Shown here piece after piece: positions 1 to 60,583 of a stretch of DNA of 60,583 nucleotides. Below the pieces are notes generated by a model, which searched no databases, was not told where the DNA came from, and worked only from the letters and a program-made list of their open reading frames with translations. Every line of letters begins with the position of its first letter. Position 1 is the first letter of the stretch. Source of the DNA: a virus; the IMG/VR virus record IMGVR_UViG_3300030451_001154, positions 1 to 60,583 of that record; one strand, given 5' to 3'. A program made the translations under genes and the position numbers.

Positions 1-1
1 C

Positions 2-231
2 ATAGGTCCAAACACTTTAAAAAGAGTCCACATGATTGAGAACGCTACAAGTGGATCACAAAATATAATTATATCACAAGGTTCTGGTGCAAATGTAACC
101 ATAGGACCTGGCGATACAAAGGTTGTTTACCTTGATGGTGCAGGTTCTGGTGCGGCTGTTGTAGATGCTTTTGTGGATTTAGATTTATCTGGTGGTTCTG
201 TAAATGTGAGCACAGTCAAAACTAATTCTGG
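2..231. repeat. Left copy of near-identical terminal overlap
   Basis: Bases 2-231 match 60354-60583 with substitutions at 13, 82, 106, 109, 121, 124 and 154 (plus base 1). Every difference is at a third codon position and none changes the protein. This is the overlap expected of a circular or circularly permuted genome, but assembled from two close variants rather than one exact sequence. Confidence 0.9.
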
Positions 232-772
232 TGATATGACATTTGATTCTGCTGGAGATATTATTCTCGATGCAGATGGTGCTGATGTTATATTTAAAGA
301 TGGCGGAACATCTATTGCACACTTAACAAACTCAAGTAGCGATTTTGTTATTGAAACAAAAGTACAAGATAAAGACTTTATTGTAAAAGGAAACGATGGT
401 GGCTCTGGTATTACAGCACTTACAATTGATATGTCTGGTGCTGGAGCGGCGACTTTTAACAATGATGTAACTGCTTTTTCTGACGAAAGACTTAAAGAAG
501 ATATACAACCTATTGTTGGTGGACTTGAAAAAGTTATGCAACTACAAGGTGTAAGTTACAAAAGAAACGATGTTGAAAATGCTAAAACACAGATAGGTGT
601 GATAGCTCAACAAGTCGAATCAATCTTACCAGAAGTTGTTTTGACTGCCGATGATGAAATGGGTACAAAATCAGTTGACTATTCTAAGATGACTGCTGTA
701 CTAATAGAGGCAGTAAAAGAGTTAAAACAAGAAATAACACAACTAAAACAACAAATAAATAACGGAGCATAA
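2..772 (+). CDS. Tail fibre, C-terminal part with S74 chaperone domain (partial)
   Basis: The frame is open from base 2 and has no start here; the 5' part is at 60111-60583. Counting residues from the first ATG at 32, a repetitive Gly/Ser/Asp-rich beta region is followed near residue 150 by SDERLKEDI, the typical start of a Peptidase_S74 intramolecular chaperone. Ser150 and Lys155 match the self-cleavage dyad of endosialidase-type fibres. The end is coiled-coil-like (EAVKELKQEITQLKQQ). By family knowledge the domain trimerises the fibre and then cuts itself off. If the genome is circular the whole protein is 337 aa and in frame across the junction. It is probably a receptor-binding fibre; the receptor is unknown. 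Confidence 0.85.
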   Translation: MGPNTLKRVHMIENATSGSQNIIISQGSGANVTIGPGDTKVVYLDGAGSGAAVVDAFVDLDLSGGSVNVSTVKTNSGDMTFDSAGDIILDADGADVIFKDGGTSIAHLTNSSSDFVIETKVQDKDFIVKGNDGGSGITALTIDMSGAGAATFNNDVTAFSDERLKEDIQPIVGGLEKVMQLQGVSYKRNDVENAKTQIGVIAQQVESILPEVVLTADDEMGTKSVDYSKMTAVLIEAVKELKQEITQLKQQINNGA

Positions 773-775
773 TAA

Positions 776-2059
776 GTGGCGATACCAAGTTCTGGACAAT
801 CTTTATCTTTCTCTGCACTTAGAACTGAATTTGTTGGTGGGTCTAGTGCAATTAGTTTAGGTGACCTTTACAGAGGTGGTTCTAATATTTTAAAAAAAGC
901 TGGAGATAATCAAGCTACAAATCTTGCAGCTAATGTTGCCACTTCTGGTGCATTAGATGTTAGTGATTATTACGATCAAGCAAAAGGATTTACTTTCACT
1001 TACTCTACTACTTTTTTGAGTGGATCAAGTGGAACAGATCAAAATGTATCAACATTGTTTGGTGATGATTACGATGTTAATTATCCAAAGAATGTTGTTA
1101 TACCATCAGGTATAACACTAGGATCTAACAACACAGCAGAATATGGTTTAGAAGTAGATTCTGGTGGAGCTGGTACAATAACAATTACTAATAACGGAAA
1201 CATTATTGGAGCGGGTGGAGCTGGTGGATCAGCTGGAGCCGCAGGTACTGGTGGAGCGGGTGGAGCTGGAGGCAATGGATCAGCTGGAGGCGATGCCGTA
1301 AAAGCCGCAGTTGCATGTACCATTATAAATAACGGAAGTATCTTAGCTGGAGGCGGTGGTGGAGCCGCTGGTGGTGGAGGTGGACTAGGTGGAGCTCTTC
1401 AACAACAGCAACAAACCACTGGTCAACAAGGTCCGACTTATTATGCTGGTGGATATGCTACACAACAATATATTTGGCAAGGAATTTTTCAACAAGGTTT
1501 TGGAAACCCTATAGGTGCTCAAGCTAACTGGGGTCCTGGAAATCCAGATGGTATAGTTGGGACAACAGCATCATCTCATCCTCGTTATATTCCAGGTTTG
1601 GCTGGACAGACTTCATTTACATTTGGACAGTATACTTATTATAGAGGTGGCTATAGAGGTGCTAACCAATTTAATACTTTCAACACCCTCTATAATATAT
1701 ATAGACAATTTCCTCAATCACAACAAACTCAAGTGGCTGGACATGCAGGAGCCGCAGGTGGAGCTGGTGGATTAGGAAGAGGATTTAATAATCAACCTGG
1801 TGGAGACTCTGGTGCATCTGGAGGTTCTGGAACAACTGGTCAAGCTGGAAACGGTGGAAACGGTGGAAACGGAGGCGATGGTGGTGGCTATGGTCAAGCT
1901 GGTTCATCTGGTCAAGCTGGTCAAGCGGGAACAAATTCATCTACTAATGGGTCTGCCGCAGGTAGTGCAGGTAGTGCGGGAGCGGCAGGTAATTATATCG
2001 AAGGAATTTCAAACGTAACTTTAACAAATAACGGCACAGTCGCAGGAGGCACAGAATAA
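776..2059 (+). CDS. Glycine-rich tail fibre / adhesin
   Basis: The 427 aa protein starts at GTG three bases after the upstream stop. Residues 1-70 (GQSLSFSALRTEF...ISLGDLYRGG) resemble the attachment segment of many marine phage fibres. About residues 100-200 alternate short beta motifs (ITNNGNIIGAG, IINNGSILAG) with runs of GGAGG. Residues 335-410 are again almost pure Gly/Ala/Ser/Asn. Such Gly-x-x repeats form polyglycine-II bundles in other phage adhesins. A Gln/Tyr-rich middle (about 205-325) may be the variable tip. It lies directly after the S74 fibre, so it is probably its tip protein or a second receptor binder (inference). Confidence 0.75.
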   Translation: MAIPSSGQSLSFSALRTEFVGGSSAISLGDLYRGGSNILKKAGDNQATNLAANVATSGALDVSDYYDQAKGFTFTYSTTFLSGSSGTDQNVSTLFGDDYDVNYPKNVVIPSGITLGSNNTAEYGLEVDSGGAGTITITNNGNIIGAGGAGGSAGAAGTGGAGGAGGNGSAGGDAVKAAVACTIINNGSILAGGGGGAAGGGGGLGGALQQQQQTTGQQGPTYYAGGYATQQYIWQGIFQQGFGNPIGAQANWGPGNPDGIVGTTASSHPRYIPGLAGQTSFTFGQYTYYRGGYRGANQFNTFNTLYNIYRQFPQSQQTQVAGHAGAAGGAGGLGRGFNNQPGGDSGASGGSGTTGQAGNGGNGGNGGDGGGYGQAGSSGQAGQAGTNSSTNGSAAGSAGSAGAAGNYIEGISNVTLTNNGTVAGGTE

Positions 2060-2418
2060 TGGCTATATCATATACATGGTCTATACAAAAACTTTATACA
2101 AAAGATATAACAGAGGGTGGTCAAACTTATACTGATGTTATAAAAAGAACAATAGGAACTTTAACTGGAACACAATCAGGTGAAGAAGTTATTCACGGTT
2201 TTGACCTTGATTTAAGAAATCCTTCCTCATGGTCTGATTTTACTGCATATGATTCACTGTCAGAAGCTAATGTTGTTTCTTTTGTAGAAACAAGAATAGG
2301 GTCAGACATGATAGCTTCTATTAAAGCAGAAATGGAAAACATGATGGCAACTAAACTAGAGTATGCTGGTGCAACTATAAAAGGAACTGATGAGAATCCA
2401 ACTTTTCCTTGGAGTTAA
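2059..2418 (+). CDS. Conserved small tail-region protein (DUF7936-like)
   Basis: The 119 aa protein starts at ATG overlapping the previous stop (TAATG). It begins MAISYTWSIQKLYTK and contains VIKRTIGTLTGT and GFDLDLRNP. This looks like a small protein found beside fibre and oxygenase genes in marine phages; the family name is from memory. No enzyme motif is seen. Its tight coupling to the fibre gene suggests a structural or fibre-assembly role, which is inference. Confidence 0.6.
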   Translation: MAISYTWSIQKLYTKDITEGGQTYTDVIKRTIGTLTGTQSGEEVIHGFDLDLRNPSSWSDFTAYDSLSEANVVSFVETRIGSDMIASIKAEMENMMATKLEYAGATIKGTDENPTFPWS

Positions 2419-2958
2419 ATGAATAAAATTTTAAACTTACTTTCAGAGTCACAAGTTTCTCTGTTAAAATCACATTTTGATTATGTCTGTAATATGCTTC
2501 CAAGAAGCATGAGTGATTCTAATATGATAGGACATAACTCTCACGAAATGTATGCAGATCCTATAACTGAAAATATCTTAAACTATGTACATCCAACTAT
2601 TCAAGAGGCGTATGGTAAAGAGTTATGCCCTACTTACTCTTTTTGGAGAAGATACTATGAAGGACAAACTTGTGCCGCACATAAAGATAGACCAGCTTGT
2701 GAAGTTAGTATTACTTTGAATGTAGGTGGTACACCTAGAAGTGACTGGAGTATATTTGTAGATAATAAAGAATTTAGTTTAAGCGAAGGACAAGGTGTTT
2801 TATATAAGGGTTGTGATCAAATGCACTGGCGAAATGCACTGCCTTATGAAAGCCATACACAAATTTTTTTGCATTTCATAGAAAAAGATGGTAAGTTCTA
2901 TCCGAAACATAAGTACGATGAAAGACAATCTTTATATCATGAGGCTGTCCAGAGATGA
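2419..2958 (+). CDS. 2OG-Fe(II) oxygenase-like protein 1
   Basis: 179 aa, first of seven consecutive oxygenase-type genes, starting at ATG directly after the previous stop. It shows an HxD iron motif at His88-Asp90 (AAHKDRPACE) followed by a beta strand, and a distal His136 (DQMHWRN). This is the 2-His-1-carboxylate layout of 2-oxoglutarate-dependent dioxygenases. Such enzymes use Fe(II), O2 and 2-oxoglutarate to hydroxylate protein or small-molecule substrates. The substrate is unknown. The late position after fibre genes may point to modification of virion or host-surface molecules. Confidence 0.7.
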   Translation: MNKILNLLSESQVSLLKSHFDYVCNMLPRSMSDSNMIGHNSHEMYADPITENILNYVHPTIQEAYGKELCPTYSFWRRYYEGQTCAAHKDRPACEVSITLNVGGTPRSDWSIFVDNKEFSLSEGQGVLYKGCDQMHWRNALPYESHTQIFLHFIEKDGKFYPKHKYDERQSLYHEAVQR

Positions 2959-2961
2959 GAT

Positions 2962-3528
2962 ATGAAAAGAAATATTATTGTTGCAAAGAACGCTATAAGT
3001 TCTGATTTATGTAATGCTATAATCAACACAACAAAAAATACCTTTACACCTGCTCAGATAGGTGGAGATTCAAGTAGAGACGCAACAATAAGAAGAAGCG
3101 AAACAAGTTGGTTAAGAGGATCAATAAAACATCTTGAGGTGTATACTCCAATATTACAGCTTATAAAAAAAGTTAATCAAGACTTTTATGGCTTTGACTT
3201 GACAGATCCAGAGCCTTTTCAAATAACAAGATACGATGAACAAAATCAAGGGTTCTATCATCCTCACGAAGACGGAGTTTACGACCCACTTCCAGTTGGT
3301 AGTTTTGTAAGAAAGTTGTCTTTGTCTATTCAACTTACCTCACCAGAATACTATGAAGGAGGAGAGTTTGAGTTTCCAGATGACAAAGAAAAATTTAATG
3401 TAGAGGATTCTAAACAACAAGGGACAGCTATATTTTTCCCCTCTTATATAAAACACGGTGTAAAACCAGTTACAAAAGGCACGAGATATAGTTTAGTTTG
3501 TTGGGTGTTGGGACCGATGTTTGCATGA
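2962..3528 (+). CDS. 2OG-Fe(II) oxygenase 2 (PKHD/prolyl-hydroxylase type)
   Basis: 188 aa. Clear double-stranded beta-helix signature: FYHPHEDG with His102 and Asp104, EYYEGGEFEF in the middle, distal His165 (IKHGVKP) and Arg175 for 2-oxoglutarate binding (GTRYSLVCW). This is closest to PiuC/PKHD-type hydroxylases. It follows oxygenase 1 after 3 nt and overlaps oxygenase 3 by ATGA, so the genes are translationally coupled. All catalytic residues are present, so activity is likely. The substrate cannot be inferred. Confidence 0.85.
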   Translation: MKRNIIVAKNAISSDLCNAIINTTKNTFTPAQIGGDSSRDATIRRSETSWLRGSIKHLEVYTPILQLIKKVNQDFYGFDLTDPEPFQITRYDEQNQGFYHPHEDGVYDPLPVGSFVRKLSLSIQLTSPEYYEGGEFEFPDDKEKFNVEDSKQQGTAIFFPSYIKHGVKPVTKGTRYSLVCWVLGPMFA

Positions 3529-4079
3529 GAATAGAAGTATTTCCGACACTGCTTTATTGCTATCATTTAGAAAATCAAAATCAGATAAAAGAAAAAGTAG
3601 AAAACTATTATGACAAACACAAGAATGAGAGTGCTACGCCTAATGAATGGAATTGTGATTTGTTCACATCCTATGGCACAAACACATTTCCTATACAAGA
3701 ATGTCTAGACGCTTTTAATCCAATATTAGAAGAGTTTCAAAAAGAAACAAAACTATTTGGAAAAATAGTTTTAACAGATATGTGGTTAAATGTGTATCAA
3801 AAACAAAACTGGCAAGAAAAACACGTTCATTCTCCAGGTCAATGGTCTAGTGTATATTATGTTCACTTCGATCCAAACGAACATAGAGCAACTAAATTTC
3901 ATAATCCGATTGAGACATTACTTGCTTCCAATGGCATTAAAGAAAACTGTGTATCTCCCACGGTAAAAGAAGGAGATATGGTTATTTTTCCCGCATGGCT
4001 AGAACATGCCGCACCAATGAATAAATCTTCTAAGTTGAGATCCACTATATCGTTTAATTTTTTTATTGAAGGAAACTAG
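3525..4079 (+). CDS. 2OG-Fe(II) oxygenase 3 (TIGR02466 / 2OG-FeII_Oxy_5 type)
   Basis: 184 aa. I chose the ATG at 3525 (MRIEVFPTLLYCY) because it overlaps the previous stop as ATGA; a TTG 27 nt upstream is less likely. FPTLLY near the N terminus, KHVHSPGQWSSVYYV (His100/His102), VKEGDMVIFPAWLEHAAP with His161, and Arg172 (LRSTISFNFF) fit the TIGR02466 family. That family is frequent in cyanophage and marine phage genomes. Its substrate is unknown. Confidence 0.85.
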   Translation: MRIEVFPTLLYCYHLENQNQIKEKVENYYDKHKNESATPNEWNCDLFTSYGTNTFPIQECLDAFNPILEEFQKETKLFGKIVLTDMWLNVYQKQNWQEKHVHSPGQWSSVYYVHFDPNEHRATKFHNPIETLLASNGIKENCVSPTVKEGDMVIFPAWLEHAAPMNKSSKLRSTISFNFFIEGN

Positions 4080-4082
4080 AGA

Positions 4083-4688
4083 ATGAACGTGCAACTTAAA
4101 GACTGTTTTCCAACACCACTATATAGTTCGTATTTAGATATAGACACAAATATATATATTAAAAAGGTGTATGAAGAAGAAAGTAAATCTAAAGGTAGAC
4201 GAAGAAGCAACACGGGTTGGCAGTCTCTTGATTTAGATGTAAAACAATACAAAGAATTATTTGACAAGATAAATCCTCACATAATTGAATATTACAAAAT
4301 ATTTAATTGTTCGGCAGAATTACACATGTCTAATGCTTGGTTTAATATAAATAGGTACAAAGATATGAACTCATCACATCATCATGCCTCTTCAGCCGTA
4401 TGTGGAATTTTATATTTTAAAGTGCCAGACAATAGTGGAGACATTGGTTTTGAGAATCCTAATCCTTTTATTGGGTCTACTTGGATTCAAGGCACAACAG
4501 ACGATACATTAAATAAATATAATGCAGAAACTATTTATTATAAATCAGAAGAGAAATTATTAATTTTATTTCCAGGTTATTTAAGACATGTGGTAAGACC
4601 AAACATGTCAAATGAAGATAGAATATCTATGGCTTTTAACACAAATGTTTTTTTCAAAGGAGACTTTAATGAACCTAGAAAACTATAA
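4083..4688 (+). CDS. 2OG-Fe(II) oxygenase-like 4 (2OG-FeII_Oxy_5 type, modified metal site)
   Basis: 201 aa. It shares the layout of oxygenase 3: DCFPTPLYSSY at the start, SSHHHASSAVCGILYF (His99-101) at the first iron site, LFPGYLRHVVRP with His169, and Arg180 (EDRISMAFNTNVFF). The carboxylate of a normal HxD triad is not obvious because it is replaced by a His run. The enzyme may therefore be altered or may belong to a subfamily with a different metal set. Its last 20 nt overlap the next gene. Confidence 0.75.
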   Translation: MNVQLKDCFPTPLYSSYLDIDTNIYIKKVYEEESKSKGRRRSNTGWQSLDLDVKQYKELFDKINPHIIEYYKIFNCSAELHMSNAWFNINRYKDMNSSHHHASSAVCGILYFKVPDNSGDIGFENPNPFIGSTWIQGTTDDTLNKYNAETIYYKSEEKLLILFPGYLRHVVRPNMSNEDRISMAFNTNVFFKGDFNEPRKL

Positions 4689-5319
4689 AAAAATAGTTCA
4701 AGAAAGATTCCCAATAGATCCAAAGAATTTACCTTACTATATTGTTTATGATGATTTTTTACCTGCTCACGAGTTTGGTAATTTAAAAAGTTACTTGTCA
4801 AGTGATTTTCCTTGGGGAATTGCAAATAAATTAAATTATGATGATCAAAACCCATACTTAGTAAGAAAAATATATGACGTTGAACACCCAGCTAGACATG
4901 AGTGGACATCTCATATTGATACAGAGCCTTTTGTTTATATAACACAAAAAATAGGCATGGTTGCTATGTTAAGATTAAAAGCAAATATGTATTTTAATAG
5001 TCACGTTAAGGATATACATTATCCTCACATTGATTATCAATTTCCACATCAAGGAGCTTTGTTTTATTTAGATGACTGTGACGCTCCTACTTACATGTCA
5101 GATGGAGTGGGTATTGAAAGTAAACAAAATAGACTTTTACTTTTTAACGCATCAACGGCTCATTCTAGTTCAGCACCAACTGATAAAAGCTATAGACAAA
5201 CTATTAACATTAATTATTTTGGAGGAGGTATTCGTAATGATTACTTAAGATTAATTAAAGATCCTACTGTAATATCTGAACATGTTCCTTTTACGATTAA
5301 GCCAGATGGGAGAACATAA
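4669..5319 (+). CDS. 2OG-Fe(II) oxygenase-like 5
   Basis: 216 aa, starting at the ATG at 4669 (MNLENYKKIVQERF) with AAAGGAGA just upstream. A longer in-frame start at 4612 would lie deep in the previous gene. Iron-site residues are HYPHIDYQF (His120, Asp122) and STAHSSSAP (His165), with Arg176 in SYRQTININYFGGG. The middle TYMSDGVGIESKQNRLLLFNA fits the jelly-roll. This type is often annotated in cyanophages. The substrate is unknown. Confidence 0.8.
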   Translation: MNLENYKKIVQERFPIDPKNLPYYIVYDDFLPAHEFGNLKSYLSSDFPWGIANKLNYDDQNPYLVRKIYDVEHPARHEWTSHIDTEPFVYITQKIGMVAMLRLKANMYFNSHVKDIHYPHIDYQFPHQGALFYLDDCDAPTYMSDGVGIESKQNRLLLFNASTAHSSSAPTDKSYRQTININYFGGGIRNDYLRLIKDPTVISEHVPFTIKPDGRT

Positions 5320-5882
5320 TGCAGTTTCAAACATATCAATCAAAACTAATAGAAGATAATCATCAAGAGTTTTTAACAGAATGCGAAAGAGCAGTAGCTA
5401 AATTAGATGATAACTTTCCAGGTGAAGACAAAACGTGGAGTTATTACAAATATAATTTTTTCGTTGTCACTGCGGGAAGTAAACTGTTCTATAATTTATT
5501 TAAAGAAATGCAATGGTGTATTAGAAATTTCTGCCAAACTAATGAGCCTCTTTGGTGGGGATGTTGGTTAAATTACCATGAGTCAGACAAAGTATTAGAC
5601 TGGCATAATCATGGTTCAGATTATCATGGATATGTATCTATTGAACCAAAAAACACTGTTACTGAGTTTAAACAATGGAAAGTTAATAATAAAATAGGAC
5701 AAATCTACATAGGAGAAGGTGGACATGAACACAGAGTTGTTGTTAATGAAAACTTTGACACACCTAGAATTACTCTTGGTCTTGATATTTATAAAAACTT
5801 AAATTTTTTTGAAGACCTAAAAGAAGAAGATGGCGTTGTTACAACCAAAGTATTAGGTAATATGTGTTACATACCATGTTAG
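5319..5882 (+). CDS. 2OG-Fe(II) oxygenase-like / cupin-fold protein 6
   Basis: 187 aa, overlapping the previous stop by one base. LDWHNHGSDYHGYVSIEP (His96, His98), GGHEHRVVV (His136/His138) and Arg150 (TPRITLGLDIY) match the order of oxygenase sites, but the first site reads HxH, not HxD. It could be a divergent oxygenase or a non-2OG cupin. Its place inside the oxygenase run favours the former. Confidence 0.6.
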   Translation: MQFQTYQSKLIEDNHQEFLTECERAVAKLDDNFPGEDKTWSYYKYNFFVVTAGSKLFYNLFKEMQWCIRNFCQTNEPLWWGCWLNYHESDKVLDWHNHGSDYHGYVSIEPKNTVTEFKQWKVNNKIGQIYIGEGGHEHRVVVNENFDTPRITLGLDIYKNLNFFEDLKEEDGVVTTKVLGNMCYIPC

Positions 5883-6415
5883 AAAAATCTAGTTTTATTT
5901 ATTTTGAAAATTTTCTCCCTACAAATTATTTTGAGGAACTTCAACAGTTAATGACAAGTGGAGACTTTGAATGGTTTTATAGAAGTCAATCAACAGAGAG
6001 TGATAAAGAGTCAAGTTTTACACACGCTTTATATGCTGATGAAAGTGGACAAGTCGCAACAAGCCATCATTGCGAAAAATTTAAAACTCTGTTTGATGAA
6101 ATGTTAAAAAAGTTTGGTGGAGAAAGAATAATAAGAGCAAGAGCTGTTTTGTACACTAAAAGAAATGAAATAACTTACACTGGAAAACACTATGATGTTA
6201 TTAACTTTGATTCGAAACCAGTGCAAGATCCTATTAAAATAGCATTGTTGAACTTTCATACATGCAATGGTGGAACAGTAGTCGGAAACACAAAAGTACC
6301 TTCAGTTGAAAATTCTGCTATACTTTTTAATAACACAACTGCTCATAGTGGTTTTATACAAAGTGATACTCCAATAAGAATTGTATTAAACTTTGTGTTT
6401 GTTGCCAATAATTAG
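5876..6415 (+). CDS. 2OG-Fe(II) oxygenase-like 7
   Basis: 179 aa from the ATG at 5876, which overlaps the previous gene by 7 nt; an in-frame GTG lies 12 nt upstream. GKHYDVINFD (His105, Asp107), NTTAHSGF (His157) and Arg168 (IRIVLNFVF) form a complete facial triad plus 2-oxoglutarate arginine. GGTVVGNTKVPSVENSAILFNN supplies the central strands. It is the last of the seven-gene run before the tail stabilisation protein. Confidence 0.75.
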   Translation: MLEKSSFIYFENFLPTNYFEELQQLMTSGDFEWFYRSQSTESDKESSFTHALYADESGQVATSHHCEKFKTLFDEMLKKFGGERIIRARAVLYTKRNEITYTGKHYDVINFDSKPVQDPIKIALLNFHTCNGGTVVGNTKVPSVENSAILFNNTTAHSGFIQSDTPIRIVLNFVFVANN

Positions 6416-6435
6416 AGTTAGTGGTATCATGACCT

Positions 6436-8295
6436 ATGCCTTTAACATCACTAAAATTTAGACCAGGTATCAACAGAGAGATAACCTCATACTCAAATGA
6501 GGGTGGTTTCTTTGATTGTGAAAAAGTAAGGTTTTATGCAGGATTTCCAGAAAAAATAGGTGGTTGGGTTAAACAATCTGACAACACATATCAAGGGACT
6601 GCAAGAGCTTTACACAATTGGGTTGCTTTAGATAACTCTAATTTTATGGGTGTTGGAACACATCTTAAATATTACATAGAAGAGGGTGGAAAGTTTAATG
6701 ACATAACACCTATTCGTAAAACATCTACAAACACTATTACATTTTCTGCAACAAATGGATCTGCTGAGTTAACAGTTACAGATTCATCTCATGGTGCAGT
6801 AGCGAATGATTTTGTTACAATATCTGGTGCAGTTAGTTTAGGAGGCAACATTACTGCCGCCGTACTAAATACAGAACATCAAATAACTTCTGTAGTGGAT
6901 GGTAATTCATATAAAATTACCGCAAGTGCAACAGCTAATGCATCTGATAGTGGTAATGGTGGTTCTGGTGTTGATGGCGTATATCAAGTAAATGTAGGTT
7001 TGGACACTGCCGTTGGAGGTAATGGATGGGGGGCTGGAGGTTATGGTGGTGTGAATGCTGATCTATCTACATTTGGTTGGGGTGAAGCAGCAGCTAGTGG
7101 GACAACTGCTCAAATTCGTTTATGGTCACATGATAACTTTGGCGAGGACTTACTCATCAATGCAAAAGATAGTCCTATTTTTTATTGGGACAAATCAAAT
7201 GGTCTCGGAACACGAGCCGTGAACTTAACGTCTGTAGCTGGTGCTTCAAACGTACCAATTATTGCAAAGCAAATACTTGTGTCAGACATTGATCGACACA
7301 TTATTGTTTTTGGAACAAATGCACTGGGAAGCACGGATCAAGATCCATTGTTAATTAGGTTTGGATCACAAGAATCTTTAACTGATTTTACACCCACTGC
7401 AACAAATACTGCTGGTGACTTAAGGCTTGGTAGTGGTTCTACTTTTGTTCAAGCAGTAGAAACAAAACAGCAGATACTTGTATTTACAGATAAAGCTGTA
7501 TTCTCTATGAGATTTATAGGTCCACCATTTACATTTGGACTGCAAGAACTTTCAAAAAATATTACAATTATGAGTCCTAAATCTGCAATAGCAATTGATG
7601 ATGCAGTGTTTTGGATGGGTAAAGATAGTTTTTATGTGTATGGAGGACAGACACAACAGATACCTTGTTCTGTACGAGATAAAGTATTTTTAGATTTTAA
7701 TACCTCTCAATCAGAAAAAGTATTTGCTGGTGTTAATTCTAAATGGGGTGAGATCTGGTGGTTCTATCCTTCTGCAAGTAGTGAAGAAATAGATAAATAT
7801 GTTATTTATAATTATTTAGAAAAGACATGGTATTATGGATCATTGTCTAGAACTGCTTGGCATGACAGAGGTATACGAACTTTTCCGATTGCCGCAGGGT
7901 CATCTTATTTATTTGAACATGAAAATGGAAATGATGACGATGGATCTGCAATGACTGCCTCTGTTGAAACGAGTCAAATGGATATTGGAGACGGTTATCA
8001 ATTTAGTTTTATAAAACAATTAATTCCAGATATAACTTTTAACGGATCTGATGTCTCTACTCCTGCCGCGACTTTTACATTACAAGCTAGAAACGGCCCA
8101 GGTAGTCCTTACAGTAACACTTCTGCTGGAACAAGTACAAGAACAGCCACGGCTCCAGTAGAACAATTTACAGATTTGGTTAATGTAAGATTAAGAGGAC
8201 GCTCTTTTAACATGAAACTTGAATCAACGGGACAAGGAGTAATGTGGAAACTAGGAACACCAAGGGTAGATATTAGACCAGACGGGAGGAGATAA
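6436..8295 (+). CDS. Tail/head-completion stabilisation protein
   Basis: 619 aa. The N terminus MPLTSLKFRPGINREITSYSNEGGFFDCEKVRF and the beta-rich body (VRFYAGFPEKIGGW, DRHIIVFGTNALGS, DLRLGSGSTFVQAVETKQQILVFTDKAVFSM) match marine podovirus proteins called phage stabilisation protein. They are thought to play the role of P22 gp10 or a tail hub. The C-terminal part resembles a beta-propeller or beta-sandwich. The position between tail genes and ejection-type proteins agrees. The match is from memory of the family. Confidence 0.7.
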   Translation: MPLTSLKFRPGINREITSYSNEGGFFDCEKVRFYAGFPEKIGGWVKQSDNTYQGTARALHNWVALDNSNFMGVGTHLKYYIEEGGKFNDITPIRKTSTNTITFSATNGSAELTVTDSSHGAVANDFVTISGAVSLGGNITAAVLNTEHQITSVVDGNSYKITASATANASDSGNGGSGVDGVYQVNVGLDTAVGGNGWGAGGYGGVNADLSTFGWGEAAASGTTAQIRLWSHDNFGEDLLINAKDSPIFYWDKSNGLGTRAVNLTSVAGASNVPIIAKQILVSDIDRHIIVFGTNALGSTDQDPLLIRFGSQESLTDFTPTATNTAGDLRLGSGSTFVQAVETKQQILVFTDKAVFSMRFIGPPFTFGLQELSKNITIMSPKSAIAIDDAVFWMGKDSFYVYGGQTQQIPCSVRDKVFLDFNTSQSEKVFAGVNSKWGEIWWFYPSASSEEIDKYVIYNYLEKTWYYGSLSRTAWHDRGIRTFPIAAGSSYLFEHENGNDDDGSAMTASVETSQMDIGDGYQFSFIKQLIPDITFNGSDVSTPAATFTLQARNGPGSPYSNTSAGTSTRTATAPVEQFTDLVNVRLRGRSFNMKLESTGQGVMWKLGTPRVDIRPDGRR

Positions 8296-8594
8296 TGTCC
8301 TCAAGAAATACAGCTCCACCAAGGCTACCTCTCCCTATTGGTGGTGTTACCGAAATGTATATAACAGATCTGGTCAACGCTTTAGATTTTTTCATAACAC
8401 AAACAACCAATCCAGGCGAGGGAAGAAACACAAAATTAGTCTTTACAGAGATGCCAACAAGTGATGTGGGTTTAGAACCTGGAACCTTGTATAGAATAGG
8501 AAATGATGTTAAGATATCTCTAATAGACATCGCTGGTGTTGACGGTGTGTCTGGAACTGTATCTATAGGAACTGTAACTGTATCGGTATCGTAA
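8295..8594 (+). CDS. Small conserved tail-region protein
   Basis: 99 aa, start overlapping the upstream stop (TAATG). PPRLPLPIGGVTEMYITDLVNALDFFI is followed by beta strands ending in repeated TVSIGTVTVSVS. No known enzyme motif. Its position between the stabilisation protein and membrane-active virion proteins suggests a virion component. Confidence 0.6.
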   Translation: MSSRNTAPPRLPLPIGGVTEMYITDLVNALDFFITQTTNPGEGRNTKLVFTEMPTSDVGLEPGTLYRIGNDVKISLIDIAGVDGVSGTVSIGTVTVSVS

Positions 8595-9365
8595 ATGGGA
8601 ATATTTAAAAGTTTTACAAAAATTTTAAAAAAAGCAGCACCAATTATAGGTGGCTCAATAGGTTTTGCCATAGCACCAGGGTTTTTGGGTGCGGCTCTTG
8701 GTTCAGGAATTGGTAGTCTTGTTGGAGGAGCTGATCCAGAAGATGCCTTAAAAGCCGCGGCTCTTGGTGGCATAGCTGGATACGCGGGTAGTAAATTTAT
8801 GGCTCCCACTGCCGAAGCAGTAAAAGCCACGACACCCGCATCTTTTGGTTTTGAAGCTGCGTCAAAAGTACCAGTTACTGCTGTATCAACAACACCATTA
8901 GCTTCTGAAGGTATTATGTCTTCAGTATTGGACTTTGCTAAGTCACCAGTGGGTATTGCTAGTATTGTGGGTGCTGGAGGTTTAGCGGCTCTTGGTGGAG
9001 AGGAAGAAGAAACAACTAAAAAAGAAGAAAGACCTTTTCCAAAAGGTACATCAAGATTAGGCATGGGAATGGTAGATGGAAAGTCTTACAATTTAAATAA
9101 TAAAGAAGAAAGAGACGAGTATTTTAGAAGAGTTAGAGCAAAACAAGGTTTTGAAGATGATGTAGGTATAGATCCAGTATACTCTGCTAATGGTGGTGAG
9201 GTAACTGGACCAGGGACTGGTACAAGTGATTCTGTACCAGCAAGACTATCAGATGGCGAGTTTGTATTGACTGCTAAAGCTGTCAGAGGAGCTGGTGGTG
9301 GAGATAGGGACTTGGGTGCAGCTAGAATGTATGATATGATGTCAGAGTTAGAGAGGGTCGCATAA
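8595..9365 (+). CDS. Virion protein with Gly/Ala-rich N-terminus and LSDGEF tail domain
   Basis: 256 aa. Residues 15-65 (GGSIGFAIAPGFLGAALGSGIGSLVGG) form a glycine-zipper-like hydrophobic stretch, as in proteins that insert into membranes. The C terminus SDSVPARLSDGEFVLTAKAV followed by ...GAARMYDMMSELERVA is a recurrent domain of phage tail and ejection proteins. The next gene starts at the overlapping TAATG. It is likely ejected or tail-associated (inference). Confidence 0.65.
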   Translation: MGIFKSFTKILKKAAPIIGGSIGFAIAPGFLGAALGSGIGSLVGGADPEDALKAAALGGIAGYAGSKFMAPTAEAVKATTPASFGFEAASKVPVTAVSTTPLASEGIMSSVLDFAKSPVGIASIVGAGGLAALGGEEEETTKKEERPFPKGTSRLGMGMVDGKSYNLNNKEERDEYFRRVRAKQGFEDDVGIDPVYSANGGEVTGPGTGTSDSVPARLSDGEFVLTAKAVRGAGGGDRDLGAARMYDMMSELERVA

Positions 9366-10360
9366 TGGCAGATCAAAATATTACGCAAGAACAAACCGTT
9401 AGACTTGCTCCATTTCAAGAAGAGTTTTTAGCAGATATATTTGAAAGTGTTAAAAATTTAACAGGTGATGGCACACAAATGCCTTTTGCTGAACAGCAGT
9501 TGGCAGGTTTATCACAAGGACAACAACAAGCTATAGCAAACGCACTCAGTGGAGTGGGTGCTTTTCAACCTTTTTTACAGAAAGGAGCGGAGGCTATAGG
9601 TCAAGGTATAGGTGCAGTTGGCACTGGTCTTGGAACGATAGGAAGTGCAATAGGACAAACGGCTGAAGCTGGTTTTGATCCGACATCTTATCAACAGTTT
9701 ATGGATCCGTTTACTGAAAGTGTTATAGCACAAACACAAGCAGACATAGCAAGACAAGGTGCTATACAACAAGGAAATATAGGAGCAAGAGCCGCCTCTG
9801 CTGGAGCATTTGGTGGATCTAGACAAGCGGTCGCAGAGCAAGAACTCGCTAGAAATGTCATGGATCAACAAGCAAGAACTGGAGCACAGTTAAGATCACA
9901 AGGTTTCGCACAAGCACAACAATTAGCACAACAACAAGCTAATCAAGCATTAAGACAAGCACAACTTACTGGTCAATTAGGGCAAACAACTGGTGCTCTC
10001 GGATCACAGATTGGACAAATGGGTGTACAAACTGCTGGACTAGGACAACTTGGTCAACAGTTAGGAGTGCAGGATATCAATACACTATTAGGTATTGGTG
10101 GTCTTCAACAACAACAAGGACAGAAAGAATTTGATGTTGCAAGAGCTAACGAACTTGCAAGACAAGCGTTGCCTTATCAACAAGTAGGATTTATGTCTGA
10201 TATATTTAGAGGTGTACCAGCATTACAACAAACAACTTCAACGACAACTAGACCTGGTCCAAGTACAGGATCACAGTTACTTGGTTTAGGAATCGCAGGT
10301 CTTGGAGCGGTAGGACAAGCTGGTGGCTTTAGTAATTTCTTTGGACCGAGAGCAGCATAA
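9365..10360 (+). CDS. Gln/Ala/Gly-rich virion (ejection-type) protein
   Basis: 331 aa with very high Gln, Ala and Gly content. Long amphipathic stretches such as RSQGFAQAQQLAQQQANQAL and repeated GLGQLGQQLG motifs predict helices or coiled coils. PFQEEFLADIFESVKNLTG at the N terminus and SNFFGPRAA at the end look like conserved anchors. It is flanked by other candidate internal proteins, so it may be part of the DNA-ejection apparatus. No catalytic motif. Confidence 0.6.
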   Translation: MADQNITQEQTVRLAPFQEEFLADIFESVKNLTGDGTQMPFAEQQLAGLSQGQQQAIANALSGVGAFQPFLQKGAEAIGQGIGAVGTGLGTIGSAIGQTAEAGFDPTSYQQFMDPFTESVIAQTQADIARQGAIQQGNIGARAASAGAFGGSRQAVAEQELARNVMDQQARTGAQLRSQGFAQAQQLAQQQANQALRQAQLTGQLGQTTGALGSQIGQMGVQTAGLGQLGQQLGVQDINTLLGIGGLQQQQGQKEFDVARANELARQALPYQQVGFMSDIFRGVPALQQTTSTTTRPGPSTGSQLLGLGIAGLGAVGQAGGFSNFFGPRAA

Positions 10361-12240
10361 TGAGCATATACGATAGACCAATGTTTCGTAAAAAAGGTGG
10401 AGCCACTGGGATCATGGCTAGTGGACCAAATATAATTAAAGCTGCATTAGGCACATCTGTTAATCGTAAAAATCAGTTTCCTAGTGTTCAAGCTTTTAAC
10501 TACGGTATTGTTCCAGCGTCAACTGCTATTGCAAGTCCTATACTAACTGGTGATAAAAAGTATAGTGGTATAGACAAGATATTAAAACAGTATTCTGAGG
10601 CACCTGGAAGTACGATATTTGATGGCCCTGGTCAATTCAAAGTAGATTCGATTTACCATCCAGGTGTCATGGGTAAAAAAATGGCTCAAACAAAAATATT
10701 TAGTTCAGAAGAAAAAGATTCGGCGGCAGAGGAAAAGAAGAGAAAAGCTGTAAAGCAAATGGCTGAACAAGAAGCCAATATAGACAAACAAATAAAACTT
10801 GAAAAGTCTGGCAAGACATCGGATTTTGGATCTGGTAAAACAATAAACGAAATCAATAAAAATATATTAGATAAAAAAGTTACAAAAAATACTGATGTTA
10901 TTGATGAAGGAACTGGTAATGTATTTACTTCGGCAGAAGACGACTCTAATTTAGTTACAGGAGGAGAAACTACTGGAGGGACAACAGCAAAATCGTTTGA
11001 CTTTAATGACGTAAATGAAAGAATACAAACTCAGACCAGAGAGCTTCAAGATATATATAATAACTATGCCTCAGATTTAGAAGATGTTAACTCTGCCACT
11101 TATTTGGGTAAAACTTTCGAACAACATCAACAAGATTATTTTGATGCCTTAAATAAAAAACCAGAAGAAGTTACTTTTGCAGACGTAAAAGACGCAGCTT
11201 TTGATATGCTCGGATACGACAAAGATAAGTTAGATGAAAATTTATCAAAAGATCAACAAGGTTCTATTTGGCTTAACATGATGAGAGCAGGTCTTGCTAT
11301 GGCGGCAGGAGAAAGTTCAAACACACTTACTAATGTAGCAAAAGGTTTTAGTGTTGGTCTTGAAGGCTATGGAAGAGACATGAAAAATCTTAGAGATGAT
11401 TACAGAGAAGATGTAGAAAAATATCAAAACACAATGTATAGATTGTTAAAAGACGAAAAGGCAGAAAGAGTGGCTATGAACGCATTAGATGTTCAAAGAA
11501 AAGCTGCACAGTTTAACATAGTTCAACAAACTCGTGGTGAAGCAAGAGAAGATTTGTTAAATAAGTTAAACACAGAAGTTGCATTGAGAAAAATAAAATT
11601 AAATACCATGAGCACTCTTGCACAATTTGATCTTGAAAAGTTTAAACTAGATAAATCTTCAGATGAATTTCAAAAAACACTAGAGATGTCAAAAGCAAAG
11701 ATAGCTGCTATGTTACCAGATGAAATACAAGGAGCAATAGCTAGTGGTCTTGTTCAATTAAAAAATCCTGATGACCCAGCTACAGCAGATAATTTAGAGT
11801 TGACTAAGAAAGGTATTGATAGTGCATTTGATTTAATTAAAGCATTAAAAGATGGTAGTAAAAAATATCCAAGTGAGGCTATGCAAAAAATAAGTATCTC
11901 TGGTGGAACTGGAGGGTATGGCATTTCAGCCACTGAAGGCACAGAGTTGACAGACCAAATGAAAAGTGAACTTGGTGCAACCATTCAGAGTTTACAGAAG
12001 TCAACCAGTCCATATCAAAAAGCATTAGATCCTACCACTTCAAATCCAAGTGCAGCATTAAGTGCTTTGATCACTGAGTACAGACCTTTATACAATAAAT
12101 ATAAAGGAAAGATACAACTTAACTATTTAGATTTACCAGAACAGATAAAGACTGCAATAGAAGAAAATGACGAAGATACAATGAAAGTATTGCAGAGAAA
12201 CAAATCTTTGTTTACTAACTTTGGTGCAACTTTCGGTTAA
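10360..12240 (+). CDS. Large virion protein, probably internal/ejection
   Basis: 626 aa. It begins MSIYDRPMFRKKGGATGIMASG, carrying the basic residue-GG motif seen in many virion proteins of this genome. A charged helical middle (about residues 100-420) holds FDMLGYDKDKLDENLSKDQQGS and LRDDYREDVEKYQNTMYRLL. Family unknown to me. It is coupled to the previous gene by TAATG and followed after 4 nt by the 1601 aa protein. Confidence 0.55.
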   Translation: MSIYDRPMFRKKGGATGIMASGPNIIKAALGTSVNRKNQFPSVQAFNYGIVPASTAIASPILTGDKKYSGIDKILKQYSEAPGSTIFDGPGQFKVDSIYHPGVMGKKMAQTKIFSSEEKDSAAEEKKRKAVKQMAEQEANIDKQIKLEKSGKTSDFGSGKTINEINKNILDKKVTKNTDVIDEGTGNVFTSAEDDSNLVTGGETTGGTTAKSFDFNDVNERIQTQTRELQDIYNNYASDLEDVNSATYLGKTFEQHQQDYFDALNKKPEEVTFADVKDAAFDMLGYDKDKLDENLSKDQQGSIWLNMMRAGLAMAAGESSNTLTNVAKGFSVGLEGYGRDMKNLRDDYREDVEKYQNTMYRLLKDEKAERVAMNALDVQRKAAQFNIVQQTRGEAREDLLNKLNTEVALRKIKLNTMSTLAQFDLEKFKLDKSSDEFQKTLEMSKAKIAAMLPDEIQGAIASGLVQLKNPDDPATADNLELTKKGIDSAFDLIKALKDGSKKYPSEAMQKISISGGTGGYGISATEGTELTDQMKSELGATIQSLQKSTSPYQKALDPTTSNPSAALSALITEYRPLYNKYKGKIQLNYLDLPEQIKTAIEENDEDTMKVLQRNKSLFTNFGATFG

Positions 12241-12244
12241 TTAA

Positions 12245-15200
12245 ATGTTTACTTATAATGTTGATGGAAAAAACTACACTTACTCAAAAGAGATAGGTCA
12301 AGAAGAAGCTGAAAGAAGAGTAAGACAGTTTGAAGAAAAAGTAGCAAAAGCTCAAAAAGGCGACCCTCAAGAGTATGAAGGATTTTTTACTGAAGCTGGT
12401 GAAGGTGTGCTTTCTGGTTTATCAAAAATACCAGAAGGTATCATATCAGTTGGAACTTTAGCATCTGACGCAATTACTGGAGGCAATGCCACTGGTCTTG
12501 TTGAACAATGGTTTGATGGACTTAGAGAAGATCTTGGTATAGATCCTACGGGTGCAGCGGGTAAAGTCACAGAAGCATTGGTGCAGTTTGGTATACCTGG
12601 TGTTGCCGCCGCCTCTGCCGTGTCAAAGGTGGGACGAGTAGCACGAATCATGAGAGGTCAGCCAAGAATGGCTGTGAAAAACCGTAAGATAGAGTCTTAT
12701 CAATTAGGAACTAAATTAGGTGCTGTTAGAAAAGGACGAGATCCTTTTACTATGTTTGAGAAAAAACCTACTGTGTTTGGATTACCTGGTAAAGTCAGAA
12801 CCAAAGCACAAAAAGTAGGTCGATACGCTACCATGTTAGGTGCGGCTGGTTTAGCAGATGCCATAGTTTCTACAGATGATACTCAAACATTAGGAGATTT
12901 TTTTGACGCTGGTCCAACAAATACAGTTGATGCAGTTGGCATGGATGGTCAAGAAAGAGCTTTTGCAAAAATAGCAAATAAACTTAAAGTTGGTCTTGAG
13001 GGTGGAATAGCAACGGGTGTCATTCCTCCAGCATTAGGTGCTTCTTTTACAGTTCTAAACAAGACTCTCGGTGCAAGACCAGTGGAAGGAATAAGAGCTT
13101 TAAATGAAAAAGTCGGTAACATAGCGGGTAAAATTCTTCCAGAAAATACAACAGTTTTAGACATAGCTAGTGGTATGACAGTTCCTTTAGCTAGAGGCAT
13201 GATAGACACTGCTAAAAGATCTATTGCTAAAAGAGAGGAGTTACTTACCAAAGATCCTCAACAACTATCAACCTTGTCTGGTTTTATCGCTAAAATGGAA
13301 TCTTTGTTAAGATACAGAGGTTTTTTAGATCCAGTTGTTGCAAGAGCTAGATCTTTAATTAATCCAGAAGTAGAAGGCAACATTAAAATTGCCAAACAAA
13401 AAATGCAAGAGATCGATAAAAAAATTACTGAAACTTTAAAGAATCCTCGTTTTACTGGATTACCAGATCACAGTAAAAGAAAGTATGTGGATAATTTTAT
13501 GGATGTCTTGGAGGGAGCAAGAAAAAATCAAAATTTACAAGGCTTGTCACGCAATCAACAACAAATAGCAAGACAAAAAGCAAACAAGATTGTAGATTTA
13601 CCAGATGAATTATACACCTTATATGTAGATGCGGCTAATATGATTAAGAAGTTATCTGATCAGTTTGTAGCAAGTAAAGTTATTCAAGATCTACCAGATG
13701 ATGCAGTTATTCAAGGCAACCTCACTAGATATCAATTTGAAGCTCAAGTTGAAAAAATGATGAGAGAGGGAGGATATTTAAGAAGATTATATAGAATATA
13801 TAATGACAAGAACTATAAGATACAACCTCAAGCAAAAGAAGCAATCATACAGAAAATTATTGCAAGAGAAGGTACAGATTTAGGACACATAAGAGGTATC
13901 TTATCTGAAACACCAATGAGAATAACTGATCAACAAATGGATGACATAATCAATGGTGGAGCTACTCTTACAAGACAACAAGCAGAGGCGTACATAAATA
14001 AAGTAGTAGCAAACGCAAAAGCAAAAGGTGGAAACAGAGGCATTGGTCTTAATAGATTGTTTCAAACAAGATTAGACACAAGTTTAATTAATAAAAGAAA
14101 AGTAGATAGTCAAGTTTTAAGAGAGATACTTGGTGAGGTTAGAGATCCAAGAGAGGCTTTTATATCTACTGTATCTGAGTTATCTAACTTTGTTGCTACA
14201 GATAGATTCTTATCGTTGTTCAAACAATCTGCTGATGCAAACATAGCTTCAGTTGCCGCGAGAAATGCAGCACGAGCCACGGAAGTTGGAGCGACCCCTG
14301 AAAAACAACTCTTCTTTAAAATGGATGATGAAATCATAAAATACATAAAAGAAAGAGCAACTACCTATGATGTTGATCCAAACCAAATTAGTAGAATAGG
14401 TCAACTAGACCAACAACTTTTAGGTAAAGCTTTAGATGATTGGTTAGAAGATAATCCTAATCATGTAATCTTGGGACGTTCTGGAGAGACAACTGTAGCA
14501 AGAGATGCTTACTCTCCTGGTGCTAATCAAACAAGCAGTATTTATGGAACTATGTTTGGCTACGCAATACCTAGAGTTATGTTTAATAATTTAAGTAATC
14601 ACATTTGGACAGATGCAGACACTATGCCTACATTACTTAGAAAGACTTATGGTTTTATGCAAACACTGAAAGGTGCTACACAATATGCAAAAACAATTTT
14701 ATCTCCTTTAACACAAGTAAGAAACGTAACATCCGCTTCTGGATTTGCAATAGCTCAAGGTAATTATGGCAAGGGAGCTAGTTTAGGATCTTCGTTTAAC
14801 ATAGTTTTAAGAGATGCAATCGATAAAGAACTCAAGACAAAAAACATGACTTTTTTAGATTTACAAAGAGATAATCAAACTCTTGACTTTCTTGTAGAAA
14901 TGCAAAAAAGAGGTGTTATTGGTAGTTCGGCACAATTAAGAGAGATACAAGAAAATTTAAGAAAAGGTTTAGGATACGAAGGCACTGGTGGTTTTGTTCA
15001 AGGTTTAAAAGAATTTGATCCTAGAGGAAAGCAACTTACACAAGGGCAGAGAGCTGATAAACAATTAGGTAAATCAGATCCTACTTTTGATGCAGAAAAA
15101 AGAAGTAAGCTTGGACAGTTTTTTAGAGGGCCTCTTGGTTTTGCAGAAGATTTGTATAGAGGTGGTGATGATGTTTGGAAGATATACAACTACTTATTTG

Positions 15201-17050
15201 AACTTCAGAAGTTTAGAAACGCTAGAAGAAAGATGCAGTCGGCTGCAATAACAAAAGTAAAAAAACAACCAGTAGGTCCACTAGGTAGAAGTTTTGATGA
15301 TCTAAATAAAGAGCAACAAAATAATTTAATCGCAGGTGCGGTAAGAGATGCAGACAGAGAGTTTGGTCGTTACATAGGAGCTAAACCAGATGCGGTTGGT
15401 GATGAACTTGATGAAGCGTTTAAACAGTTTACAGCAGATAATATTCGTAACTTAGTTCCAAACTACGAACTTGTACCAGATATTATAAAAGGATTAAGAG
15501 GATTACCTCTTGGTAACTTTATTGCTTTTCCTGCAGAGATTTTAAGAACTGGATTTAACACATTAGATGTTGCCATGAAAGAACTTGCTAGTGATAGTGC
15601 TGCAATAAGAGAGATAGGAGCAAGGAGATTAACTAACTCTTTGTTCACATTCAGTGTGTTGGGAGATGGACTACAAAGATTTGGTCAAATGATGACTGGA
15701 ACTTCAGACGAAGAGATCGATGCTATTAATAGATTATCTGCACCTTGGCAAAGAAACTCTGTGTTGATACCAGTAGGTAAAGATGAAAAAGGTAATCCAG
15801 AAGTTATAGATTTTAGCTACACGAACCCTTGGGACATGTTGTCTAAACCTTTCCACACAGTTTTTAGATCATTAAGAGAGGGATCAAGATTACAAAAATC
15901 TGACTTTGCCAATATCAGAGGAGCGGCATTTGATTCTCTAGCTGAATTTTTTAGTCCTTTCTTTGAAGTATCTATGATTTATGATGCGGCCCTTGATGTA
16001 CTACCAAAAGAAAGTGCTTTAGGACTTGGAGTTGGAAGAGGAGGACGAACTCGCTCTGGTGCTAAAGTTTATAAAGAAGGTGATGGTTTAGGGTTGTCCA
16101 TAGAAAAAAGTATAATACATCTTCTTGACACTCTTAAACCAAACATTATTCCGATCAGAGTTCCAACTGGTGCAGATCTTGGTATTACTAGAGGACAACC
16201 AGTTAAGTCTCCAGAACTTGGCAGAACTGCAAGAGGTCTTTTATTTCCAGAGGGTGGAGAGTTTTTGGGATTTAATGTAAAAGCAGAGGAGCCTACTACT
16301 GGAAGAGAGTATACAAGATATGGTGAATTATTTAGAGCTTTTACTGGATTACAATCTCAAGTTATAGATAGAGATAAGATTGCAGAGTTTAAAGCTCAAG
16401 AGTTTAAATCACTTAGATCAGAGGCAGCCACATTATTTACTGATGCTTTACGATTAGAAGACCCATCAAAAGAACAGATGTTAGAAGCATATCTAAGAGC
16501 AGATGACGCTAGGCTCAAGGCATTTAGAGAAATGAAATTAAATTATGATAGTTTAAAACGATTAGGTTTTACTAATAATAAAATCGCTAGAATATTAAGA
16601 GAGAAAGCTGGCATAGGAAAAAAAGAAATATTTTCTTTGAGAGCAGATAAATACATACCGTATTTGCCAAGTAAAGAAAGACTGGGTGCAGCTATTAGAA
16701 AAGGAATTAAAGTGCCTTATTCTACTATCATGAGATTATACAGAAAAAGATTTGGAATGAGATTGACTCCAGAACCTAAAGAGGATGTCTCACCACCAAC
16801 TGTAAATGATTTTTTAAGTTTAACAAACACTAAGGCAAATCCTAACTTTAAAGTTAATCCGTTAAACGAAAATCAAAAACTACCAGAACAAACAACACGA
16901 AGGACTACAGAAGATCCAAATATAAATGTAGCAACGGTTACAAATCAACTTCTTAATCCTGCACCAGAGAACAGACAAATAGCAGAATTTCTAGGTGGTA
17001 ACCCAGAGCAAATATTAAAGAACATGGAAATAGCAAGGAGAACTGGATGA
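12245..17050 (+). CDS. Giant virion/ejection protein (1601 aa)
   Basis: The longest gene in the window. The N-terminal 50 residues (MFTYNVDGKNYTYSKEIGQEEAERRVRQF) resemble the head of phage internal virion proteins. Hydrophobic Gly/Ala segments near residues 40-80 and 115-135 could touch membranes. The rest is mainly helical and basic. Single giant proteins at this place in short-tailed phages usually form the injected channel, like T7 gp16 or P22 gp16. No lytic transglycosylase signature was recognised. The stop overlaps the peptidase start by ATGA. Confidence 0.6.
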   Translation: MFTYNVDGKNYTYSKEIGQEEAERRVRQFEEKVAKAQKGDPQEYEGFFTEAGEGVLSGLSKIPEGIISVGTLASDAITGGNATGLVEQWFDGLREDLGIDPTGAAGKVTEALVQFGIPGVAAASAVSKVGRVARIMRGQPRMAVKNRKIESYQLGTKLGAVRKGRDPFTMFEKKPTVFGLPGKVRTKAQKVGRYATMLGAAGLADAIVSTDDTQTLGDFFDAGPTNTVDAVGMDGQERAFAKIANKLKVGLEGGIATGVIPPALGASFTVLNKTLGARPVEGIRALNEKVGNIAGKILPENTTVLDIASGMTVPLARGMIDTAKRSIAKREELLTKDPQQLSTLSGFIAKMESLLRYRGFLDPVVARARSLINPEVEGNIKIAKQKMQEIDKKITETLKNPRFTGLPDHSKRKYVDNFMDVLEGARKNQNLQGLSRNQQQIARQKANKIVDLPDELYTLYVDAANMIKKLSDQFVASKVIQDLPDDAVIQGNLTRYQFEAQVEKMMREGGYLRRLYRIYNDKNYKIQPQAKEAIIQKIIAREGTDLGHIRGILSETPMRITDQQMDDIINGGATLTRQQAEAYINKVVANAKAKGGNRGIGLNRLFQTRLDTSLINKRKVDSQVLREILGEVRDPREAFISTVSELSNFVATDRFLSLFKQSADANIASVAARNAARATEVGATPEKQLFFKMDDEIIKYIKERATTYDVDPNQISRIGQLDQQLLGKALDDWLEDNPNHVILGRSGETTVARDAYSPGANQTSSIYGTMFGYAIPRVMFNNLSNHIWTDADTMPTLLRKTYGFMQTLKGATQYAKTILSPLTQVRNVTSASGFAIAQGNYGKGASLGSSFNIVLRDAIDKELKTKNMTFLDLQRDNQTLDFLVEMQKRGVIGSSAQLREIQENLRKGLGYEGTGGFVQGLKEFDPRGKQLTQGQRADKQLGKSDPTFDAEKRSKLGQFFRGPLGFAEDLYRGGDDVWKIYNYLFELQKFRNARRKMQSAAITKVKKQPVGPLGRSFDDLNKEQQNNLIAGAVRDADREFGRYIGAKPDAVGDELDEAFKQFTADNIRNLVPNYELVPDIIKGLRGLPLGNFIAFPAEILRTGFNTLDVAMKELASDSAAIREIGARRLTNSLFTFSVLGDGLQRFGQMMTGTSDEEIDAINRLSAPWQRNSVLIPVGKDEKGNPEVIDFSYTNPWDMLSKPFHTVFRSLREGSRLQKSDFANIRGAAFDSLAEFFSPFFEVSMIYDAALDVLPKESALGLGVGRGGRTRSGAKVYKEGDGLGLSIEKSIIHLLDTLKPNIIPIRVPTGADLGITRGQPVKSPELGRTARGLLFPEGGEFLGFNVKAEEPTTGREYTRYGELFRAFTGLQSQVIDRDKIAEFKAQEFKSLRSEAATLFTDALRLEDPSKEQMLEAYLRADDARLKAFREMKLNYDSLKRLGFTNNKIARILREKAGIGKKEIFSLRADKYIPYLPSKERLGAAIRKGIKVPYSTIMRLYRKRFGMRLTPEPKEDVSPPTVNDFLSLTNTKANPNFKVNPLNENQKLPEQTTRRTTEDPNINVATVTNQLLNPAPENRQIAEFLGGNPEQILKNMEIARRTG

Positions 17051-17502
17051 GACTTTCAGCAAATTTTACTTTAACAGAATTTACAAAATCGCAAACAGCA
17101 GAGCGAAAAGGTATTGACAACACACCAGATGACAACCATATAGAAGCTATGGAACAGTTATGTCATGCTGTTCTAGAAGAGATACGATATCACTTTCAAA
17201 GACCTATGGTTATTAATTCTGGATATCGCAGTCCCGCCCTATGTGAAGCGATTGGCTCAAAATCAACCAGCCAACATGCAAAAGGTCAAGCGGCTGATAT
17301 AGAAATACCAGGCGTTGATAATTTAAAACTTGCTCAATATATACAAGACAAGATGGACTTTGATCAATTGATTTTAGAATGCTATACTGGAGATCCAAGT
17401 TCTGGTTGGGTTCATGTCTCGTACAATAACAATGGCGAAAACAGAAAAGATGTGCTTACCTATGATAGAACAAATGGTTATAGAAAAGGATTGATAGCAT
17501 GA
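17047..17502 (+). CDS. M15-family zinc peptidase, endolysin
   Basis: 151 aa. GYRSPALCEAIG, TSQHAKGQAADIE and GWVHVSY are the three signatures of Peptidase_M15_3. Zinc ligands should be His77, Asp84 and His123. The family cuts D-Ala or L-Ala-D-Glu bonds of peptidoglycan stems. There is no signal peptide, so export would depend on the holin at 45043. It starts by ATGA overlap with the giant virion gene, so it is expressed late. Confidence 0.85.
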   Translation: MRLSANFTLTEFTKSQTAERKGIDNTPDDNHIEAMEQLCHAVLEEIRYHFQRPMVINSGYRSPALCEAIGSKSTSQHAKGQAADIEIPGVDNLKLAQYIQDKMDFDQLILECYTGDPSSGWVHVSYNNNGENRKDVLTYDRTNGYRKGLIA

Positions 17503-17711
17503 AAGAAGGTCCGTTAAAAGACGCAATGAACAACGATCATGGTAACTTAGTTATCAAACAAGAATTTAGTACAATAAAAATTGTAAATAATGTTCTTGTA
17601 AAAGAAGTTGTAACAAGAGATTATGATTTTCATGGAGACTATATAGACACCATGAGTTCACAACCCTTGATGCAAATGGATAAAATACTACCAAAAGAAA
17701 CGATGCACTAA
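17499..17711 (+). CDS. Small late protein of unknown function
   Basis: 70 aa, start overlapping the endolysin stop by four bases and its own stop overlapping the next ATG by one base. KQEFSTIKIVNNVLVKEVVTR predicts two beta strands. No recognised family. Tight overlaps on both sides support that it is real. Confidence 0.6.
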   Translation: MKEGPLKDAMNNDHGNLVIKQEFSTIKIVNNVLVKEVVTRDYDFHGDYIDTMSSQPLMQMDKILPKETMH

Positions 17712-18364
17712 TGGCATCATTGATATGTAACCTGCCCTCTGAAGATGTGTGGGTTAGAAAAGAGTATTTAAGAGATCATGAAGATGGTCATGGAGAGTTT
17801 GTTAAGGGGATTTGGGTTACGGCTAAATCTGTTCCTGGGAGAGCGTTTTATTTCGAAACTTATCTTCCTGATTATGGTGCTCTTTACGATAAGCTACCTA
17901 TTTCTGCATTCGTTTCTGACCCAGTTGTCCCTACTCCAGATATGGATCTTTATAATCTTCAGTTTTGGAATTGCATGGATTATGGCGTGGTCGCTATTCA
18001 CAAGCAATTTATAGGATCGATGGACTTTGAAGTATTTACAAGAGATCACGGAACATTGAAAGGTAGCTACATTGCTACCTTGGATAATTATCATGATAGT
18101 GTAGATAGTATTGATTACTCAACAAGTCATAAACCAGCAGAACACAAGTCACATAATTTATTAGAACTAGAAAACGGTCAGTATTGTTTGTATCCAAACA
18201 ACAGAATGAGAGTATATGATAACTCACTCACACCAGATCAACCATTGCAGCCAGACTTCAAAGTTAGCACAGAAATATATCAAGTAGAAAATGGACAGAA
18301 GTTCAGATTAGGCGATACAGACGAGTATTTTTGGAAAACAAAGGACGAAGATAAAAAAAATTAG
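17711..18364 (+). CDS. Conserved late protein, unknown function
   Basis: 217 aa. MASLICNLPSEDVWVRKEYLRDHEDGHGEFVKGIWVTAK and GRAFYFETYLPDYGALYDKLPISAF describe a mixed alpha/beta protein with many aromatic residues. I recall similar proteins after the endolysin of marine phages but know no function. It is the last rightward gene before the convergent DNA polymerase. The 92 bases between them show no convincing terminator. Confidence 0.65.
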   Translation: MASLICNLPSEDVWVRKEYLRDHEDGHGEFVKGIWVTAKSVPGRAFYFETYLPDYGALYDKLPISAFVSDPVVPTPDMDLYNLQFWNCMDYGVVAIHKQFIGSMDFEVFTRDHGTLKGSYIATLDNYHDSVDSIDYSTSHKPAEHKSHNLLELENGQYCLYPNNRMRVYDNSLTPDQPLQPDFKVSTEIYQVENGQKFRLGDTDEYFWKTKDEDKKN

Positions 18365-18456
18365 GCTCTCAGACGCTCACAGAGAGGCGAAACGATGTCT
18401 CCTAGTATGATTGCATCTAAAAATACGTTTTCTTTTGTACGCTTTTATAATCTCCA

Positions 18457-20367
18457 CTATCCAACTTCACCCCAGTTTTGACCCATTTCAGCGTCAACTT
18501 CAAAGGGAATCTTAAGATCTGATATACAATTAGACATAATGTCTTTTATTTTATCTGAATCATCTTGATTTAATATGCTAAAACAAAGTTCATCATGCAC
18601 AGTTAGCATTGGACATAATCCCTCTTTGTAACAATCAACCATAGCTTTCTTAGTTTGGTCGGCACTCGACCCTTGAATCAGTCTATTCAATGCCTTGTAT
18701 GTGAATGCTCTTCTTATTCTACCTTTACCTCCATATTCAGATATCGCTTCTTTCATGGGTAAGGCTTTATTGTATTGATATGAAATAGGCTCGTACATAT
18801 TAAATCTACATTTACGACCCAACCAAGTTCTAATTACTCCACTATCTGCTGCTCGTCTCATAGCTTTTTCTGAAACTGATTTTAGAAAAGGAACTTTATC
18901 ATTATATTTATCTAATAAACTTGTTGCCTCTTCGATAGATAGATCTAGAATGTTCGCCAACTTAGCTTTACCCATGCCATACATTAAACCAAGGTTAACT
19001 GTCTTTGCTTGTTTTCTTGGTATACCAGCGATGTCTGCAACAATTTGATGAAAGTCGGCTTGACCTTCTTGATACAACTTTACAACATCATCAATTTGTG
19101 GATGTCTATCTATACCTGTCAAGGTGGCACAATAATGCACTAGCCATCTTGGTTCTTGTGAAGCATAATCAAAAGAACCCCATTTGTAACCTTCCTCTGG
19201 AATAAACAAACCACGGATTAATTTTTTTATCTCTGGGTCTCTAGCAGGAATCTGTTGTAAGTTGGGATTACTAGAACTGAAGCGGCCCGTTACTGTGCCG
19301 CCTCCGTCAGTACGAAGAGGATGAAAGTCACAATGTATACGACCATTATGAGAATGTTCAAGAATAGTGTCAACAAAAGTAGTATTTGCTTTGTTTATCT
19401 CTCGAATCTTTATAATCTTTTTTGCAATTGGGTGAGGATGGTTAGCAAGAAACTGTTTTGTAAACGCGGGAGACCCGGACTTTTCTGTGCGAGAATAAGA
19501 AAGACCCATAGCATCAAAGACCTTTGCTACAGATGTGGCGACCCAAGGTTCCATCGTAACTTTTGTTTCAGAGGCTATCTCATCAAGTAAATCTTTCTCT
19601 AATTTTGTTAGATATCGTTTTACTTGTTGAGCCTTATCTAAATCTACACGGACACCTTTTGTTTTCATGTCTAACAATACTGGAGTCAACTGTGTCTCTA
19701 AATTAAATATACTGGTACACTCTTCAGAAACAATTCTATCTTGCAAAATGTTCCAAAGTTTTAATGTTATCGAAGCGTCTTGTTCTGCATATGCACCAAC
19801 ATAACGAGGTGGTAATCTCCACATCTCAGACTTTGGATCTACACCAAACTCTTCTGCCGCACCTTTTAACATCTTTTCATCTTTATATATTTTTAAATAA
19901 TCTCCAGCGACAGAGTTTAAATTATAATATCTTCTGTTCTCGTCTAATATTGGAGCTGCTATCATTGTGTCCCTAATTTTACCCTTAACCTCTATATCCA
20001 CGGATCGTAACCACCCTAAGTCATACAGAGCGTTGTGAAACACAAATGTTTTTGTAGTATCAGAACATAAATCTTTTAACCAACCAAGCACTGGTCTTCT
20101 AGGCATATTCCCAACAGTATGTGCTATCGGAAAATACCAAGAGCTATCTCCCGCCGCCACGGCTATGCCTATAATGTGTCCATCTTTTCTACACCATCCA
20201 GGTCCAAGTTTTAATAGATTCGAGTCTTTGGTTTCTAAATCTATCGCTATGGTATCATACTGTGACAAGTCTGGAATAGTCTGTGGAGGTGTCCAATCAG
20301 AGTCAGCATTACCCCAAGATATATCCCTTATGTCTTGTTCTAGCAAATGATATTGTTCATTTGTCAT
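18457..20367 (-). CDS. polA: DNA polymerase I, family A with 3'-5' exonuclease
   Basis: 636 aa. The exonuclease has Exo I IDLETKD (Asp43, Glu45), Exo II HNALYDLGW and Exo III YAEQD (Tyr193, Asp197). The polymerase has motif A FDYASQEPR (Asp400, Glu405, Arg407), motif B RKQAKTVNLGLMYG (Arg451, Lys455) and motif C VHDE (His591-Glu593). There is no 5' nuclease domain. Leu459 stands where E. coli Pol I has Phe762. It is the replicative polymerase of the phage and the last gene of the leftward replication operon. Confidence 0.95.
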   Translation of the reverse strand: MTNEQYHLLEQDIRDISWGNADSDWTPPQTIPDLSQYDTIAIDLETKDSNLLKLGPGWCRKDGHIIGIAVAAGDSSWYFPIAHTVGNMPRRPVLGWLKDLCSDTTKTFVFHNALYDLGWLRSVDIEVKGKIRDTMIAAPILDENRRYYNLNSVAGDYLKIYKDEKMLKGAAEEFGVDPKSEMWRLPPRYVGAYAEQDASITLKLWNILQDRIVSEECTSIFNLETQLTPVLLDMKTKGVRVDLDKAQQVKRYLTKLEKDLLDEIASETKVTMEPWVATSVAKVFDAMGLSYSRTEKSGSPAFTKQFLANHPHPIAKKIIKIREINKANTTFVDTILEHSHNGRIHCDFHPLRTDGGGTVTGRFSSSNPNLQQIPARDPEIKKLIRGLFIPEEGYKWGSFDYASQEPRWLVHYCATLTGIDRHPQIDDVVKLYQEGQADFHQIVADIAGIPRKQAKTVNLGLMYGMGKAKLANILDLSIEEATSLLDKYNDKVPFLKSVSEKAMRRAADSGVIRTWLGRKCRFNMYEPISYQYNKALPMKEAISEYGGKGRIRRAFTYKALNRLIQGSSADQTKKAMVDCYKEGLCPMLTVHDELCFSILNQDDSDKIKDIMSNCISDLKIPFEVDAEMGQNWGEVG

Positions 20368-20641
20368 TTATTATTTCGCCTCCCAGAGCAGCGTATCCTA
20401 TGATATCTACCCAACTGTCGTCTTTGTTAATATCTTCAGCTAATCTTGCCACTTTTACCCCTATCATACAAGCTACTGCCTCTTCTGGAGTTATAGGCTC
20501 TTTTAATTTTTTTTCTAGTAAAATCGACCATATGTCAGCTATCCTTTGATGATTCTTTTTTACTGGCCCATAATCTTTTGCTCTTGGTCCATTAATTAAT
20601 TTTTCTGTTTCTTTTAAAAAATATTCTCTGTTTTTCTTCAT
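20357..20641 (-). CDS. DUF6378-type small phage protein
   Basis: 94 aa. INGPRAKDYGPVKKNHQRIADIW, ITPEEAVACMIGVKVARLAED and DSWVDIIGYAALG are the conserved blocks of the DUF6378 family (recalled), whose acid/His pattern recalls MazG/all-alpha NTP pyrophosphohydrolases. It overlaps helicase and polymerase on either side by a few bases. A role in nucleotide-pool control is possible but unproven. Confidence 0.75.
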   Translation of the reverse strand: MKKNREYFLKETEKLINGPRAKDYGPVKKNHQRIADIWSILLEKKLKEPITPEEAVACMIGVKVARLAEDINKDDSWVDIIGYAALGGEIINDK

Positions 20642-22173
20642 AAATTAAATCCGTATTGTTGTTGTGATTCTATTAAATGTAATGTCTTTTTTGCACGAGT
20701 CATCCCTACATAAAAAACTCTATACTCTGGGTCTTGATCCCATTGTTCAGTACAAGCTTTTGTGGAGTCTAACAATAAAGCTACATTATCCGCCTCTCCA
20801 CCTTTGGCTTTGTGTATTGTCGATACACGAATCCTCGGAGCTTTCGTTAGTATCCTCTCCCCTCTCTTTCTGACAGATACTATGTAAGCCACCTCTTGTT
20901 CCGATACTTTCAGAACTTTCTGCCAAGGTGTTTCTGATGTCGCTTTTAGATTGCAGTTGTTTATAATATCTTGAAGAGTATAGTTTTGATCTGATTCTAA
21001 AGAGGCTAGAACTTTTCTGCCCGCCTTTGTAATAAGATCTGGATGTATTAGTTTTGAAAATGGGAGTAACTCTTCTGTTGTCAATTCTTCCCCTTTGCAT
21101 AGTTTAAGCCATACCTCTATTGCATTCAAAACATTTGGTGATATAGACCAACCAGTGCCTTCTCTCCAGAAAAGATGTCCATCTTCTTTCAAACGTAAAC
21201 ATACTTTGTTTACTAAATAATTTGTTCTTGCAAGTATTAACCATTCGCCACTTGTTAAGTCTACATCAAGTATATCACGATACCAAGAAACAAATCCATT
21301 TTGGTTTTGGGGTTGCCATTTTTTATCTTCTCTGATTTTAACTTTTCTTATAAGTAAGTCTGCCATTTTATGTATTTCAATTGGTACACGAAAAGATTTT
21401 TTAAGAACTCTTTTATTTGGACTAGCTCCTAAAAATCTTTTTACATCCACACCCATCCAACCATAGATCGCTTGATCATCATCACCTGCATAGAAAACTT
21501 CTTTTGAATTAGGAACCAACACTTCCTTAACCATTCTCCATTGCAGAGGCACAAGATCTTGTGCTTCATCTATAATTAGCAAATCAAACTTTGGACTTGT
21601 CCCTTGACTGATAAATTTTTCTATCATGTCTATAAAATCTAATTTACCTTTTGCTCTTTTATATTTCACATAAGCATCGTTCAATAGTTCTAGTTGCTGC
21701 ACTTGTAGTTTTGAACTCCACTCTTCTGGTGTGTCCCAGTTTTGTTTAAACTCATCCATGACTGGCACTTGTTTAACTCTTGCCATTTGGATGATAGACA
21801 TGTATTTATCTCCACCTGCACCGATAGAAAACAAAGGACCGTCTTCTATATTTAATGTTTGTGATGATCTAAAATCTATACCTACGATCTTACCTAGCTC
21901 ATTGTAATCAGAGCCTCTGAACACATCTCTTGTGTTTAAACCAAGCCATTGAAAGGCTAAACTGTGTAAAGTTCTAAAATACTGTAAACTTTTATTATCT
22001 AATTGTAAGTCAAGCCAAGCACGATCTCTAGCTTCTGTGGCTGCTTTTCTACTAAAAGAAAAGAACCCTATCTTATCTGGAGCCATTCCAGTAGACATTC
22101 TATCTTTGACTATATTAATTAATGTTGTTGTTTTCCCCGTTCCAGGAGGCCCAAATATCGTTGTTTCATTCAT
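20638..22173 (-). CDS. SF1 (UvrD/Rep-like) DNA helicase
   Basis: 511 aa. Walker A GPPGTGKTT at residues 8-16, motif II LLIIDEAQDL, motif III FYAGDDDQAIYGW, motif V VSTIHKAKGGEADNV and motif VI VFYVGMTRAKKTL are all intact. UvrD/Rep-type enzymes are ATP-driven 3'-5' unwinding motors. It overlaps the primase gene by one base and the DUF6378 gene by four. It is probably the replication-fork helicase here because no DnaB-type helicase is present. Confidence 0.9.
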   Translation of the reverse strand: MNETTIFGPPGTGKTTTLINIVKDRMSTGMAPDKIGFFSFSRKAATEARDRAWLDLQLDNKSLQYFRTLHSLAFQWLGLNTRDVFRGSDYNELGKIVGIDFRSSQTLNIEDGPLFSIGAGGDKYMSIIQMARVKQVPVMDEFKQNWDTPEEWSSKLQVQQLELLNDAYVKYKRAKGKLDFIDMIEKFISQGTSPKFDLLIIDEAQDLVPLQWRMVKEVLVPNSKEVFYAGDDDQAIYGWMGVDVKRFLGASPNKRVLKKSFRVPIEIHKMADLLIRKVKIREDKKWQPQNQNGFVSWYRDILDVDLTSGEWLILARTNYLVNKVCLRLKEDGHLFWREGTGWSISPNVLNAIEVWLKLCKGEELTTEELLPFSKLIHPDLITKAGRKVLASLESDQNYTLQDIINNCNLKATSETPWQKVLKVSEQEVAYIVSVRKRGERILTKAPRIRVSTIHKAKGGEADNVALLLDSTKACTEQWDQDPEYRVFYVGMTRAKKTLHLIESQQQYGFNL

Positions 22174-23711
22174 TAGAATGGTGACTCCTCTTGCTTTATC
22201 TCTATTGGTTTCATCTGTATTTCTGCTCCAAACTCAGGTATCCACCATACTCTTATTGTTTTTGTTTTACCTTGTGATGTTTGAAATCTTTTAACAACAG
22301 AACTGTCTCCACTATTAATCTCTTTTATTCTTTCTTGAACTTGTGCTCTTGTATAATTATCAAACTTACGACTTCTTAAAAAATCCATCAAAGATTCTAG
22401 TCTAAAGTATGTTTTAGATTCTTCTGCCTCTGTAAAAGGTTTACCTAACACCACTTCTTCAAAGCTTTGTGCTTGAACTCTTCCAGTACAATACAACTCT
22501 AACAAAGACATAAACTGCCCTTTGTAAGTCAATTCCTCTGGAACAGATATTTCATTACAATTTTCAAGAAGACCATTGACTTGTACTTCCCAATCTCCGT
22601 CCTTCATTTTTGGTGGCATAAAATTTAACTGCTCCATACATGCTCTTTGAAATAATCTTGGAGTCTGTAGTTCTTCTGTTGTGAGTTCTAATCTTCTGCC
22701 ATCTATATCCAAGAACCAAAGACGAGGCTCTGATAAAATGACGGACAATCCACTAATTGATGGCATAGAGGTCATACCAATACCATGCTTCAATCCACGA
22801 CAAACTCCTTGATTACAATGAGAAGCCATAGGTTCTTCTTTACATGTATATTGATACTCTTTTTTCTCCAGTGTGTTTTGAATTGTAACTATTTCAGAAG
22901 CAGGTAAAGCTGGAGTAAAATGTTTTACATTCAACTCCTCCATCTGCGACTTCCAGTCATTAGGTCGAGACTTTTGTAAAAAAACACCTAACTGAAAAGC
23001 AGCTTTATTTCTACCACCTTCATGCACTCCGATACTTAATAAAGCACGAAGACACGGCACGAATCCTGGAAATAAATTAGCTGGCCCACCAATATTTATA
23101 TTCATAAATTGTTTTGGTAGACATGTTTGCTCTTTTATTTCTTCAATAAACTCCTCAAGCGTAGCCTCAATATAGCCATCTTTCTTTTGAATGACCGCGT
23201 ATCTGAGGGTTTTAGCATGATCAAAATAAGGAAGATTGATAAAATTACCAACATCCCCCCTTTCGACCAGAACTTGCTCCTGTTTTGGGAAAATCTCGCA
23301 ACGACCATGACCCAATCCAGCAGCAATCTCCGCAGCTTTATCACGAAAATCACTAGCATCCATCCACTCCTTAAAAAAGAAAAATATGTGTGCTCCGCCA
23401 CTTTTACTACGGCACACGATACATGGAACTTTGAGTTCCTTCAGTTTTGTGGCTAGACTAATATGGTCTAATGGATACTGATCAATGTCAAGAGCACCAA
23501 ATTTGCACTTGTTGTTTTCGTTAATTGGTATCGCTCCGACACCTTTTTTGCCATCAAGATGACCTTGTACTAATTCTAATGTTAATGGTTGTCTTACTAT
23601 AAATGATTTGGCTTTTTGTTTGCCATTCATTCTTTGGTTGGAAACATCTGTTTGTCCGTGTGCTTGACCGAACCCTTCAAATGCTTTTAAAAATTCTTCT
23701 GTTATATTCAC
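22173..23711 (-). CDS. AEP superfamily primase (TOTE type)
   Basis: 512 aa. FGALDIDQYP gives the metal-binding Asp75 and Asp77. RSKSGGAHIFFFF (102-113) with His108, and CEIFPKQ plus GNFINLPYF (138-163), complete the archaeo-eukaryotic primase pattern as in the TOTE primase domain. The C-terminal half has Cys-rich YTCKEEPMASHCNQGVCRG, perhaps a zinc site, and an unassigned end. It would make primers for the neighbouring PolA. The start is the ATG with GGAGTG upstream, and that site overlaps the T-run of the terminator at 23731. Confidence 0.85.
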   Translation of the reverse strand: MNITEEFLKAFEGFGQAHGQTDVSNQRMNGKQKAKSFIVRQPLTLELVQGHLDGKKGVGAIPINENNKCKFGALDIDQYPLDHISLATKLKELKVPCIVCRSKSGGAHIFFFFKEWMDASDFRDKAAEIAAGLGHGRCEIFPKQEQVLVERGDVGNFINLPYFDHAKTLRYAVIQKKDGYIEATLEEFIEEIKEQTCLPKQFMNINIGGPANLFPGFVPCLRALLSIGVHEGGRNKAAFQLGVFLQKSRPNDWKSQMEELNVKHFTPALPASEIVTIQNTLEKKEYQYTCKEEPMASHCNQGVCRGLKHGIGMTSMPSISGLSVILSEPRLWFLDIDGRRLELTTEELQTPRLFQRACMEQLNFMPPKMKDGDWEVQVNGLLENCNEISVPEELTYKGQFMSLLELYCTGRVQAQSFEEVVLGKPFTEAEESKTYFRLESLMDFLRSRKFDNYTRAQVQERIKEINSGDSSVVKRFQTSQGKTKTIRVWWIPEFGAEIQMKPIEIKQEESPF

Positions 23712-23730
23712 TCATCACTCCAAAAAATAA

Positions 23731-23762
23731 GGGCCACATACTTGGAGGAGCGTATGTGACCC
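23731..23762 (-). terminator. Intrinsic terminator/attenuator between SSB-like gene and primase
   Basis: On the minus strand an 11-bp stem (GGGTCACATAC / GTATGTGGCCC, one G-U pair) with a short loop is followed by TTATTTTTT. The stem pairs fully only in minus-strand RNA, because the wobble would be C-A on the plus strand. The T-run merges with the GGAGTG ribosome site of the primase gene, and the loop holds CTCCTCC. Confidence 0.7.
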
Positions 23763-23768
23763 CAATAG

Positions 23769-24548
23769 TTAAAACGGTGCTTCGTCACCCTTATCTGCCA
23801 TCTCGTCAGCAGAGGCGGCTGCCATTTTAACCTCCCCTTTCCTCACACTTTGATACATATTACGAGCTTCTAGCATCATACTTTCTATATCTTTAGTGAT
23901 TTCTGTAATACGGTCAAGTTTATAATTATACCATGTCCCTTGATCGTTACTTTCGGAAACTGTCGTAATCTTCCACGCAGTACCATAAAGAGGCATAGGT
24001 TTACCAGAGGGCAAACGAATACCATTCTTCAAAGTATTCCATCTTCTTGACACTTTTAATTGTGTCTTCTTCATGTCAAGAACTGCTGGAGCCATCTCAT
24101 TCTCACCTTTGGCAATCACGAGATGTTGGTGTGTTCTTACGAGTTCATTACCACTTGGTAACATTTCAATAGTCCCTTCACGATTGGTAAGATTGATATC
24201 TTTATCGTCTGGAGATAACTCCTTGATAAATCCACCACCAGTAGATCGTAATGCAAATTCTAAAAATTTCTTTTCAAAATATGCTGGAACAACAGTTAAT
24301 CCAGTATCTGCTTTATAGATCTCTCCACTAACTGTATTGAATATATCGCCTTGCTCAGCACCTTTAATATATAAAGGATCTTGCTTATTGAGTTGTGGCG
24401 ATAACGCCTGCAGAATCCTAATAAAAGGTATCTGCATATCTTCGGTTGTAAAATTCTCAAGACCAGCACCAGAGTCCTCTTCAAGTAACTTGTCGAGTTC
24501 TGATACCACAACCTCTGTGGTCTTTTTCTGTGCAACTTGTGTGTCCAT
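23769..24548 (-). CDS. Single-stranded DNA-binding-like protein
   Basis: 259 aa. The central beta-rich part (about residues 60-200) includes TGLTVVPAYFEKKFLEF and GRIR-free OB-like strands. The tail is acidic and ends DKGDEAPF, a terminal Phe after acidic residues as in SSB proteins that recruit partners. It lies between a conserved helical gene and the primase, polymerase and helicase genes, the usual place for a phage SSB. The family match is by layout and tail only, so this is moderately secure. Confidence 0.65.
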   Translation of the reverse strand: MDTQVAQKKTTEVVVSELDKLLEEDSGAGLENFTTEDMQIPFIRILQALSPQLNKQDPLYIKGAEQGDIFNTVSGEIYKADTGLTVVPAYFEKKFLEFALRSTGGGFIKELSPDDKDINLTNREGTIEMLPSGNELVRTHQHLVIAKGENEMAPAVLDMKKTQLKVSRRWNTLKNGIRLPSGKPMPLYGTAWKITTVSESNDQGTWYNYKLDRITEITKDIESMMLEARNMYQSVRKGEVKMAAASADEMADKGDEAPF

Positions 24549-25114
24549 TACTGACCTCCTTTAATTTTTGCACGATTACCCTGGTATACCCCAAACATAT
24601 CAAGATCAATTTCTTGACCGTTTTCGATTCTGTTCTTCGCCCAAGTTCTCAGAGTCATTGGATGTATGTGAGTTTTCTGTACTGGATTCAGACCTTGCTT
24701 CGTAAGATCATCAACCACGGCTCCCGCTACATTATCTTGACCCATATTAAATCCGACAACAACTTCATTCTTAATTATATCTGCTTCACCTATTGATCTT
24801 AGAAAAGCATAAGCTTCTTCTTTTCTAGCCTCTGGTATACGAGCAGACACAAATTTATCTATTGATACTTTGTTGCCATCTACTTGTAGACTCTCTACAC
24901 CAAGCTCTTCCATTAATGAAGGAATATCTTCCTCATCAACAGTTCGCTTCTTTTGTTTCAAGTCTTTAAGATAGTCTTCGGTTTCTTTTATTTGTTTCTC
25001 AACATCTATAGATAACCGAATAAGAGACGAAAGATTCTTCGTCTTGTCTTTGCTAATTTCAAACGCTTGAGGATTAGCTGCCTCTTCTTCAAATAGTGAA
25101 AACACATCACTCAT
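24548..25114 (-). CDS. Conserved early protein, helical, unknown function
   Basis: 188 aa. Residues 27-60 form a charged coiled coil (IDVEKQIKETEDYLKDLKQK), followed by a compact domain with ARIPEARKEEAYAFLRSIGE and HIHPMTLRTWAK. I recall this protein next to phage SSB genes but know no function. A clear AAAGGTAG ribosome site precedes the ATG. It may act with the SSB-like protein in recombination or replication. Confidence 0.65.
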   Translation of the reverse strand: MSDVFSLFEEEAANPQAFEISKDKTKNLSSLIRLSIDVEKQIKETEDYLKDLKQKKRTVDEEDIPSLMEELGVESLQVDGNKVSIDKFVSARIPEARKEEAYAFLRSIGEADIIKNEVVVGFNMGQDNVAGAVVDDLTKQGLNPVQKTHIHPMTLRTWAKNRIENGQEIDLDMFGVYQGNRAKIKGGQ

Positions 25115-25158
25115 AGTTCTACCTTTCTCAAATAAAGTTTATGCTCTTCAGCGGTTAA

Positions 25159-25190
25159 GATACGGCCCTACAGGAGTGGAGAGCCGTATC
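25159..25190 (-). other. RNA hairpin in the leader of the 188 aa gene
   Basis: GATACGGC and GCCGTATC form a perfect 8-bp stem with a 16-nt loop. On the minus strand the loop reads tCTCCaCTCCtg, rich in sequence complementary to ribosome sites. It sits 45 nt before the start codon of the 188 aa gene and has no T-run, so it looks regulatory rather than a terminator. Confidence 0.5.
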
Positions 25191-25291
25191 GATATGTATT
25201 AACTATTAACATAATCGTTAGGTGAGGAAATGTACGGATCTAGGAGTGTCGTCCAGACCCGGAAAGGAAACCCCACCCAACTAATCGACAA

Positions 25292-25459
25292 CTAGCCTAC
25301 CTTTTTGATTTGCTTGTTGTCAACTTCTTTTTCATATTCTCTTTTTGTGAGAAATGAAATCGTTCCGCCGACAGACCTATCATTTCTGTCAGCTAATTCT
25401 TTTAACTTTGTCCAAATACTAATCGGTACTGCTACTGATTTCCATTTACTCGGATCCAT
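25292..25459 (-). CDS. Small ribbon-helix-helix-like regulator
   Basis: 55 aa (MDPSKWKSVAVPISIWTKL...), with AAGGACGACAA ahead of the ATG. A beta strand KSVAVPI is followed by two helices (SIWTKLKELADRND, SVGGTISFLTKREYEKEV), the layout of Arc/CopG ribbon-helix-helix repressors. It is the first gene after the promoter at 25682 and heads the replication operon, so it may be a self-regulating early repressor. The call rests on fold pattern only. Confidence 0.6.
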   Translation of the reverse strand: MDPSKWKSVAVPISIWTKLKELADRNDRSVGGTISFLTKREYEKEVDNKQIKKVG

Positions 25460-25681
25460 TTGTCGTCCTTCCTAATTAATGATGAGGTAGGGGAGAAACC
25501 AAGGGAATCCACAAAAACCTTGGAACCTACCTCATCTTTTTTCGCAATTCGTTTGAGTGGTCTGGAGCTAATGTGGGAAATAAAAAAAACCACAATCAGA
25601 CTCCTCAAACTGGCATCTCGGTGGCAAGGAGGAGGGTTATGCGAACCCCTATGAAAAAACCACTTTGATGTTATCTTAACT
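25460..25681 (-). other. Structured 5' leader of the replication operon
   Basis: No gene fits this 222-nt stretch. On the minus strand it holds three stem-loops in order: GGGTT/AACCC near 25640; an interrupted stem GTTTGAG..GTCTG / CAGAC..CTCAAAC between about 25550 and 25612; and GATGAGGTAGG / CCTACCTCATC at 25481-25536 with an inner CCAAGG/CCTTGG. The last lies directly before the AAGGA ribosome site of the RHH gene. Confidence 0.55.
25481..25542 (+). terminator. Possible rightward terminator or leader stem
   Basis: An 11-bp perfect inverted repeat (25481-25491 with 25526-25536) is followed on the plus strand by TTTTTT. Read rightward it is a terminator-like element, although no rightward gene lies upstream. 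Read leftward it is the innermost stem of the operon leader. It may block antisense transcription. Confidence 0.4.
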
Positions 25682-25709
25682 CTTATCACAACTATACCCA
25701 CTTTGTCAA
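25682..25709 (-). promoter_or_regulatory. Sigma70-like promoter of the replication operon
   Basis: Minus strand: TTGACA at 25704-25709, 16 nt, then GATAAG at 25682-25687. The -35 is perfect and the -10 matches four of six. It lies just beyond the stop of the nuclease gene and points at the structured leader, RHH gene and replication genes. Confidence 0.45.
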
Positions 25710-25717
25710 ATAAAAAC

Positions 25718-26179
25718 TTATATTTTTTTTCGTTCTTTTTTTAGTAGGTTAAATGTATGTTTTTGACTTTCATACAAAGAGCTTTGCCATGTTCTTTTTA
25801 CATCATCTTCATTCATAAAATCATTCATGTGAATTTTTTTACTTACCTTTTGTAATTTTTCAACATTAAAAAAGAGAACTGCTTTTTGTCTGATGGAACA
25901 CAAAGCTATGATGTCACAATCTTTTTTTGTGTAGGCCCGTTTGTCTCCACCTTTTGATGTAGAAAAGTTAAATAGCTTTTTATCATTCAACCATGTTGCT
26001 GTCTTCACTTCTATTCTTTGAGGCACAAGTAAACTATCGTCTATTGACTTACACGCTATGATATCTGTGCCATCTTGTTTAACCAAGGAACATTCAACAC
26101 CCATCATTGATAAAGCATAAACAACGAAAGCTTCTCCCGCCGTGCCTATCATCTTTTCCCCTCTTATGTCTTTAGCCAT
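25718..26179 (-). CDS. PD-(D/E)XK nuclease-fold protein
   Basis: 153 aa. GTAGEAFVVYALSMMG (Glu16), QDGTDIIAC (Asp39) and RIEVKTA (Glu57, Lys59) give the E-D-ExK core of a PD-(D/E)XK nuclease, as in resolvases and RecB-like endonucleases. It overlaps the SNF2 helicase gene by 16 nt, suggesting that the two act together on DNA. No specificity can be read. Confidence 0.7.
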   Translation of the reverse strand: MAKDIRGEKMIGTAGEAFVVYALSMMGVECSLVKQDGTDIIACKSIDDSLLVPQRIEVKTATWLNDKKLFNFSTSKGGDKRAYTKKDCDIIALCSIRQKAVLFFNVEKLQKVSKKIHMNDFMNEDDVKRTWQSSLYESQKHTFNLLKKERKKI

Positions 26180-27609
26180 TCTAATACCCTTTCTCCCAAA
26201 GTTATACTTGCTAGTTTATTCTTGTTTAATAATGTCTTAACAATGTGAACATCAACTGTGTTAGGACACATTAGATCAACATATAAAACTGGATGATGTT
26301 GACCAACTCTATGTGCTCTATCTTCAGATTGTTTTCTTGACTCTAAATTAAAATCATTTGAGTAATAAATAACATTTGTCGCTGCATGAAGTGTAATACC
26401 CATACCACCAGTTTGTGGATTAGATATGAAAAATTTCACATCATCTTCTAAATTTTGAAATTTTTCAATTGCATCTTGTCTGTCTTGCATGGTCGTATCG
26501 CCAAAGTAATTTACCACTGTGTTTGATCCATATGTTTGTTTTAACTTTTCTGTTATCTTTATGATGTCGTGTCTGAATCTAGACCAAATAATAATCTTGC
26601 CTTCCATCTCTTCGATTGTTTCCATTAACACATTCATACGATTGTTTGGTATCTCTTCTACTTCTCCGTTGTCTGTAACAAGATAACCACATAGTAATTG
26701 TTGTAGTCTTAGCAATTGTGTCATGACCTCTGGAGCAGTAACCATCTCTCCAGTTTCAAGCAACGCCACTGAAGTTTTTTTAATACTTTGATAATGTCGT
26801 TCTTGTTCTATTGTCAAATCAACTTGTCTTGTTGTGTATATCTTCGGTGGTAAATCTAATGCTTCTTCTTTTGTTGTACGATAAGAATAGTGAGCAATCT
26901 TACATTTCATCTCTTCTAAATTTCTGTACCCAACAACCTGGTTGAAAGAGTGTGCTCCCATCTTCACACTTCTCACTACGGCATACCTTCCTTGAAAAGA
27001 CCAGTATGAATCAAACCCCATGATTTCTTTGTCTAAAAATAAAAACTGTGCATATAAGTCAAGAGGTGATTTTGTTATTGGTGCTCCAGTTAATATTCTT
27101 TTATACTTCGCATCCTCACCAAATTTTATAAGTGCCTTTGTTCTCTTTGCTTTTATATTTTTAATTGTTGTTGATTCGTCTATGGCTAAAAGAAACTCGC
27201 TTCTATGTGTTACCTTATCTAAATACTGCAACACTTTCTTTGTAGCAAAAGCCTCAACATTGACGAGAATGATTCTAAGTCTATGCCTCTCGACCACCGA
27301 TTCACGGAGCATTTCCGTTTCTTTTTTTGTTAGACTAGATTTCCATGTGTAAACTTTATGTCTTATACTATCATGCAAATGAATAGGTATCTCGCTATTC
27401 TTCCAGTTCATGTATACACCTTTTGGTGCAACGATAACGGCACAATCAATTTCTGCTTTTTCATAAAGCCAAGCGATATTGTCAATCAATACTTTTGACT
27501 TACCACAACCCATCTCCATGAAGTATGCAAAGTTTCTTTCCATGTAACTTTGTTCTAATGCTTCTTTTTGATGTTGATATGGTTTTGTTTTGTATTTAAA
27601 GTCTGTCAA
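26164..27609 (-). CDS. SNF2-type SF2 DNA helicase/translocase
   Basis: 481 aa. Walker A MEMGCGKSK (32-39), DEST box at 144-147 (LLAIDESTTIKN), motif III LTGAPITKSPLDLY, and in the second lobe IIWSRF, PQTGGMGITLHAATNVIYY and the arginine-finger motif QSEDRAHRVGQ. Complete SNF2 core without accessory domains. Phage SNF2 proteins support replication initiation, recombination or packaging. Its coupling with the nuclease points to a processing pair. Confidence 0.9.
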   Translation of the reverse strand: MTDFKYKTKPYQHQKEALEQSYMERNFAYFMEMGCGKSKVLIDNIAWLYEKAEIDCAVIVAPKGVYMNWKNSEIPIHLHDSIRHKVYTWKSSLTKKETEMLRESVVERHRLRIILVNVEAFATKKVLQYLDKVTHRSEFLLAIDESTTIKNIKAKRTKALIKFGEDAKYKRILTGAPITKSPLDLYAQFLFLDKEIMGFDSYWSFQGRYAVVRSVKMGAHSFNQVVGYRNLEEMKCKIAHYSYRTTKEEALDLPPKIYTTRQVDLTIEQERHYQSIKKTSVALLETGEMVTAPEVMTQLLRLQQLLCGYLVTDNGEVEEIPNNRMNVLMETIEEMEGKIIIWSRFRHDIIKITEKLKQTYGSNTVVNYFGDTTMQDRQDAIEKFQNLEDDVKFFISNPQTGGMGITLHAATNVIYYSNDFNLESRKQSEDRAHRVGQHHPVLYVDLMCPNTVDVHIVKTLLNKNKLASITLGERVLEWLKT

Positions 27610-27791
27610 AATTTAGGTTCCCAAAAAATTCCATGATTGATTTTGTCTTTCCAATAATCTGCTTGTTCTTTACACCACCGTGCGTTGAGCTTGTCTTCAT
27701 TCCACTCATGATCGTATTGTTTTTGTCTCCAATACTTTTCTTCTTTCAAGCAGTTATCAAACAGCTCTTCTTGTCTTTTGGGATCTTCCAT
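27606..27791 (-). CDS. Small charged early protein
   Basis: 61 aa, with AGGAGAG 6 nt before the ATG. Rich in Lys, Glu, Trp and Tyr (CLKEEKYWRQKQYDHEWNED), predicted helical. It overlaps both neighbours, so it is translated as part of the operon. No family recognised. Confidence 0.6.
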   Translation of the reverse strand: MEDPKRQEELFDNCLKEEKYWRQKQYDHEWNEDKLNARWCKEQADYWKDKINHGIFWEPKF

Positions 27792-28143
27792 TATACTCTC
27801 CTGTTTCTATTGCCCTGGCCCAGTCTGCTAAAGTTCTAAATTCTATTTTTATATTATAATATTTAGCAACTCGGATACCTTTTCTCATGCCTTGAGTTAT
27901 TCCATGATCTCGATACACTGCCATAAGGTTAGCGTGTCGATACCATTTAAAAGCTCTTTTCATACCCATTGTTCTTTGACCAAGATCTTGCTCGTTTAAT
28001 ACTTGAGTATAAAGCAAGTGTGATGCAAAAGGTGACTCTCCACGCATCAACGAATCATGAAGGCATAATCTTGCATATGTTGAGTTCTGTTCTTGACCAA
28101 AATTTTTATTGCCGCGAAACGGCGATTCTATGATAACTAACAT
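27757..28143 (-). CDS. DUF7768 / nucleoside-deoxyribosyltransferase-like protein
   Basis: 128 aa. VIIESPFRG, YARLCLHDSLMRGESPFASHLLYTQ, VYRDHGITQGMRKGI and IEFRTL follow the phage DUF7768 pattern (recalled). The Rossmann-like layout resembles nucleoside 2-deoxyribosyltransferases. AGGGAGAGAC precedes the ATG. It may act in nucleotide metabolism; activity is unproven. A TTGACA at 28187-28192 could be part of a weak promoter for this gene. Confidence 0.7.
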   Translation of the reverse strand: MLVIIESPFRGNKNFGQEQNSTYARLCLHDSLMRGESPFASHLLYTQVLNEQDLGQRTMGMKRAFKWYRHANLMAVYRDHGITQGMRKGIRVAKYYNIKIEFRTLADWARAIETGEYNGRSQKTRRAV

Positions 28144-28201
28144 TGTCTCTCCCTTTTATTACGTTTTAATCACATTTTTTCCTATATGTCAATCAAAAAA
28201 A

Positions 28202-28447
28202 TTATTCGTAAGTATCTTCGGCCCAGGTTAAACTAGAACTTGACGACTGTTGTATAGAATACTTGTTTCTATATCGTTGTTCTTTTTCTCGTACTGCTTT
28301 TGGATCATCCTCAAATTTTTCTGCACATAGTTCTTCTGATTCTTCTGGTGTTAAAAAAGGTCCCCAGTAACCTTTGTGTGAGTCAAAGACATTTTTATCG
28401 TCTTTCTTCCAGTTTTCAAGTTTTGCTATCTTCTGGATCGTCTCCAC
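28202..28447 (-). CDS. Conserved small phage protein (start uncertain)
   Basis: 81 aa if it begins at the GTG at 28447; the open frame reaches back to a GTG at 28591. The conserved-looking part is HKGYWGPFLTPEESEELCAEKF followed by EDDPKAVREKEQRYRNKY, a block I recall in marine phage proteins. The upstream part lies on top of the 61 aa gene in another frame. A +1 frameshift near 28418 would join the two into one protein. Confidence 0.5.
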   Translation of the reverse strand: METIQKIAKLENWKKDDKNVFDSHKGYWGPFLTPEESEELCAEKFEDDPKAVREKEQRYRNKYSIQQSSSSSLTWAEDTYE

Positions 28448-28601
28448 TGGTGTCCCAATCTGGAGTGAAATAGAATGTGAGTCTCTCCCCACTTTCCACA
28501 TTCTCTTTGCGACTGCTATCGCTAGGTGCGGATGGTTTGGGAAACTGGATGATGTTATCTCCAGTTTTATTGTGTATGTTTTTTTTGTCACTCTTCTTCA
28601 T
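28416..28601 (-). CDS. Small early protein or N-terminal half of a frameshifted gene
   Basis: 61 aa from the ATG at 28601, with GGGAGAG upstream. DNIIQFPKPSAPSDSS has the IxxFP motif common at the start of phage early proteins. The end is acidic (FYFTPDWDTSGDDPEDSKT). The stop TGA lies in AAAACTTGA, after which the +1 frame continues into LENWKKDDKNVFDSHKGYWG. It may be a separate gene or the first half of one. Confidence 0.5.
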   Translation of the reverse strand: MKKSDKKNIHNKTGDNIIQFPKPSAPSDSSRKENVESGERLTFYFTPDWDTSGDDPEDSKT

Positions 28602-28836
28602 CAATCTCTCCCTCTTCCAATATCATGCCTTGCATCAAACCCATTTTGGAACTTTCTAAGTACCAAAGAACTTCAGCAGGGTCTTGGAATGTAGATATAA
28701 GTTGGACTTGACCCTGTTTTGTTACCCCCATGATAACTACATTCTCCAACCTAGCTTTTGCCAAATCACATACTCGTTCTATTGGCATTTGTGTCCTCTT
28801 TAATTTATAAGGAAATTTTAATACGTTGTCACTCAT
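28588..28836 (-). CDS. Small early protein of unknown function
   Basis: 82 aa from the ATG at 28836, which overlaps the stop of the zinc-ribbon gene as ATGA. MSDNVLKFPYKLKRTQMPIE carries the same FP motif as its neighbour. The middle VVIMGVTKQGQVQLIST is beta, and the end is acidic (EEGEIDEEE). Family not known; possibly a host-interaction protein. Confidence 0.55.
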   Translation of the reverse strand: MSDNVLKFPYKLKRTQMPIERVCDLAKARLENVVIMGVTKQGQVQLISTFQDPAEVLWYLESSKMGLMQGMILEEGEIDEEE

Positions 28837-29006
28837 TTTTGTGGTTGTCCTTGGCAACAATCTTCAATTACTGCTTTGCATACAACACATTGTAAGTGTC
28901 CATGTACGTCTATTGTCTGTAAAACTGTCTTGCATCTCGGACATAGCTTCCCGGTACAATGGTCTTTTACATCTAAAATTGTTTGATCTTTAGGTAGTTC
29001 TTCCAT
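28833..29006 (-). CDS. Zinc-ribbon small protein
   Basis: 57 aa (MEELPKDQTILDVKDHCTGK...), with AAGGAGAACAATA ahead of the ATG. Two CxxC pairs, CPRC at residues 22-25 and CVVC at 40-43, about 14 residues apart make a classic zinc ribbon. A CC pair follows at 50-51. Such proteins often bind nucleic acid or host polymerase. It overlaps the genes on both sides. Confidence 0.7.
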   Translation of the reverse strand: MEELPKDQTILDVKDHCTGKLCPRCKTVLQTIDVHGHLQCVVCKAVIEDCCQGQPQK

Positions 29007-29220
29007 TATTGTTCTCCTTTTTAATACATTTTATAGTCATTGAATGTGGAACTGGTATTGTATTTCTAATATTCCACATCATTTCACTCAATCTTGTTTG
29101 GCATTTCTCTATTGTTTTGTAACCTTGTGGCTGTATCATGTCATGTATTTCAATACAATTAGGATTAGCGATTGGTGAGCAAAGTAATATTATAGCAAAG
29201 AACATAATTAAATCTACCAT
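28990..29220 (-). CDS. Small exported or membrane-anchored early protein
   Basis: 76 aa. Residues 2-19 (VDLIMFFAIILLCSPIAN) are a hydrophobic helix like a signal peptide or anchor. A compact domain with three Cys (NPNCIEIHDMI, TIEKCQTRL, MTIKCIKK) follows, suggesting a disulphide-linked periplasmic domain. It is the first gene of the leftward block beyond the control region. It could be a superinfection or envelope protein (inference). Confidence 0.55.
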   Translation of the reverse strand: MVDLIMFFAIILLCSPIANPNCIEIHDMIQPQGYKTIEKCQTRLSEMMWNIRNTIPVPHSMTIKCIKKENNNGRTT

Positions 29221-29296
29221 GCTTTACTCTTTCTGCCAAACGCATATAGTGTTTCTGTCATATTTTTTTGTGTGTAAACTTTTTTTAAAAAATAGG

Positions 29297-29382
29297 TGTA
29301 ACACTGTAACACTGTAACAAAACGTCTGTAACCCATACTGACACTAGAGTTTCTTGTTACACTTCTGTTACACTTGTTACAC
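29297..29382. repeat. TGTAACA / TGTTACA box cluster
   Basis: Forward boxes TGTAACA(C) start at 29297, 29305 and 29313 in exact 8-bp steps, with a fourth, TGTAACC, at 29327. Reverse boxes TGTTACAC start at 29355, 29366 and 29375. TGTTACA is the reverse complement of TGTAACA, so the cluster is a four-plus-three inverted array about a 21-nt centre. It looks like an operator or replication-origin iteron set. Confidence 0.75.
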
Positions 29383-29430
29383 TTCATATACGATTTATGA
29401 TGACACGCGGGCATTTTTTTGTGTTTTGAA

Positions 29431-29459
29431 TTGAAAAAATATGGGGAAAACACTATTAT
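29431..29459 (+). promoter_or_regulatory. Promoter of terS
   Basis: TTGAAA at 29431-29436, 17 nt, TATTAT at 29454-29459. The terS ATG at 29466 is only 7 nt downstream of the -10, so RNA from this promoter would be almost leaderless. Confidence 0.45.
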
Positions 29460-29465
29460 AAGGCT

Positions 29466-29975
29466 ATGCCAAAAGAAAAATTTCTTACAAATAGACAAAA
29501 AGAATTTGCTAAATTTATAGTTGAAGGCACTTATTCCAATGCGGAATGTGCTAGAAAAGCTGGATATTCTGAAGGACAAGCAGCTAAAACTGCAAGTCTT
29601 TTGCTCAATGGTAAAGATTTTCCCCTGGTCGTGGATCATGTCAAAGATCTTCGTGAAGCCAGAGAAAAGAAATATGGTGTCACTTTGTTGGGTCAGTTGA
29701 AAAGATTCTCTGATCTTTCCAAGGGAGCAGAAGAGTCTGGACAATTTTCTGCTGCGGTCAATGCGGAGAAGATTAGATCTGCACTTGGTGGTCTTGCTAT
29801 AGATAAAAGAGAAACAAATGTTGTACATCAATTAGATAAACTTTCTCGTGAAGAGATCGTGGCTCGACTCTCTGAGATCAGAAAAGCCTATCCGTCTGCA
29901 TTCATTGAAGGTGATTATGAGGTAGTCGGAGAGGACAAGGGGAGGAAAACCCTCTCCGACAAGGGCGTTGATTAG
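29466..29975 (+). CDS. terS: Terminase small subunit
   Basis: 169 aa. LTNRQKEFAKFIVEGTYSNA, then ARKAGYSEGQAAKTASLLL is the N-terminal DNA-binding helix-turn-helix of Terminase_2-type small subunits. A helical oligomerisation middle and a charged C terminus (EVVGEDKGRKTLSDKG) follow. It recognises the packaging start and loads TerL. It is unusual in being 5.8 kb from terL with leftward genes between. A 10-bp hairpin lies in its last codons (29925-29960). Confidence 0.8.
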   Translation: MPKEKFLTNRQKEFAKFIVEGTYSNAECARKAGYSEGQAAKTASLLLNGKDFPLVVDHVKDLREAREKKYGVTLLGQLKRFSDLSKGAEESGQFSAAVNAEKIRSALGGLAIDKRETNVVHQLDKLSREEIVARLSEIRKAYPSAFIEGDYEVVGEDKGRKTLSDKGVD

Positions 29976-30119
29976 CAATTCCCGTAATTGCCTCGTGCTA
30001 TTAAGAAATAACACACATAAATTTTGCAAGTCAAGTGACATTATTTTTTTCTAACTTTTTTGTTTCCGTTGTGCGTGTAAGAAATGTACTTGTCTTTTGC
30101 GTTTGTTTTTCGTTTGTGC

Positions 30120-30377
30120 CTATTCGCAGCTTGTTTTGCTTTGTGCATTCGTTTCATTCTTAAGTCCTTTCGTTAATTTAATTTCTTTGATGTCGTTTTG
30201 AAAAGCTTTTATACTTTCTGCAAGTTCCATGCAAAGATCGATACCATCCAATACGCCCTGGTATCTTTGTGAGTGTGGTTTACCCACTAACTCACAATGT
30301 TCTATGTATAAATATCTGAGTCTTTCAACCTTCTGAAAAAGATTTTGTACTGATCCAGAAGGTCTACCCTTTCTCAT
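30120..30377 (-). CDS. Small early protein, helical
   Basis: 85 aa, start overlapping the upstream stop as ATGA. It begins MRKGRPSGSVQNLFQKVERL, a basic AT-hook-like patch, followed by helices with CELVGKPHSQRYQGVLDG. No known family. It converges with terS; the 144 bases between have only a weak 6-bp hairpin (29975-29991). Confidence 0.55.
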   Translation of the reverse strand: MRKGRPSGSVQNLFQKVERLRYLYIEHCELVGKPHSQRYQGVLDGIDLCMELAESIKAFQNDIKEIKLTKGLKNETNAQSKTSCE

Positions 30378-30589
30378 GTAGTCACCTTGTGTGGTCTCAT
30401 TGCTCTCACCTTTAGCTCATTTTCCATTTTACCGATTGTGTTTGTTACATATCTTCTTTCTTTAGATACTGGATGTGTATAAATATAAGTATCAGAGTGT
30501 GGATGATCTTCGTCCAGTTTATTTCTGTAAGTATACATACTTCTAACAAACAACTCTATTTCTTTTTGTGATATTTTAAGATGTGCCAT
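30374..30589 (-). CDS. Small early protein of unknown function
   Basis: 71 aa. MAHLKISQKEIELFVRSMYT with GAGAGGAG upstream of the ATG. It overlaps the end of dcm and couples to the next gene by ATGA. Mixed helix and strand, no Cys or catalytic pattern. Family unknown. Confidence 0.55.
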   Translation of the reverse strand: MAHLKISQKEIELFVRSMYTYRNKLDEDHPHSDTYIYTHPVSKERRYVTNTIGKMENELKVRAMRPHKVTT

Positions 30590-31646
30590 TAAATTCTCCT
30601 CTCAAAGCTAGTCCTAAATACATTGCATTTTGGGGACATATTGCATTCCCCAAGCCAATTAATCGTTGTTTTCTGTCTTTGTCCAATTCTGTGGATATCC
30701 CATTAGGAACTCCGTGAAGTTGGCGTTCAACTTCCCACCATGATAATTGTTCTTCAACACTTCTCTCGGTAACGATTTGTCTCTGCTCTCTTTCCACGTT
30801 GGATTGTATGATGCGTCCTTCCAATCTCTCGCAAGTGGTGTTGGATAATTCCAGGTTTTCATTCTTGGTGGTCTTAGCGTCACTCCGTCCATCATTGCTT
30901 GAGCTTCTGCTTCCGTCATTTCTCCATTCTCCACTTTCTTTCTGAAGATCATTGTTTGTCCCTCCGAGGCATGACCGAAACCTTTGGTCGTTGGAGTTGG
31001 ATACAAACTCATTGTCATTGGATCTAACTGCTCTCTCAGATTGCTCGGTTTCTTCCGTCCCTTTCTGTGACCTTCTTGCATTTTCTTCGTTGCTTCTGCA
31101 CTCCTTGGGGGAAGATGATCCATCGTGTTCGGTGTTGCGTAAAGATTTACAGATGATCCAGAGTCTGTCCCTTTTGTGCCATGCTCCGATTGATGAAGAC
31201 GGAAATACAAATGTCCTCGTACAGTAGTCGATGCTTTCCATTTTAAAGAGAACCTCGTCCAATCCCAACGAGAGATGTCCATAAACATTTTCGTAAATGA
31301 CAAAAGAGGGTCTTGTTTGTTCAACAATTCTAAAGATGTACGGGAAGATGTGGCGAGGGTCTTCTTGCCCTCTGCGATTTCCCGCAACGCTGAACGGTTG
31401 ACACGGATATCCAGAGGTGAGGATATCTGGTTTTTTTGGAATAAATCTTTTTGGGTCATTTGCGATCTCCTTTACATCGTTAAAAATTGGTACACCTGGA
31501 AAATTCTTTTTTAATACTTTGTGACACCATTGTTCGGTATCACAAAATAAAATTGGTTTGGATAGTTTTGCACCTTCATCTAAGCCAAGTGCAAATCCTC
31601 CGATGCCACTACATAAATCAACATGAGTTTTATTTAAATGTTTCAT
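30576..31646 (-). CDS. dcm: DNA cytosine-5 methyltransferase
   Basis: 356 aa from the ATG at 31646 (MKHLNKTHVDLCSG), chosen because AAAAGGAG lies 5 nt upstream; an in-frame ATG is 18 nt earlier. Motif I DLCSGIGGFALGL, motif IV SGYPCQPFSVAGNRRG with the catalytic Cys, motif VI YENV, motif VIII KRDRLWI and the C-terminal RLIGLGNAICPQ complete the enzyme. Residues about 175-300 are a low-complexity Ser/Asn/Glu/Arg stretch where the second gene overlaps. It probably shields phage DNA from restriction; the target site is unknown. Confidence 0.9.
   Translation of the reverse strand: MKHLNKTHVDLCSGIGGFALGLDEGAKLSKPILFCDTEQWCHKVLKKNFPGVPIFNDVKEIANDPKRFIPKKPDILTSGYPCQPFSVAGNRRGQEDPRHIFPYIFRIVEQTRPSFVIYENVYGHLSLGLDEVLFKMESIDYCTRTFVFPSSSIGAWHKRDRLWIICKSLRNTEHDGSSSPKECRSNEENARRSQKGTEETEQSERAVRSNDNEFVSNSNDQRFRSCLGGTNNDLQKESGEWRNDGSRSSSNDGRSDAKTTKNENLELSNTTCERLEGRIIQSNVEREQRQIVTERSVEEQLSWWEVERQLHGVPNGISTELDKDRKQRLIGLGNAICPQNAMYLGLALRGEFNGTS
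30659..31459 (-). CDS. Dcm-companion protein nested inside dcm in another frame
   Basis: 266 aa, wholly inside dcm on the same strand. AAAGGAG lies 7 nt before its ATG. The protein has the features of the phage companion of cytosine methyltransferases: SRTSLELLNKQDPLLSFTKM, RFSLKWKASTTVRGHLYFRL, repeated PTP motifs (LYATPNTMDHLPPRS, LYPTPTTKG, NYPTPLARDWKDASY) and the ending LNANFTEFLMGYPQNWT. Both frames therefore look selected. Its function is unknown; it is perhaps a specificity or partner subunit of the methylase. Similarity is from memory of the family. Confidence 0.7.
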   Translation of the reverse strand: MTQKDLFQKNQISSPLDIRVNRSALREIAEGKKTLATSSRTSLELLNKQDPLLSFTKMFMDISRWDWTRFSLKWKASTTVRGHLYFRLHQSEHGTKGTDSGSSVNLYATPNTMDHLPPRSAEATKKMQEGHRKGRKKPSNLREQLDPMTMSLYPTPTTKGFGHASEGQTMIFRKKVENGEMTEAEAQAMMDGVTLRPPRMKTWNYPTPLARDWKDASYNPTWKESRDKSLPREVLKNNYHGGKLNANFTEFLMGYPQNWTKTENND

Positions 31647-31902
31647 TTTGCTCCTTTTCTTCATCTATTTGTCTTGAGTACAAAGTTATTCCAAAGTCAT
31701 AACCTTCTTGATAATAGTGATGAGATTGAGTGGTATCTCTTATACCATGTATCAATCCATCAACTACACCATCTCTGAACGCCTTTAAAATTTCGTTAAC
31801 TGATAGTTGCCCTACAGAACCATGTCTATCTATAAAACAACTAGGTATTTTTTCAAAATATCCATTTGGAATATTAGTTTTAAATTTTATTTTCTTTGTC
31901 AT
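31630..31902 (-). CDS. Small early protein of unknown function
   Basis: 90 aa. MTKKIKFKTNIPNGYFEKIP, then a helix LSVNEILKAFRDGVVDGLIHG and a His/Tyr-rich end (SHHYYQEGYDFGITLY). It overlaps the dcm start by 17 nt, so it is translationally coupled. Family not recognised. Confidence 0.55.
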   Translation of the reverse strand: MTKKIKFKTNIPNGYFEKIPSCFIDRHGSVGQLSVNEILKAFRDGVVDGLIHGIRDTTQSHHYYQEGYDFGITLYSRQIDEEKEQNETFK

Positions 31903-32228
31903 TATTCTACCCTATCATGAATTGCGACTGCACCATAAAACTTATGCCCTAGCATTTCAGAAACTTTCTCTGAAAATCTGGAGTCTGAAGTTTCTCCGAA
32001 GTTACCACCAAACATTGGATTTTTGTCGGCTACTTCATGAGGTACAATTTTAACACTCTTGCCATATCCAAAATCTTGTAAAACAAGTTCTGCTTCTGGA
32101 TAATCTTTGCAAGGCTCGAAAGGCCCATCTACATTCGTAAGACATAAGCCTTTTATATCTCTGGACGAAACACCATTATTAGTGCAATCGCCTAAATTAT
32201 TTTTATAAATATATATTAACATTGGCAT
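31902..32228 (-). CDS. Conserved early protein of unknown function
   Basis: 108 aa. MPMLIYIYKNNLGDCTNNGVSS and GPFEPCKDYPEAELVLQDFGYG give a small alpha/beta protein; KFYGAVAIHD closes it. It shares one base with the downstream gene. I know no function. Confidence 0.55.
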   Translation of the reverse strand: MPMLIYIYKNNLGDCTNNGVSSRDIKGLCLTNVDGPFEPCKDYPEAELVLQDFGYGKSVKIVPHEVADKNPMFGGNFGETSDSRFSEKVSEMLGHKFYGAVAIHDRVE

Positions 32229-32231
32229 AGT

Positions 32232-32465
32232 TTAATCTCCTTGATGTAAGCTTCTGTTAGTTCTGTGAAAGTTATCCCAAGATTGTGTAAGTCGATCTTC
32301 TGCTTGTCTTTCTAAAATAATCGTCTTTGCAATCTCTCTCTTATATGTGCCAAGCTCTTCTTCAATATGATTTAAAGCTTGTTCGTTGGTCATTCCTTTT
32401 TCGTTGAGGCAAAGGTCAAGCTCTTGCTCGACCTCTATCATTACATTGTTTTGTAAGTTAGCCAT
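32232..32465 (-). CDS. Small helical early protein
   Basis: 77 aa, with ATTCTCC-type complement (GGAGAAT) just before the ATG. Continuous acidic helices (VMIEVEQELDLCLNEKG, LERQAEDRLTQSWDNFH). It shares one base with the gene upstream. No family known. Confidence 0.55.
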   Translation of the reverse strand: MANLQNNVMIEVEQELDLCLNEKGMTNEQALNHIEEELGTYKREIAKTIILERQAEDRLTQSWDNFHRTNRSLHQGD

Positions 32466-32662
32466 TATTCATTCTCCTGCGAATTATATATAATCTTTTC
32501 AGTTCCGTCTTTTTGTATTTCCGTTAGAACTACATCATCATAACCTTTGTGAACCCAATTATGATAATCCATTTGTGCTCGACTAAAAGTTTTATAGTAA
32601 TCATCATTACCACCAACCCAAACTATATATCTCCAGCCATTTTTATAATCTTGCATCATCAT
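32465..32662 (-). CDS. Small early protein
   Basis: 65 aa, aromatic-rich (YKNGWRYIVWVGGNDDYYKT, QMDYHNWVHKGYDDV). Predicted small beta-alpha fold. One-base overlaps with both neighbours support a polycistronic gene. Function unknown. Confidence 0.55.
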   Translation of the reverse strand: MMMQDYKNGWRYIVWVGGNDDYYKTFSRAQMDYHNWVHKGYDDVVLTEIQKDGTEKIIYNSQENE

Positions 32663-33090
32663 TAATTAGGTCCCCCTTTTTTTACTTTGGTTACATTGCC
32701 ATCTTTTCCAAAATAAACAATTCCTCTCCAGTCTGGAGATATTGGTTTGTTACCATACCAATCTGTGGTTCTAAATTCTTTGTGTTTATAAGGATTGTAT
32801 TTAACAAATTCTACACAACCATGATCTCCATAAAGTGTCCAATGTTGACACCATTCGCCAATAACAAAAGCGTGAACATATTTTTTTCCTTGCTCTACAA
32901 TCTTTTGTCTAGTCTTTTCATTAACTTGAAATCTGCCATTATTAACTCTGGCTATTTTTATATGACCTTTTACTCTCCAACCTTTTTCGGTTTTTACTTG
33001 AACACTCCAAAGATTCTTTGGTTTGTTCTTGTAAATTTTTACTGGAGTGTTGGTTTCAATATCTTCTGGAACTAACATTCTAGTCGTCAT
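32662..33090 (-). CDS. Conserved early protein of unknown function
   Basis: 142 aa from the ATG at 33090 (MTTRMLVPEDIETNTP), which has GGAGG 5 nt upstream; the frame reaches back to an ATG at 33117. Beta-rich with WSVQVKTEKGWRVKGHIKIA, WCQHWTLYGDHGCVEFVKYN and WRGIVYFGKDG. Possibly an SH3 or OB-like binding protein. No family identified. Confidence 0.55.
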   Translation of the reverse strand: MTTRMLVPEDIETNTPVKIYKNKPKNLWSVQVKTEKGWRVKGHIKIARVNNGRFQVNEKTRQKIVEQGKKYVHAFVIGEWCQHWTLYGDHGCVEFVKYNPYKHKEFRTTDWYGNKPISPDWRGIVYFGKDGNVTKVKKGGPN

Positions 33091-33226
33091 CTTGTCCTCC
33101 ATATTTTTTGTTAACATATTCTGTTGTCTCGTCTTGCTCCTCCATTACTGTTTCGATCCAGTAAAGTGGAGATAAAAAAAACTTCTGGTCTTCTGAAGTA
33201 AATGGTTTATTATTTCTATAAAACAT
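33080..33226 (-). CDS. Very small early protein (48 aa)
   Basis: MFYRNNKPFTSEDQKFFLSP followed by LYWIETVMEEQDETTE and an acidic end, with AAAGGAGAAAAT before the ATG. It overlaps the next gene by 11 nt, and the latter's GGAGG ribosome site lies in its last codons. It is the first gene of the leftward block 30.1-33.2 kb. Function unknown. Confidence 0.6.
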   Translation of the reverse strand: MFYRNNKPFTSEDQKFFLSPLYWIETVMEEQDETTEYVNKKYGGQDDD

Positions 33227-33251
33227 ATTTTCTCCTTTATGCTATATAATA

Positions 33252-33281
33252 ATTATTCCCATATATTACCATATAAGTCAA
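33252..33281 (-). promoter_or_regulatory. Possible promoter of the dcm block
   Basis: Minus strand: TTGACT at 33276-33281, 18 nt, AATAAT at 33252-33257, ahead of the 48 aa gene. The spacing is one over ideal. Confidence 0.35.
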
Positions 33282-33288
33282 CAATAAA

Positions 33289-33711
33289 ATGAAAGAAAAA
33301 AACTTTTTTTTGAACATAAAAAAACAACTTCCAAAAGGTTGTTTTATCCAGAAAATAGAAAATAAATTTAATTCTGGTTTTCCAGATTTAATAATAATAA
33401 CTGATAAATTGCCCTTGTTTATTGAGTTAAAATCACCAATAAAAGGAAATAGGATAACTGTGGAAAAGTCCCAGATATCAATACATTTGAGAATACAAGC
33501 CAATAATTACATTTCTTTTTTCTTGGTTCGTGACCCTTTGACCTCTGATCTATTTTTATTTGACGGTGGTAAACTCTGCACTTTTATCTCTGTCCACCTC
33601 TGCACTCCGTCTCTGTCCGCCTCCCTTCCGGGTTACCTGGATCACGGTGATCTGGTGCGGGTGTTGCAAACTGCGAATCGGGAAGCACGAATCAGATCGC
33701 AAAGAAAATGA
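33289..33711 (+). CDS. VRR-NUC domain nuclease
   Basis: 140 aa. FNSGFPDLIIITDKLPLFIELKSP holds the Asp and ExK of the PD-(D/E)XK core, and EKSQISIHLRIQANNYISFFLV the Q..H helix of VRR-NUC nucleases. The family cuts branched DNA such as Holliday junctions or flaps. The nuclease fold ends near residue 95; the last 45 residues come from a GC-rich stretch and show no fold signal. No obvious ribosome site. It is a lone rightward gene, ended by the hairpin at 33695. Confidence 0.8.
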   Translation: MKEKNFFLNIKKQLPKGCFIQKIENKFNSGFPDLIIITDKLPLFIELKSPIKGNRITVEKSQISIHLRIQANNYISFFLVRDPLTSDLFLFDGGKLCTFISVHLCTPSLSASLPGYLDHGDLVRVLQTANREARIRSQRK

Positions 33712-33746
33712 AATGGTCGCTCTGCGATTCTTTGCGATCTTTATTT
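33695..33746 (+). terminator. Hairpin A, terminator of the VRR-NUC gene
   Basis: GATCGCAAAGAA (33695-33706) pairs perfectly with TTCTTTGCGATC (33728-33739) over a 21-nt loop; TTTATTT follows. The left arm overlaps the stop region of the nuclease gene. It shares the words GCGATTCTTT and TTGCGATC with hairpins C and D. Confidence 0.65.
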
Positions 33747-33764
33747 ACTGGGAAAAAAAACTGG

Positions 33765-33793
33765 AAAAAAATCCAGAGGCTACGCCTCTGGAT
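33765..33793 (-). terminator. Terminator of the leftward 112 aa gene
   Basis: On the minus strand ATCCAGAGGC, TAG-containing 3-nt loop and GCCTCTGGAT form a perfect 10-bp stem followed by seven T. The stop codon of the gene lies at the loop, so translation runs into the terminator. Confidence 0.85.
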
Positions 33794-34118
33794 CTGGGTC
33801 ATCGATGAGATGTATGTCATCTCTGTATAAAATCTTGCCTGTCTGCAAGTCGTTTGGTACATTCTTGAGCTTGACCAGGTCAACGCCACCCTTCGGCAAC
33901 AAGACCCTTTTGATAAGAACCCCATCAACATAAAAACGAAACTCTCGATCTCCGTTGGTGCGTTCTCTCATTGTGGTTGAGTGGTTCAAAAAGTGATGCG
34001 AGTTTTTGGCGGACGATCCGACATAAACCGAAACATCTCCTGTCTGCTTAACCCCGTAACTTTTTTGACCTTTGTAAATACACGCCGTGACTTTGTTCCA
34101 AATTGGATAAGATGCCAT
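33780..34118 (-). CDS. Early protein in a single-gene unit
   Basis: 112 aa, AAAGGAG before the ATG. Beta-rich: VTACIYKGQKSYGVKQTGDV, VYVGSSAKNSHHFLNHSTTM, FRFYVDGVLIKRVLLPKGG. It has its own consensus promoter (34153) and terminator (33765), the layout of a moron gene. No family recognised; it could be a host-takeover or exclusion factor (inference). Confidence 0.65.
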   Translation of the reverse strand: MASYPIWNKVTACIYKGQKSYGVKQTGDVSVYVGSSAKNSHHFLNHSTTMRERTNGDREFRFYVDGVLIKRVLLPKGGVDLVKLKNVPNDLQTGKILYRDDIHLIDDPDPEA

Positions 34119-34152
34119 TTTTATTTCTCCTTTGATAAATGGTTATGATTCC

Positions 34153-34180
34153 AGTATAAGAATTTCTGGGACTATGTCAA
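34153..34180 (-). promoter_or_regulatory. Promoter of the 112 aa gene
   Basis: Minus strand: TTGACA (34175-34180), 16 nt, TATACT (34153-34158). Identical hexamers and spacing to the promoter at 34445. Confidence 0.75.
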
Positions 34181-34191
34181 CTGGAAAATTT

Positions 34192-34255
34192 AACAATGTG
34201 CAGAGTTGCAATTAATATAAAACCAATTCGAACCTTTGCAACTCTGCACATTGTT
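34192..34255. repeat. Hairpin E: perfect 20-bp inverted repeat
   Basis: AACAATGTGCAGAGTTGCAA (34192-34211) pairs base for base with 34236-34255 over a 24-nt loop. There is no strong T-run on either side. It stands between a leftward promoter and GC island 1, so it may insulate units or act as DNA rather than RNA structure. Confidence 0.8.
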
Positions 34256-34319
34256 TGCTTCCCGCCTCCTTCCAGGAGCTTCTGGGCCCGGGCGTTCCGG
34301 GACGGAAGGCTCGGGAGCT
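34256..34319. other. GC island 1
   Basis: 34261-34320 has 43 G/C of 60 in an AT-rich genome. It contains CCGCCTCC, also found at 33618 and 34957, and CCTTCC..GGAAGG and CCCGGG..CCGGG pairings. No gene. It lies exactly between hairpins E and C. Confidence 0.6.
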
Positions 34320-34386
34320 AAGAATCGCAAGGGTCACAACTATCTAAAAAACAAACAAAACTTTGTGACCCTTGCGATTCTTTTTT
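34320..34386 (+). terminator. Hairpin C: perfect 20-bp stem with T-run
   Basis: AAGAATCGCAAGGGTCACAA (34320-34339) pairs perfectly with 34363-34382 over a 23-nt loop, ending in TTTTTT at 34381-34386. It is rightward terminator-like but far longer than usual. No rightward gene ends here. Confidence 0.7.
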
Positions 34387-34437
34387 ACGGACACCGGGAC
34401 GCTGCAGCTGCCTTCGGCAGCGGGGGTTCTGGAGAAA
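34387..34437. other. GC island 2
   Basis: About 72% G/C. It contains a tight hairpin GCTGCC-TTC-GGCAGC (34407-34421). It joins hairpin C to the promoter at 34445. No gene. Confidence 0.6.
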
Positions 34438-34444
34438 AAAGTGG

Positions 34445-34472
34445 TTGACAGATTCTTATAAAATCTTATACT
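34445..34472 (+). promoter_or_regulatory. Promoter of the two-gene unit 34496-34864
   Basis: TTGACA (34445-34450), 16 nt, TATACT (34467-34472). It shows that translation must start downstream, at 34496. Confidence 0.75.
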
Positions 34473-34495
34473 GGAAGAAATTAAAAGGAGAAGCT

Positions 34496-34657
34496 ATGAA
34501 GCAAATACATAAAATAAATAGAAAAGGAAAACGAGCATCTTTCAAAGCGAAAGGTGTACTATTAAAATTTAAAAAAGTCAAATCTGGATTTTCTGCTCCA
34601 AGAGTAACTTGGCAGAAATTTGAGAAGTATGTAACCAAACACCAAAGGGAGGCGTAA
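34496..34657 (+). CDS. Small very basic protein
   Basis: 53 aa from the ATG at 34496, with AAAAGGAG 6 nt upstream; an open frame further 5' runs through the promoter and is ignored. MKQIHKINRKGKRASFKAKG is rich in Lys/Arg, then SGFSAPRVTWQKFEKYVTKH. It may bind nucleic acid. It is coupled to a zinc-binding gene that starts immediately after its stop. Confidence 0.6.
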   Translation: MKQIHKINRKGKRASFKAKGVLLKFKKVKSGFSAPRVTWQKFEKYVTKHQREA

Positions 34658-34864
34658 ATGCAATGTGTTATATGTAAAGGCGAAATAGAAAAGCAGTACA
34701 CCGAAGAGGGCGTAATGTTTTGGGATCAAGGAAACAATGCACAACCAATTGATGATGGGCGTTGTTGTAATGATTGCAACCGAAAGGTTGTGATTCCAGC
34801 ACGAATGGCAGAGATCAAGTTAGCTCAAGTCATGAAACATCATAAGCCTAAGTCTGGTTCGTAA
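34658..34864 (+). CDS. Zinc-binding (DksA/zinc-ribbon-like) small protein
   Basis: 68 aa, GGGAGG before the ATG. CVIC at residues 3-6 and CCNDC at 36-40 make a four-Cys zinc site around YTEEGVMFWDQGNNAQPIDD, followed by a basic helix. It could bind RNA polymerase or DNA. It pairs with the basic gene upstream in one promoter-driven unit. Confidence 0.65.
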   Translation: MQCVICKGEIEKQYTEEGVMFWDQGNNAQPIDDGRCCNDCNRKVVIPARMAEIKLAQVMKHHKPKSGS

Positions 34865-34882
34865 CCGAACCAGACATCTCTG

Positions 34883-34950
34883 AAAAAAGAATCGCAGATC
34901 GCAATTAATTAATCACAACAACTGATCCTTGCGATCTGCGATTCTTTTTT
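34883..34950. repeat. Hairpin D: perfect 22-bp inverted repeat
   Basis: 34883-34904 pairs perfectly with 34929-34950 over a 24-nt loop. The outer bases are six A and six T, so it can end transcription both ways. The right arm contains TTGCGATCTGCGATTC, sharing words with hairpins A and C. It closes the unit 34496-34864. Confidence 0.85.
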
Positions 34951-35003
34951 GCAGACCGCCTCCAGACCCAGGTACCGGGGCCCAGCAACCAGGGTGCGGA
35001 GAG
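34951..35003. other. GC island 3
   Basis: 34951-35000 has 36 G/C of 50. It begins with GCAGACCGCCTCCAGACCC, sharing CCGCCTCC with island 1. No gene in 34951-35055. Confidence 0.6.
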
Positions 35004-35055
35004 ATTGTAACCGATTTAGCTAAACAAAAAAAGTTTAAAATAATTAATTTTTTAT

Positions 35056-35084
35056 TTGACTATAAGATAATATGGGATTATATT
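35056..35084 (+). promoter_or_regulatory. Promoter of the 72 aa gene
   Basis: TTGACT (35056-35061), 17 nt, TATATT (35079-35084), 34 nt before the ATG at 35119. Confidence 0.65.
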
Positions 35085-35118
35085 GAATTGTGATTAATTA
35101 AATGAAAGGATTCTAATC

Positions 35119-35337
35119 ATGCCAAATAAAACTTTAAAAGATTATTTTAAACTTAACGACAGATATATGGAATATCAATCAAAGCATTTTGTTACGATTG
35201 GTAAACTCATTTTAATCAACGAGCAAATAAAGTCTCTTCTTATTAAACGAGATGAGCTTGAGAAGGTCGAGAAGGTCTTGAAGGAAAAATGCAAGACAGA
35301 ACCTATGTTTGCTCAAGATAAGACTGACGAGTCTTAA
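35119..35337 (+). CDS. Small helical protein
   Basis: 72 aa with AAAGGA upstream. Almost wholly helical: LKDYFKLNDRYMEYQSKHFV, then the coiled coil LINEQIKSLLIKRDELEKVE. Just downstream lie five copies of a palindrome, so it may encode a factor acting there, but no DNA-binding motif is evident. Family unknown. Confidence 0.6.
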   Translation: MPNKTLKDYFKLNDRYMEYQSKHFVTIGKLILINEQIKSLLIKRDELEKVEKVLKEKCKTEPMFAQDKTDES

Positions 35338-35354
35338 AACGCCATTAAACATGG

Positions 35355-35445
35355 TGTCAATAACTTGACACCATGTCAAATAATTGACTGTCAAAAGATT
35401 GACAAGTGTCAATCTTTTGACGCTCTGTGTGTCAAAAAAATGACA
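35355..35445. promoter_or_regulatory. Five tandem TGTCAA-N4-TTGACA palindromes
   Basis: Copies at 35355-35370, 35374-35389, 35389-35404, 35407-35422 and 35430-35445. Copies 1 and 3 are perfect; copies 2, 4 and 5 each have one changed base. Spacing of starts is 19, 15, 18 and 23. Neighbouring copies also pair into larger stems (15 bp at 35390-35421). It is probably the binding array of a dimeric repressor or initiator. Confidence 0.8.
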
Positions 35446-35451
35446 TGCCTA

Positions 35452-35531
35452 AAAATGAATTGAGAAACGCAAATGAATATAACGTGAGCGAAGCGAACAC
35501 AGAAAAAGCATTGCGTTTCTCAATTCATTTT
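35452..35531. repeat. Hairpin H: perfect 21-bp inverted repeat
   Basis: 35452-35472 pairs perfectly with 35511-35531 over a 38-nt loop that holds GTGAGCGAAGCGAAC. The right arm ends in TTTT. It follows the operator array and precedes the terminase leader. Confidence 0.75.
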
Positions 35532-35605
35532 ACCCCCACCCCCACGAGGGTTACTTACACATAAACAGAATGAATATGAAAAAACAAAAAGGGGGGAGGG
35601 GTAAA
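35529..35605 (+). promoter_or_regulatory. Stem that can hide the ribosome site of the terminase operon
   Basis: TTTACCCCCACCCCC (35529-35543) can pair with GGGGGGAGGGGTAAA (35591-35605), 8 plus 5 base pairs with two mismatches. The right arm is the ribosome site of the 50 aa gene at 35608. Confidence 0.5.
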
Positions 35606-35607
35606 TT

Positions 35608-35760
35608 ATGGGGTACGGTGTTACTGTTGCAACCTATATATGCTTGATTGATAAATTTATTCAAATATATTATTGTTGGGATATGGATGATAAAGAATGG
35701 ATATATCTTGTAATAGGAATATGGGGTTACTCGTTCCTTGCAGGATTTTACTTTGGTTAG
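35608..35760 (+). CDS. Small membrane protein before terL
   Basis: 50 aa (MGYGVTVATYICLIDKFIQI...). Two hydrophobic segments, TVATYICLIDKFIQIYY and WIYLVIGIWGYSFLAGFYFG, flank an acidic turn. The purine-rich GGGGGAGGGG lies 8 nt before the ATG. Its stop touches the terL start, so it is coupled to terL. Function unknown; a small holin-like or coupling role is possible. Confidence 0.6.
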   Translation: MGYGVTVATYICLIDKFIQIYYCWDMDDKEWIYLVIGIWGYSFLAGFYFG

Positions 35761-37239
35761 ATGAACTTAGATACACTTCCTAAAGAGGTGTTACATGAAC
35801 TGTTTCTGCTTGAACAACAGAAAAAGAAATTGGACACTCGTGAAAGAGCACAAAAAGATTTTTTGGCTTACGCTCTTCATGTGTATGAAAATTTTATTGT
35901 TGGGCGACATCACAAGATTATTGCAAAGAGACTTGAAGCGATAGCCGAGGGTAACTTAAAACGTCTCATTATCAATATGCCACCTCGACACTCAAAGTCA
36001 GAACTTGCTTCGTATCTCATGCCTTCGTGGTTCCTGGGTCGTAATCCAAAATTAAAAATCATACAGGCTACCATGAACACGGAACTTGCGGTAAGATTCG
36101 GTAGAAAGGTTCGTGATCTTATAGCCGATCCCATCTACGGTGAAATTTTTCCCAACACGGACTTGAAACAGGATAGCCAAGCAGCTGGAAGATGGGAAAC
36201 CAGTGTTGGTGGGGAATACTTTGCAGCTGGGGTGGGTGCAGCAATGACTGGTCGTGGTGCAGATCTTTTAATCATAGATGATCCGCACTCGGAACAAGAT
36301 GCACTGTCCACGGTTGCTTATGACAATACTTACGAGTGGTATACATCTGGCCCAAGACAAAGATTACAACCTGGGGGAACCATCATCATTGTGCAAACAA
36401 GATGGTCAAAGAAAGATCTAACTGGTCGTTTAATTAATGCAATGGCAAAAGATACTATGGCAGATCAATGGGAGATTATTGAGTTCCCAGCCATACTACC
36501 AAACGATAAAATCTTGTGGCCCGAATTTTGGAACAAGGACGAGTTACTAAAAGTTAAAGCGTCACTGGCTCCCATGAAATGGAATGCACAATGGCAACAG
36601 AATCCAACATCAGAAGAAACTGCCATGATCAAAAGAGAGTGGTGGCAACCGTGGGAAGAGGATGAAGTTCCAAAGTTAGATTATATAATTCAAAGTTACG
36701 ATACTGCTTATTCTAAAAAAGAGACTGCTGACTATTCTGCCATTACAACTTGGGGTGTGTTTGAACCAAAAGCGAATGGAGAGCAACATTTAATTATGCT
36801 TGACGCTAAGAAAGGGCGTTGGAATTTTCCAGAATTAAAAGAAATAGCGTTAGAAGAAAACGAATATTGGGAACCAGACATGATGCTCATTGAAGCAAAA
36901 GCAAGTGGACAACCTTTGGCTGATGAACTAAGATTGCAAAATCTACCAGTTTTGACATTTAGTCCTGGCAGACGCAAAGGGGGTAACTTGGACAAAACGA
37001 CAAGGATGCACATTGTATCACCTATTTTCGAAGGAGGTAAAGTATGGTATCCTAGTGGAGAGAAGTTTGCAGAAGATGTAATAGAAGAAGTTGCATCTTT
37101 TCCAAATGGAGATCATGATGACTATTGTGATAGTATGACAATGGCTCTCATGAGATTTAGACAAGGTGGTTTTATATCACTACAAGGTGAAGACGAAGGG
37201 GAAGATTGGTTTCCCCGAACAAGAAGGGAATATTACTAA
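35761..37239 (+). CDS. terL: Terminase large subunit
   Basis: 492 aa. ATPase: Walker A-like NMPPRHSKSE (72-81), Walker B LLIIDDPHSEQDA (169-181), coupling motif VQTRWSKKDL. Nuclease: SYDTAYSKKETADYSA, LIEAKASG and HDDYCDSMTMAL supply the acidic RNase H-fold residues. It pumps DNA into the capsid and cuts the concatemer. It begins on the base after the small membrane gene's stop and overlaps the next ATG (TAATG). Confidence 0.95.
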   Translation: MNLDTLPKEVLHELFLLEQQKKKLDTRERAQKDFLAYALHVYENFIVGRHHKIIAKRLEAIAEGNLKRLIINMPPRHSKSELASYLMPSWFLGRNPKLKIIQATMNTELAVRFGRKVRDLIADPIYGEIFPNTDLKQDSQAAGRWETSVGGEYFAAGVGAAMTGRGADLLIIDDPHSEQDALSTVAYDNTYEWYTSGPRQRLQPGGTIIIVQTRWSKKDLTGRLINAMAKDTMADQWEIIEFPAILPNDKILWPEFWNKDELLKVKASLAPMKWNAQWQQNPTSEETAMIKREWWQPWEEDEVPKLDYIIQSYDTAYSKKETADYSAITTWGVFEPKANGEQHLIMLDAKKGRWNFPELKEIALEENEYWEPDMMLIEAKASGQPLADELRLQNLPVLTFSPGRRKGGNLDKTTRMHIVSPIFEGGKVWYPSGEKFAEDVIEEVASFPNGDHDDYCDSMTMALMRFRQGGFISLQGEDEGEDWFPRTRREYY

Positions 37240-37448
37240 TGCCAAAGAAACTTAAAAGAGGATCCGACATAATGGATTTTGACAGTATGTTAAATTCACA
37301 GCTCGGTAAAATGATGGGTCTTACAGAAAAAGATAGATCAAAATTCGAAAAAAGAAAAAAGATGAAGCCTAAAGTCAAAAAGCCAAAGAAGATGAACATG
37401 GGTGGTGTCATGAAAAATCGTGGTGGTACGTTTAAAGGAACTTACTAA
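37239..37448 (+). CDS. Small basic virion-type protein with GG tail motif
   Basis: 69 aa from the ATG at 37239 (MPKKLKRGSDIMDFDSML), one base into the terL stop; a start further upstream would sit within terL. It ends MGGVMKNRGGTFKGTY, nearly the same ending as the 287 aa protein at 46235 (TGFKGVY). Residues 27-50 are Lys-rich. Probably structural. Confidence 0.65.
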   Translation: MPKKLKRGSDIMDFDSMLNSQLGKMMGLTEKDRSKFEKRKKMKPKVKKPKKMNMGGVMKNRGGTFKGTY

Positions 37449-37843
37449 TGGCTGGCAGACCAAAAGGACAAAAGGCTAAAGTAACTAGGCAAAAAGTAAA
37501 AATTGATCCATTTGGCTTTGACAAAGTTATGAAGGAGTTCATGGCAAGACCCAAAGAGCAAAGAAAATTAGATAAGAAAGAAGTTCAACCTAGACCTACT
37601 CAAGGGCCGCCTCCTCCACCAAAGAAAAAGGGTAGACCAAAAGGTGCTAAAAATAAAACAAAGCCACCTAGAAGAATTGTAATGCCTACTGGTAGAGACA
37701 TGGATGAAGCTATTATAAAAATACAACAACAATTTTTGGTGGACAAAAAGAAACTTAAAAAGAAAACTGGTGGGTATACCGTGACAAACCGTTACTCAGA
37801 CATTATGCTACCAGAAAAGAAAAGAACAACGAGAATTACTTAA
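37448..37843 (+). CDS. Basic protein with AT-hook-like motif
   Basis: 131 aa. GRPKG occurs at residues 3-7 and again in KKKGRPKGAKNK, both AT-hook-like, separated by a Pro run GPPPPPKKK. The rest is charged helix ending near KKKTGGYTVTNRYSD. It may coat or bind DNA in packaging. One-base overlaps with both neighbours. Confidence 0.6.
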   Translation: MAGRPKGQKAKVTRQKVKIDPFGFDKVMKEFMARPKEQRKLDKKEVQPRPTQGPPPPPKKKGRPKGAKNKTKPPRRIVMPTGRDMDEAIIKIQQQFLVDKKKLKKKTGGYTVTNRYSDIMLPEKKRTTRIT

Positions 37844-40800
37844 TGGCTCAAAAAGTACAAACATTAGACGAAACTCTTCTTGATTTAAAAAGAATTGGAA
37901 AAGGGTTACTGGTTGGAGAAACAGCAGACATTTTAGGTTTGCCTGCAGATCTTATTGGTTTGTACTATGACGTTAGATATGGTGAAACACCACAAGGAAT
38001 ACAAAGTTTAATTGACACAATAGGCTCTGAAGCTCTTGCTAAAAAATTTATGGGTGAAGATTTTCCAGAGTTCGGTATGAATCTGGAAAGTGCTGGAAGA
38101 GTCATGGCTCCTGGAGCATTGTTGACTAAAGCAATAGCCTCTGCACGAATAGCTGCAAGACTAAAAGATACGTTACCTCCAAGTGGAGGCATAGGAGATT
38201 TAGCCACAGAAACTGTTGGTGTAGGAAGAGTGGATGATGTGCCACGAACCTTGGCTGAGAATTTAGCAATGACAAGAGCAGATGACACTGGCGGCCCAAA
38301 GAAAATAGGGAATCAAAGTGTTACTGGCGAGGATGAGTTTTTCAAAGATAAGGTAGATGTAGAAGCAAGATTAAATGTAGATGGCACAATCTTTTCTAAT
38401 TTAATTAACGAAATAGCAAAAGATGGTTTGGGTATAGATTTCACAAAGCCAAAGAAAGCAAGTGAAATAAAAGAATATATAGAGACTTTACCTAAGAGTA
38501 TATTTAAATCAAGACTAAACGCAGAAGCATTAGAATCTGGTTTATTCCGTTATTTAGAAAACAATCCAGACGAAGTATTTAAATCAAAAGATGATTTATT
38601 AGATGTAGCAAGTCTATTTAAACCAACTATTAATGTTACAGTTGGCACATTAAAAAAGAAGCAACAAATTCAAAATGATTTACAAAATTTAGTAAATGAA
38701 AGAAATCAATTAGATCCTTCTGATCCAAGAGTGCCTGTTTTAAACGATCAAATAAAATTGGTTGAATATGAAAAGGATCTTTATGACCGAAGAAATCTCA
38801 TGTCTAATGAGTCGGCTCAAAGAATACCAGTGGGATTAGGCGGGGGTCAATCAGGTAATCAGAAAGCTTTGGTTGAAGAGGATACTGTTCACTTTATATT
38901 TCATGGAGATAAAGCTGATGCTCAGTTGATGGGTAAAGTTATTGAAAGCGATCCAAATTTAATGACCAAAACAGATAAAGATTTTGCAAGAGTAGAAGAA
39001 TATTTTAAATCTGTAGGTAATACTACAGCCTTAAGAGAGTTAACAAATTTTAAAAGACATGGATTTGGTTTTCCAGGATACATGGCACATGCAAGAGCAG
39101 TTGGAGTTAAAAGTCCAAACCCAAACGATCCTATGAAACCATTTAATGATTTAGTTGTAAATGAAATACAATCTAATCAAGCTGGAGTAAAAGAAATATC
39201 TTTAGCTAGAGATAATAAAAAATTAAAAGAGTCAATAAAAAAGCTAGAACAGAAAATGAGAGATGGCACAATATCTGCCAAAGATCAAAGAACATTAGAC
39301 TTATTAAAAAGAAAAATGAACAAACCTGTTTATGGCGACATGATGACAAACGAAAAAAGGGCAGATGCTTTTCAAATAATCAAAGAAGATCAGAAGTTAA
39401 AAACTGGTTTTTTTGATTATTCTAAAAACAGAGCCGTGATAACAGATGCTGCTACAAAAGAGTTTAATGCTTTACAACAAGCAGAAACTAATCTTGATAA
39501 CGTAGGAAAAACTATGGGTCCTTTTAAAGAAGCTATTTTTAAAACAGACTCAGAATTAAATGAAGCAAGGACGGTATTAACAGATTACAGAAGAGTTAAA
39601 AATAGAGTTAAAGAAGATCTTTTGGAATATAACAGTGTTATGGATGTTGACTATGAAATGCCAAAAATTCTCGCAAGTCTTATGAATTTAATAGAGGGTA
39701 GAAAAGCACAAGAAGGAGTTCCTCATTTTAGTATTAATGAGTTCTCTAAAATCTTAGACTATAAGGGCAATAATCTAGATGATTTTGCTAGAAACTTTAG
39801 AAAAATATCAAAAGAAAGATATGGTCTTGAAGGAGATCTAGATCCTTTAATTGACGTAATCGGAGGAGGAAGACCAGACAAAACACAACAGAGAATAGAA
39901 AATCACTACAGAGATAAAGATTTTGGACTAGGGATGGAGAAAAAAGAAAATATTAGAGACTATGACATAATAGATCCTGATATGACAATAGATCACTATG
40001 AAGATTTAACAAAGGGTTATAACCAAGGTAAAATTACTCAAGAAGATTTTGAAAAATTTACAACATCTCCAGGGACTACTTATACTGATATGCCAACTTA
40101 TGGTGATTATGTTGCTGTAAAAAAAGCAGTTTATGGAGATAATGCTTTTACAAATAAAGAACTTGCAGATAGGACTTTAAGTTATATTTTAAATGACAAA
40201 GAAAGAAAGTTGGAATTAAATTACCTCAAGGCACAAGTATACAATAAATTTATAAATCATCCTAAGATAGCTCAAGACTTAGAGAGTGATAATATTCTTG
40301 AAATAGCTACTAGACTTGAAGACTTAAGAAAAAGACAACCAGACTTTACTCAACTTACTGACAGTCAAAAATTAGAATTTGAAAAAATACAACAGGATTT
40401 TCAAACAGACTTCGACATTAACCCTAGTGAGCTTTTTCTTAAGAGAGGAAAAGGTGACCCTGGAAGTATTTTGCAAGAGATAAGTAAAGAAGTAATGGAA
40501 CAATGGATGTCTGGCAGAGGAAACCAAAAACCTAGAATTTATTCTATTCAGGGAAGAACTAAGTATATTGCTAAAAAAAATGAACTTTCAACATACCTAC
40601 CTAGAATAGAAAAGCCTAGAAGAATCTTGGGAAAATTCACGAAAATTGGTGTAGGAAGACCTGTTGCTAAATTTAATAGAGACGAATATCTTGACGCATT
40701 TGACAAAGCTTCTGATACAGATTCTTTGGCTGTTTACCTTACTACTAATATAGCAAATAACGAACTTAAAAATGCTATGTTTCCACTTAACGCAATGATA

Positions 40801-41502
40801 GCAAAAAAGAACTTAATGAACATGGAACAGAGTATTAAACATTTAGAAGAGGTGAGAGATGCAGCAGTTGATAGAGTTCAAGAGGCAAATAGAAGAATAG
40901 AAGAATTTGATGCAAATAACGATAAGACAAAAATATTAAATGATTTAAAAAGTAAGTTACCAGATGACTTAAAAGACTCCTTAGATGTGATAGTTCGACA
41001 TCAAGAAGGAATAGAAAAACTTAATGAAAACCCAGCTTTTTCTAACTCTAAACAAGCAACAGAATTAATGGTTCATCAAATAATTAATCAAGCAAGGAAG
41101 TTAGGATACGATAGAGTTATTTTTCCTAATGTTGAATCTTATCTTAAAGCAGGAAGAACAAATGAAGCGATTAAAAGAAAAGCGTATGGAGATCCAGTCA
41201 ATAAAGTTCCTTATAACTTTGCAATAGGTTCAAATGTTACAGATGCTTTAAAAAAGTATGGTTCTTCATATACTACTCAACCCACCTATAAGGCGTTTAA
41301 AAAAGGAATGGTCACTCAAGCAAATCAACCAGTGCCTCCTGCCGAAGTTAACTTTGGTCAACAATCTAGACAAAATCCAGTAGAAGATGATATGTTTAGG
41401 ATAATTGATTTAAACGATAAAGAGGCGGCTAAGAAATCTACTTTAAAAATACCAAGAATGGCAAAAGGTGGTATACTAAATAGATTCAGAAAGGCAAGTT
41501 AA
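37843..41502 (+). CDS. Large polyvalent-type virion protein with ART-like motifs
   Basis: 1219 aa. Near residues 410-445 GYMAHARAVG and LVVNEIQSNQAG resemble the R..H.R / EIQSD blocks of phage large polyvalent proteins. Near 1075-1100 HQIINQARKLGYDRVIFPNVESY resembles their second block (ALRxAxxxGYDRI). These blocks belong to an ADP-ribosyltransferase-like fold (recalled). Coiled-coil regions lie between. It ends MAKGGILNRFRKAS. Possibly packaged and injected to modify host proteins; this is inference from weak motifs. Confidence 0.5.
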   Translation: MAQKVQTLDETLLDLKRIGKGLLVGETADILGLPADLIGLYYDVRYGETPQGIQSLIDTIGSEALAKKFMGEDFPEFGMNLESAGRVMAPGALLTKAIASARIAARLKDTLPPSGGIGDLATETVGVGRVDDVPRTLAENLAMTRADDTGGPKKIGNQSVTGEDEFFKDKVDVEARLNVDGTIFSNLINEIAKDGLGIDFTKPKKASEIKEYIETLPKSIFKSRLNAEALESGLFRYLENNPDEVFKSKDDLLDVASLFKPTINVTVGTLKKKQQIQNDLQNLVNERNQLDPSDPRVPVLNDQIKLVEYEKDLYDRRNLMSNESAQRIPVGLGGGQSGNQKALVEEDTVHFIFHGDKADAQLMGKVIESDPNLMTKTDKDFARVEEYFKSVGNTTALRELTNFKRHGFGFPGYMAHARAVGVKSPNPNDPMKPFNDLVVNEIQSNQAGVKEISLARDNKKLKESIKKLEQKMRDGTISAKDQRTLDLLKRKMNKPVYGDMMTNEKRADAFQIIKEDQKLKTGFFDYSKNRAVITDAATKEFNALQQAETNLDNVGKTMGPFKEAIFKTDSELNEARTVLTDYRRVKNRVKEDLLEYNSVMDVDYEMPKILASLMNLIEGRKAQEGVPHFSINEFSKILDYKGNNLDDFARNFRKISKERYGLEGDLDPLIDVIGGGRPDKTQQRIENHYRDKDFGLGMEKKENIRDYDIIDPDMTIDHYEDLTKGYNQGKITQEDFEKFTTSPGTTYTDMPTYGDYVAVKKAVYGDNAFTNKELADRTLSYILNDKERKLELNYLKAQVYNKFINHPKIAQDLESDNILEIATRLEDLRKRQPDFTQLTDSQKLEFEKIQQDFQTDFDINPSELFLKRGKGDPGSILQEISKEVMEQWMSGRGNQKPRIYSIQGRTKYIAKKNELSTYLPRIEKPRRILGKFTKIGVGRPVAKFNRDEYLDAFDKASDTDSLAVYLTTNIANNELKNAMFPLNAMIAKKNLMNMEQSIKHLEEVRDAAVDRVQEANRRIEEFDANNDKTKILNDLKSKLPDDLKDSLDVIVRHQEGIEKLNENPAFSNSKQATELMVHQIINQARKLGYDRVIFPNVESYLKAGRTNEAIKRKAYGDPVNKVPYNFAIGSNVTDALKKYGSSYTTQPTYKAFKKGMVTQANQPVPPAEVNFGQQSRQNPVEDDMFRIIDLNDKEAAKKSTLKIPRMAKGGILNRFRKAS

Positions 41503-41504
41503 AA

Positions 41505-43889
41505 ATGGCAACAAAAGAAGAGAGATCAAGAGATATAGCTGGGATGGTTGAAAAAAGTATAGGAGCAGGTGGCTCTGCTATACTACAACCAGAGGCAGAT
41601 AGTCTACAAATAGAGGTTGACGAAACTGAAGTATTACCAGAGGGCATTGAAGTTGATACTGGTGAACAAGTCGAGGTTGTAGCCGAGGCTTATAATCATG
41701 ATGCTAATTTAGCTGAGGTTTTGGAAGATGGTGTGTTGGGTGCTCTTGCCTCTGACTTACAAGCAAAAGTTAAAGAAGATTTAGAATCAAGAGGTGATTG
41801 GGAAGAAGCGATTGCAAAAGGATTAAATTTACTTGGCATAAACTATGAGGACAGAAGCGATCCGTTTCTCGGTGCAAGTGGTGTAACACATCCACTATTA
41901 TCAGAAGCTACAACACAATTTCAATCACAAGCTTATAAAGAAATGTTACCAGCTGGCGGCCCAATAAAAACTCAAATACTTGGCGTACCAACAAAAGAAA
42001 CAGAAGATCAAGCTCAAAGAATTAAAGATTACATGAATTATCAAATCATGGAAGTCATGGAAGAGTATGATCCAGATACAGATCAAATGTTATTTTATTT
42101 GCCTTTAACTGGTTCTACTTTTAAAAAAGTTTACTTTGATCCGACTAAACAAAGAGCCGTATCAAAGTTTGTTCCAGCCGAAGATTTAGTTGTCCCTTAT
42201 TCTGCTTCAGATTTAATGACGGCAGAGAGGGTTACGCATGTTGTTAAAATGACGTATAATGATATCCGTAAACTACAAGTGGCGGGAGTATATAGAGATG
42301 TGGAGTTATCTGCTTCAGATTCTGGAGAGGATGAAGGAAGTATCCAAGGAACTACTGATGAGTTGCAAGGACTCCATCCAGGTTATTCTGATGATGTATA
42401 TACTATTTTGGAAGTCCATGTGGATCTCGACCTCGAAGGCTTTGAAGACCCTAATGGAATTATGTTACCGTATATCGTCACAATCGATCAAAATTCTAAC
42501 GAAGTTTTATCGGTGGTTAGGAACTATAGGGAGCAAGATCAACTAAGACGTAAGAGACAATACTTTGTACATTTCAAGTTTTTACCGGGTTTTGGATTTT
42601 ATGGCTTTGGTCTTTTACACACAATCGGTGGATTGTCTAGGGCAGCCACCTCAATTTTAAGGCAGTTAATAGATGCAGGTACTTTATCAAATCTTCCAGC
42701 TGGATTCAAAGCTAGGGGTGTTCGTATTCGTAATGATGACGAGCCTCTTAATCCTGGTGAGTTCAGAGACATCGATGTCCCAGGTGGGGATCTCAAAAAT
42801 TCAATCATCCCATTGCCATACAAGGAACCATCAGCCACACTAGCACAGTTATTAGGTGTTGTTGTTGATTCTGGCAGACGTTTTGCTCAAGTTGCAGACG
42901 CAAAAATTAGTGATGTAAACTCACAAGCACCAGTAGGAACGACTGTTGCGTTGATTGAGCAAGGTTCAAAGATTATTTCAAGCATACATAAGCGTTTACA
43001 TTATGGACAAAAACAAGAATTTAGAATGTTAGCAGAGATTTTTGCAGAAAATCCAGTTCCATATCCTTATTTTGTAGGTAATGTAGCACCACAAATCATG
43101 GCACAAGACTTTGATGGTCGTGTTGATATACTTCCAGTCAGTGATCCTAACATTTTTTCTATGGCACAACGCTTATCTTTAGCACAAACACAGTTACAAT
43201 TAGCTCAAGCCGCTCCACAAATGCACAATCAGTACGAAGCGTACCGAAGAATGTACGATGCACTTGATGTTAAAAACATAGATGGCATATTACCGCCACC
43301 TCAACCACCTGCACCAGTGGATCCAGCAACAGAAAACGCAAATTCTATCAAAGGAATGTCTTTACAAGCGTTTCCACAACAAGATCATGAGGCACATTTG
43401 ATGGCACATGCTACATTTTTGTCTAATTTAGCGTCTCAAGCCAATCCTCAAGGCTACGCACTGCTACAAGCTCATGTTCAAGAGCATGTTGGGATGTTAG
43501 CAAGAGATCAAGTGACCAAATTTTTCCAAACTATGATACAAGAGGCTGTAGAAAGAGGCGAACAAGTACCTCAAATTGCACCAGAAGCCATTGAAGCGGC
43601 TATTTCACAACAAATTGGCGAAATATTGAAAGAAGTTATGCCAGTTATAGAGCCTGCACAGAAACCAGACCCACTTGTAGCGATTAGAGAGAAAGAATTA
43701 GAGAACGATACGGCTGAGATACAAAGAAAATCTCTAAATGACATGATGAACTTCCAAATTGACCAAGCAAAACTAAGACAAGCGTTTGATATAGCACAAC
43801 AAAGGACAAAAACTCAAGAGCAGATAGCAGATGATCGTAATGACGTTAATATCTACCGTATAAACACTCAAGCTGCAGTGAGGAAATAA
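41505..43889 (+). CDS. Portal protein
   Basis: 794 aa. DRSDPFLGASGVTHPLLSEA, QFQSQAYKEMLPAGGPIKTQ, FYLPLTGSTFKKVYFDP, AEDLVVPYSASDLMTAERVTH and GRRFAQVADAKISDVNSQAP are the conserved blocks of large marine podovirus portals. The C-terminal third is Gln/Ala-rich helix, like a barrel or crown. It forms the dodecameric DNA gate at the capsid vertex. It sits between terminase and scaffold/capsid genes as usual. Confidence 0.9.
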   Translation: MATKEERSRDIAGMVEKSIGAGGSAILQPEADSLQIEVDETEVLPEGIEVDTGEQVEVVAEAYNHDANLAEVLEDGVLGALASDLQAKVKEDLESRGDWEEAIAKGLNLLGINYEDRSDPFLGASGVTHPLLSEATTQFQSQAYKEMLPAGGPIKTQILGVPTKETEDQAQRIKDYMNYQIMEVMEEYDPDTDQMLFYLPLTGSTFKKVYFDPTKQRAVSKFVPAEDLVVPYSASDLMTAERVTHVVKMTYNDIRKLQVAGVYRDVELSASDSGEDEGSIQGTTDELQGLHPGYSDDVYTILEVHVDLDLEGFEDPNGIMLPYIVTIDQNSNEVLSVVRNYREQDQLRRKRQYFVHFKFLPGFGFYGFGLLHTIGGLSRAATSILRQLIDAGTLSNLPAGFKARGVRIRNDDEPLNPGEFRDIDVPGGDLKNSIIPLPYKEPSATLAQLLGVVVDSGRRFAQVADAKISDVNSQAPVGTTVALIEQGSKIISSIHKRLHYGQKQEFRMLAEIFAENPVPYPYFVGNVAPQIMAQDFDGRVDILPVSDPNIFSMAQRLSLAQTQLQLAQAAPQMHNQYEAYRRMYDALDVKNIDGILPPPQPPAPVDPATENANSIKGMSLQAFPQQDHEAHLMAHATFLSNLASQANPQGYALLQAHVQEHVGMLARDQVTKFFQTMIQEAVERGEQVPQIAPEAIEAAISQQIGEILKEVMPVIEPAQKPDPLVAIREKELENDTAEIQRKSLNDMMNFQIDQAKLRQAFDIAQQRTKTQEQIADDRNDVNIYRINTQAAVRK

Positions 43890-44371
43890 TGGATCCCGCA
43901 TCAATCGGACTAGCCATAACGGCAGCTTCAAAAGCTTTCGGAGCCATCAAAAAAGGTTTCCAAATGGGACGTGAAATTGAGGCTATGGGAGGAGATTTAA
44001 GTCGTTGGATGTCTGCCATGAGTGATGTGGACAATGCAGAAAAGACAACAAAGAACCCTTCGGCACTTCAAAAGTTATTTAAAGGTAAAGAATTAGAGGC
44101 ATCGGCAATAGAAGCCTTTACTGCAAAGAAAAAACTAGAAGCACAACGTCAAGAGCTTAAATCTTTTATAAATTTTCACTATGGAGCTAATTCTTGGAAT
44201 GAAATTTTAAGAATGGAAGCTGAGATCAGAAAAAAACGTCAACAAGATATTTACGATAGACAACAGTTGATCAGAAAAATTTGGGAATACATTGGGTGGT
44301 TTGTTTTATTCTGCACAGTTGTAGGTTTTATTGTTTTTCTTGCATGGCTCTATAAAGAAAGCAGAAAATGA
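43889..44371 (+). CDS. Single-pass membrane protein after portal
   Basis: 160 aa, TAATG coupling to the portal gene. Residues 5-30 are Ala-rich helix, 75-130 a charged coiled coil (AFTAKKKLEAQRQELKSF), and 134-153 a transmembrane helix (WFVLFCTVVGFIVFLAWLY) followed by KESRK. It resembles small late membrane proteins near holin genes, perhaps spanin-like. Function unproven. Confidence 0.65.
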   Translation: MDPASIGLAITAASKAFGAIKKGFQMGREIEAMGGDLSRWMSAMSDVDNAEKTTKNPSALQKLFKGKELEASAIEAFTAKKKLEAQRQELKSFINFHYGANSWNEILRMEAEIRKKRQQDIYDRQQLIRKIWEYIGWFVLFCTVVGFIVFLAWLYKESRK

Positions 44372-44817
44372 AAACTCTAATCTATGATAATTTATTATCT
44401 GAAGATGAATGTAACAATACAATAAATTTTTATAAGAACAACGAAGATAAGGCTGTAAAATTTAGAGATGTTTATACTTTAAATTTAAAAAATTGTGTAA
44501 ATTTTTTATCTGATAAATTAACAAAAGTTTCAAAAGAGTTTAATGCAGAGATTGATTGGATGCAAATAGTGAAGTGGCCCATAGGTTCTTATCAAGATCT
44601 TCACTTTGATAATGCAAGTGAAAAAACAATTTTATCTTCTATAACTTACTTGAACGATAACTTTAAAGGTGGACAAACTTACTTTGAAGAGGATACAATG
44701 TTCAAACCAAAGAAAGGTAGAGGATTATTTTTTGATGGTAAATATTATAAACACGGTGTAACTAAAGTTGAAGATGAAATCAGATACGTTATAGCCACAT
44801 GGTACAAGGGAGTTTAA
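44368..44817 (+). CDS. 2OG-Fe(II) oxygenase, prolyl-4-hydroxylase type
   Basis: 149 aa, compact. LHFDNASEKTILSSITYLND (His79, Asp81), FKGGQTYFEED, KKGRGLFFDGKYYKHGVTKV (His129) and Arg139 (IRYVIATW) are a full P4H-type site. ATGA overlap with the membrane gene. A second oxygenase lies 0.6 kb downstream, so these genes are scattered through the late operon as well as clustered at 2.4-6.4 kb. Confidence 0.9.
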   Translation: MKTLIYDNLLSEDECNNTINFYKNNEDKAVKFRDVYTLNLKNCVNFLSDKLTKVSKEFNAEIDWMQIVKWPIGSYQDLHFDNASEKTILSSITYLNDNFKGGQTYFEEDTMFKPKKGRGLFFDGKYYKHGVTKVEDEIRYVIATWYKGV

Positions 44818-44818
44818 T

Positions 44819-44944
44819 ATGGACGGAAGTATGATACTTGATGCTTGGAATAATCTAGGATGGATAGATGGTATTCTATTTACTTTTTGGTTATTTATCC
44901 TATATTATGGTAAATGTTGGATAGATGAAAGGTTTAAAAAATGA
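44819..44944 (+). CDS. Tiny transmembrane protein (41 aa)
   Basis: MDGSMILDAWNNLGWIDGIL is followed by FTFWLFILYYGKCWIDERF: one transmembrane helix with a positively charged end. It starts just after the oxygenase stop and overlaps the next small gene by ATGA. It may be an antiholin or holin accessory, judged only from its place before the holin. Confidence 0.5.
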   Translation: MDGSMILDAWNNLGWIDGILFTFWLFILYYGKCWIDERFKK

Positions 44945-45036
44945 TAAGATGGTTATTAAATGTATTTAGAGGTAAGCATGGAGATTTGTCAAAGCACAGA
45001 CTTCACACAACTAAGTACGAAGACTTATGTATGTAG
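44941..45036 (+). CDS. Tiny basic protein (31 aa)
   Basis: MIRWLLNVFRGKHGDLSKHR then LHTTKYEDLCM. It overlaps the 41 aa gene by ATGA and ends 6 nt before the holin. Too short for family assignment; real mainly because of the tight coupling. Confidence 0.4.
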   Translation: MIRWLLNVFRGKHGDLSKHRLHTTKYEDLCM

Positions 45037-45042
45037 GATAGG

Positions 45043-45432
45043 ATGTTACAGTTTTTAGGACCGATAGCTAATTTAGCTGGCACATGGTTACAAAACAAAG
45101 TAGAGAAAACAAAAGCAGATGGTCAAGCCAAAGTTGCTGAAGCCAAAGCTCGTGCAACAGTTGCAAAGAAAGTTGCGGCTGGTGAAGTTGAGTGGGAAGG
45201 CAAAATGGCAGAGGCTACAGATAATAGCTGGAAAGATGAATTTGCTTTAGTTGTTCTTTTGACTCCCGCGATTTTGGTCTTCATTCCTGGTATGAGAGAA
45301 CATGTACACAAAGGCTTTGAAGTATTGTCTACTCTACCAGATTGGTATCAGTATTTATTATTTATTGCTATATCAGCCTCTTTTGGAATAAAAGGTGTAG
45401 GTCAAGCAGCTAAAATGCTAAGAAAAAAATAG
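45043..45432 (+). CDS. Holin, GTA_holin_3TM type
   Basis: 129 aa. LGPIANLAGTWLQNKVEKTK, an Ala-rich helix (AEAKARATVAKKVAAGEVEW), NSWKDEFALVVLLTPAILVF (transmembrane near 66-83) and PDWYQYLLFIAISASFGIKG (102-118) match the holin family first seen in gene-transfer agents. It would open the inner membrane for the M15 endolysin at 17047, 28 kb away. Confidence 0.8.
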   Translation: MLQFLGPIANLAGTWLQNKVEKTKADGQAKVAEAKARATVAKKVAAGEVEWEGKMAEATDNSWKDEFALVVLLTPAILVFIPGMREHVHKGFEVLSTLPDWYQYLLFIAISASFGIKGVGQAAKMLRKK

Positions 45433-45953
45433 TGTTTAACACATTAATCATAGAAAATTTTTTTGATAATTTTGCACTATTAGAACCAGAGTTTAAAAAA
45501 ATACCTTTGTATAGTTTAGAAAACTTTCCAGAAACACAACCAAATAATATTAACTGGTGTGGTTATAGAAGTGAAAGACTAGAACAAACTAATCCTTTTT
45601 TATGGCAGTTAGTTAATAAAGAATTAAAAGATAAATGTGATAATCAAAGATTATTAAGTTGTAGATATAACATGGTATCAGCTCTACATCTAAGACTAGA
45701 AGACGATGAATCAAGAGATTTTGTACATACTGATCCTTTTGATTTAACTATGATTATTTATTTGTCAAAGACAAACTTAAACTCTGGAACGAGTATCTAT
45801 GATCAAAACCATCAAGAAACACAAAGTGTCAAATTTGTACAAAACACAGCAATACTTTTTGACGGTAGACAAAATCATAGGTCGAGTTTAAACTATGGTA
45901 AAGACATAGATGACGGAAGACTGACGTTAAATTGTTTTATTAATTTTCTGTGA
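45432..45953 (+). CDS. 2OG-Fe(II) oxygenase
   Basis: 173 aa from the GTG that shares a base with the holin stop. FVHTDPFDLTMIIYLSK (His99, Asp101), NSGTSIYD, NTAILFDGRQNHRSSLNYG (His149) and Arg163 (DGRLTLNCFI) form a complete oxygenase core. The substrate is unknown. Confidence 0.8.
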   Translation: MFNTLIIENFFDNFALLEPEFKKIPLYSLENFPETQPNNINWCGYRSERLEQTNPFLWQLVNKELKDKCDNQRLLSCRYNMVSALHLRLEDDESRDFVHTDPFDLTMIIYLSKTNLNSGTSIYDQNHQETQSVKFVQNTAILFDGRQNHRSSLNYGKDIDDGRLTLNCFINFL

Positions 45954-45960
45954 GGTTATA

Positions 45961-46248
45961 ATGGCTAGAAAGGATCCAAAAGTTGGTACTGGTAAAAAAC
46001 CTAAAGGTTCGGGTAGAAGATTATATACGGATGAGAACCCTAAAGACACGGTTGGAATTAAATTTGCTACGGAGGCGGATGCCAGAGCAACTGTTGCCAA
46101 GGTTAAGAGAGTCAATAAACCTTTTGCGAGAAAGATACAAATACTTACAGTCGGTGAGCAAAGAGCAAAAGTAATGGGTAAAACAAAAGTGGCAAGTATT
46201 TTTAAAAAAGGAAAAGAAGCAATAAGGAGATCACATGGCAAGAATTAG
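45961..46248 (+). CDS. Conserved small basic marine-phage protein
   Basis: 95 aa. GTGKKPKGSGRRLYTDENPK, then IKFATEADARATVAKVKRV and KIQILTVGEQRAKVMGK form a very conserved block that I recall from many ocean phage genomes. Function is unknown. The strong basic charge suggests DNA or capsid interior. It overlaps the next gene by 14 nt. Confidence 0.7.
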   Translation: MARKDPKVGTGKKPKGSGRRLYTDENPKDTVGIKFATEADARATVAKVKRVNKPFARKIQILTVGEQRAKVMGKTKVASIFKKGKEAIRRSHGKN

Positions 46249-47098
46249 ACAGTTTGCAAAAGATATGGGTTTATCGTATAATGAAGCGAAGAATTTAGTT
46301 AACAAAGGAAGACGTTTGAAAGATGGCGGTTCCTCAACATTGGAGAAGTTTATGCCAGTTAAAGCACAAAAGGGTAAAGTGACTAGAATTAATAAAGATA
46401 AGACCATGCAGGCAAAATCTGGTCAGTTTAAAAACATTGTGAAAGATTCTGTTTCTGGAAAAATTACTCCAGAAGAAGCTCAGAAAATGATAAGAAAATT
46501 AGTCATATCCAAACAAAGTGGTGGTGGTTTTGATGATGAGTTTAAAGCACTACAAGCTCTAAACAAAGAGTTTGAAAAGGCAAGACAAAAGCCAGAAGCA
46601 CAAAAACGTAAAGAAAGTTTACAAAAAGAAATTAAAAAAACAAAAGATAAGAGTACAAAATCTTTACTTAATAGAGAATTAAAAGCTGGTGGTAAAAAAG
46701 GAATTAACCGTAATTTGTTAAGAGATAAATTTTTAACAGACGCAGAGTTAAAGAAAAAGTATCCAGAAAGATATAAACCAGTACAACCATCTGGAAGAAC
46801 TTATCCTTACCCAGGAGACAAGAATCCTGGAAAACCAACACAAAAACCTACCATGACAAGAGAAGAACAAATAGAGGCGGTTAAACCTAGAATGGGTGCA
46901 GGCACATCAAAAATGAGAAAATCTATGCCTAGAGGTGACATAACCAAGAAAATGAAAAAGGGTGGTGCAGCTTTTCCAGATTTAAGTGGTGATGGTAAAG
47001 TAACTCAAAAAGATATTCTAATTGGTAGAGGCGTAATTAAAAAGTCTCGTGGTGGTGGTATCGCTGTTCAAGGAACTGGTTTTAAAGGAGTCTATTAG
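46235..47098 (+). CDS. Basic virion protein with N-terminal HTH-like motif
   Basis: 287 aa, AAGGAG before the ATG. FAKDMGLSYNEAKNLVNKGR resembles the small helical motif of IF2 N-terminal domains. Low-complexity Lys-rich middle; RAGDUF-free end with SRGGGIAVQGTGFKGVY, like the 69 aa protein at 37239. DLSGDGKVTQKDILIGRG (about 247-264) is an EF-hand/dockerin-like calcium loop, D-x-S-G-D-G-K. Likely structural. Confidence 0.55.
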   Translation: MARIRQFAKDMGLSYNEAKNLVNKGRRLKDGGSSTLEKFMPVKAQKGKVTRINKDKTMQAKSGQFKNIVKDSVSGKITPEEAQKMIRKLVISKQSGGGFDDEFKALQALNKEFEKARQKPEAQKRKESLQKEIKKTKDKSTKSLLNRELKAGGKKGINRNLLRDKFLTDAELKKKYPERYKPVQPSGRTYPYPGDKNPGKPTQKPTMTREEQIEAVKPRMGAGTSKMRKSMPRGDITKKMKKGGAAFPDLSGDGKVTQKDILIGRGVIKKSRGGGIAVQGTGFKGVY

Positions 47099-48270
47099 TG
47101 GCTGATCCAGATGATTTTGATCTAGCGGGTTTTGACGAAGCCTATAACCCAGATGATTTTGCAACAGACACACCAGCTAATGTAGGTGATGGTATGGCAG
47201 AAGAGGGTGATTTTTTAGATTACACTCAAAGAACTACCATACCTGGAACGAACATTACTGGTTTCATAAGTCCTCAAAGTTATATGGAATATAGAGGAGC
47301 TACTCCTACTAATCCTTTTCCAGACTCTATTTTTTCAAGAATATTTGGTGCTGAAAATGTAAGTTATGTTGATCCTCAGACTGGTCGTGGAATGGGTGGA
47401 ATGGATTTAGCGGGTATAAATAACTTACGCTATCGTCAAGCTATGGGATTACCTTCGTTAAAAACAGGTGAAAATTATAAAATGGGAGACTTTTACATTG
47501 GTCAACCAACTATGGAAGGCACTGTAAGAGAGGTTCCAAGAGGTGGTATCATGGATATGATACCTGGTTTAAGTACAATTACTAATATGCTTGGAAGAAA
47601 CAGAGGGTTACCAGAATCTTCAGAAGCTTATAGAAGAGCTGTGGCAGATGCAAATCAAAGAAGTGCAAATGTATCTAATTTTTTTCAACCTTTAACAGAT
47701 TTAATTACTGGAGGCATAGAGTCTTTAAGAGGTGCTTTTACTGCTCCACAGCAAAAAGACCCAGTAACAGACAGACCAATTCCAAGAGGAATAGAGATGG
47801 GTGACATGACTACGGCTAATGCTTTTATACCAGATGCTAGAGTTGTGGTAGATAATTTTGCTTCTCCTGTTTCAAAACTTGATACAACTATTACTGATGA
47901 TGGTGCTAATTTAAATACTGGTATAGCTAATGTTGCTCCAACCATGTCAAATCAAGCAAATATGGCAGTAGCAGATGCTTTACAATTAATACCACAAGGC
48001 ACTTTAGCTGATAGCATAGGCGTAAGAAATCAAGTGGCACAAGCATTAAACCCAGAGTTAAAAGCCTTTATTGATCGTCAACCTTCCATTGAACAGAGAT
48101 TGGCAGAACTACAAAAACAAAGACAAAGAGAACAAAACTTTAGAGAAGACGTTATAAACTCCATACAAAATCGTAACACAGGTATTTTGAATCAAAATTT
48201 TATAAATCGCACATTAAATCCAGTCCCTTTTGATGACAGTGGAACTTTTATAAACTTAGATAATATTTAA
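47098..48270 (+). CDS. Virion protein of unknown function
   Basis: 390 aa from the GTG that overlaps the previous stop (TAGTG). Acidic N terminus (ADPDDFDLAGFDEAYNPDDF), middle with RGGIMDMIPGLSTITNMLGR, and a Gln/Arg-rich helix near residue 345 (RLAELQKQRQREQNFREDVI). No family recognised. Its place between portal and GroES suggests a structural or assembly role. Confidence 0.5.
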   Translation: MADPDDFDLAGFDEAYNPDDFATDTPANVGDGMAEEGDFLDYTQRTTIPGTNITGFISPQSYMEYRGATPTNPFPDSIFSRIFGAENVSYVDPQTGRGMGGMDLAGINNLRYRQAMGLPSLKTGENYKMGDFYIGQPTMEGTVREVPRGGIMDMIPGLSTITNMLGRNRGLPESSEAYRRAVADANQRSANVSNFFQPLTDLITGGIESLRGAFTAPQQKDPVTDRPIPRGIEMGDMTTANAFIPDARVVVDNFASPVSKLDTTITDDGANLNTGIANVAPTMSNQANMAVADALQLIPQGTLADSIGVRNQVAQALNPELKAFIDRQPSIEQRLAELQKQRQREQNFREDVINSIQNRNTGILNQNFINRTLNPVPFDDSGTFINLDNI

Positions 48271-48473
48271 TGAAAGTTACAGATTTTTTATATAATTACA
48301 AAAAAGCCTTGAATACTCGTATTGAAGACATTAGTATCTCTTTAACAAGTGGAAATGCTTCTGATATGGAAGCATATAAGGCAATGGTAGGTGAAATACA
48401 GGGTCTAACCTACGCATTGGAACAGTTAAGTACCCTGCTAGAGAAGGTTGATAATGACGCTAATAGTACCTGA
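48270..48473 (+). CDS. Small helical protein before GroES
   Basis: 67 aa, TAATG coupling. DFLYNYKKALNTRIEDISIS and EAYKAMVGEIQGLTYALEQL form two or three helices; this is a common small phage protein of unknown function. It overlaps the GroES gene by 20 nt, so they are translated together. Confidence 0.65.
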   Translation: MKVTDFLYNYKKALNTRIEDISISLTSGNASDMEAYKAMVGEIQGLTYALEQLSTLLEKVDNDANST

Positions 48474-48879
48474 ATATGTATTAAAGCAAAGACAAGCAAA
48501 AGAAAAAGCAGAAAAAGAAGCAAAAGATAAATCCCTAACAGATAGATTACCCGCACCCACTGGATGGCGTATATTAGTTATGCCTTACATGGGTAAAGAA
48601 AAAACTGAAGGTGGTGTGTATGTTCCAGATCCAGCTAGGGAAAGAGAAGCAAGAGCAACAGTTGTAGCTTATGTTGTAAAAGTTGGGCCTCTTGCATATA
48701 AAGATTTAGACAAATTTGGAGAAGGGGGACCTTGGTGTAAAGAAGGCGACTGGGTATGTATTGGTCGTTACGCTGGGTCAAGATTCCAAATAGAGGGTGG
48801 AGAGGTGCGTATTATCAATGACGATGAAGTCATTGCAACCATTGTCGATCCCGACGACATCAAAACATACGGAGTATAG
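48454..48879 (+). CDS. groES: Phage co-chaperonin GroES
   Basis: 141 aa from the ATG at 48454 (MTLIVPEYVLKQRQ). LPAPTGWRILVMPYMGKEKT, GGVYVPD, ATVVAYVVKVGPLAY, CKEGDWVCIGRYAG and EVRIINDDEVIATIVDP follow the Cpn10 fold, with a longer charged N-terminal helix. It probably replaces host GroES to fold the capsid protein encoded 2 kb downstream, as T4 gp31 does. No GroEL is present in the window. Confidence 0.85.
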   Translation: MTLIVPEYVLKQRQAKEKAEKEAKDKSLTDRLPAPTGWRILVMPYMGKEKTEGGVYVPDPAREREARATVVAYVVKVGPLAYKDLDKFGEGGPWCKEGDWVCIGRYAGSRFQIEGGEVRIINDDEVIATIVDPDDIKTYGV

Positions 48880-48880
48880 T

Positions 48881-49744
48881 ATGCAAGATGCAGAAACAAA
48901 AGAAGAAGAACAAGAACAAGAGGTCGTAGTTGAAGAAGAAAAGACAGAAGATGTTGATGAAACTCAAGAAGTTGATGCAGCTGATGAAGACTTGTCTGAG
49001 TATTCGGAATCTGTTAAGAAACGGATTAGTAAACTTACCAATCGTTTTAGAGAAGAAGAAAGACAAAAGCAATCTGCTCTAGAATTTGCTGAGTCTGTTA
49101 AAAAACAAAATGATGATCTTAAAGCAAGACTAGATAAATTAGACACTAATTATGTAGGTGAGGTTGACAACAGAGTAACTGCTCAAGCTCAAGCTGCAAA
49201 AGAAGCATATAAAAAAGCACTCGAAACTGGAGATGCAGATGCTTTATATGAAGCACAATCAAACATATCTAGAATTGCAATGGAAGAGGCTAGATTAAAA
49301 GATCTAAAAGCTAGGCAAGAAGAGAAGAAAGCAACAGAAATAAATGGTGCTACACCTCCTCCTCAACAAACGCCACCCCCTCCTCCACAAAAACCAGACC
49401 CAAGAGCCGAGCAATGGGCTCAAGAAAATGAGTGGTTTGGCAAGGATCAAACCATGACATATGCTGCTTTTGGTGTACATAAGCAATTAATTGAGTCAGA
49501 GGGGTTTGACCCAAACACAGAAGAGTATTATACTGAACTTGATAATAGGATTAAATCAGAGTTTCCGCATAAGTTTAAGGAAATGAAGAAATCCTCTGGC
49601 CCCAGAGTCGTCTCTGCTGGAGCCACCGCTTCAAAAACGGTATCGAAGGGACGCAGAACAGTCAAATTGACTCCATCGCAAATAGCGATAGCTAAGAAAT
49701 TGGGTGTTCCGTTAGAAGAATATGCAAAGCATGTGAAGGAGTAG
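48881..49744 (+). CDS. Scaffolding protein
   Basis: 287 aa from the ATG at 48881 (MQDAETKEEEQEQ), directly after the GroES stop. An acidic first 50 residues, a coiled coil (ESVKKQNDDLKARLDKLDTN), a Pro-rich linker (PPPQQTPPPPPQKPDPRAEQ) and a basic capsid-binding C terminus with helix SQIAIAKKLGVPLEEYAKHV are typical of phage scaffolds. It precedes the capsid gene by two genes. Confidence 0.75.
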   Translation: MQDAETKEEEQEQEVVVEEEKTEDVDETQEVDAADEDLSEYSESVKKRISKLTNRFREEERQKQSALEFAESVKKQNDDLKARLDKLDTNYVGEVDNRVTAQAQAAKEAYKKALETGDADALYEAQSNISRIAMEEARLKDLKARQEEKKATEINGATPPPQQTPPPPPQKPDPRAEQWAQENEWFGKDQTMTYAAFGVHKQLIESEGFDPNTEEYYTELDNRIKSEFPHKFKEMKKSSGPRVVSAGATASKTVSKGRRTVKLTPSQIAIAKKLGVPLEEYAKHVKE

Positions 49745-49747
49745 ACG

Positions 49748-50212
49748 ATGGCTATAGATAGAACAACACGAGAAAACAAAAGTCGTGCAAATAACACAAG
49801 GAGACAACCTTGGCAACCTCCAGCTAAGTTGGATGCACCTCCAGCTCCAGATGGATTTGAACATAGATGGATCAGAACAACCATTCGTGGTGAAGATGAT
49901 AAATCAAATGTTTTTTCTAGAATGAGAGAAGGATGGGAACCAGTTAGGGCAGACGAATACGGCCCAGAAGCTGACAAGTATCCAGTTATAGAAGAGGGTA
50001 AAAACAAAGGAATTATTGGTGTCGGTGGTTTAATGTTGGCACGAATACCCACAGAAACGGTCAAAGAGAGAACTGAATATTTTCGGGATCAGACCCGCAA
50101 CCAACTAAAAGCCGTGGATGAAAACTTGATGAGGGAGCAACATCCCTCGATGCCTATCAGCGTAGATAGGCAAAGTCGTGTAACTTTCGGAGGGAAAAAA
50201 TCTTCCGATTAA
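49748..50212 (+). CDS. Conserved head-associated protein
   Basis: 154 aa. Basic N terminus (TRENKSRANNTRRQPWQPPA), then HRWIRTTIRGEDDKSNVFSR, REGWEPVRADEY and GVGGLMLARIPTETVKERTE, a block I recall beside marine phage capsid genes. Function unknown. The spacing suggests head assembly. Confidence 0.65.
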   Translation: MAIDRTTRENKSRANNTRRQPWQPPAKLDAPPAPDGFEHRWIRTTIRGEDDKSNVFSRMREGWEPVRADEYGPEADKYPVIEEGKNKGIIGVGGLMLARIPTETVKERTEYFRDQTRNQLKAVDENLMREQHPSMPISVDRQSRVTFGGKKSSD

Positions 50213-50229
50213 TTATGAAGGAGCAATAA

Positions 50230-50850
50230 ATGGCTAATATAAACGTAGCTTTTGGATTTAAGCCAGTTGGAAAACATGGCTCAAGTCCAGCGACTCAAGG
50301 TACGAGTCAATACTTTATTGCTAGTGACGCTTCCGCGATCTTTCAAGGTTCACCTGTAAAAGCTGAATTAACTGGTGGAACTATTCAGATCGGATCTGCA
50401 ACTGGTAACGGAGACCAATTAGTTGGTGTCTTTGCTGGATGTGAGTATGTGGATGCAACCACTGGCAAGTTAAAGTTTAGTAATACTTGGCCCGGTTCAG
50501 GATCAGCTAATACTAACTTTGACATCAAAGGGTTTGTGTATGATGACCCATCACAGAGATTTATCATCGCAAGTGATGGAACAAACACTGACAGAGCAAC
50601 TGCAAAAGCAGATATCTTCAAGACTGCTGATATAGCAAGTGGAGCAAGTGGTAATACTACAACAGGTATTTCTTCTGCTGTACTAGATATATCAACTGCT
50701 GAGGATACAGATACATCAAATGTGGTTATGATTTTAGGTATCCACGAAGATGTAACTAATGCTGACCACAGTGCCGCTGGTGTTTCATACATAGTTAAAA
50801 TTAACAACCATGCGTTAAATTCTTCGGATGCTGACGCTACTGCATCTTAA
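50230..50850 (+). CDS. Probable head decoration protein
   Basis: 206 aa, AAGGAGCAATAA before the ATG. INVAFGFKPVGKHGSSPATQ, LVGVFAGCEYVDATTGKLKF and NVVMILGIHEDVTNADH are beta strands of a small capsid-surface protein. It lies immediately upstream of the capsid gene. The call is positional and by composition. Confidence 0.6.
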   Translation: MANINVAFGFKPVGKHGSSPATQGTSQYFIASDASAIFQGSPVKAELTGGTIQIGSATGNGDQLVGVFAGCEYVDATTGKLKFSNTWPGSGSANTNFDIKGFVYDDPSQRFIIASDGTNTDRATAKADIFKTADIASGASGNTTTGISSAVLDISTAEDTDTSNVVMILGIHEDVTNADHSAAGVSYIVKINNHALNSSDADATAS

Positions 50851-50862
50851 GGAGGGTGTAAT

Positions 50863-51774
50863 ATGGCTATTTCAAGAGCACAACTCGCCAAAGAATTAGA
50901 GCCTGGCTTAAACGCCCTCTTTGGTATGGAGTATAATAGGTATGAAGGACAACATGCTGAAATCTACGATACTGAGTCATCAGACAGAGCATTCGAAGAA
51001 GAAGTAATGTTGAGTGGTTTCGGAGCAGCACCTACTAAGCAAGAAGGTTCTGGTGTCACATTTGATGATGCAAACGAAGCTTACACTTCAAGATATAACC
51101 ATGAGACTGTAGCAATGGCTTTCTCAATAACAGAAGAAGCTGTAGAGGATAACCTTTACGACAAGCTTTCTGCTCGTTATACAAGAGCACTTGCAAGGTC
51201 AATGGCACACACAAAGCAAGTAAAAGCTGCAAACGTATTAAATAATGCGTTTACCGCTGGAGCAACTGCTGGTGGTGATGGCAAGGCATTATTAGCAACA
51301 GATCACCCATTAACAAATGGTGGAACTTTTGCTAACGAGCCAACAACTGCAGCAGACTTAAATGAAACATCTTTAGAAGATGCTTTAATTAAGATTGCAG
51401 GCTTTGTAGATGAAAGAGGATTAATTATCGCTCTAAGAGGAATGAAACTAATCATTCCAAGACAACTACAGTTTGTCGCAGAGAGATTGTTAAACTCTAA
51501 CTTAAGACCTGGAACAGCAGATAATGATGCAAATGCAATGAGAAACATGGGAATGTTACCTCAAGGCTATGTCATCAACGATTATCTAACTGATACAGAC
51601 GCATTTTTCATTAAGACAGATGCACCAAATGGTCTTAAGCATTTCGAAAGAATGCCAATGGCAACAGCTATGGATCCAGATTTTGACACTGGGAACATGA
51701 GATATAAAGCAAGAGAGAGATACTCTTTTGGTTTCTCAGATCCTCGTTCACTATTCGGTTCACCTGGAGCTTAA
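50863..51774 (+). CDS. Major capsid protein
   Basis: 303 aa, AAGGAGG before the ATG. It begins MAISRAQLAKELEPGLNALF; FEEEVMLSGFGAAPTKQEGS, YNHETVAMAFSITEEAVEDN, LLATDHPLTNGG, RPGTADNDANAM and NMRYKARERYSFGFSDPRSL are conserved capsid blocks of a Mu gpT-like HK97-fold family. The gene is followed by a strong terminator, allowing high separate expression. Confidence 0.9.
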   Translation: MAISRAQLAKELEPGLNALFGMEYNRYEGQHAEIYDTESSDRAFEEEVMLSGFGAAPTKQEGSGVTFDDANEAYTSRYNHETVAMAFSITEEAVEDNLYDKLSARYTRALARSMAHTKQVKAANVLNNAFTAGATAGGDGKALLATDHPLTNGGTFANEPTTAADLNETSLEDALIKIAGFVDERGLIIALRGMKLIIPRQLQFVAERLLNSNLRPGTADNDANAMRNMGMLPQGYVINDYLTDTDAFFIKTDAPNGLKHFERMPMATAMDPDFDTGNMRYKARERYSFGFSDPRSLFGSPGA

Positions 51775-51795
51775 TCAAAAATACTTATATTTTTG

Positions 51796-51824
51796 GGGTG
51801 ACTCTTTGCAGTCACCCTTTTTTT
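51796..51824 (+). terminator. Terminator after the capsid gene
   Basis: GGGTGACT (51796-51803), 6-nt loop, AGTCACCC (51810-51817), then seven T. A textbook intrinsic terminator. Confidence 0.9.
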
Positions 51825-51833
51825 ATGTATAAT
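51806..51833 (+). promoter_or_regulatory. Possible promoter overlapping the terminator
   Basis: TTGCAG (51806-51811), 16 nt, perfect TATAAT (51828-51833). It would restart transcription for the genes after the capsid. Its -35 lies within the terminator stem. Confidence 0.4.
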
Positions 51834-51889
51834 AAAGAAAACCTTGACGAAGAATTAACTTCGACATTTGCCAAGACAAGGAGTATGAC

Positions 51890-52396
51890 ATGGCTAATAC
51901 AACATTCTCGGGTCCAGTTAGATCCGAAAGCACAGTTAAAACAATCAGTAAAAATGCAACTACTGGAACAATAACAGAGGTAGTAACCTTTGGTGATGGT
52001 CCAATAAGTTTATCTGATGGTAATCAAACTTTAGATAATGCTACTCATAGTGGTAGAATCTTACTTGTACCAGATGGATCACAAGACAACACATATACAC
52101 TACCAGCACCTATAGCTGGATCTATGTTTAGATTTGTGTATGCTGGAGGAGCCGCAGATGCAACAGATGCTCTTATCATCACACCTGGAAACTCAAACTT
52201 TTATATTGGTGGAATTACACACTTAGATACAAACGCAGATAATGTAACTGTATTTTCAAACGGTAGTTCAAACAGTAGCGTACAATTAAATGTGCCACAA
52301 GCATTTGATATTACGATTGTAGGAAAAGACACAACAAATTATCAAATTTTTGGTACTGTTACATCAACAACAGTTCCAGCTTTTGCTGACCAATAA
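51890..52396 (+). CDS. Beta-rich virion surface protein
   Basis: 168 aa, AAGGAG upstream. Strands of Thr/Ser/Gly/Asn: TTFSGPVRSESTVKTISKNA, YTLPAPIAGSMFRFVYAGGA, GITHLDTNADNVTVFSNGS. It resembles head-fibre or decoration proteins of marine phages. No catalytic motif. Confidence 0.6.
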   Translation: MANTTFSGPVRSESTVKTISKNATTGTITEVVTFGDGPISLSDGNQTLDNATHSGRILLVPDGSQDNTYTLPAPIAGSMFRFVYAGGAADATDALIITPGNSNFYIGGITHLDTNADNVTVFSNGSSNSSVQLNVPQAFDITIVGKDTTNYQIFGTVTSTTVPAFADQ

Positions 52397-52408
52397 TAGG
52401 AGATATAA

Positions 52409-52696
52409 ATGGCTGGAACAAGATCTGACGTAAAAGCCTTTAATGTAAACCAAGGAGATTCTGCCGCCGTGGTAGGACCTGCAAGGTCAAGGATAAGACA
52501 GATAGTAGTGTTTGGAAATGCAGCTGGTGCTCTTACCATAACAGATGGTAATGGTGGATCTACATTGATAGCACAAAGTTTTCCAACTGGATTGCACACT
52601 CTTAATATTCCAGATAATGGTATATTAGCAGAGAGTGGTGCATATTTATCTGCCTTTACTGGCAGTGGTAACAAACTGACTATATTTTTATCGTAA
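52409..52696 (+). CDS. Small beta-sandwich structural protein
   Basis: 95 aa, GGAG upstream. MAGTRSDVKAFNVNQGDSAA, GPARSRIRQIVVFGNAAGAL and HTLNIPDNGILAESGAYLSA form a jelly-roll-like strand pattern. It probably accompanies the surface protein before it. Stop and next start overlap (TAATG). Confidence 0.55.
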   Translation: MAGTRSDVKAFNVNQGDSAAVVGPARSRIRQIVVFGNAAGALTITDGNGGSTLIAQSFPTGLHTLNIPDNGILAESGAYLSAFTGSGNKLTIFLS

Positions 52697-52980
52697 TGGC
52701 TAGAAAACCAGACAAGCAACCTCCTAAAACCAAAAAGTATTTTCGTTCTACTAAATCTGGAGCGGGGATGACTAAGGCGGGGGTTGCTCGTTATAGAAGA
52801 GATAATCCGGGCAGTAAATTAAAAACTGCTGTTACTGGTAAAGTTAAAGCTGGAAGTAAAGCTGCAAAAAGAAGAAAGTCATTCTGTGCCAGAAGTGCAG
52901 GACAAATGAAAAAATTTCCTAAAGCAGCTAAAAATCCAAATAGTCGATTAAGACAAGCAAGAAGAAGATGGAAGTGTTAA
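52696..52980 (+). CDS. DUF6321-type basic protein
   Basis: 95-codon gene (94 aa). GMTKAGVARYRRDNPGSKLK, TGKVKAGSKAAKRRKSFCAR, then SAGQMKKFPKAAKNPNSRLR is the highly conserved DUF6321 pattern (recalled) of marine phages. Very high Lys/Arg with two Cys. Function unknown; probably binds DNA inside the capsid. Confidence 0.8.
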   Translation: MARKPDKQPPKTKKYFRSTKSGAGMTKAGVARYRRDNPGSKLKTAVTGKVKAGSKAAKRRKSFCARSAGQMKKFPKAAKNPNSRLRQARRRWKC

Positions 52981-53189
52981 TGAAAGCAAAACCAATACCA
53001 AGACCAAAGATGAAAGATTTAACAGAGAATCAACAAAAGCGTTTGTTGAGAACTTACATATCTAACATGTCTCCAAAAGAAAGAACGACTTTCTTAAACA
53101 AGGCAATAAAAAAAGTATATCCTAAAAGTTTTCCACAAAAACCAAAGGATCAAAGGTTTAAAAAAAGAGGTGGTAGTGTTAAAGCCTAA
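52980..53189 (+). CDS. Small basic protein with terminal GG motif
   Basis: 69 aa from the ATG that overlaps the previous stop. RPKMKDLTENQQKRLLRTYI, then SPKERTTFLNKAIKKVYPKS are helices, ending KKRGGSVKA. Part of a run of six short basic genes. Function unknown. Confidence 0.55.
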   Translation: MKAKPIPRPKMKDLTENQQKRLLRTYISNMSPKERTTFLNKAIKKVYPKSFPQKPKDQRFKKRGGSVKA

Positions 53190-53196
53190 AGAGATA

Positions 53197-53412
53197 ATGA
53201 ACGGTGTTTCAGTTGTCCTTGTAGCAGGATCAATTGCTTGGATGGTCACAACTCTTATTGAAGTTGATAAAAGAACTGCTGTCACGATGGTTAAGGTTGA
53301 AGAAAATCACAAAATGCTACATACTCTATGGATAGATTTTATTAATAGGAAGACAATAGATGGCAATCTCGCGGGGTTCAATGCCTCAACAAATAACAAA
53401 GTCACCAGGTAA
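53197..53412 (+). CDS. Small single-pass membrane protein
   Basis: 71 aa from the ATG at 53197; GTG codons at 53170 and 53176 are possible earlier starts. VSVVLVAGSIAWMVTTLIEV is a transmembrane helix at the N terminus, followed by a coiled coil (VDKRTAVTMVKVEENHKMLH). It resembles small late membrane proteins. It overlaps the next gene by 32 nt. Confidence 0.5.
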   Translation: MNGVSVVLVAGSIAWMVTTLIEVDKRTAVTMVKVEENHKMLHTLWIDFINRKTIDGNLAGFNASTNNKVTR

Positions 53413-53521
53413 GAGGAAGTGGAGTGCTAAGAGGAAGAGGAAAATCAATTGTGCCAGACCTCGTGGATTTTCTGAAAAAGCACATTGTGCCTCTAAAAAA
53501 AGGCGAGGTAGTAAGAGGTGA
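53381..53521 (+). CDS. Tiny Cys/Lys-rich phage protein (46 aa)
   Basis: MPQQITKSPGKRKWSAKRKR and then INCARPRGFSEKAHCASKKR. The NCxxPxGFSEKAHC pattern is one I know from many small marine-phage proteins. Two Cys and high basicity suggest metal or nucleic-acid binding. It overlaps a second frame (53424-53606). Confidence 0.7.
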   Translation: MPQQITKSPGKRKWSAKRKRKINCARPRGFSEKAHCASKKRRGSKR

Positions 53522-53606
53522 ACCTCAAAAGGTTTGCATAAAGTGTAAAAAACGCCAGTGGATGTGTACCTGCTGGAAGATAATGAAAGGAAGATATTAT
53601 GCCTAA
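53424..53606 (+). CDS. Overlapping small Cys-rich frame, uncertain
   Basis: 60 aa from a GTG. The first half lies over the 46 aa gene in another frame. The second half (KVCIKCKKRQWMCTCWKIMK) lies in otherwise free sequence and carries CxxC plus CxC, like a metal site. AGAGGAAG precedes the GTG. It may be a separate gene or the frameshifted continuation of the 46 aa gene. Confidence 0.35.
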   Translation: MLRGRGKSIVPDLVDFLKKHIVPLKKGEVVRGEPQKVCIKCKKRQWMCTCWKIMKGRYYA

Positions 53607-53907
53607 AGACGCATGTTACCATAAGGTGAAAGCCAGATATAAGGTTTTCCCATCAGCGTATGCTTCAGGAGCTATTGCTAAATGTAGAAAAGTTGGGGCC
53701 GCAAACTATGGCACTGGTGGTAAAAAGAAAAAGAAAGCAATGGGTGGTGGATTAAACGCAGCCATTGAAAAAGTAAAAAAAGAAACAATGACTGCCAAAG
53801 AGGGCAAAGTTGTTAGAATGACAAAAAGAAAATCTAAGAATAAAAACATAGCCAGAGGTTGTGGTAAGATTATGTCAAACAGACGTAAGGTCACAAAGTA
53901 TTCCTAA
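53599..53907 (+). CDS. Conserved small basic protein
   Basis: 102 aa, GAAAGGAAG before the ATG. DACYHKVKARYKVFPSAYAS, then GAIAKCRKVGAANYG is a block I recall from cyanophage and other marine phage proteins. KKKKKAMGGGLNAAIEKVKK and ARGCGKIMSNRRKV follow. Four Cys. Probably structural or DNA-binding; unknown. Confidence 0.7.
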   Translation: MPKDACYHKVKARYKVFPSAYASGAIAKCRKVGAANYGTGGKKKKKAMGGGLNAAIEKVKKETMTAKEGKVVRMTKRKSKNKNIARGCGKIMSNRRKVTKYS

Positions 53908-54188
53908 TGGCTGTAAGAAAAACAAAAAAAGGATTAGCTTTAAAACGATGGTTCAAGGAGGACTGGAGAGATGTTAAAACGGGTAAAAAATGTGGTCGTC
54001 AAAAAGGTGAGAAGAGGGGTACGCCGTATTGTCGCCCAAGTAAAAGGATTAGTTCAAAAACTCCGAAGACTACTAAGGAGATGACTTCTACTGAAAAGCG
54101 TAGTAGAATAAGTCAAAAGAATCGGTTGGGTCAACCTGCTGGTAAACCAAGAAGAGTACAAGCATTAAGAAGAAAAAGGAGTAAGTGA
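53907..54188 (+). CDS. DUF5872-like basic protein
   Basis: 93 aa, TAATG overlap. GLALKRWFKEDWRDVKTGKK, CGRQKGEKRGTPYCRPSKRI recall the DUF5872 C-terminal part, ending in a Lys/Arg tail. The function of the family is unknown. It belongs to the small basic cluster. Confidence 0.6.
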   Translation: MAVRKTKKGLALKRWFKEDWRDVKTGKKCGRQKGEKRGTPYCRPSKRISSKTPKTTKEMTSTEKRSRISQKNRLGQPAGKPRRVQALRRKRSK

Positions 54189-54403
54189 TGCCTGGTAAAA
54201 AAAGAGATCTTAAAAAGATAAAAAAAATAACTTTAGATAAAGCAAAACCCTCTGCTAAAACTGGCAAAGGCATGATGAAGTCAGGAAGAATTAAGGGTAA
54301 AATGATGGGTGGCACAATGAAAAAGCCAGTCATGGCAGCTAAAGGTAAAATGAATGCTGGTCTTAAAGCTTTTTTAGAAAAGAAAAAGAAAAAGAAAAAG
54401 TAA
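54188..54403 (+). CDS. Lys-rich small protein
   Basis: 71 aa from the ATG at 54188 (one base into the previous stop). Nearly every third residue is Lys. GRIKGKMMGGTMKKPVMAAK carries the GG motif, and the end is a run of Lys. It is likely to bind DNA or fill the capsid; no family. Confidence 0.55.
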   Translation: MPGKKRDLKKIKKITLDKAKPSAKTGKGMMKSGRIKGKMMGGTMKKPVMAAKGKMNAGLKAFLEKKKKKKK

Positions 54404-55069
54404 ATGACAACTTCAAACTCAAGAGATTTTAACTTAGATGTAGCCGAACTTATTGAAGAATCATACGAAAGATGTGGTTTGGAAATGAGAACTGGTTACG
54501 ATGCTAGAACTGCAAGACGTTCTTTAAATCTTATGTTTGCTGATTGGGCGAACAGAGGATTAAATTTATGGACTGTAACACAAGAAACAAAAGCAGTAAC
54601 CTCTGGTACGGCTACCTATACTTTATCTAGTGAGTTTGTTGATTTATTAGAAGTTGTTTTAAGAAATAGTTCTGGTACAGATTTTACACTTACACAAATG
54701 AGCCGTGGTGAATATTTAAGAATACCGAACAAAGATAATAGTGGACAACCAAGTCAATATTTTTTTGATAGACAAACCACTCCTACAATCACATTGTGGT
54801 CAACACCAGATACTTCTTACACATTGGTTTATTACTATGTAAGAAGAATACAAGATGCAGATAGTTTGGTTAACACAACAGACGCACCATTTAGATTTTT
54901 ACCGTGCATGGCTGCTGGACTTGCCTATTATATATCTATGAAAAAAGCACCAGAAAGAATACAAATATTAAAAAGTGTCTATGAAGAAGAGTTTCAAAGA
55001 GCCATGTCAGAAGATGCCAATAGCACACCTTTAAAACTAACACCGAATATATCATACTTGAGGTACTAA
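54404..55069 (+). CDS. Tail tubular/adaptor protein (gp11-like)
   Basis: 221 aa. DVAELIEESYERCGLEMRTG, ARRSLNLMFADWANRGLNLW, GTATYTLSSEFVDLLEVVLR and ITLWSTPDTSYTLVYYYVRR are blocks of the short-tail adaptor that docks under the portal, comparable to T7 gp11 or P22 gp4. It starts directly after the basic cluster. Confidence 0.75.
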   Translation: MTTSNSRDFNLDVAELIEESYERCGLEMRTGYDARTARRSLNLMFADWANRGLNLWTVTQETKAVTSGTATYTLSSEFVDLLEVVLRNSSGTDFTLTQMSRGEYLRIPNKDNSGQPSQYFFDRQTTPTITLWSTPDTSYTLVYYYVRRIQDADSLVNTTDAPFRFLPCMAAGLAYYISMKKAPERIQILKSVYEEEFQRAMSEDANSTPLKLTPNISYLRY

Positions 55070-55386
55070 TGGCTAGGTACGCAAGTGGCAAGAAAGCATG
55101 GGGTTATTCAGACCGATCTGGATTTCGTTATCGCCTTCGTGACATGAGAAAAGAATGGAATGGTTTAAAAGTTGGCCCAGATGAGTATGAAGCTAAACAT
55201 CCACAGTTAGAACCAAATTACCCTGGCCCAGATCCAACTGCACTGTATGAACCGAGACCAAACCAAGATACTGACTTAACTTCATTTGTGGTATACACAA
55301 ATGCTGGAGATGGTATAATAGGTAAAAAATTAACAAGTTTTGAGGCTACAACTAGCCTTGGAGAAGTGACAGTGAGTACATCATGA
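55069..55386 (+). CDS. Small conserved tail-region protein
   Basis: 105 aa. GKKAWGYSDRSGFRYRLRDM and YEAKHPQLEPNYPGPDPTAL are conserved in marine phages (recalled). The end SFEATTSLGEVTVST repeats a unit of the 413 aa tail protein at 58870 (GFEATTSLGNEEI), suggesting shared structural repeats. Confidence 0.65.
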   Translation: MARYASGKKAWGYSDRSGFRYRLRDMRKEWNGLKVGPDEYEAKHPQLEPNYPGPDPTALYEPRPNQDTDLTSFVVYTNAGDGIIGKKLTSFEATTSLGEVTVSTS

Positions 55387-56030
55387 GTTTTACATTAACT
55401 ACATTAAAACAATCTATTCAAGATTGGACAGAAAACACTGAATCAACTTTTGTAGCAGAGTTAGATTTTATTATACAGAATGCAGAAGAAAGAATATTTA
55501 AGTCTGTAGATTTAGATTATTTTAGAAAAAATGTTACTGGTTCTATGACAAGTGGCAATAAATTTTTACAAAAGCCTTCTGATTACTTAGCTGCACACTC
55601 TTTATCTTATGTTAACACTAGCAGTGAAAATGTTTTTTTATTACAAAAAGACGTAAACTTTATTCAAGAATACACTGCTAATCCTGCTACAACTGGAGAA
55701 CCAATTTACTATGCACAATTTGATGTAGACAATTTTATTGTTGCTCCAACACCAAATGCAGACTTGGCAGTAGAGTTACACTATTATTATAGACCAGCTT
55801 CACTTACGACAATCGATTCAGAGACTACATGGATTAGCACAAACGCACCAGATGCACTTTTATATGCTTGTCTCGTAGAAGCATACACTTTTATGAAAGG
55901 TGAAAATGACTTGATTCAGTTATATAACTCGCGGTATACAGAAGCATTGAGTCGTTTAAAGGTTTATGCAGAAGGCAGAAATTACTCAGACTCTTATAGG
56001 GACGGACAGGTAAGACAAGCGAAGAGTTAA
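55383..56030 (+). CDS. SU10-type adaptor protein
   Basis: 215 aa, ATGA overlap. LKQSIQDWTENTESTFVAEL, IIQNAEERIFKSVDLDYFRK, LQKPSDYLAAHSLSYVN and LAVELHYYYRPASLTTIDSE fit the SU10 adaptor family (recalled), which connects portal and tail nozzle. It adjoins the other adaptor gene. Confidence 0.7.
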   Translation: MSFTLTTLKQSIQDWTENTESTFVAELDFIIQNAEERIFKSVDLDYFRKNVTGSMTSGNKFLQKPSDYLAAHSLSYVNTSSENVFLLQKDVNFIQEYTANPATTGEPIYYAQFDVDNFIVAPTPNADLAVELHYYYRPASLTTIDSETTWISTNAPDALLYACLVEAYTFMKGENDLIQLYNSRYTEALSRLKVYAEGRNYSDSYRDGQVRQAKS

Positions 56031-56749
56031 TGAAAGATAAAAGTGTTGCTATTGTTGCACTAGGCAATAGTTTTAACGAATATATACTAGCAAAAATTAG
56101 AAGTGAAAAGTTTGATGAAGTTTGGACTATAAACGCTATGTCTTCAGCAATTTATCATGACAAGTGTTTTATGATGGATCCTCCCTCTAGATTTCTTGAT
56201 ACTCCAAATGCTGGAAAACAAACAAATGCAATGGCAGATAGACTACAAGCTAAACTTGGAATCCCTATTTTTTCTTGTTGTTTAGATGAAAGATGTCCAG
56301 ATGTTGTCGAATATCCTTTACAAAAAGTGATTCAAAAAACTGGTTATGCTTATTTAAACAATACTGTAGCGTATGCTTTTGCATATGCCGTGGCACAAGA
56401 AGTTTCAGATATGCACTTGTATGGAATTGATTTCACTCACAAAGCTGTTAATTTTGCAGAGGCAGGCAGAGCTTGTTGTGAGTTCTGGTTGGCGATTGCA
56501 GCAACAAAAGGAATAAAATTACACATTGCACATAGTTCTTCTTTGCTTGATATGAATGTACCAGATGATCAAAAGCTATATGGCTATCATAGACTAGATG
56601 ATCCTTTAATATCAACCACAACTCAAGGTGAGATGTTAATAACAAGAAAATCTAAACTAGAACCTCCAGAGCCATTAGATGCAAAACCTAATATAATTGG
56701 TAGAGAGGACATACCTGGAGTCACATATGATGATATGGAAAAAAAGTAA
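56030..56749 (+). CDS. Rossmann-like protein (DUF115/MptE-like)
   Basis: 239 aa. SVAIVALGNSFNEYILAKIR is a nucleotide-type beta-Gly loop, followed by VWTINAMSSAIYHDKCFMMD, TGYAYLNNTVAYAFAYAVAQ and MHLYGIDFTHKAVNFAEAGR. The layout resembles DUF115/MptE-like or sugar-transfer proteins found in phages. It may act on glycans. The assignment is tentative. Confidence 0.5.
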   Translation: MKDKSVAIVALGNSFNEYILAKIRSEKFDEVWTINAMSSAIYHDKCFMMDPPSRFLDTPNAGKQTNAMADRLQAKLGIPIFSCCLDERCPDVVEYPLQKVIQKTGYAYLNNTVAYAFAYAVAQEVSDMHLYGIDFTHKAVNFAEAGRACCEFWLAIAATKGIKLHIAHSSSLLDMNVPDDQKLYGYHRLDDPLISTTTQGEMLITRKSKLEPPEPLDAKPNIIGREDIPGVTYDDMEKK

Positions 56750-57449
56750 AGAAGTAGTTCTCGATTGTTTTACTGTTGAAGATAGTGTTGCACAACATTT
56801 TCCAATAAGAGAAACAACCTTTTTTAAATCAAAAGCAATAAAAGATATTCCTAAACAAAACATTGAGTCAAAACTAACTCGGCTAGAACATCCTCAATAT
56901 TGTAATGGGTTTCAAGATTTGATGAAATATGGTTTTATAATGCCTTGGTGGACTGAAACATACATAGAAGGTGATCTTGTTAATGGTGAATTTAAACTTA
57001 AATTTGATTCTCATATAAAAAGTCATCAAACACATTTATTCCAATATGGTTTAAATTCAGAAGATTATGCACGATATCAAGAAAAAACTGATTCTGTAGT
57101 TGTAAGGATGACAAGTCCTTGGAAGATAAAAGCTAATGACAAAATGTTATTTCTTCAAACCAATACTTGGGTATACAATATGAAAAATACTTTTATGCCT
57201 TTAAATGGTTTATTAGACTTTTGGTGGAATCATAATGCAAATGTAGTTGTTGCAATAACTAAACAAAATAATCTTCGATATCATTTTAATCCTGGAGAAC
57301 CATTGTTACAATATATACCCACAGAAAAAATAAATTTAAAAATTAAAATTCATGTTATAGATGATATAGAACATTTTAAATTAGATGCACCATTTACTTT
57401 TTTTCAAAACAGACTTAACAAATTAAGAAAGTGGAGTTTAAAAAGATGA
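56727..57449 (+). CDS. Conserved marine-phage protein beside an oxygenase
   Basis: 240 aa from the ATG at 56727, GGAG 6 nt upstream. ETTFFKSKAIKDIPKQNIES, CNGFQDLMKYGFIMPWWTET, SHQTHLFQYG, VVVRMTSPWKIKANDKMLFL recall cyanophage proteins of unknown function. The His/Trp-rich core may be a jelly-roll. It overlaps the oxygenase gene by ATGA, so they probably work together. Confidence 0.6.
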   Translation: MMIWKKSKEVVLDCFTVEDSVAQHFPIRETTFFKSKAIKDIPKQNIESKLTRLEHPQYCNGFQDLMKYGFIMPWWTETYIEGDLVNGEFKLKFDSHIKSHQTHLFQYGLNSEDYARYQEKTDSVVVRMTSPWKIKANDKMLFLQTNTWVYNMKNTFMPLNGLLDFWWNHNANVVVAITKQNNLRYHFNPGEPLLQYIPTEKINLKIKIHVIDDIEHFKLDAPFTFFQNRLNKLRKWSLKR

Positions 57450-58099
57450 AGTTTGAAAACTTTATATTATCAATACCAAATTTTATGCCTAATGATGCTT
57501 GTGACGATATCGTTAAAGCATTTAAGATAACAGACTTAGATCCAATAAAAGGTTGGAAAGAGAACAATAATCAAACAGATAGAAAAGATATTTCTTTATC
57601 AGGAAGAGAAGTTTTAAGAGATTTGAAAGCTACCGATGAAAACGGACAACCTTTGAATGCGGTATCTTTATTTAGAGAAACTTTAAATATTGGCTTATCA
57701 CATTACTTAGACAATGTTGATATGTTGAAAGAAAAAATAGAACACCAAATAGGTTATTTTAATACAGATACTTACAAATGGCAAAAAACTCTCGTGGGTG
57801 GAGGATATCATAAATGGCATTATGAAAATACTCTTGAAAAAAGAAGAGAGCTTGTATGGACTTTATATTTAAATGACGTAGAAGAAGGAGGAGAAACTGA
57901 GTTTTTATATCAACACACGAGAATAAAACCAGAAAAAGGATTGTTTACTATTTTTCCTGCAAACTGGACGCACACACATAGAGGCAATCCTCCTATATCT
58001 AATGAAAAATATATAGGGACTGGATGGTATACATTTCATTACGATGAATTGAGTATGTTCAATAGAGGAATAGAATATAACACATTAACATTAGGATAA
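57446..58099 (+). CDS. 2OG-Fe(II) oxygenase (HxE variant)
   Basis: 217 aa from the ATG at 57446. YHKWHYENTLEKRRELVWTL has His125-x-Glu127 where HxD is usual. LYLNDVEEGGETEFLYQHTR, KPEKGLFTIFPANWTHTHRG (distal His176 or His178) and KYIGTGWYTFHYD complete the core. This is a well-known cyanophage oxygenase type. Glu in place of Asp may change activity. Confidence 0.85.
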   Translation: MKFENFILSIPNFMPNDACDDIVKAFKITDLDPIKGWKENNNQTDRKDISLSGREVLRDLKATDENGQPLNAVSLFRETLNIGLSHYLDNVDMLKEKIEHQIGYFNTDTYKWQKTLVGGGYHKWHYENTLEKRRELVWTLYLNDVEEGGETEFLYQHTRIKPEKGLFTIFPANWTHTHRGNPPISNEKYIGTGWYTFHYDELSMFNRGIEYNTLTLG

Positions 58100-58114
58100 C
58101 AGAAGGAATTAATT

Positions 58115-58402
58115 ATGTTTAAAGTAGGAGTATCACAAGTAGGAAGTGTAAATGTTCACACCTCTGATAAAGGTGGTTTAGATAATGAACAGATAGCTGA
58201 TTTAGCAGTGGATAAAATAGTTAGTATTTCTGATCAAGCACCTCCACACATAAGGCAACAAGCACAACAATTTAGAGATCATCTTAAAAAAGTATTGTAT
58301 CATTACATACTCTTGGCAAGAAAGGAAGAGCGTGGTAGTATAATTCATATCTTAAGATCGAATGGTCACAAAGAAATGGCTGAATATATAAGGAGACTCT
58401 AA
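58115..58402 (+). CDS. Small helical tail-region protein
   Basis: 95 aa, AGAAGGAATT upstream. GGLDNEQIADLAVDKIVSIS and APPHIRQQAQQFRDHLKKVL are conserved helices that I recall from marine phages. It resembles a tail-completion or assembly chaperone by position. Confidence 0.6.
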   Translation: MFKVGVSQVGSVNVHTSDKGGLDNEQIADLAVDKIVSISDQAPPHIRQQAQQFRDHLKKVLYHYILLARKEERGSIIHILRSNGHKEMAEYIRRL

Positions 58403-58403
58403 T

Positions 58404-58859
58404 ATGGCTATAGCACAAGCAATGTGTACTTCCTTCAAGAAAGAGTTACTAGAAGGTGTACACAATTTTAAAAACTCAGGTGGAGATACTTTTAAGTTAG
58501 CTCTATACGCAGAAGGTGGTGGTGGTAAATCATCAACAACTGCAACACTAGGAGCAACCACAACTGCATTTACTACAACTGGTGAAGTTGCAAACAGTGG
58601 TTCATACAGTTCTGGTGGTGGCACTTTAACAAGAGTAGATCCAACTACATCTGGAACAACAGCGTTTACAGACTTTGCTGATTTAAGTTTCACAACTGCA
58701 ACAATCACAGCAATGGGAGCTTTAATTTATAATAGTTCTGATAGTAACAAAGCTGTTTGTGTATTAGATTTTACATCTAATAAATCATCTACATCTGGAA
58801 CATTTACAATACAATTTCCAACTGCTGACGCTTCCAACGCTATTATTCGTATAGCATAA
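58404..58859 (+). CDS. Beta-rich virion protein
   Basis: 151 aa. SFKKELLEGVHNFKNSGGDT, FKLALYAEGG and Thr/Ser-rich strands, ending AVCVLDFTSNKSSTSGTFTI and ADASNAIIRIA. Common among marine phages next to fibre genes. Probably a tail or baseplate surface protein. Confidence 0.65.
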   Translation: MAIAQAMCTSFKKELLEGVHNFKNSGGDTFKLALYAEGGGGKSSTTATLGATTTAFTTTGEVANSGSYSSGGGTLTRVDPTTSGTTAFTDFADLSFTTATITAMGALIYNSSDSNKAVCVLDFTSNKSSTSGTFTIQFPTADASNAIIRIA

Positions 58860-58869
58860 GGAGTCCTCA

Positions 58870-60111
58870 ATGGCGAACATCGCTTGGGGTGAACAAGGTT
58901 GGGGTCAAAACAAGTGGGGTGGTCAACTAGACGTTAGCTTTAGCGTTACTGGTTTTGAAGCCACCACATCACTTGGCAACGAAGAAATTTTTATTGCTAA
59001 TGTTGCTGAGCCTACTGGAGTATCTGCTACTACAACTTTAGATTTTGATCCTACAACAGATTTAGTTATACCAGTTACTTTTTCTGTCACTGGAGTATCT
59101 GCCACTGCTGGATTTTTATCTGGTTGGGGTAGTTCTGCTTGGGATGCTGGAGTATGGGGTGGTGGTGTTTTTGCCGATGTAGGTCAAATACTTCCAATGA
59201 CTGGTGTTGAAGCCACTGGTCAATCTAATAATCCAACCGTTACTGGTACAACATCTTTTGCCGTCACTGGTGTACAAGGTTCTGGTGAACTTGGAGACGA
59301 AGGCACTGTCCCACAAAACTTAGTTGCAGTAACACAATCTGCAATGACTGGATCTGTTGGTAACACGGTAGAAACTGGAACTGGAACTTTTAGTCTAACT
59401 GGTAATTCTGCTGAAACTCTAATTGCAGGAACATCATCTTCTACAATAACTTTTACTGTGACCGTTGTTAGTGGTAATCCTTCAAACCATCCTTATTACA
59501 ATCAAGGATCAACAAATAAGTACGCTATTAATGGATCGACTGCTACCAGTGATGTTACTTTAACCATGTATGAAGGTAACACTTATAGATTTGATCAAAG
59601 TGATAGTAGTAATGATGGTCATCCAATTAATTTTTATGAGACTGCGGATAAAAACACTGCTTATAGCAGTGGTGTTACTTTTAACATAGATGGTTCCACT
59701 GTTTCACGAGATCAGTATGTAGACAGTAGCACTTTTAACGCAGGCACAACGAGATATATAGAAATAACTGTCCCAGCTGGAGCACCAACATTGTATTATC
59801 AATGTTATAACCACGCTCTGATGGGATATTTTGGAACCACTCCTTTTTCTGTATTAATAGTAACGACAACTGGAGCACCAACTACTGGTGTTGTAGGAAC
59901 AACTGCTCTAGGAGATGAAACAGTTATAGGAACTGCTGATGTTGCAGTCACTCTAGCTGGTCTTAGTATTAGTGTAGGCACACTTGCCTTAACTGGTACT
60001 TCTGTGGTATCTTTAACTGGAGTTAATGCAACTGGTTCGACTGGTGAAGAACAAGTTTATAGTTTAATTAAACCCACGCAAGTGGCTAACTGGATAGAGA
60101 AGGCAGCATAA
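58870..60111 (+). CDS. Tail protein with repeats and cupredoxin-like domain
   Basis: 413 aa. Residues 1-170 and 345-405 carry repeated short beta units (FSVTGFEATTSLGNEEIFIA, VTGVSATAGF, VTGVQGSGELGDEG). WGEQGWGQNKWGG and WGSSAWDAGVWGGG are Trp-Gly repeats. Residues about 200-330 form a cupredoxin-like domain: MYEGNTYRFDQSDSSNDGHP, then YYQCYNHALMG. The His, Cys, His and Met are ordered as in type-1 copper sites. It lies directly before the S74 fibre. Confidence 0.7.
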   Translation: MANIAWGEQGWGQNKWGGQLDVSFSVTGFEATTSLGNEEIFIANVAEPTGVSATTTLDFDPTTDLVIPVTFSVTGVSATAGFLSGWGSSAWDAGVWGGGVFADVGQILPMTGVEATGQSNNPTVTGTTSFAVTGVQGSGELGDEGTVPQNLVAVTQSAMTGSVGNTVETGTGTFSLTGNSAETLIAGTSSSTITFTVTVVSGNPSNHPYYNQGSTNKYAINGSTATSDVTLTMYEGNTYRFDQSDSSNDGHPINFYETADKNTAYSSGVTFNIDGSTVSRDQYVDSSTFNAGTTRYIEITVPAGAPTLYYQCYNHALMGYFGTTPFSVLIVTTTGAPTTGVVGTTALGDETVIGTADVAVTLAGLSISVGTLALTGTSVVSLTGVNATGSTGEEQVYSLIKPTQVANWIEKAA

Positions 60112-60583
60112 TGGCAACATATGTTAACAATTTAAGATTAAAAGAAATAGCAACTGGTGATGAATCAGGAACATGGGGTACTTCAACCAATACAAATCTT
60201 GAATTAATTGGTGAAGCACTAGGTTTTGGTACGGAAGCCATAACCACAAATGCTGATACACATACTACGACTGTAGCAGATGGATCGGCAGATGAGGGCA
60301 GAGCCATGTATATTAAATATACTGGTACATTAGATTCTGCATGTACAATAACTATAGGTCCAAATACTTTAAAAAGAGTCCACATGATTGAGAACGCTAC
60401 AAGTGGATCACAAAATATAATTATATCACAAGGCTCTGGTGCAAATGTAACCATAGGTCCAGGCGATACAAAAGTCGTTTACCTTGATGGTGCAGGTTCT
60501 GGTGCAGCTGTTGTAGATGCTTTTGTGGATTTAGATTTATCTGGTGGTTCTGTAAATGTGAGCACAGTCAAAACTAATTCTGG
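60111..60583 (+). CDS. Tail fibre, N-terminal part (partial)
   Basis: The ATG at 60111 overlaps the previous stop (TAATG). MATYVNNLRLKEIATGDESG and TWGTSTNTNLELIGEALGFG are a typical marine phage fibre attachment head, followed by the beta region. The frame is open to the window end and continues in frame at base 2. The C-terminal S74 domain is at about 480-772. Confidence 0.85.
   Translation, partial: MATYVNNLRLKEIATGDESGTWGTSTNTNLELIGEALGFGTEAITTNADTHTTTVADGSADEGRAMYIKYTGTLDSACTITIGPNTLKRVHMIENATSGSQNIIISQGSGANVTIGPGDTKVVYLDGAGSGAAVVDAFVDLDLSGGSVNVSTVKTNS
60354..60583. repeat. Right copy of near-identical terminal overlap
   Basis: Matches bases 2-231 with only third-position differences. 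See the left copy. Confidence 0.9.

What the first reader, a model, noticed from the sequence alone, without database searches (positions are those of the whole stretch)
33690..35003. Cassettes of very long perfect hairpins and 72% GC islands
Seen: perfect stems of 12, 20, 20 and 22 bp (33695, 34192, 34320, 34883) with loops of 21-24 nt, each next to a GC-rich island. Islands share CCGCCTCC; hairpins A, C and D share TTGCGAT and GCGATTCTTT. Surrounding DNA is AT-rich. Ordinary terminators have shorter stems and 3-8 nt loops. Inference: a repeated element family, either mobile hairpin cassettes that carry small genes or a structured RNA system.
Basis: partly seen in the sequence, partly recalled or inferred. 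Interest (0 to 1): 0.75.

Follow-up and report, generated by a model that had tools for sequence, protein, structure and literature searches.

The report
Orientation-locked hairpin spacers in marine phages
Between a junction-cutting nuclease gene and the DNA-packaging gene of a group of ocean phages lies a changeable run of small genes separated by long, near-perfect hairpins; the best-defined kind always points the same way, and they most likely insulate the genes from each other's transcription and serve as joints where the genes are swapped.

Summary
Every perfect inverted repeat of 13 bp or more in the 60.6-kb window lies at 33694-35531. The window is an uncultured relative of pelagiphages HTVC027P and HTVC023P (TerL 54-58% identical). 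The hairpins lie between a VRR-Nuc-like, Holliday-junction-resolvase-type nuclease gene and terL.

Hairpin A belongs to a defined family ("type I"): a perfect 9-15 bp stem around a conserved loop with two covarying mini-hairpins. The 46 units carry 146 two-sided and 2 one-sided pair changes. A scan of 2.9 million viral contigs found type I units only next to VRR-Nuc/TerL. They match the VRR-Nuc orientation in 66/66 loci and the TerL orientation in 58/58. None of 18 word matches in 84,980 cellular genomes is a hairpin.

So this is not a free mobile element but a locus-specific, orientation-locked spacer array inside a gene-shuffling hotspot. My best reading is transcription insulators facing the late operon that also act as recombination joints; one chimeric unit supports the joint role. 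Whether RNA or DNA is the working form is unproved. GC islands are weakly associated; one is the coding end of VRR-Nuc. Closest known: promoter-stem-loop shuffling cassettes of T4-like phages.

The parts
33289..33711 (+). VRR-Nuc-like nuclease gene (140 aa), left border of the hairpin zone; its last ~110 nt are the first 'GC island'
   Evidence: phrog_2165 'DNA helicase' 1.1e-7 and phrog_5702 'Holliday junction resolvase' 8e-4; family profile hits PDB 4qbo 'Nuclease' E 0.0016 and Hjc 4tkd 0.005; Pfam VRR_NUC only at 0.037 in 2 of 7 homologues, none for the window protein; conserved E...G-x-x-D...ELK...Q residues
33694..33740 (+). hairpin A, type I unit: 13-bp stem, loop AATGAAATGGTCGCTCTGCGA; the TGA stop of the nuclease gene lies in the loop
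   Evidence: (CM R1 64.9 bits, E 5.1e-18)
33780..34118 (-). leftward small gene, 112 aa, unknown function (cluster c12)
33758..33790 (-). tight GC-rich hairpin with T-run: leftward intrinsic terminator of the 112-aa gene
   Evidence: ATCCAGAGGC, 3-nt loop, TTTTTTCCAG
34153..34180 (-). leftward sigma70-type promoter TTGACA-16-TATACT
   Evidence: 11 of 12
34192..34255 (.). hairpin B: 20-bp perfect stem, 24-nt loop
   Evidence: paired G to C / C to G double change in relative L008
34256..34319 (.). non-coding GC island between B and C (70% GC; most GC-rich 50-mer of the window); cumulative GC-skew turning point at 34273
   Evidence: 34182-34443 folds with z = -9.7, much of it from hairpins B and C
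34320..34382 (+). hairpin C: 20-bp perfect stem, 23-nt loop, followed by T-run on the + side
34445..34472 (+). rightward sigma70-type promoter TTGACA-16-TATACT, mirror of the leftward one
   Evidence: inverted repeat I1
34496..34657 (+). small gene, 53 aa; present in the window and L007, absent from L006 and L008
34658..34864 (+). small gene, 68 aa (cluster c6); homologues are in the opposite orientation in L029 and L039
   Evidence: 54% and 44% identity over 59 aa
34883..34950 (.). hairpin D: 22-bp perfect stem, 24-nt loop, A-run and T-run in the stem ends
34951..35010 (.). GC island after D (65%)
35056..35084 (+). rightward promoter TTGACT-17-TATATT
   Evidence: 10 of 12
35119..35337 (+). 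small gene, 72 aa
35349..35421 (.). two tight hairpins (12 and 14 bp, 4-nt loops)
35452..35531 (.). hairpin E, terL-proximal: 21-bp stem, 38-nt loop; a hairpin at this place, shortly before GGGGTTACT/GGGTTACT, recurs in most relatives read
35761..37239 (+). terL, right border of the zone
   Evidence: phrog_38 4.8e-106

Best explanation
The region is a hypervariable zone of single-gene transcription units between a VRR-Nuc-like nuclease gene and terL, with long hairpins at most gaps. I think the type I hairpins, and probably C, D and E, act mainly as transcription insulators facing the late operon. They would stop rightward RNA polymerase coming from VRR-Nuc, from cassette genes or as antisense, so that cassettes do not disturb each other and do not switch on terL early. 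Because they are repeated and palindromic, they also serve as crossover points for gaining, losing and inverting cassettes, and DNA-polymerase template switching keeps their arms perfect. Shown: location, fixed orientation of type I units, covariation, cassette shuffling, one chimeric unit. Inferred: termination activity, time of action, template switching.
For: All 39 high-scoring type I matches in TerL-oriented loci face terL (a few more lie near the threshold). Orientation equals that of VRR-Nuc in 66/66 loci and TerL in 58/58, while flanking gene orientations vary (-- 26, -+ 22, ++ 18, +- 9). T-runs of 4 or more follow type I units on the + side in 16/28 and never on the - side; ordinary tight hairpins in the same loci show the reverse (34 on -, 8 on +, of 69), matching the mostly leftward genes. 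The first hairpin overlaps the VRR-Nuc stop codon in 32 of 57 loci, as 3'-end terminators often do. Stems: 146 two-sided vs 2 one-sided changes, the pattern expected from template switching (PMC8794818). L238 has the 5' arm of unit 1 and the 3' arm of unit 2 of L234-like phages, with about 95 bp missing. Gene families c6 and c4 are inverted, and c16 lies on different sides of VRR-Nuc, between relatives.
Against: T-runs of type I units are short (mean 3.3 T in 8, and 12 of 28 lack a run of 4). Other long-loop hairpins show no direction (10 vs 13). Many hairpins, e.g. B and C, sit between divergent promoters where neither neighbour needs a terminator. Leftward genes already have tight terminators of their own. 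A terminator does not need a conserved loop with covarying mini-hairpins. No expression data were available. Many zones in more distant relatives are 2-3.5 kb long with 0-2 such hairpins, so hairpins are not essential to a zone. The single chimera could be a metagenome assembly error.
Confidence: 0.45

Rival explanations
1. The hairpins are DNA-level cassette-boundary sites: extruded as cruciforms or single-stranded hairpins, they are recognised or cut (for instance by the adjacent VRR-Nuc-like protein, a Holliday-junction-resolvase-type fold), and the break or junction drives cassette exchange.
For: Units lie only beside VRR-Nuc (66/69 loci, the other 3 being cut off near the unit). Stand-alone VRR-Nuc proteins cleave four-way junctions (PMC4103454). 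Almost no G-U or one-sided changes. The + strand loop A[C/T]GNA[G/A]T has the form of GNA-triloop DNA mini-hairpins (own knowledge). Chimera L238. Local GC rise even inside the coding end of VRR-Nuc, codon third positions 46% vs 29%, only in zone-bearing genomes, as GC-biased conversion would give.
Against: VRR-Nuc is also present in genomes without cassettes or hairpins (L064, L071). Inverted cassettes with unchanged site orientation do not fit a simple site-specific recombinase. No recombinase was identified. T-run asymmetry is unexplained.
Confidence: 0.25
2. The zone is a replication origin or packaging (pac/cos) region, and the hairpins are initiator, primase or terminase recognition structures with fixed polarity.
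For: Zone lies between terS and terL; fixed polarity; cumulative GC skew turns in the B-C island (34273); conserved GGGGTTACT and G-tract block between the last hairpin and terL.
Against: Skew turns wherever transcription diverges. Hairpin number and position vary widely, and relatives without hairpins keep a terL-proximal block (L064, L071), so the hairpins are not essential for replication or packaging.
Confidence: 0.12
3. The units are a structured RNA family acting in trans or in mRNA (for example RNase III processing or protein-binding sites).
For: Strong covariation and a conserved loop; RNA folds with z about -4 to -6.
Against: Many units lie between a leftward promoter and the next gene's terminator, so outside the inferred transcripts; G-U pairs are nearly absent; the alternative inner helix that RNA energies favour in some units is broken in 14 of 46; no Rfam match.
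Confidence: 0.1
4. The units are a non-autonomous mobile element, as in mitochondrial GC clusters.
For: Multiple copies per genome, sometimes with identical stems (L039, L035, L034).
Against: Found at one locus only, in one orientation. Stems tend to be shared by position rather than by genome; within-genome similarity only slightly above shuffles (0.589 vs 0.542, 81 of 2000 shuffles reach it).
Confidence: 0.05

Closest known systems
PeSL promoter-stem-loop shuffling cassettes of T4-like phages (Arbiol 2010, Comeau 2014, cited in PMC4503421)
   Same: Intergenic stem-loops beside promoters in hypervariable small-gene regions, linked to modular shuffling
   Different: Here stems are perfect and long with 16-40 nt loops, type I loops hold two covarying mini-hairpins, their orientation is locked to terL whatever the gene direction, and promoter and hairpin are not one composite motif. 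Original papers not held, so the PeSL definition is partly from memory
Extended start-associated sequences (ESAS) of cluster K mycobacteriophages (PMC3203893)
   Same: Repeated inverted repeats with variable spacer, mostly in one orientation, phage-group specific, arm consensus differs between subclusters
   Different: ESAS arms are imperfect, do not support base pairing, and sit within a few nt of start codons; here arms pair perfectly and sit between transcription units
Mitochondrial GC clusters / double-hairpin elements (PMC4478555)
   Same: GC-rich palindromic units, shuffling and merging of units
   Different: Those are dispersed, mobile elements; here one locus, one orientation
Intrinsic (Rho-independent) terminators
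   Same: Stem plus T-run, first unit overlaps a stop codon
   Different: Very long loops with conserved sequence, weak T-runs, also present between divergent promoters
Integron cassette arrays with attC hairpins (own knowledge)
   Same: Single-gene cassettes separated by same-orientation hairpin sites next to a nuclease/recombinase-type gene
   Different: No tyrosine recombinase looked for or seen; perfect rather than bulged hairpins; cassettes occur in both orientations

Membership tests
Intrinsic terminator | stable stem followed by a U-tract in the direction of transcription | tested here: inconclusive
   type I: T-run of 4 or more on + side 16/28, - side 0/28; other long-loop hairpins 10 vs 13 of 47
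Intrinsic terminator | located at 3' ends of transcription units | tested here: inconclusive
   first hairpin overlaps VRR-Nuc stop codon in 32/57 loci, but 22 of 87 distinct hairpins were scored between divergent genes (gene calls approximate)
PeSL cassette | composite early promoter plus stem-loop motif repeated between shuffled genes | tested here: inconclusive
   promoters lie near C (62 nt) and D (about 105 nt), but spacing is variable and GC islands intervene; original papers not held
ESAS | 17-bp imperfect inverted repeats adjacent to a start-associated sequence at start codons | tested here: not met
   hairpins are not at start codons, arms perfect and covarying; definition from PMC3203893
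Mobile GC-cluster / hairpin element | dispersed copies at unrelated loci | tested here: not met
   CM search of whole records finds strong units only between VRR-Nuc and TerL; 69 loci all consistent with that interval
Integron array | tyrosine recombinase of the IntI type | not tested
   the window was not fully annotated for recombinases; the bordering gene is VRR-Nuc-like
Integron array | attC core sites | not tested
   not searched
Rfam RNA families | match to a curated covariance model | tested here: not met
   no match at gathering score in the window
VRR-Nuc / Holliday junction resolvase fold (bordering gene) | sequence relationship to solved or curated members | tested here: inconclusive
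   weak but consistent: PDB 4qbo 0.0016, Hjc 4tkd 0.005; phrog_5702 8e-4; Pfam VRR_NUC only 0.037 in 2 of 7 homologues
VRR-Nuc / Holliday junction resolvase fold (bordering gene) | cleavage of four-way junctions | not testable with these tools
   needs a biochemical assay

The most novel reading that the evidence does not exclude
A phage gene-cassette exchange system: T-shaped DNA hairpins of fixed polarity mark cassette boundaries and are processed by the adjacent VRR-Nuc-like junction nuclease, which drives cassette turnover and local GC rise, with template switching restoring perfect arms after each crossover.
Probability: 0.18. Interest if true: 0.85.

Novelty: new variant of a known kind. 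Interest (0 to 1): 0.56.

Why it matters
Relatives of these phages infect SAR11, among the most abundant bacteria in the ocean, and little is known about how such phages swap the small genes probably used for host takeover. This locus gives a defined hotspot with borders, empty alleles, a searchable covariance model and a possible recombinant intermediate. It also offers natural material for testing how perfect hairpins are kept perfect during evolution (two-sided changes without one-sided intermediates).

Tried and rejected
Rfam: no match. DNA similarity of the region to isolate phages: none. The 14-base loop word alone was too short and returned many chance hits; a 19-letter version was specific. 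Enrichment of GC-rich palindromic hexamers in the islands: not found (33 vs 35.6 shuffled). GC island as a constant companion of hairpins: only marginal. Within-genome homogenisation of stems: weak. Hairpins as a condition for cassettes: no, several zones have few or none (interval length vs hairpin count r = 0.21). Alternative inner helix (columns 14-19 with 24-29): 90% paired, with 2 of its 6 pairs departing only by unpaired cells, against 100% for the two-mini-hairpin model. N4 virion-RNA-polymerase promoters were considered because of the GNA-type loops; rejected from memory because those hairpins have 5-7 bp stems and 3-nt loops; no RNA polymerase appeared among the ten large proteins scanned. 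Type I units in isolates HTVC027P, HTVC023P, DSL-LC04 and 023Pt_psg01: none. Published transcriptome paper of HTVC027P: no mention of hairpins, promoters or terminators.

Full report
What is there. The window holds five long perfect hairpins with loops of 21-38 nt (A-E) and two tight ones, all at 33694-35531. No other perfect inverted repeat of 13 bp or more occurs in the 60,583 bases, and shuffled sequence gives essentially none.

Setting. TerL and the nearest isolates (HTVC027P, HTVC023P; 54-58% TerL identity) place the phage near the HTVC023P-type pelagiphages. The zone is bordered on the left by a 140-aa VRR-Nuc-like gene and on the right by terL. Two near-identical consensus promoters, 34153-34180(-) and 34445-34472(+), point outwards from the B-island-C core, and a third promoter follows D and its island. 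Leftward genes have their own tight terminators. The cumulative GC skew turns at 34273, inside the B-C island. This fits divergent transcription and does not by itself show an origin.

Recurrence. Eighty TerL relatives were fetched. In most of the closer ones (TerL about 89-99% identical, plus a few near 86%), long hairpins recur in the same interval with different stems and loops. A conserved loop defines type I units: AAYGRARTGG-TYGC(2-4 nt)GCRA inside a 9-15 bp perfect stem. Instances of the loop in viral loci fall into two groups, stems of 9-15 bp or of 0-2 bp; the latter are mostly chance word hits, with one wobble-containing unit (L018) and one chimera (L238) as explained exceptions. Among 46 aligned units, 98.1% of pairs are standard, 146 cells change on both sides and 2 on one side only; no shuffle and no slid register comes near this. 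The units were collected by requiring at least 8 paired bases, so the percentage paired is partly by construction, but the gap between 2 and 9 bp shows that few imperfect units were excluded. The two mini-hairpins are supported by a C-G/T-A exchange (32 vs 14, no exceptions) and a second one (44 vs 2); the alternative inner helix is worse. Sequences are related, so these counts are not independent events. In position 1 the T-A form often supplies the TGA stop codon of VRR-Nuc.

Not mobile. A degenerate scan of 2.9 million viral contigs found 51 stretches. After joining all scans, 69 loci carry type I units; 66 contain VRR-Nuc, and the remaining three are cut off near the unit. Orientation agrees with VRR-Nuc in 66/66 and with TerL in 58/58. 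Some loci overlap in contigs, so independent genomes are fewer. Whole-record searches (up to 77.7 kb) show strong units only in this interval. Among 84,980 cellular genomes, the 18 word matches are not hairpins. Genomes in which VRR-Nuc and TerL are only about 204-228 bp apart have no hairpins.

Cassettes. Between VRR-Nuc and terL the small genes differ and move: the c6 family is rightward in the window and leftward in L029 and L039; c4 occurs in both orientations (weak similarity, about 25%); c16 lies inside the zone in L012 and left of VRR-Nuc in L027. Hairpins occur in all gene contexts (approximate gene calls). In more distant relatives zones of 2-3.5 kb have 0-2 such hairpins, so the hairpins are a trait of part of the lineage, not a requirement.

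Mechanism. Type I units carry T-runs of 4 or more only on the terL-facing side (16/28 vs 0/28), opposite to the tight hairpins of the same loci, and the first hairpin overlaps the VRR-Nuc stop codon in 32 of 57 loci. This favours a role against rightward transcription, i.e. insulation of cassettes and of the late operon. The T-runs are short, and the other long-loop hairpins have no direction, so the step is inferred and my confidence is moderate. Recombination: L234, L116 and L235 have two adjacent units with different stems and near-identical loops; L238 has one unit made of the first unit's left arm and the second's right arm, with the segment between missing. This is what a crossover in the loop would leave; an assembly error cannot be excluded. 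In the closest relatives stem B differs by a paired double change (L008). Two-sided changes without intermediates are the signature proposed for template switching (PMC8794818). The GC rise also affects the coding end of VRR-Nuc (third codon positions 46% vs 29% in 54 zone-bearing sequences, 27% vs 28% in 9 others), which would fit GC-biased conversion near recombination joints; this is inference.

Comparison with known things. It works most like the promoter-stem-loop shuffling cassettes of T4-like phages, and in its one-sided orientation like ESAS of cluster K mycobacteriophages (PMC3203893), but membership in the first could not be settled and the second was tested and not met. It is not a mobile GC cluster. 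I rate it a new variant of a known kind, with a minority chance that it is a dedicated cassette-exchange system involving the bordering junction nuclease.

Noticed in passing
window 30659-31459 (-), overlapping 30576-31664 (-): Two overlapping ORFs on the same strand in different frames both match DNA methyltransferase families (phrog_1008 1.6e-23; phrog_363 5.9e-56), over some 800 bp; possible out-of-frame overlapping methyltransferase genes.
   Followed up: partly
L029, about -300 to -150 before TerL; L014, L034 same place: The terL-proximal hairpin can be a large multibranched structure; in L029 a 22-bp outer stem encloses three further hairpins, cloverleaf-like, directly before GGGGTTACT.
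   Followed up: no
window about 35540-35640 and the same block in relatives: Conserved block before terL: GGGGTTACT, a G- or C-tract, GGTGTTACT, then TTGATAAATTCATT..TATATTATCG. The tract is GGGGGGAGGGG in some relatives and CCCCCACCCCCC in others, as if inverted; possible cos/pac site or late promoter.
   Followed up: partly
window 33572-33690; L026, L028, L029, L031: The VRR-Nuc C-terminal coding region of many zone-bearing phages has a roughly 8-aa insertion and raised GC; in some relatives this coding tail itself holds a 13-14 bp perfect hairpin, reminiscent of palindromic elements inserted in genes.
   Followed up: partly
L056-L085 (several): More distant relatives have repeated TTAACATGTTAA-type palindromes in the same interval instead of the long hairpins.
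   Followed up: no
L212 (HTVC027P) 4100-5340; L215 5285-6222, 7679-7790: GC islands, largely outside annotated genes, with AGCTTG/GCTTGC repeats and repeated GGGCCCACCCACCCC lie between terS and terL in distant isolates too, without long hairpins.
   Followed up: no
window 1-231 and 60353-60583: The contig ends overlap by 231 bp at 96.5% identity, not exactly; either an imperfect terminal repeat or a repeat within a virion protein gene.
   Followed up: no
window 1207-1990: Glycine-rich 9-bp tandem repeats (TGGAGCGGG and similar) in a structural-type ORF.
   Followed up: no
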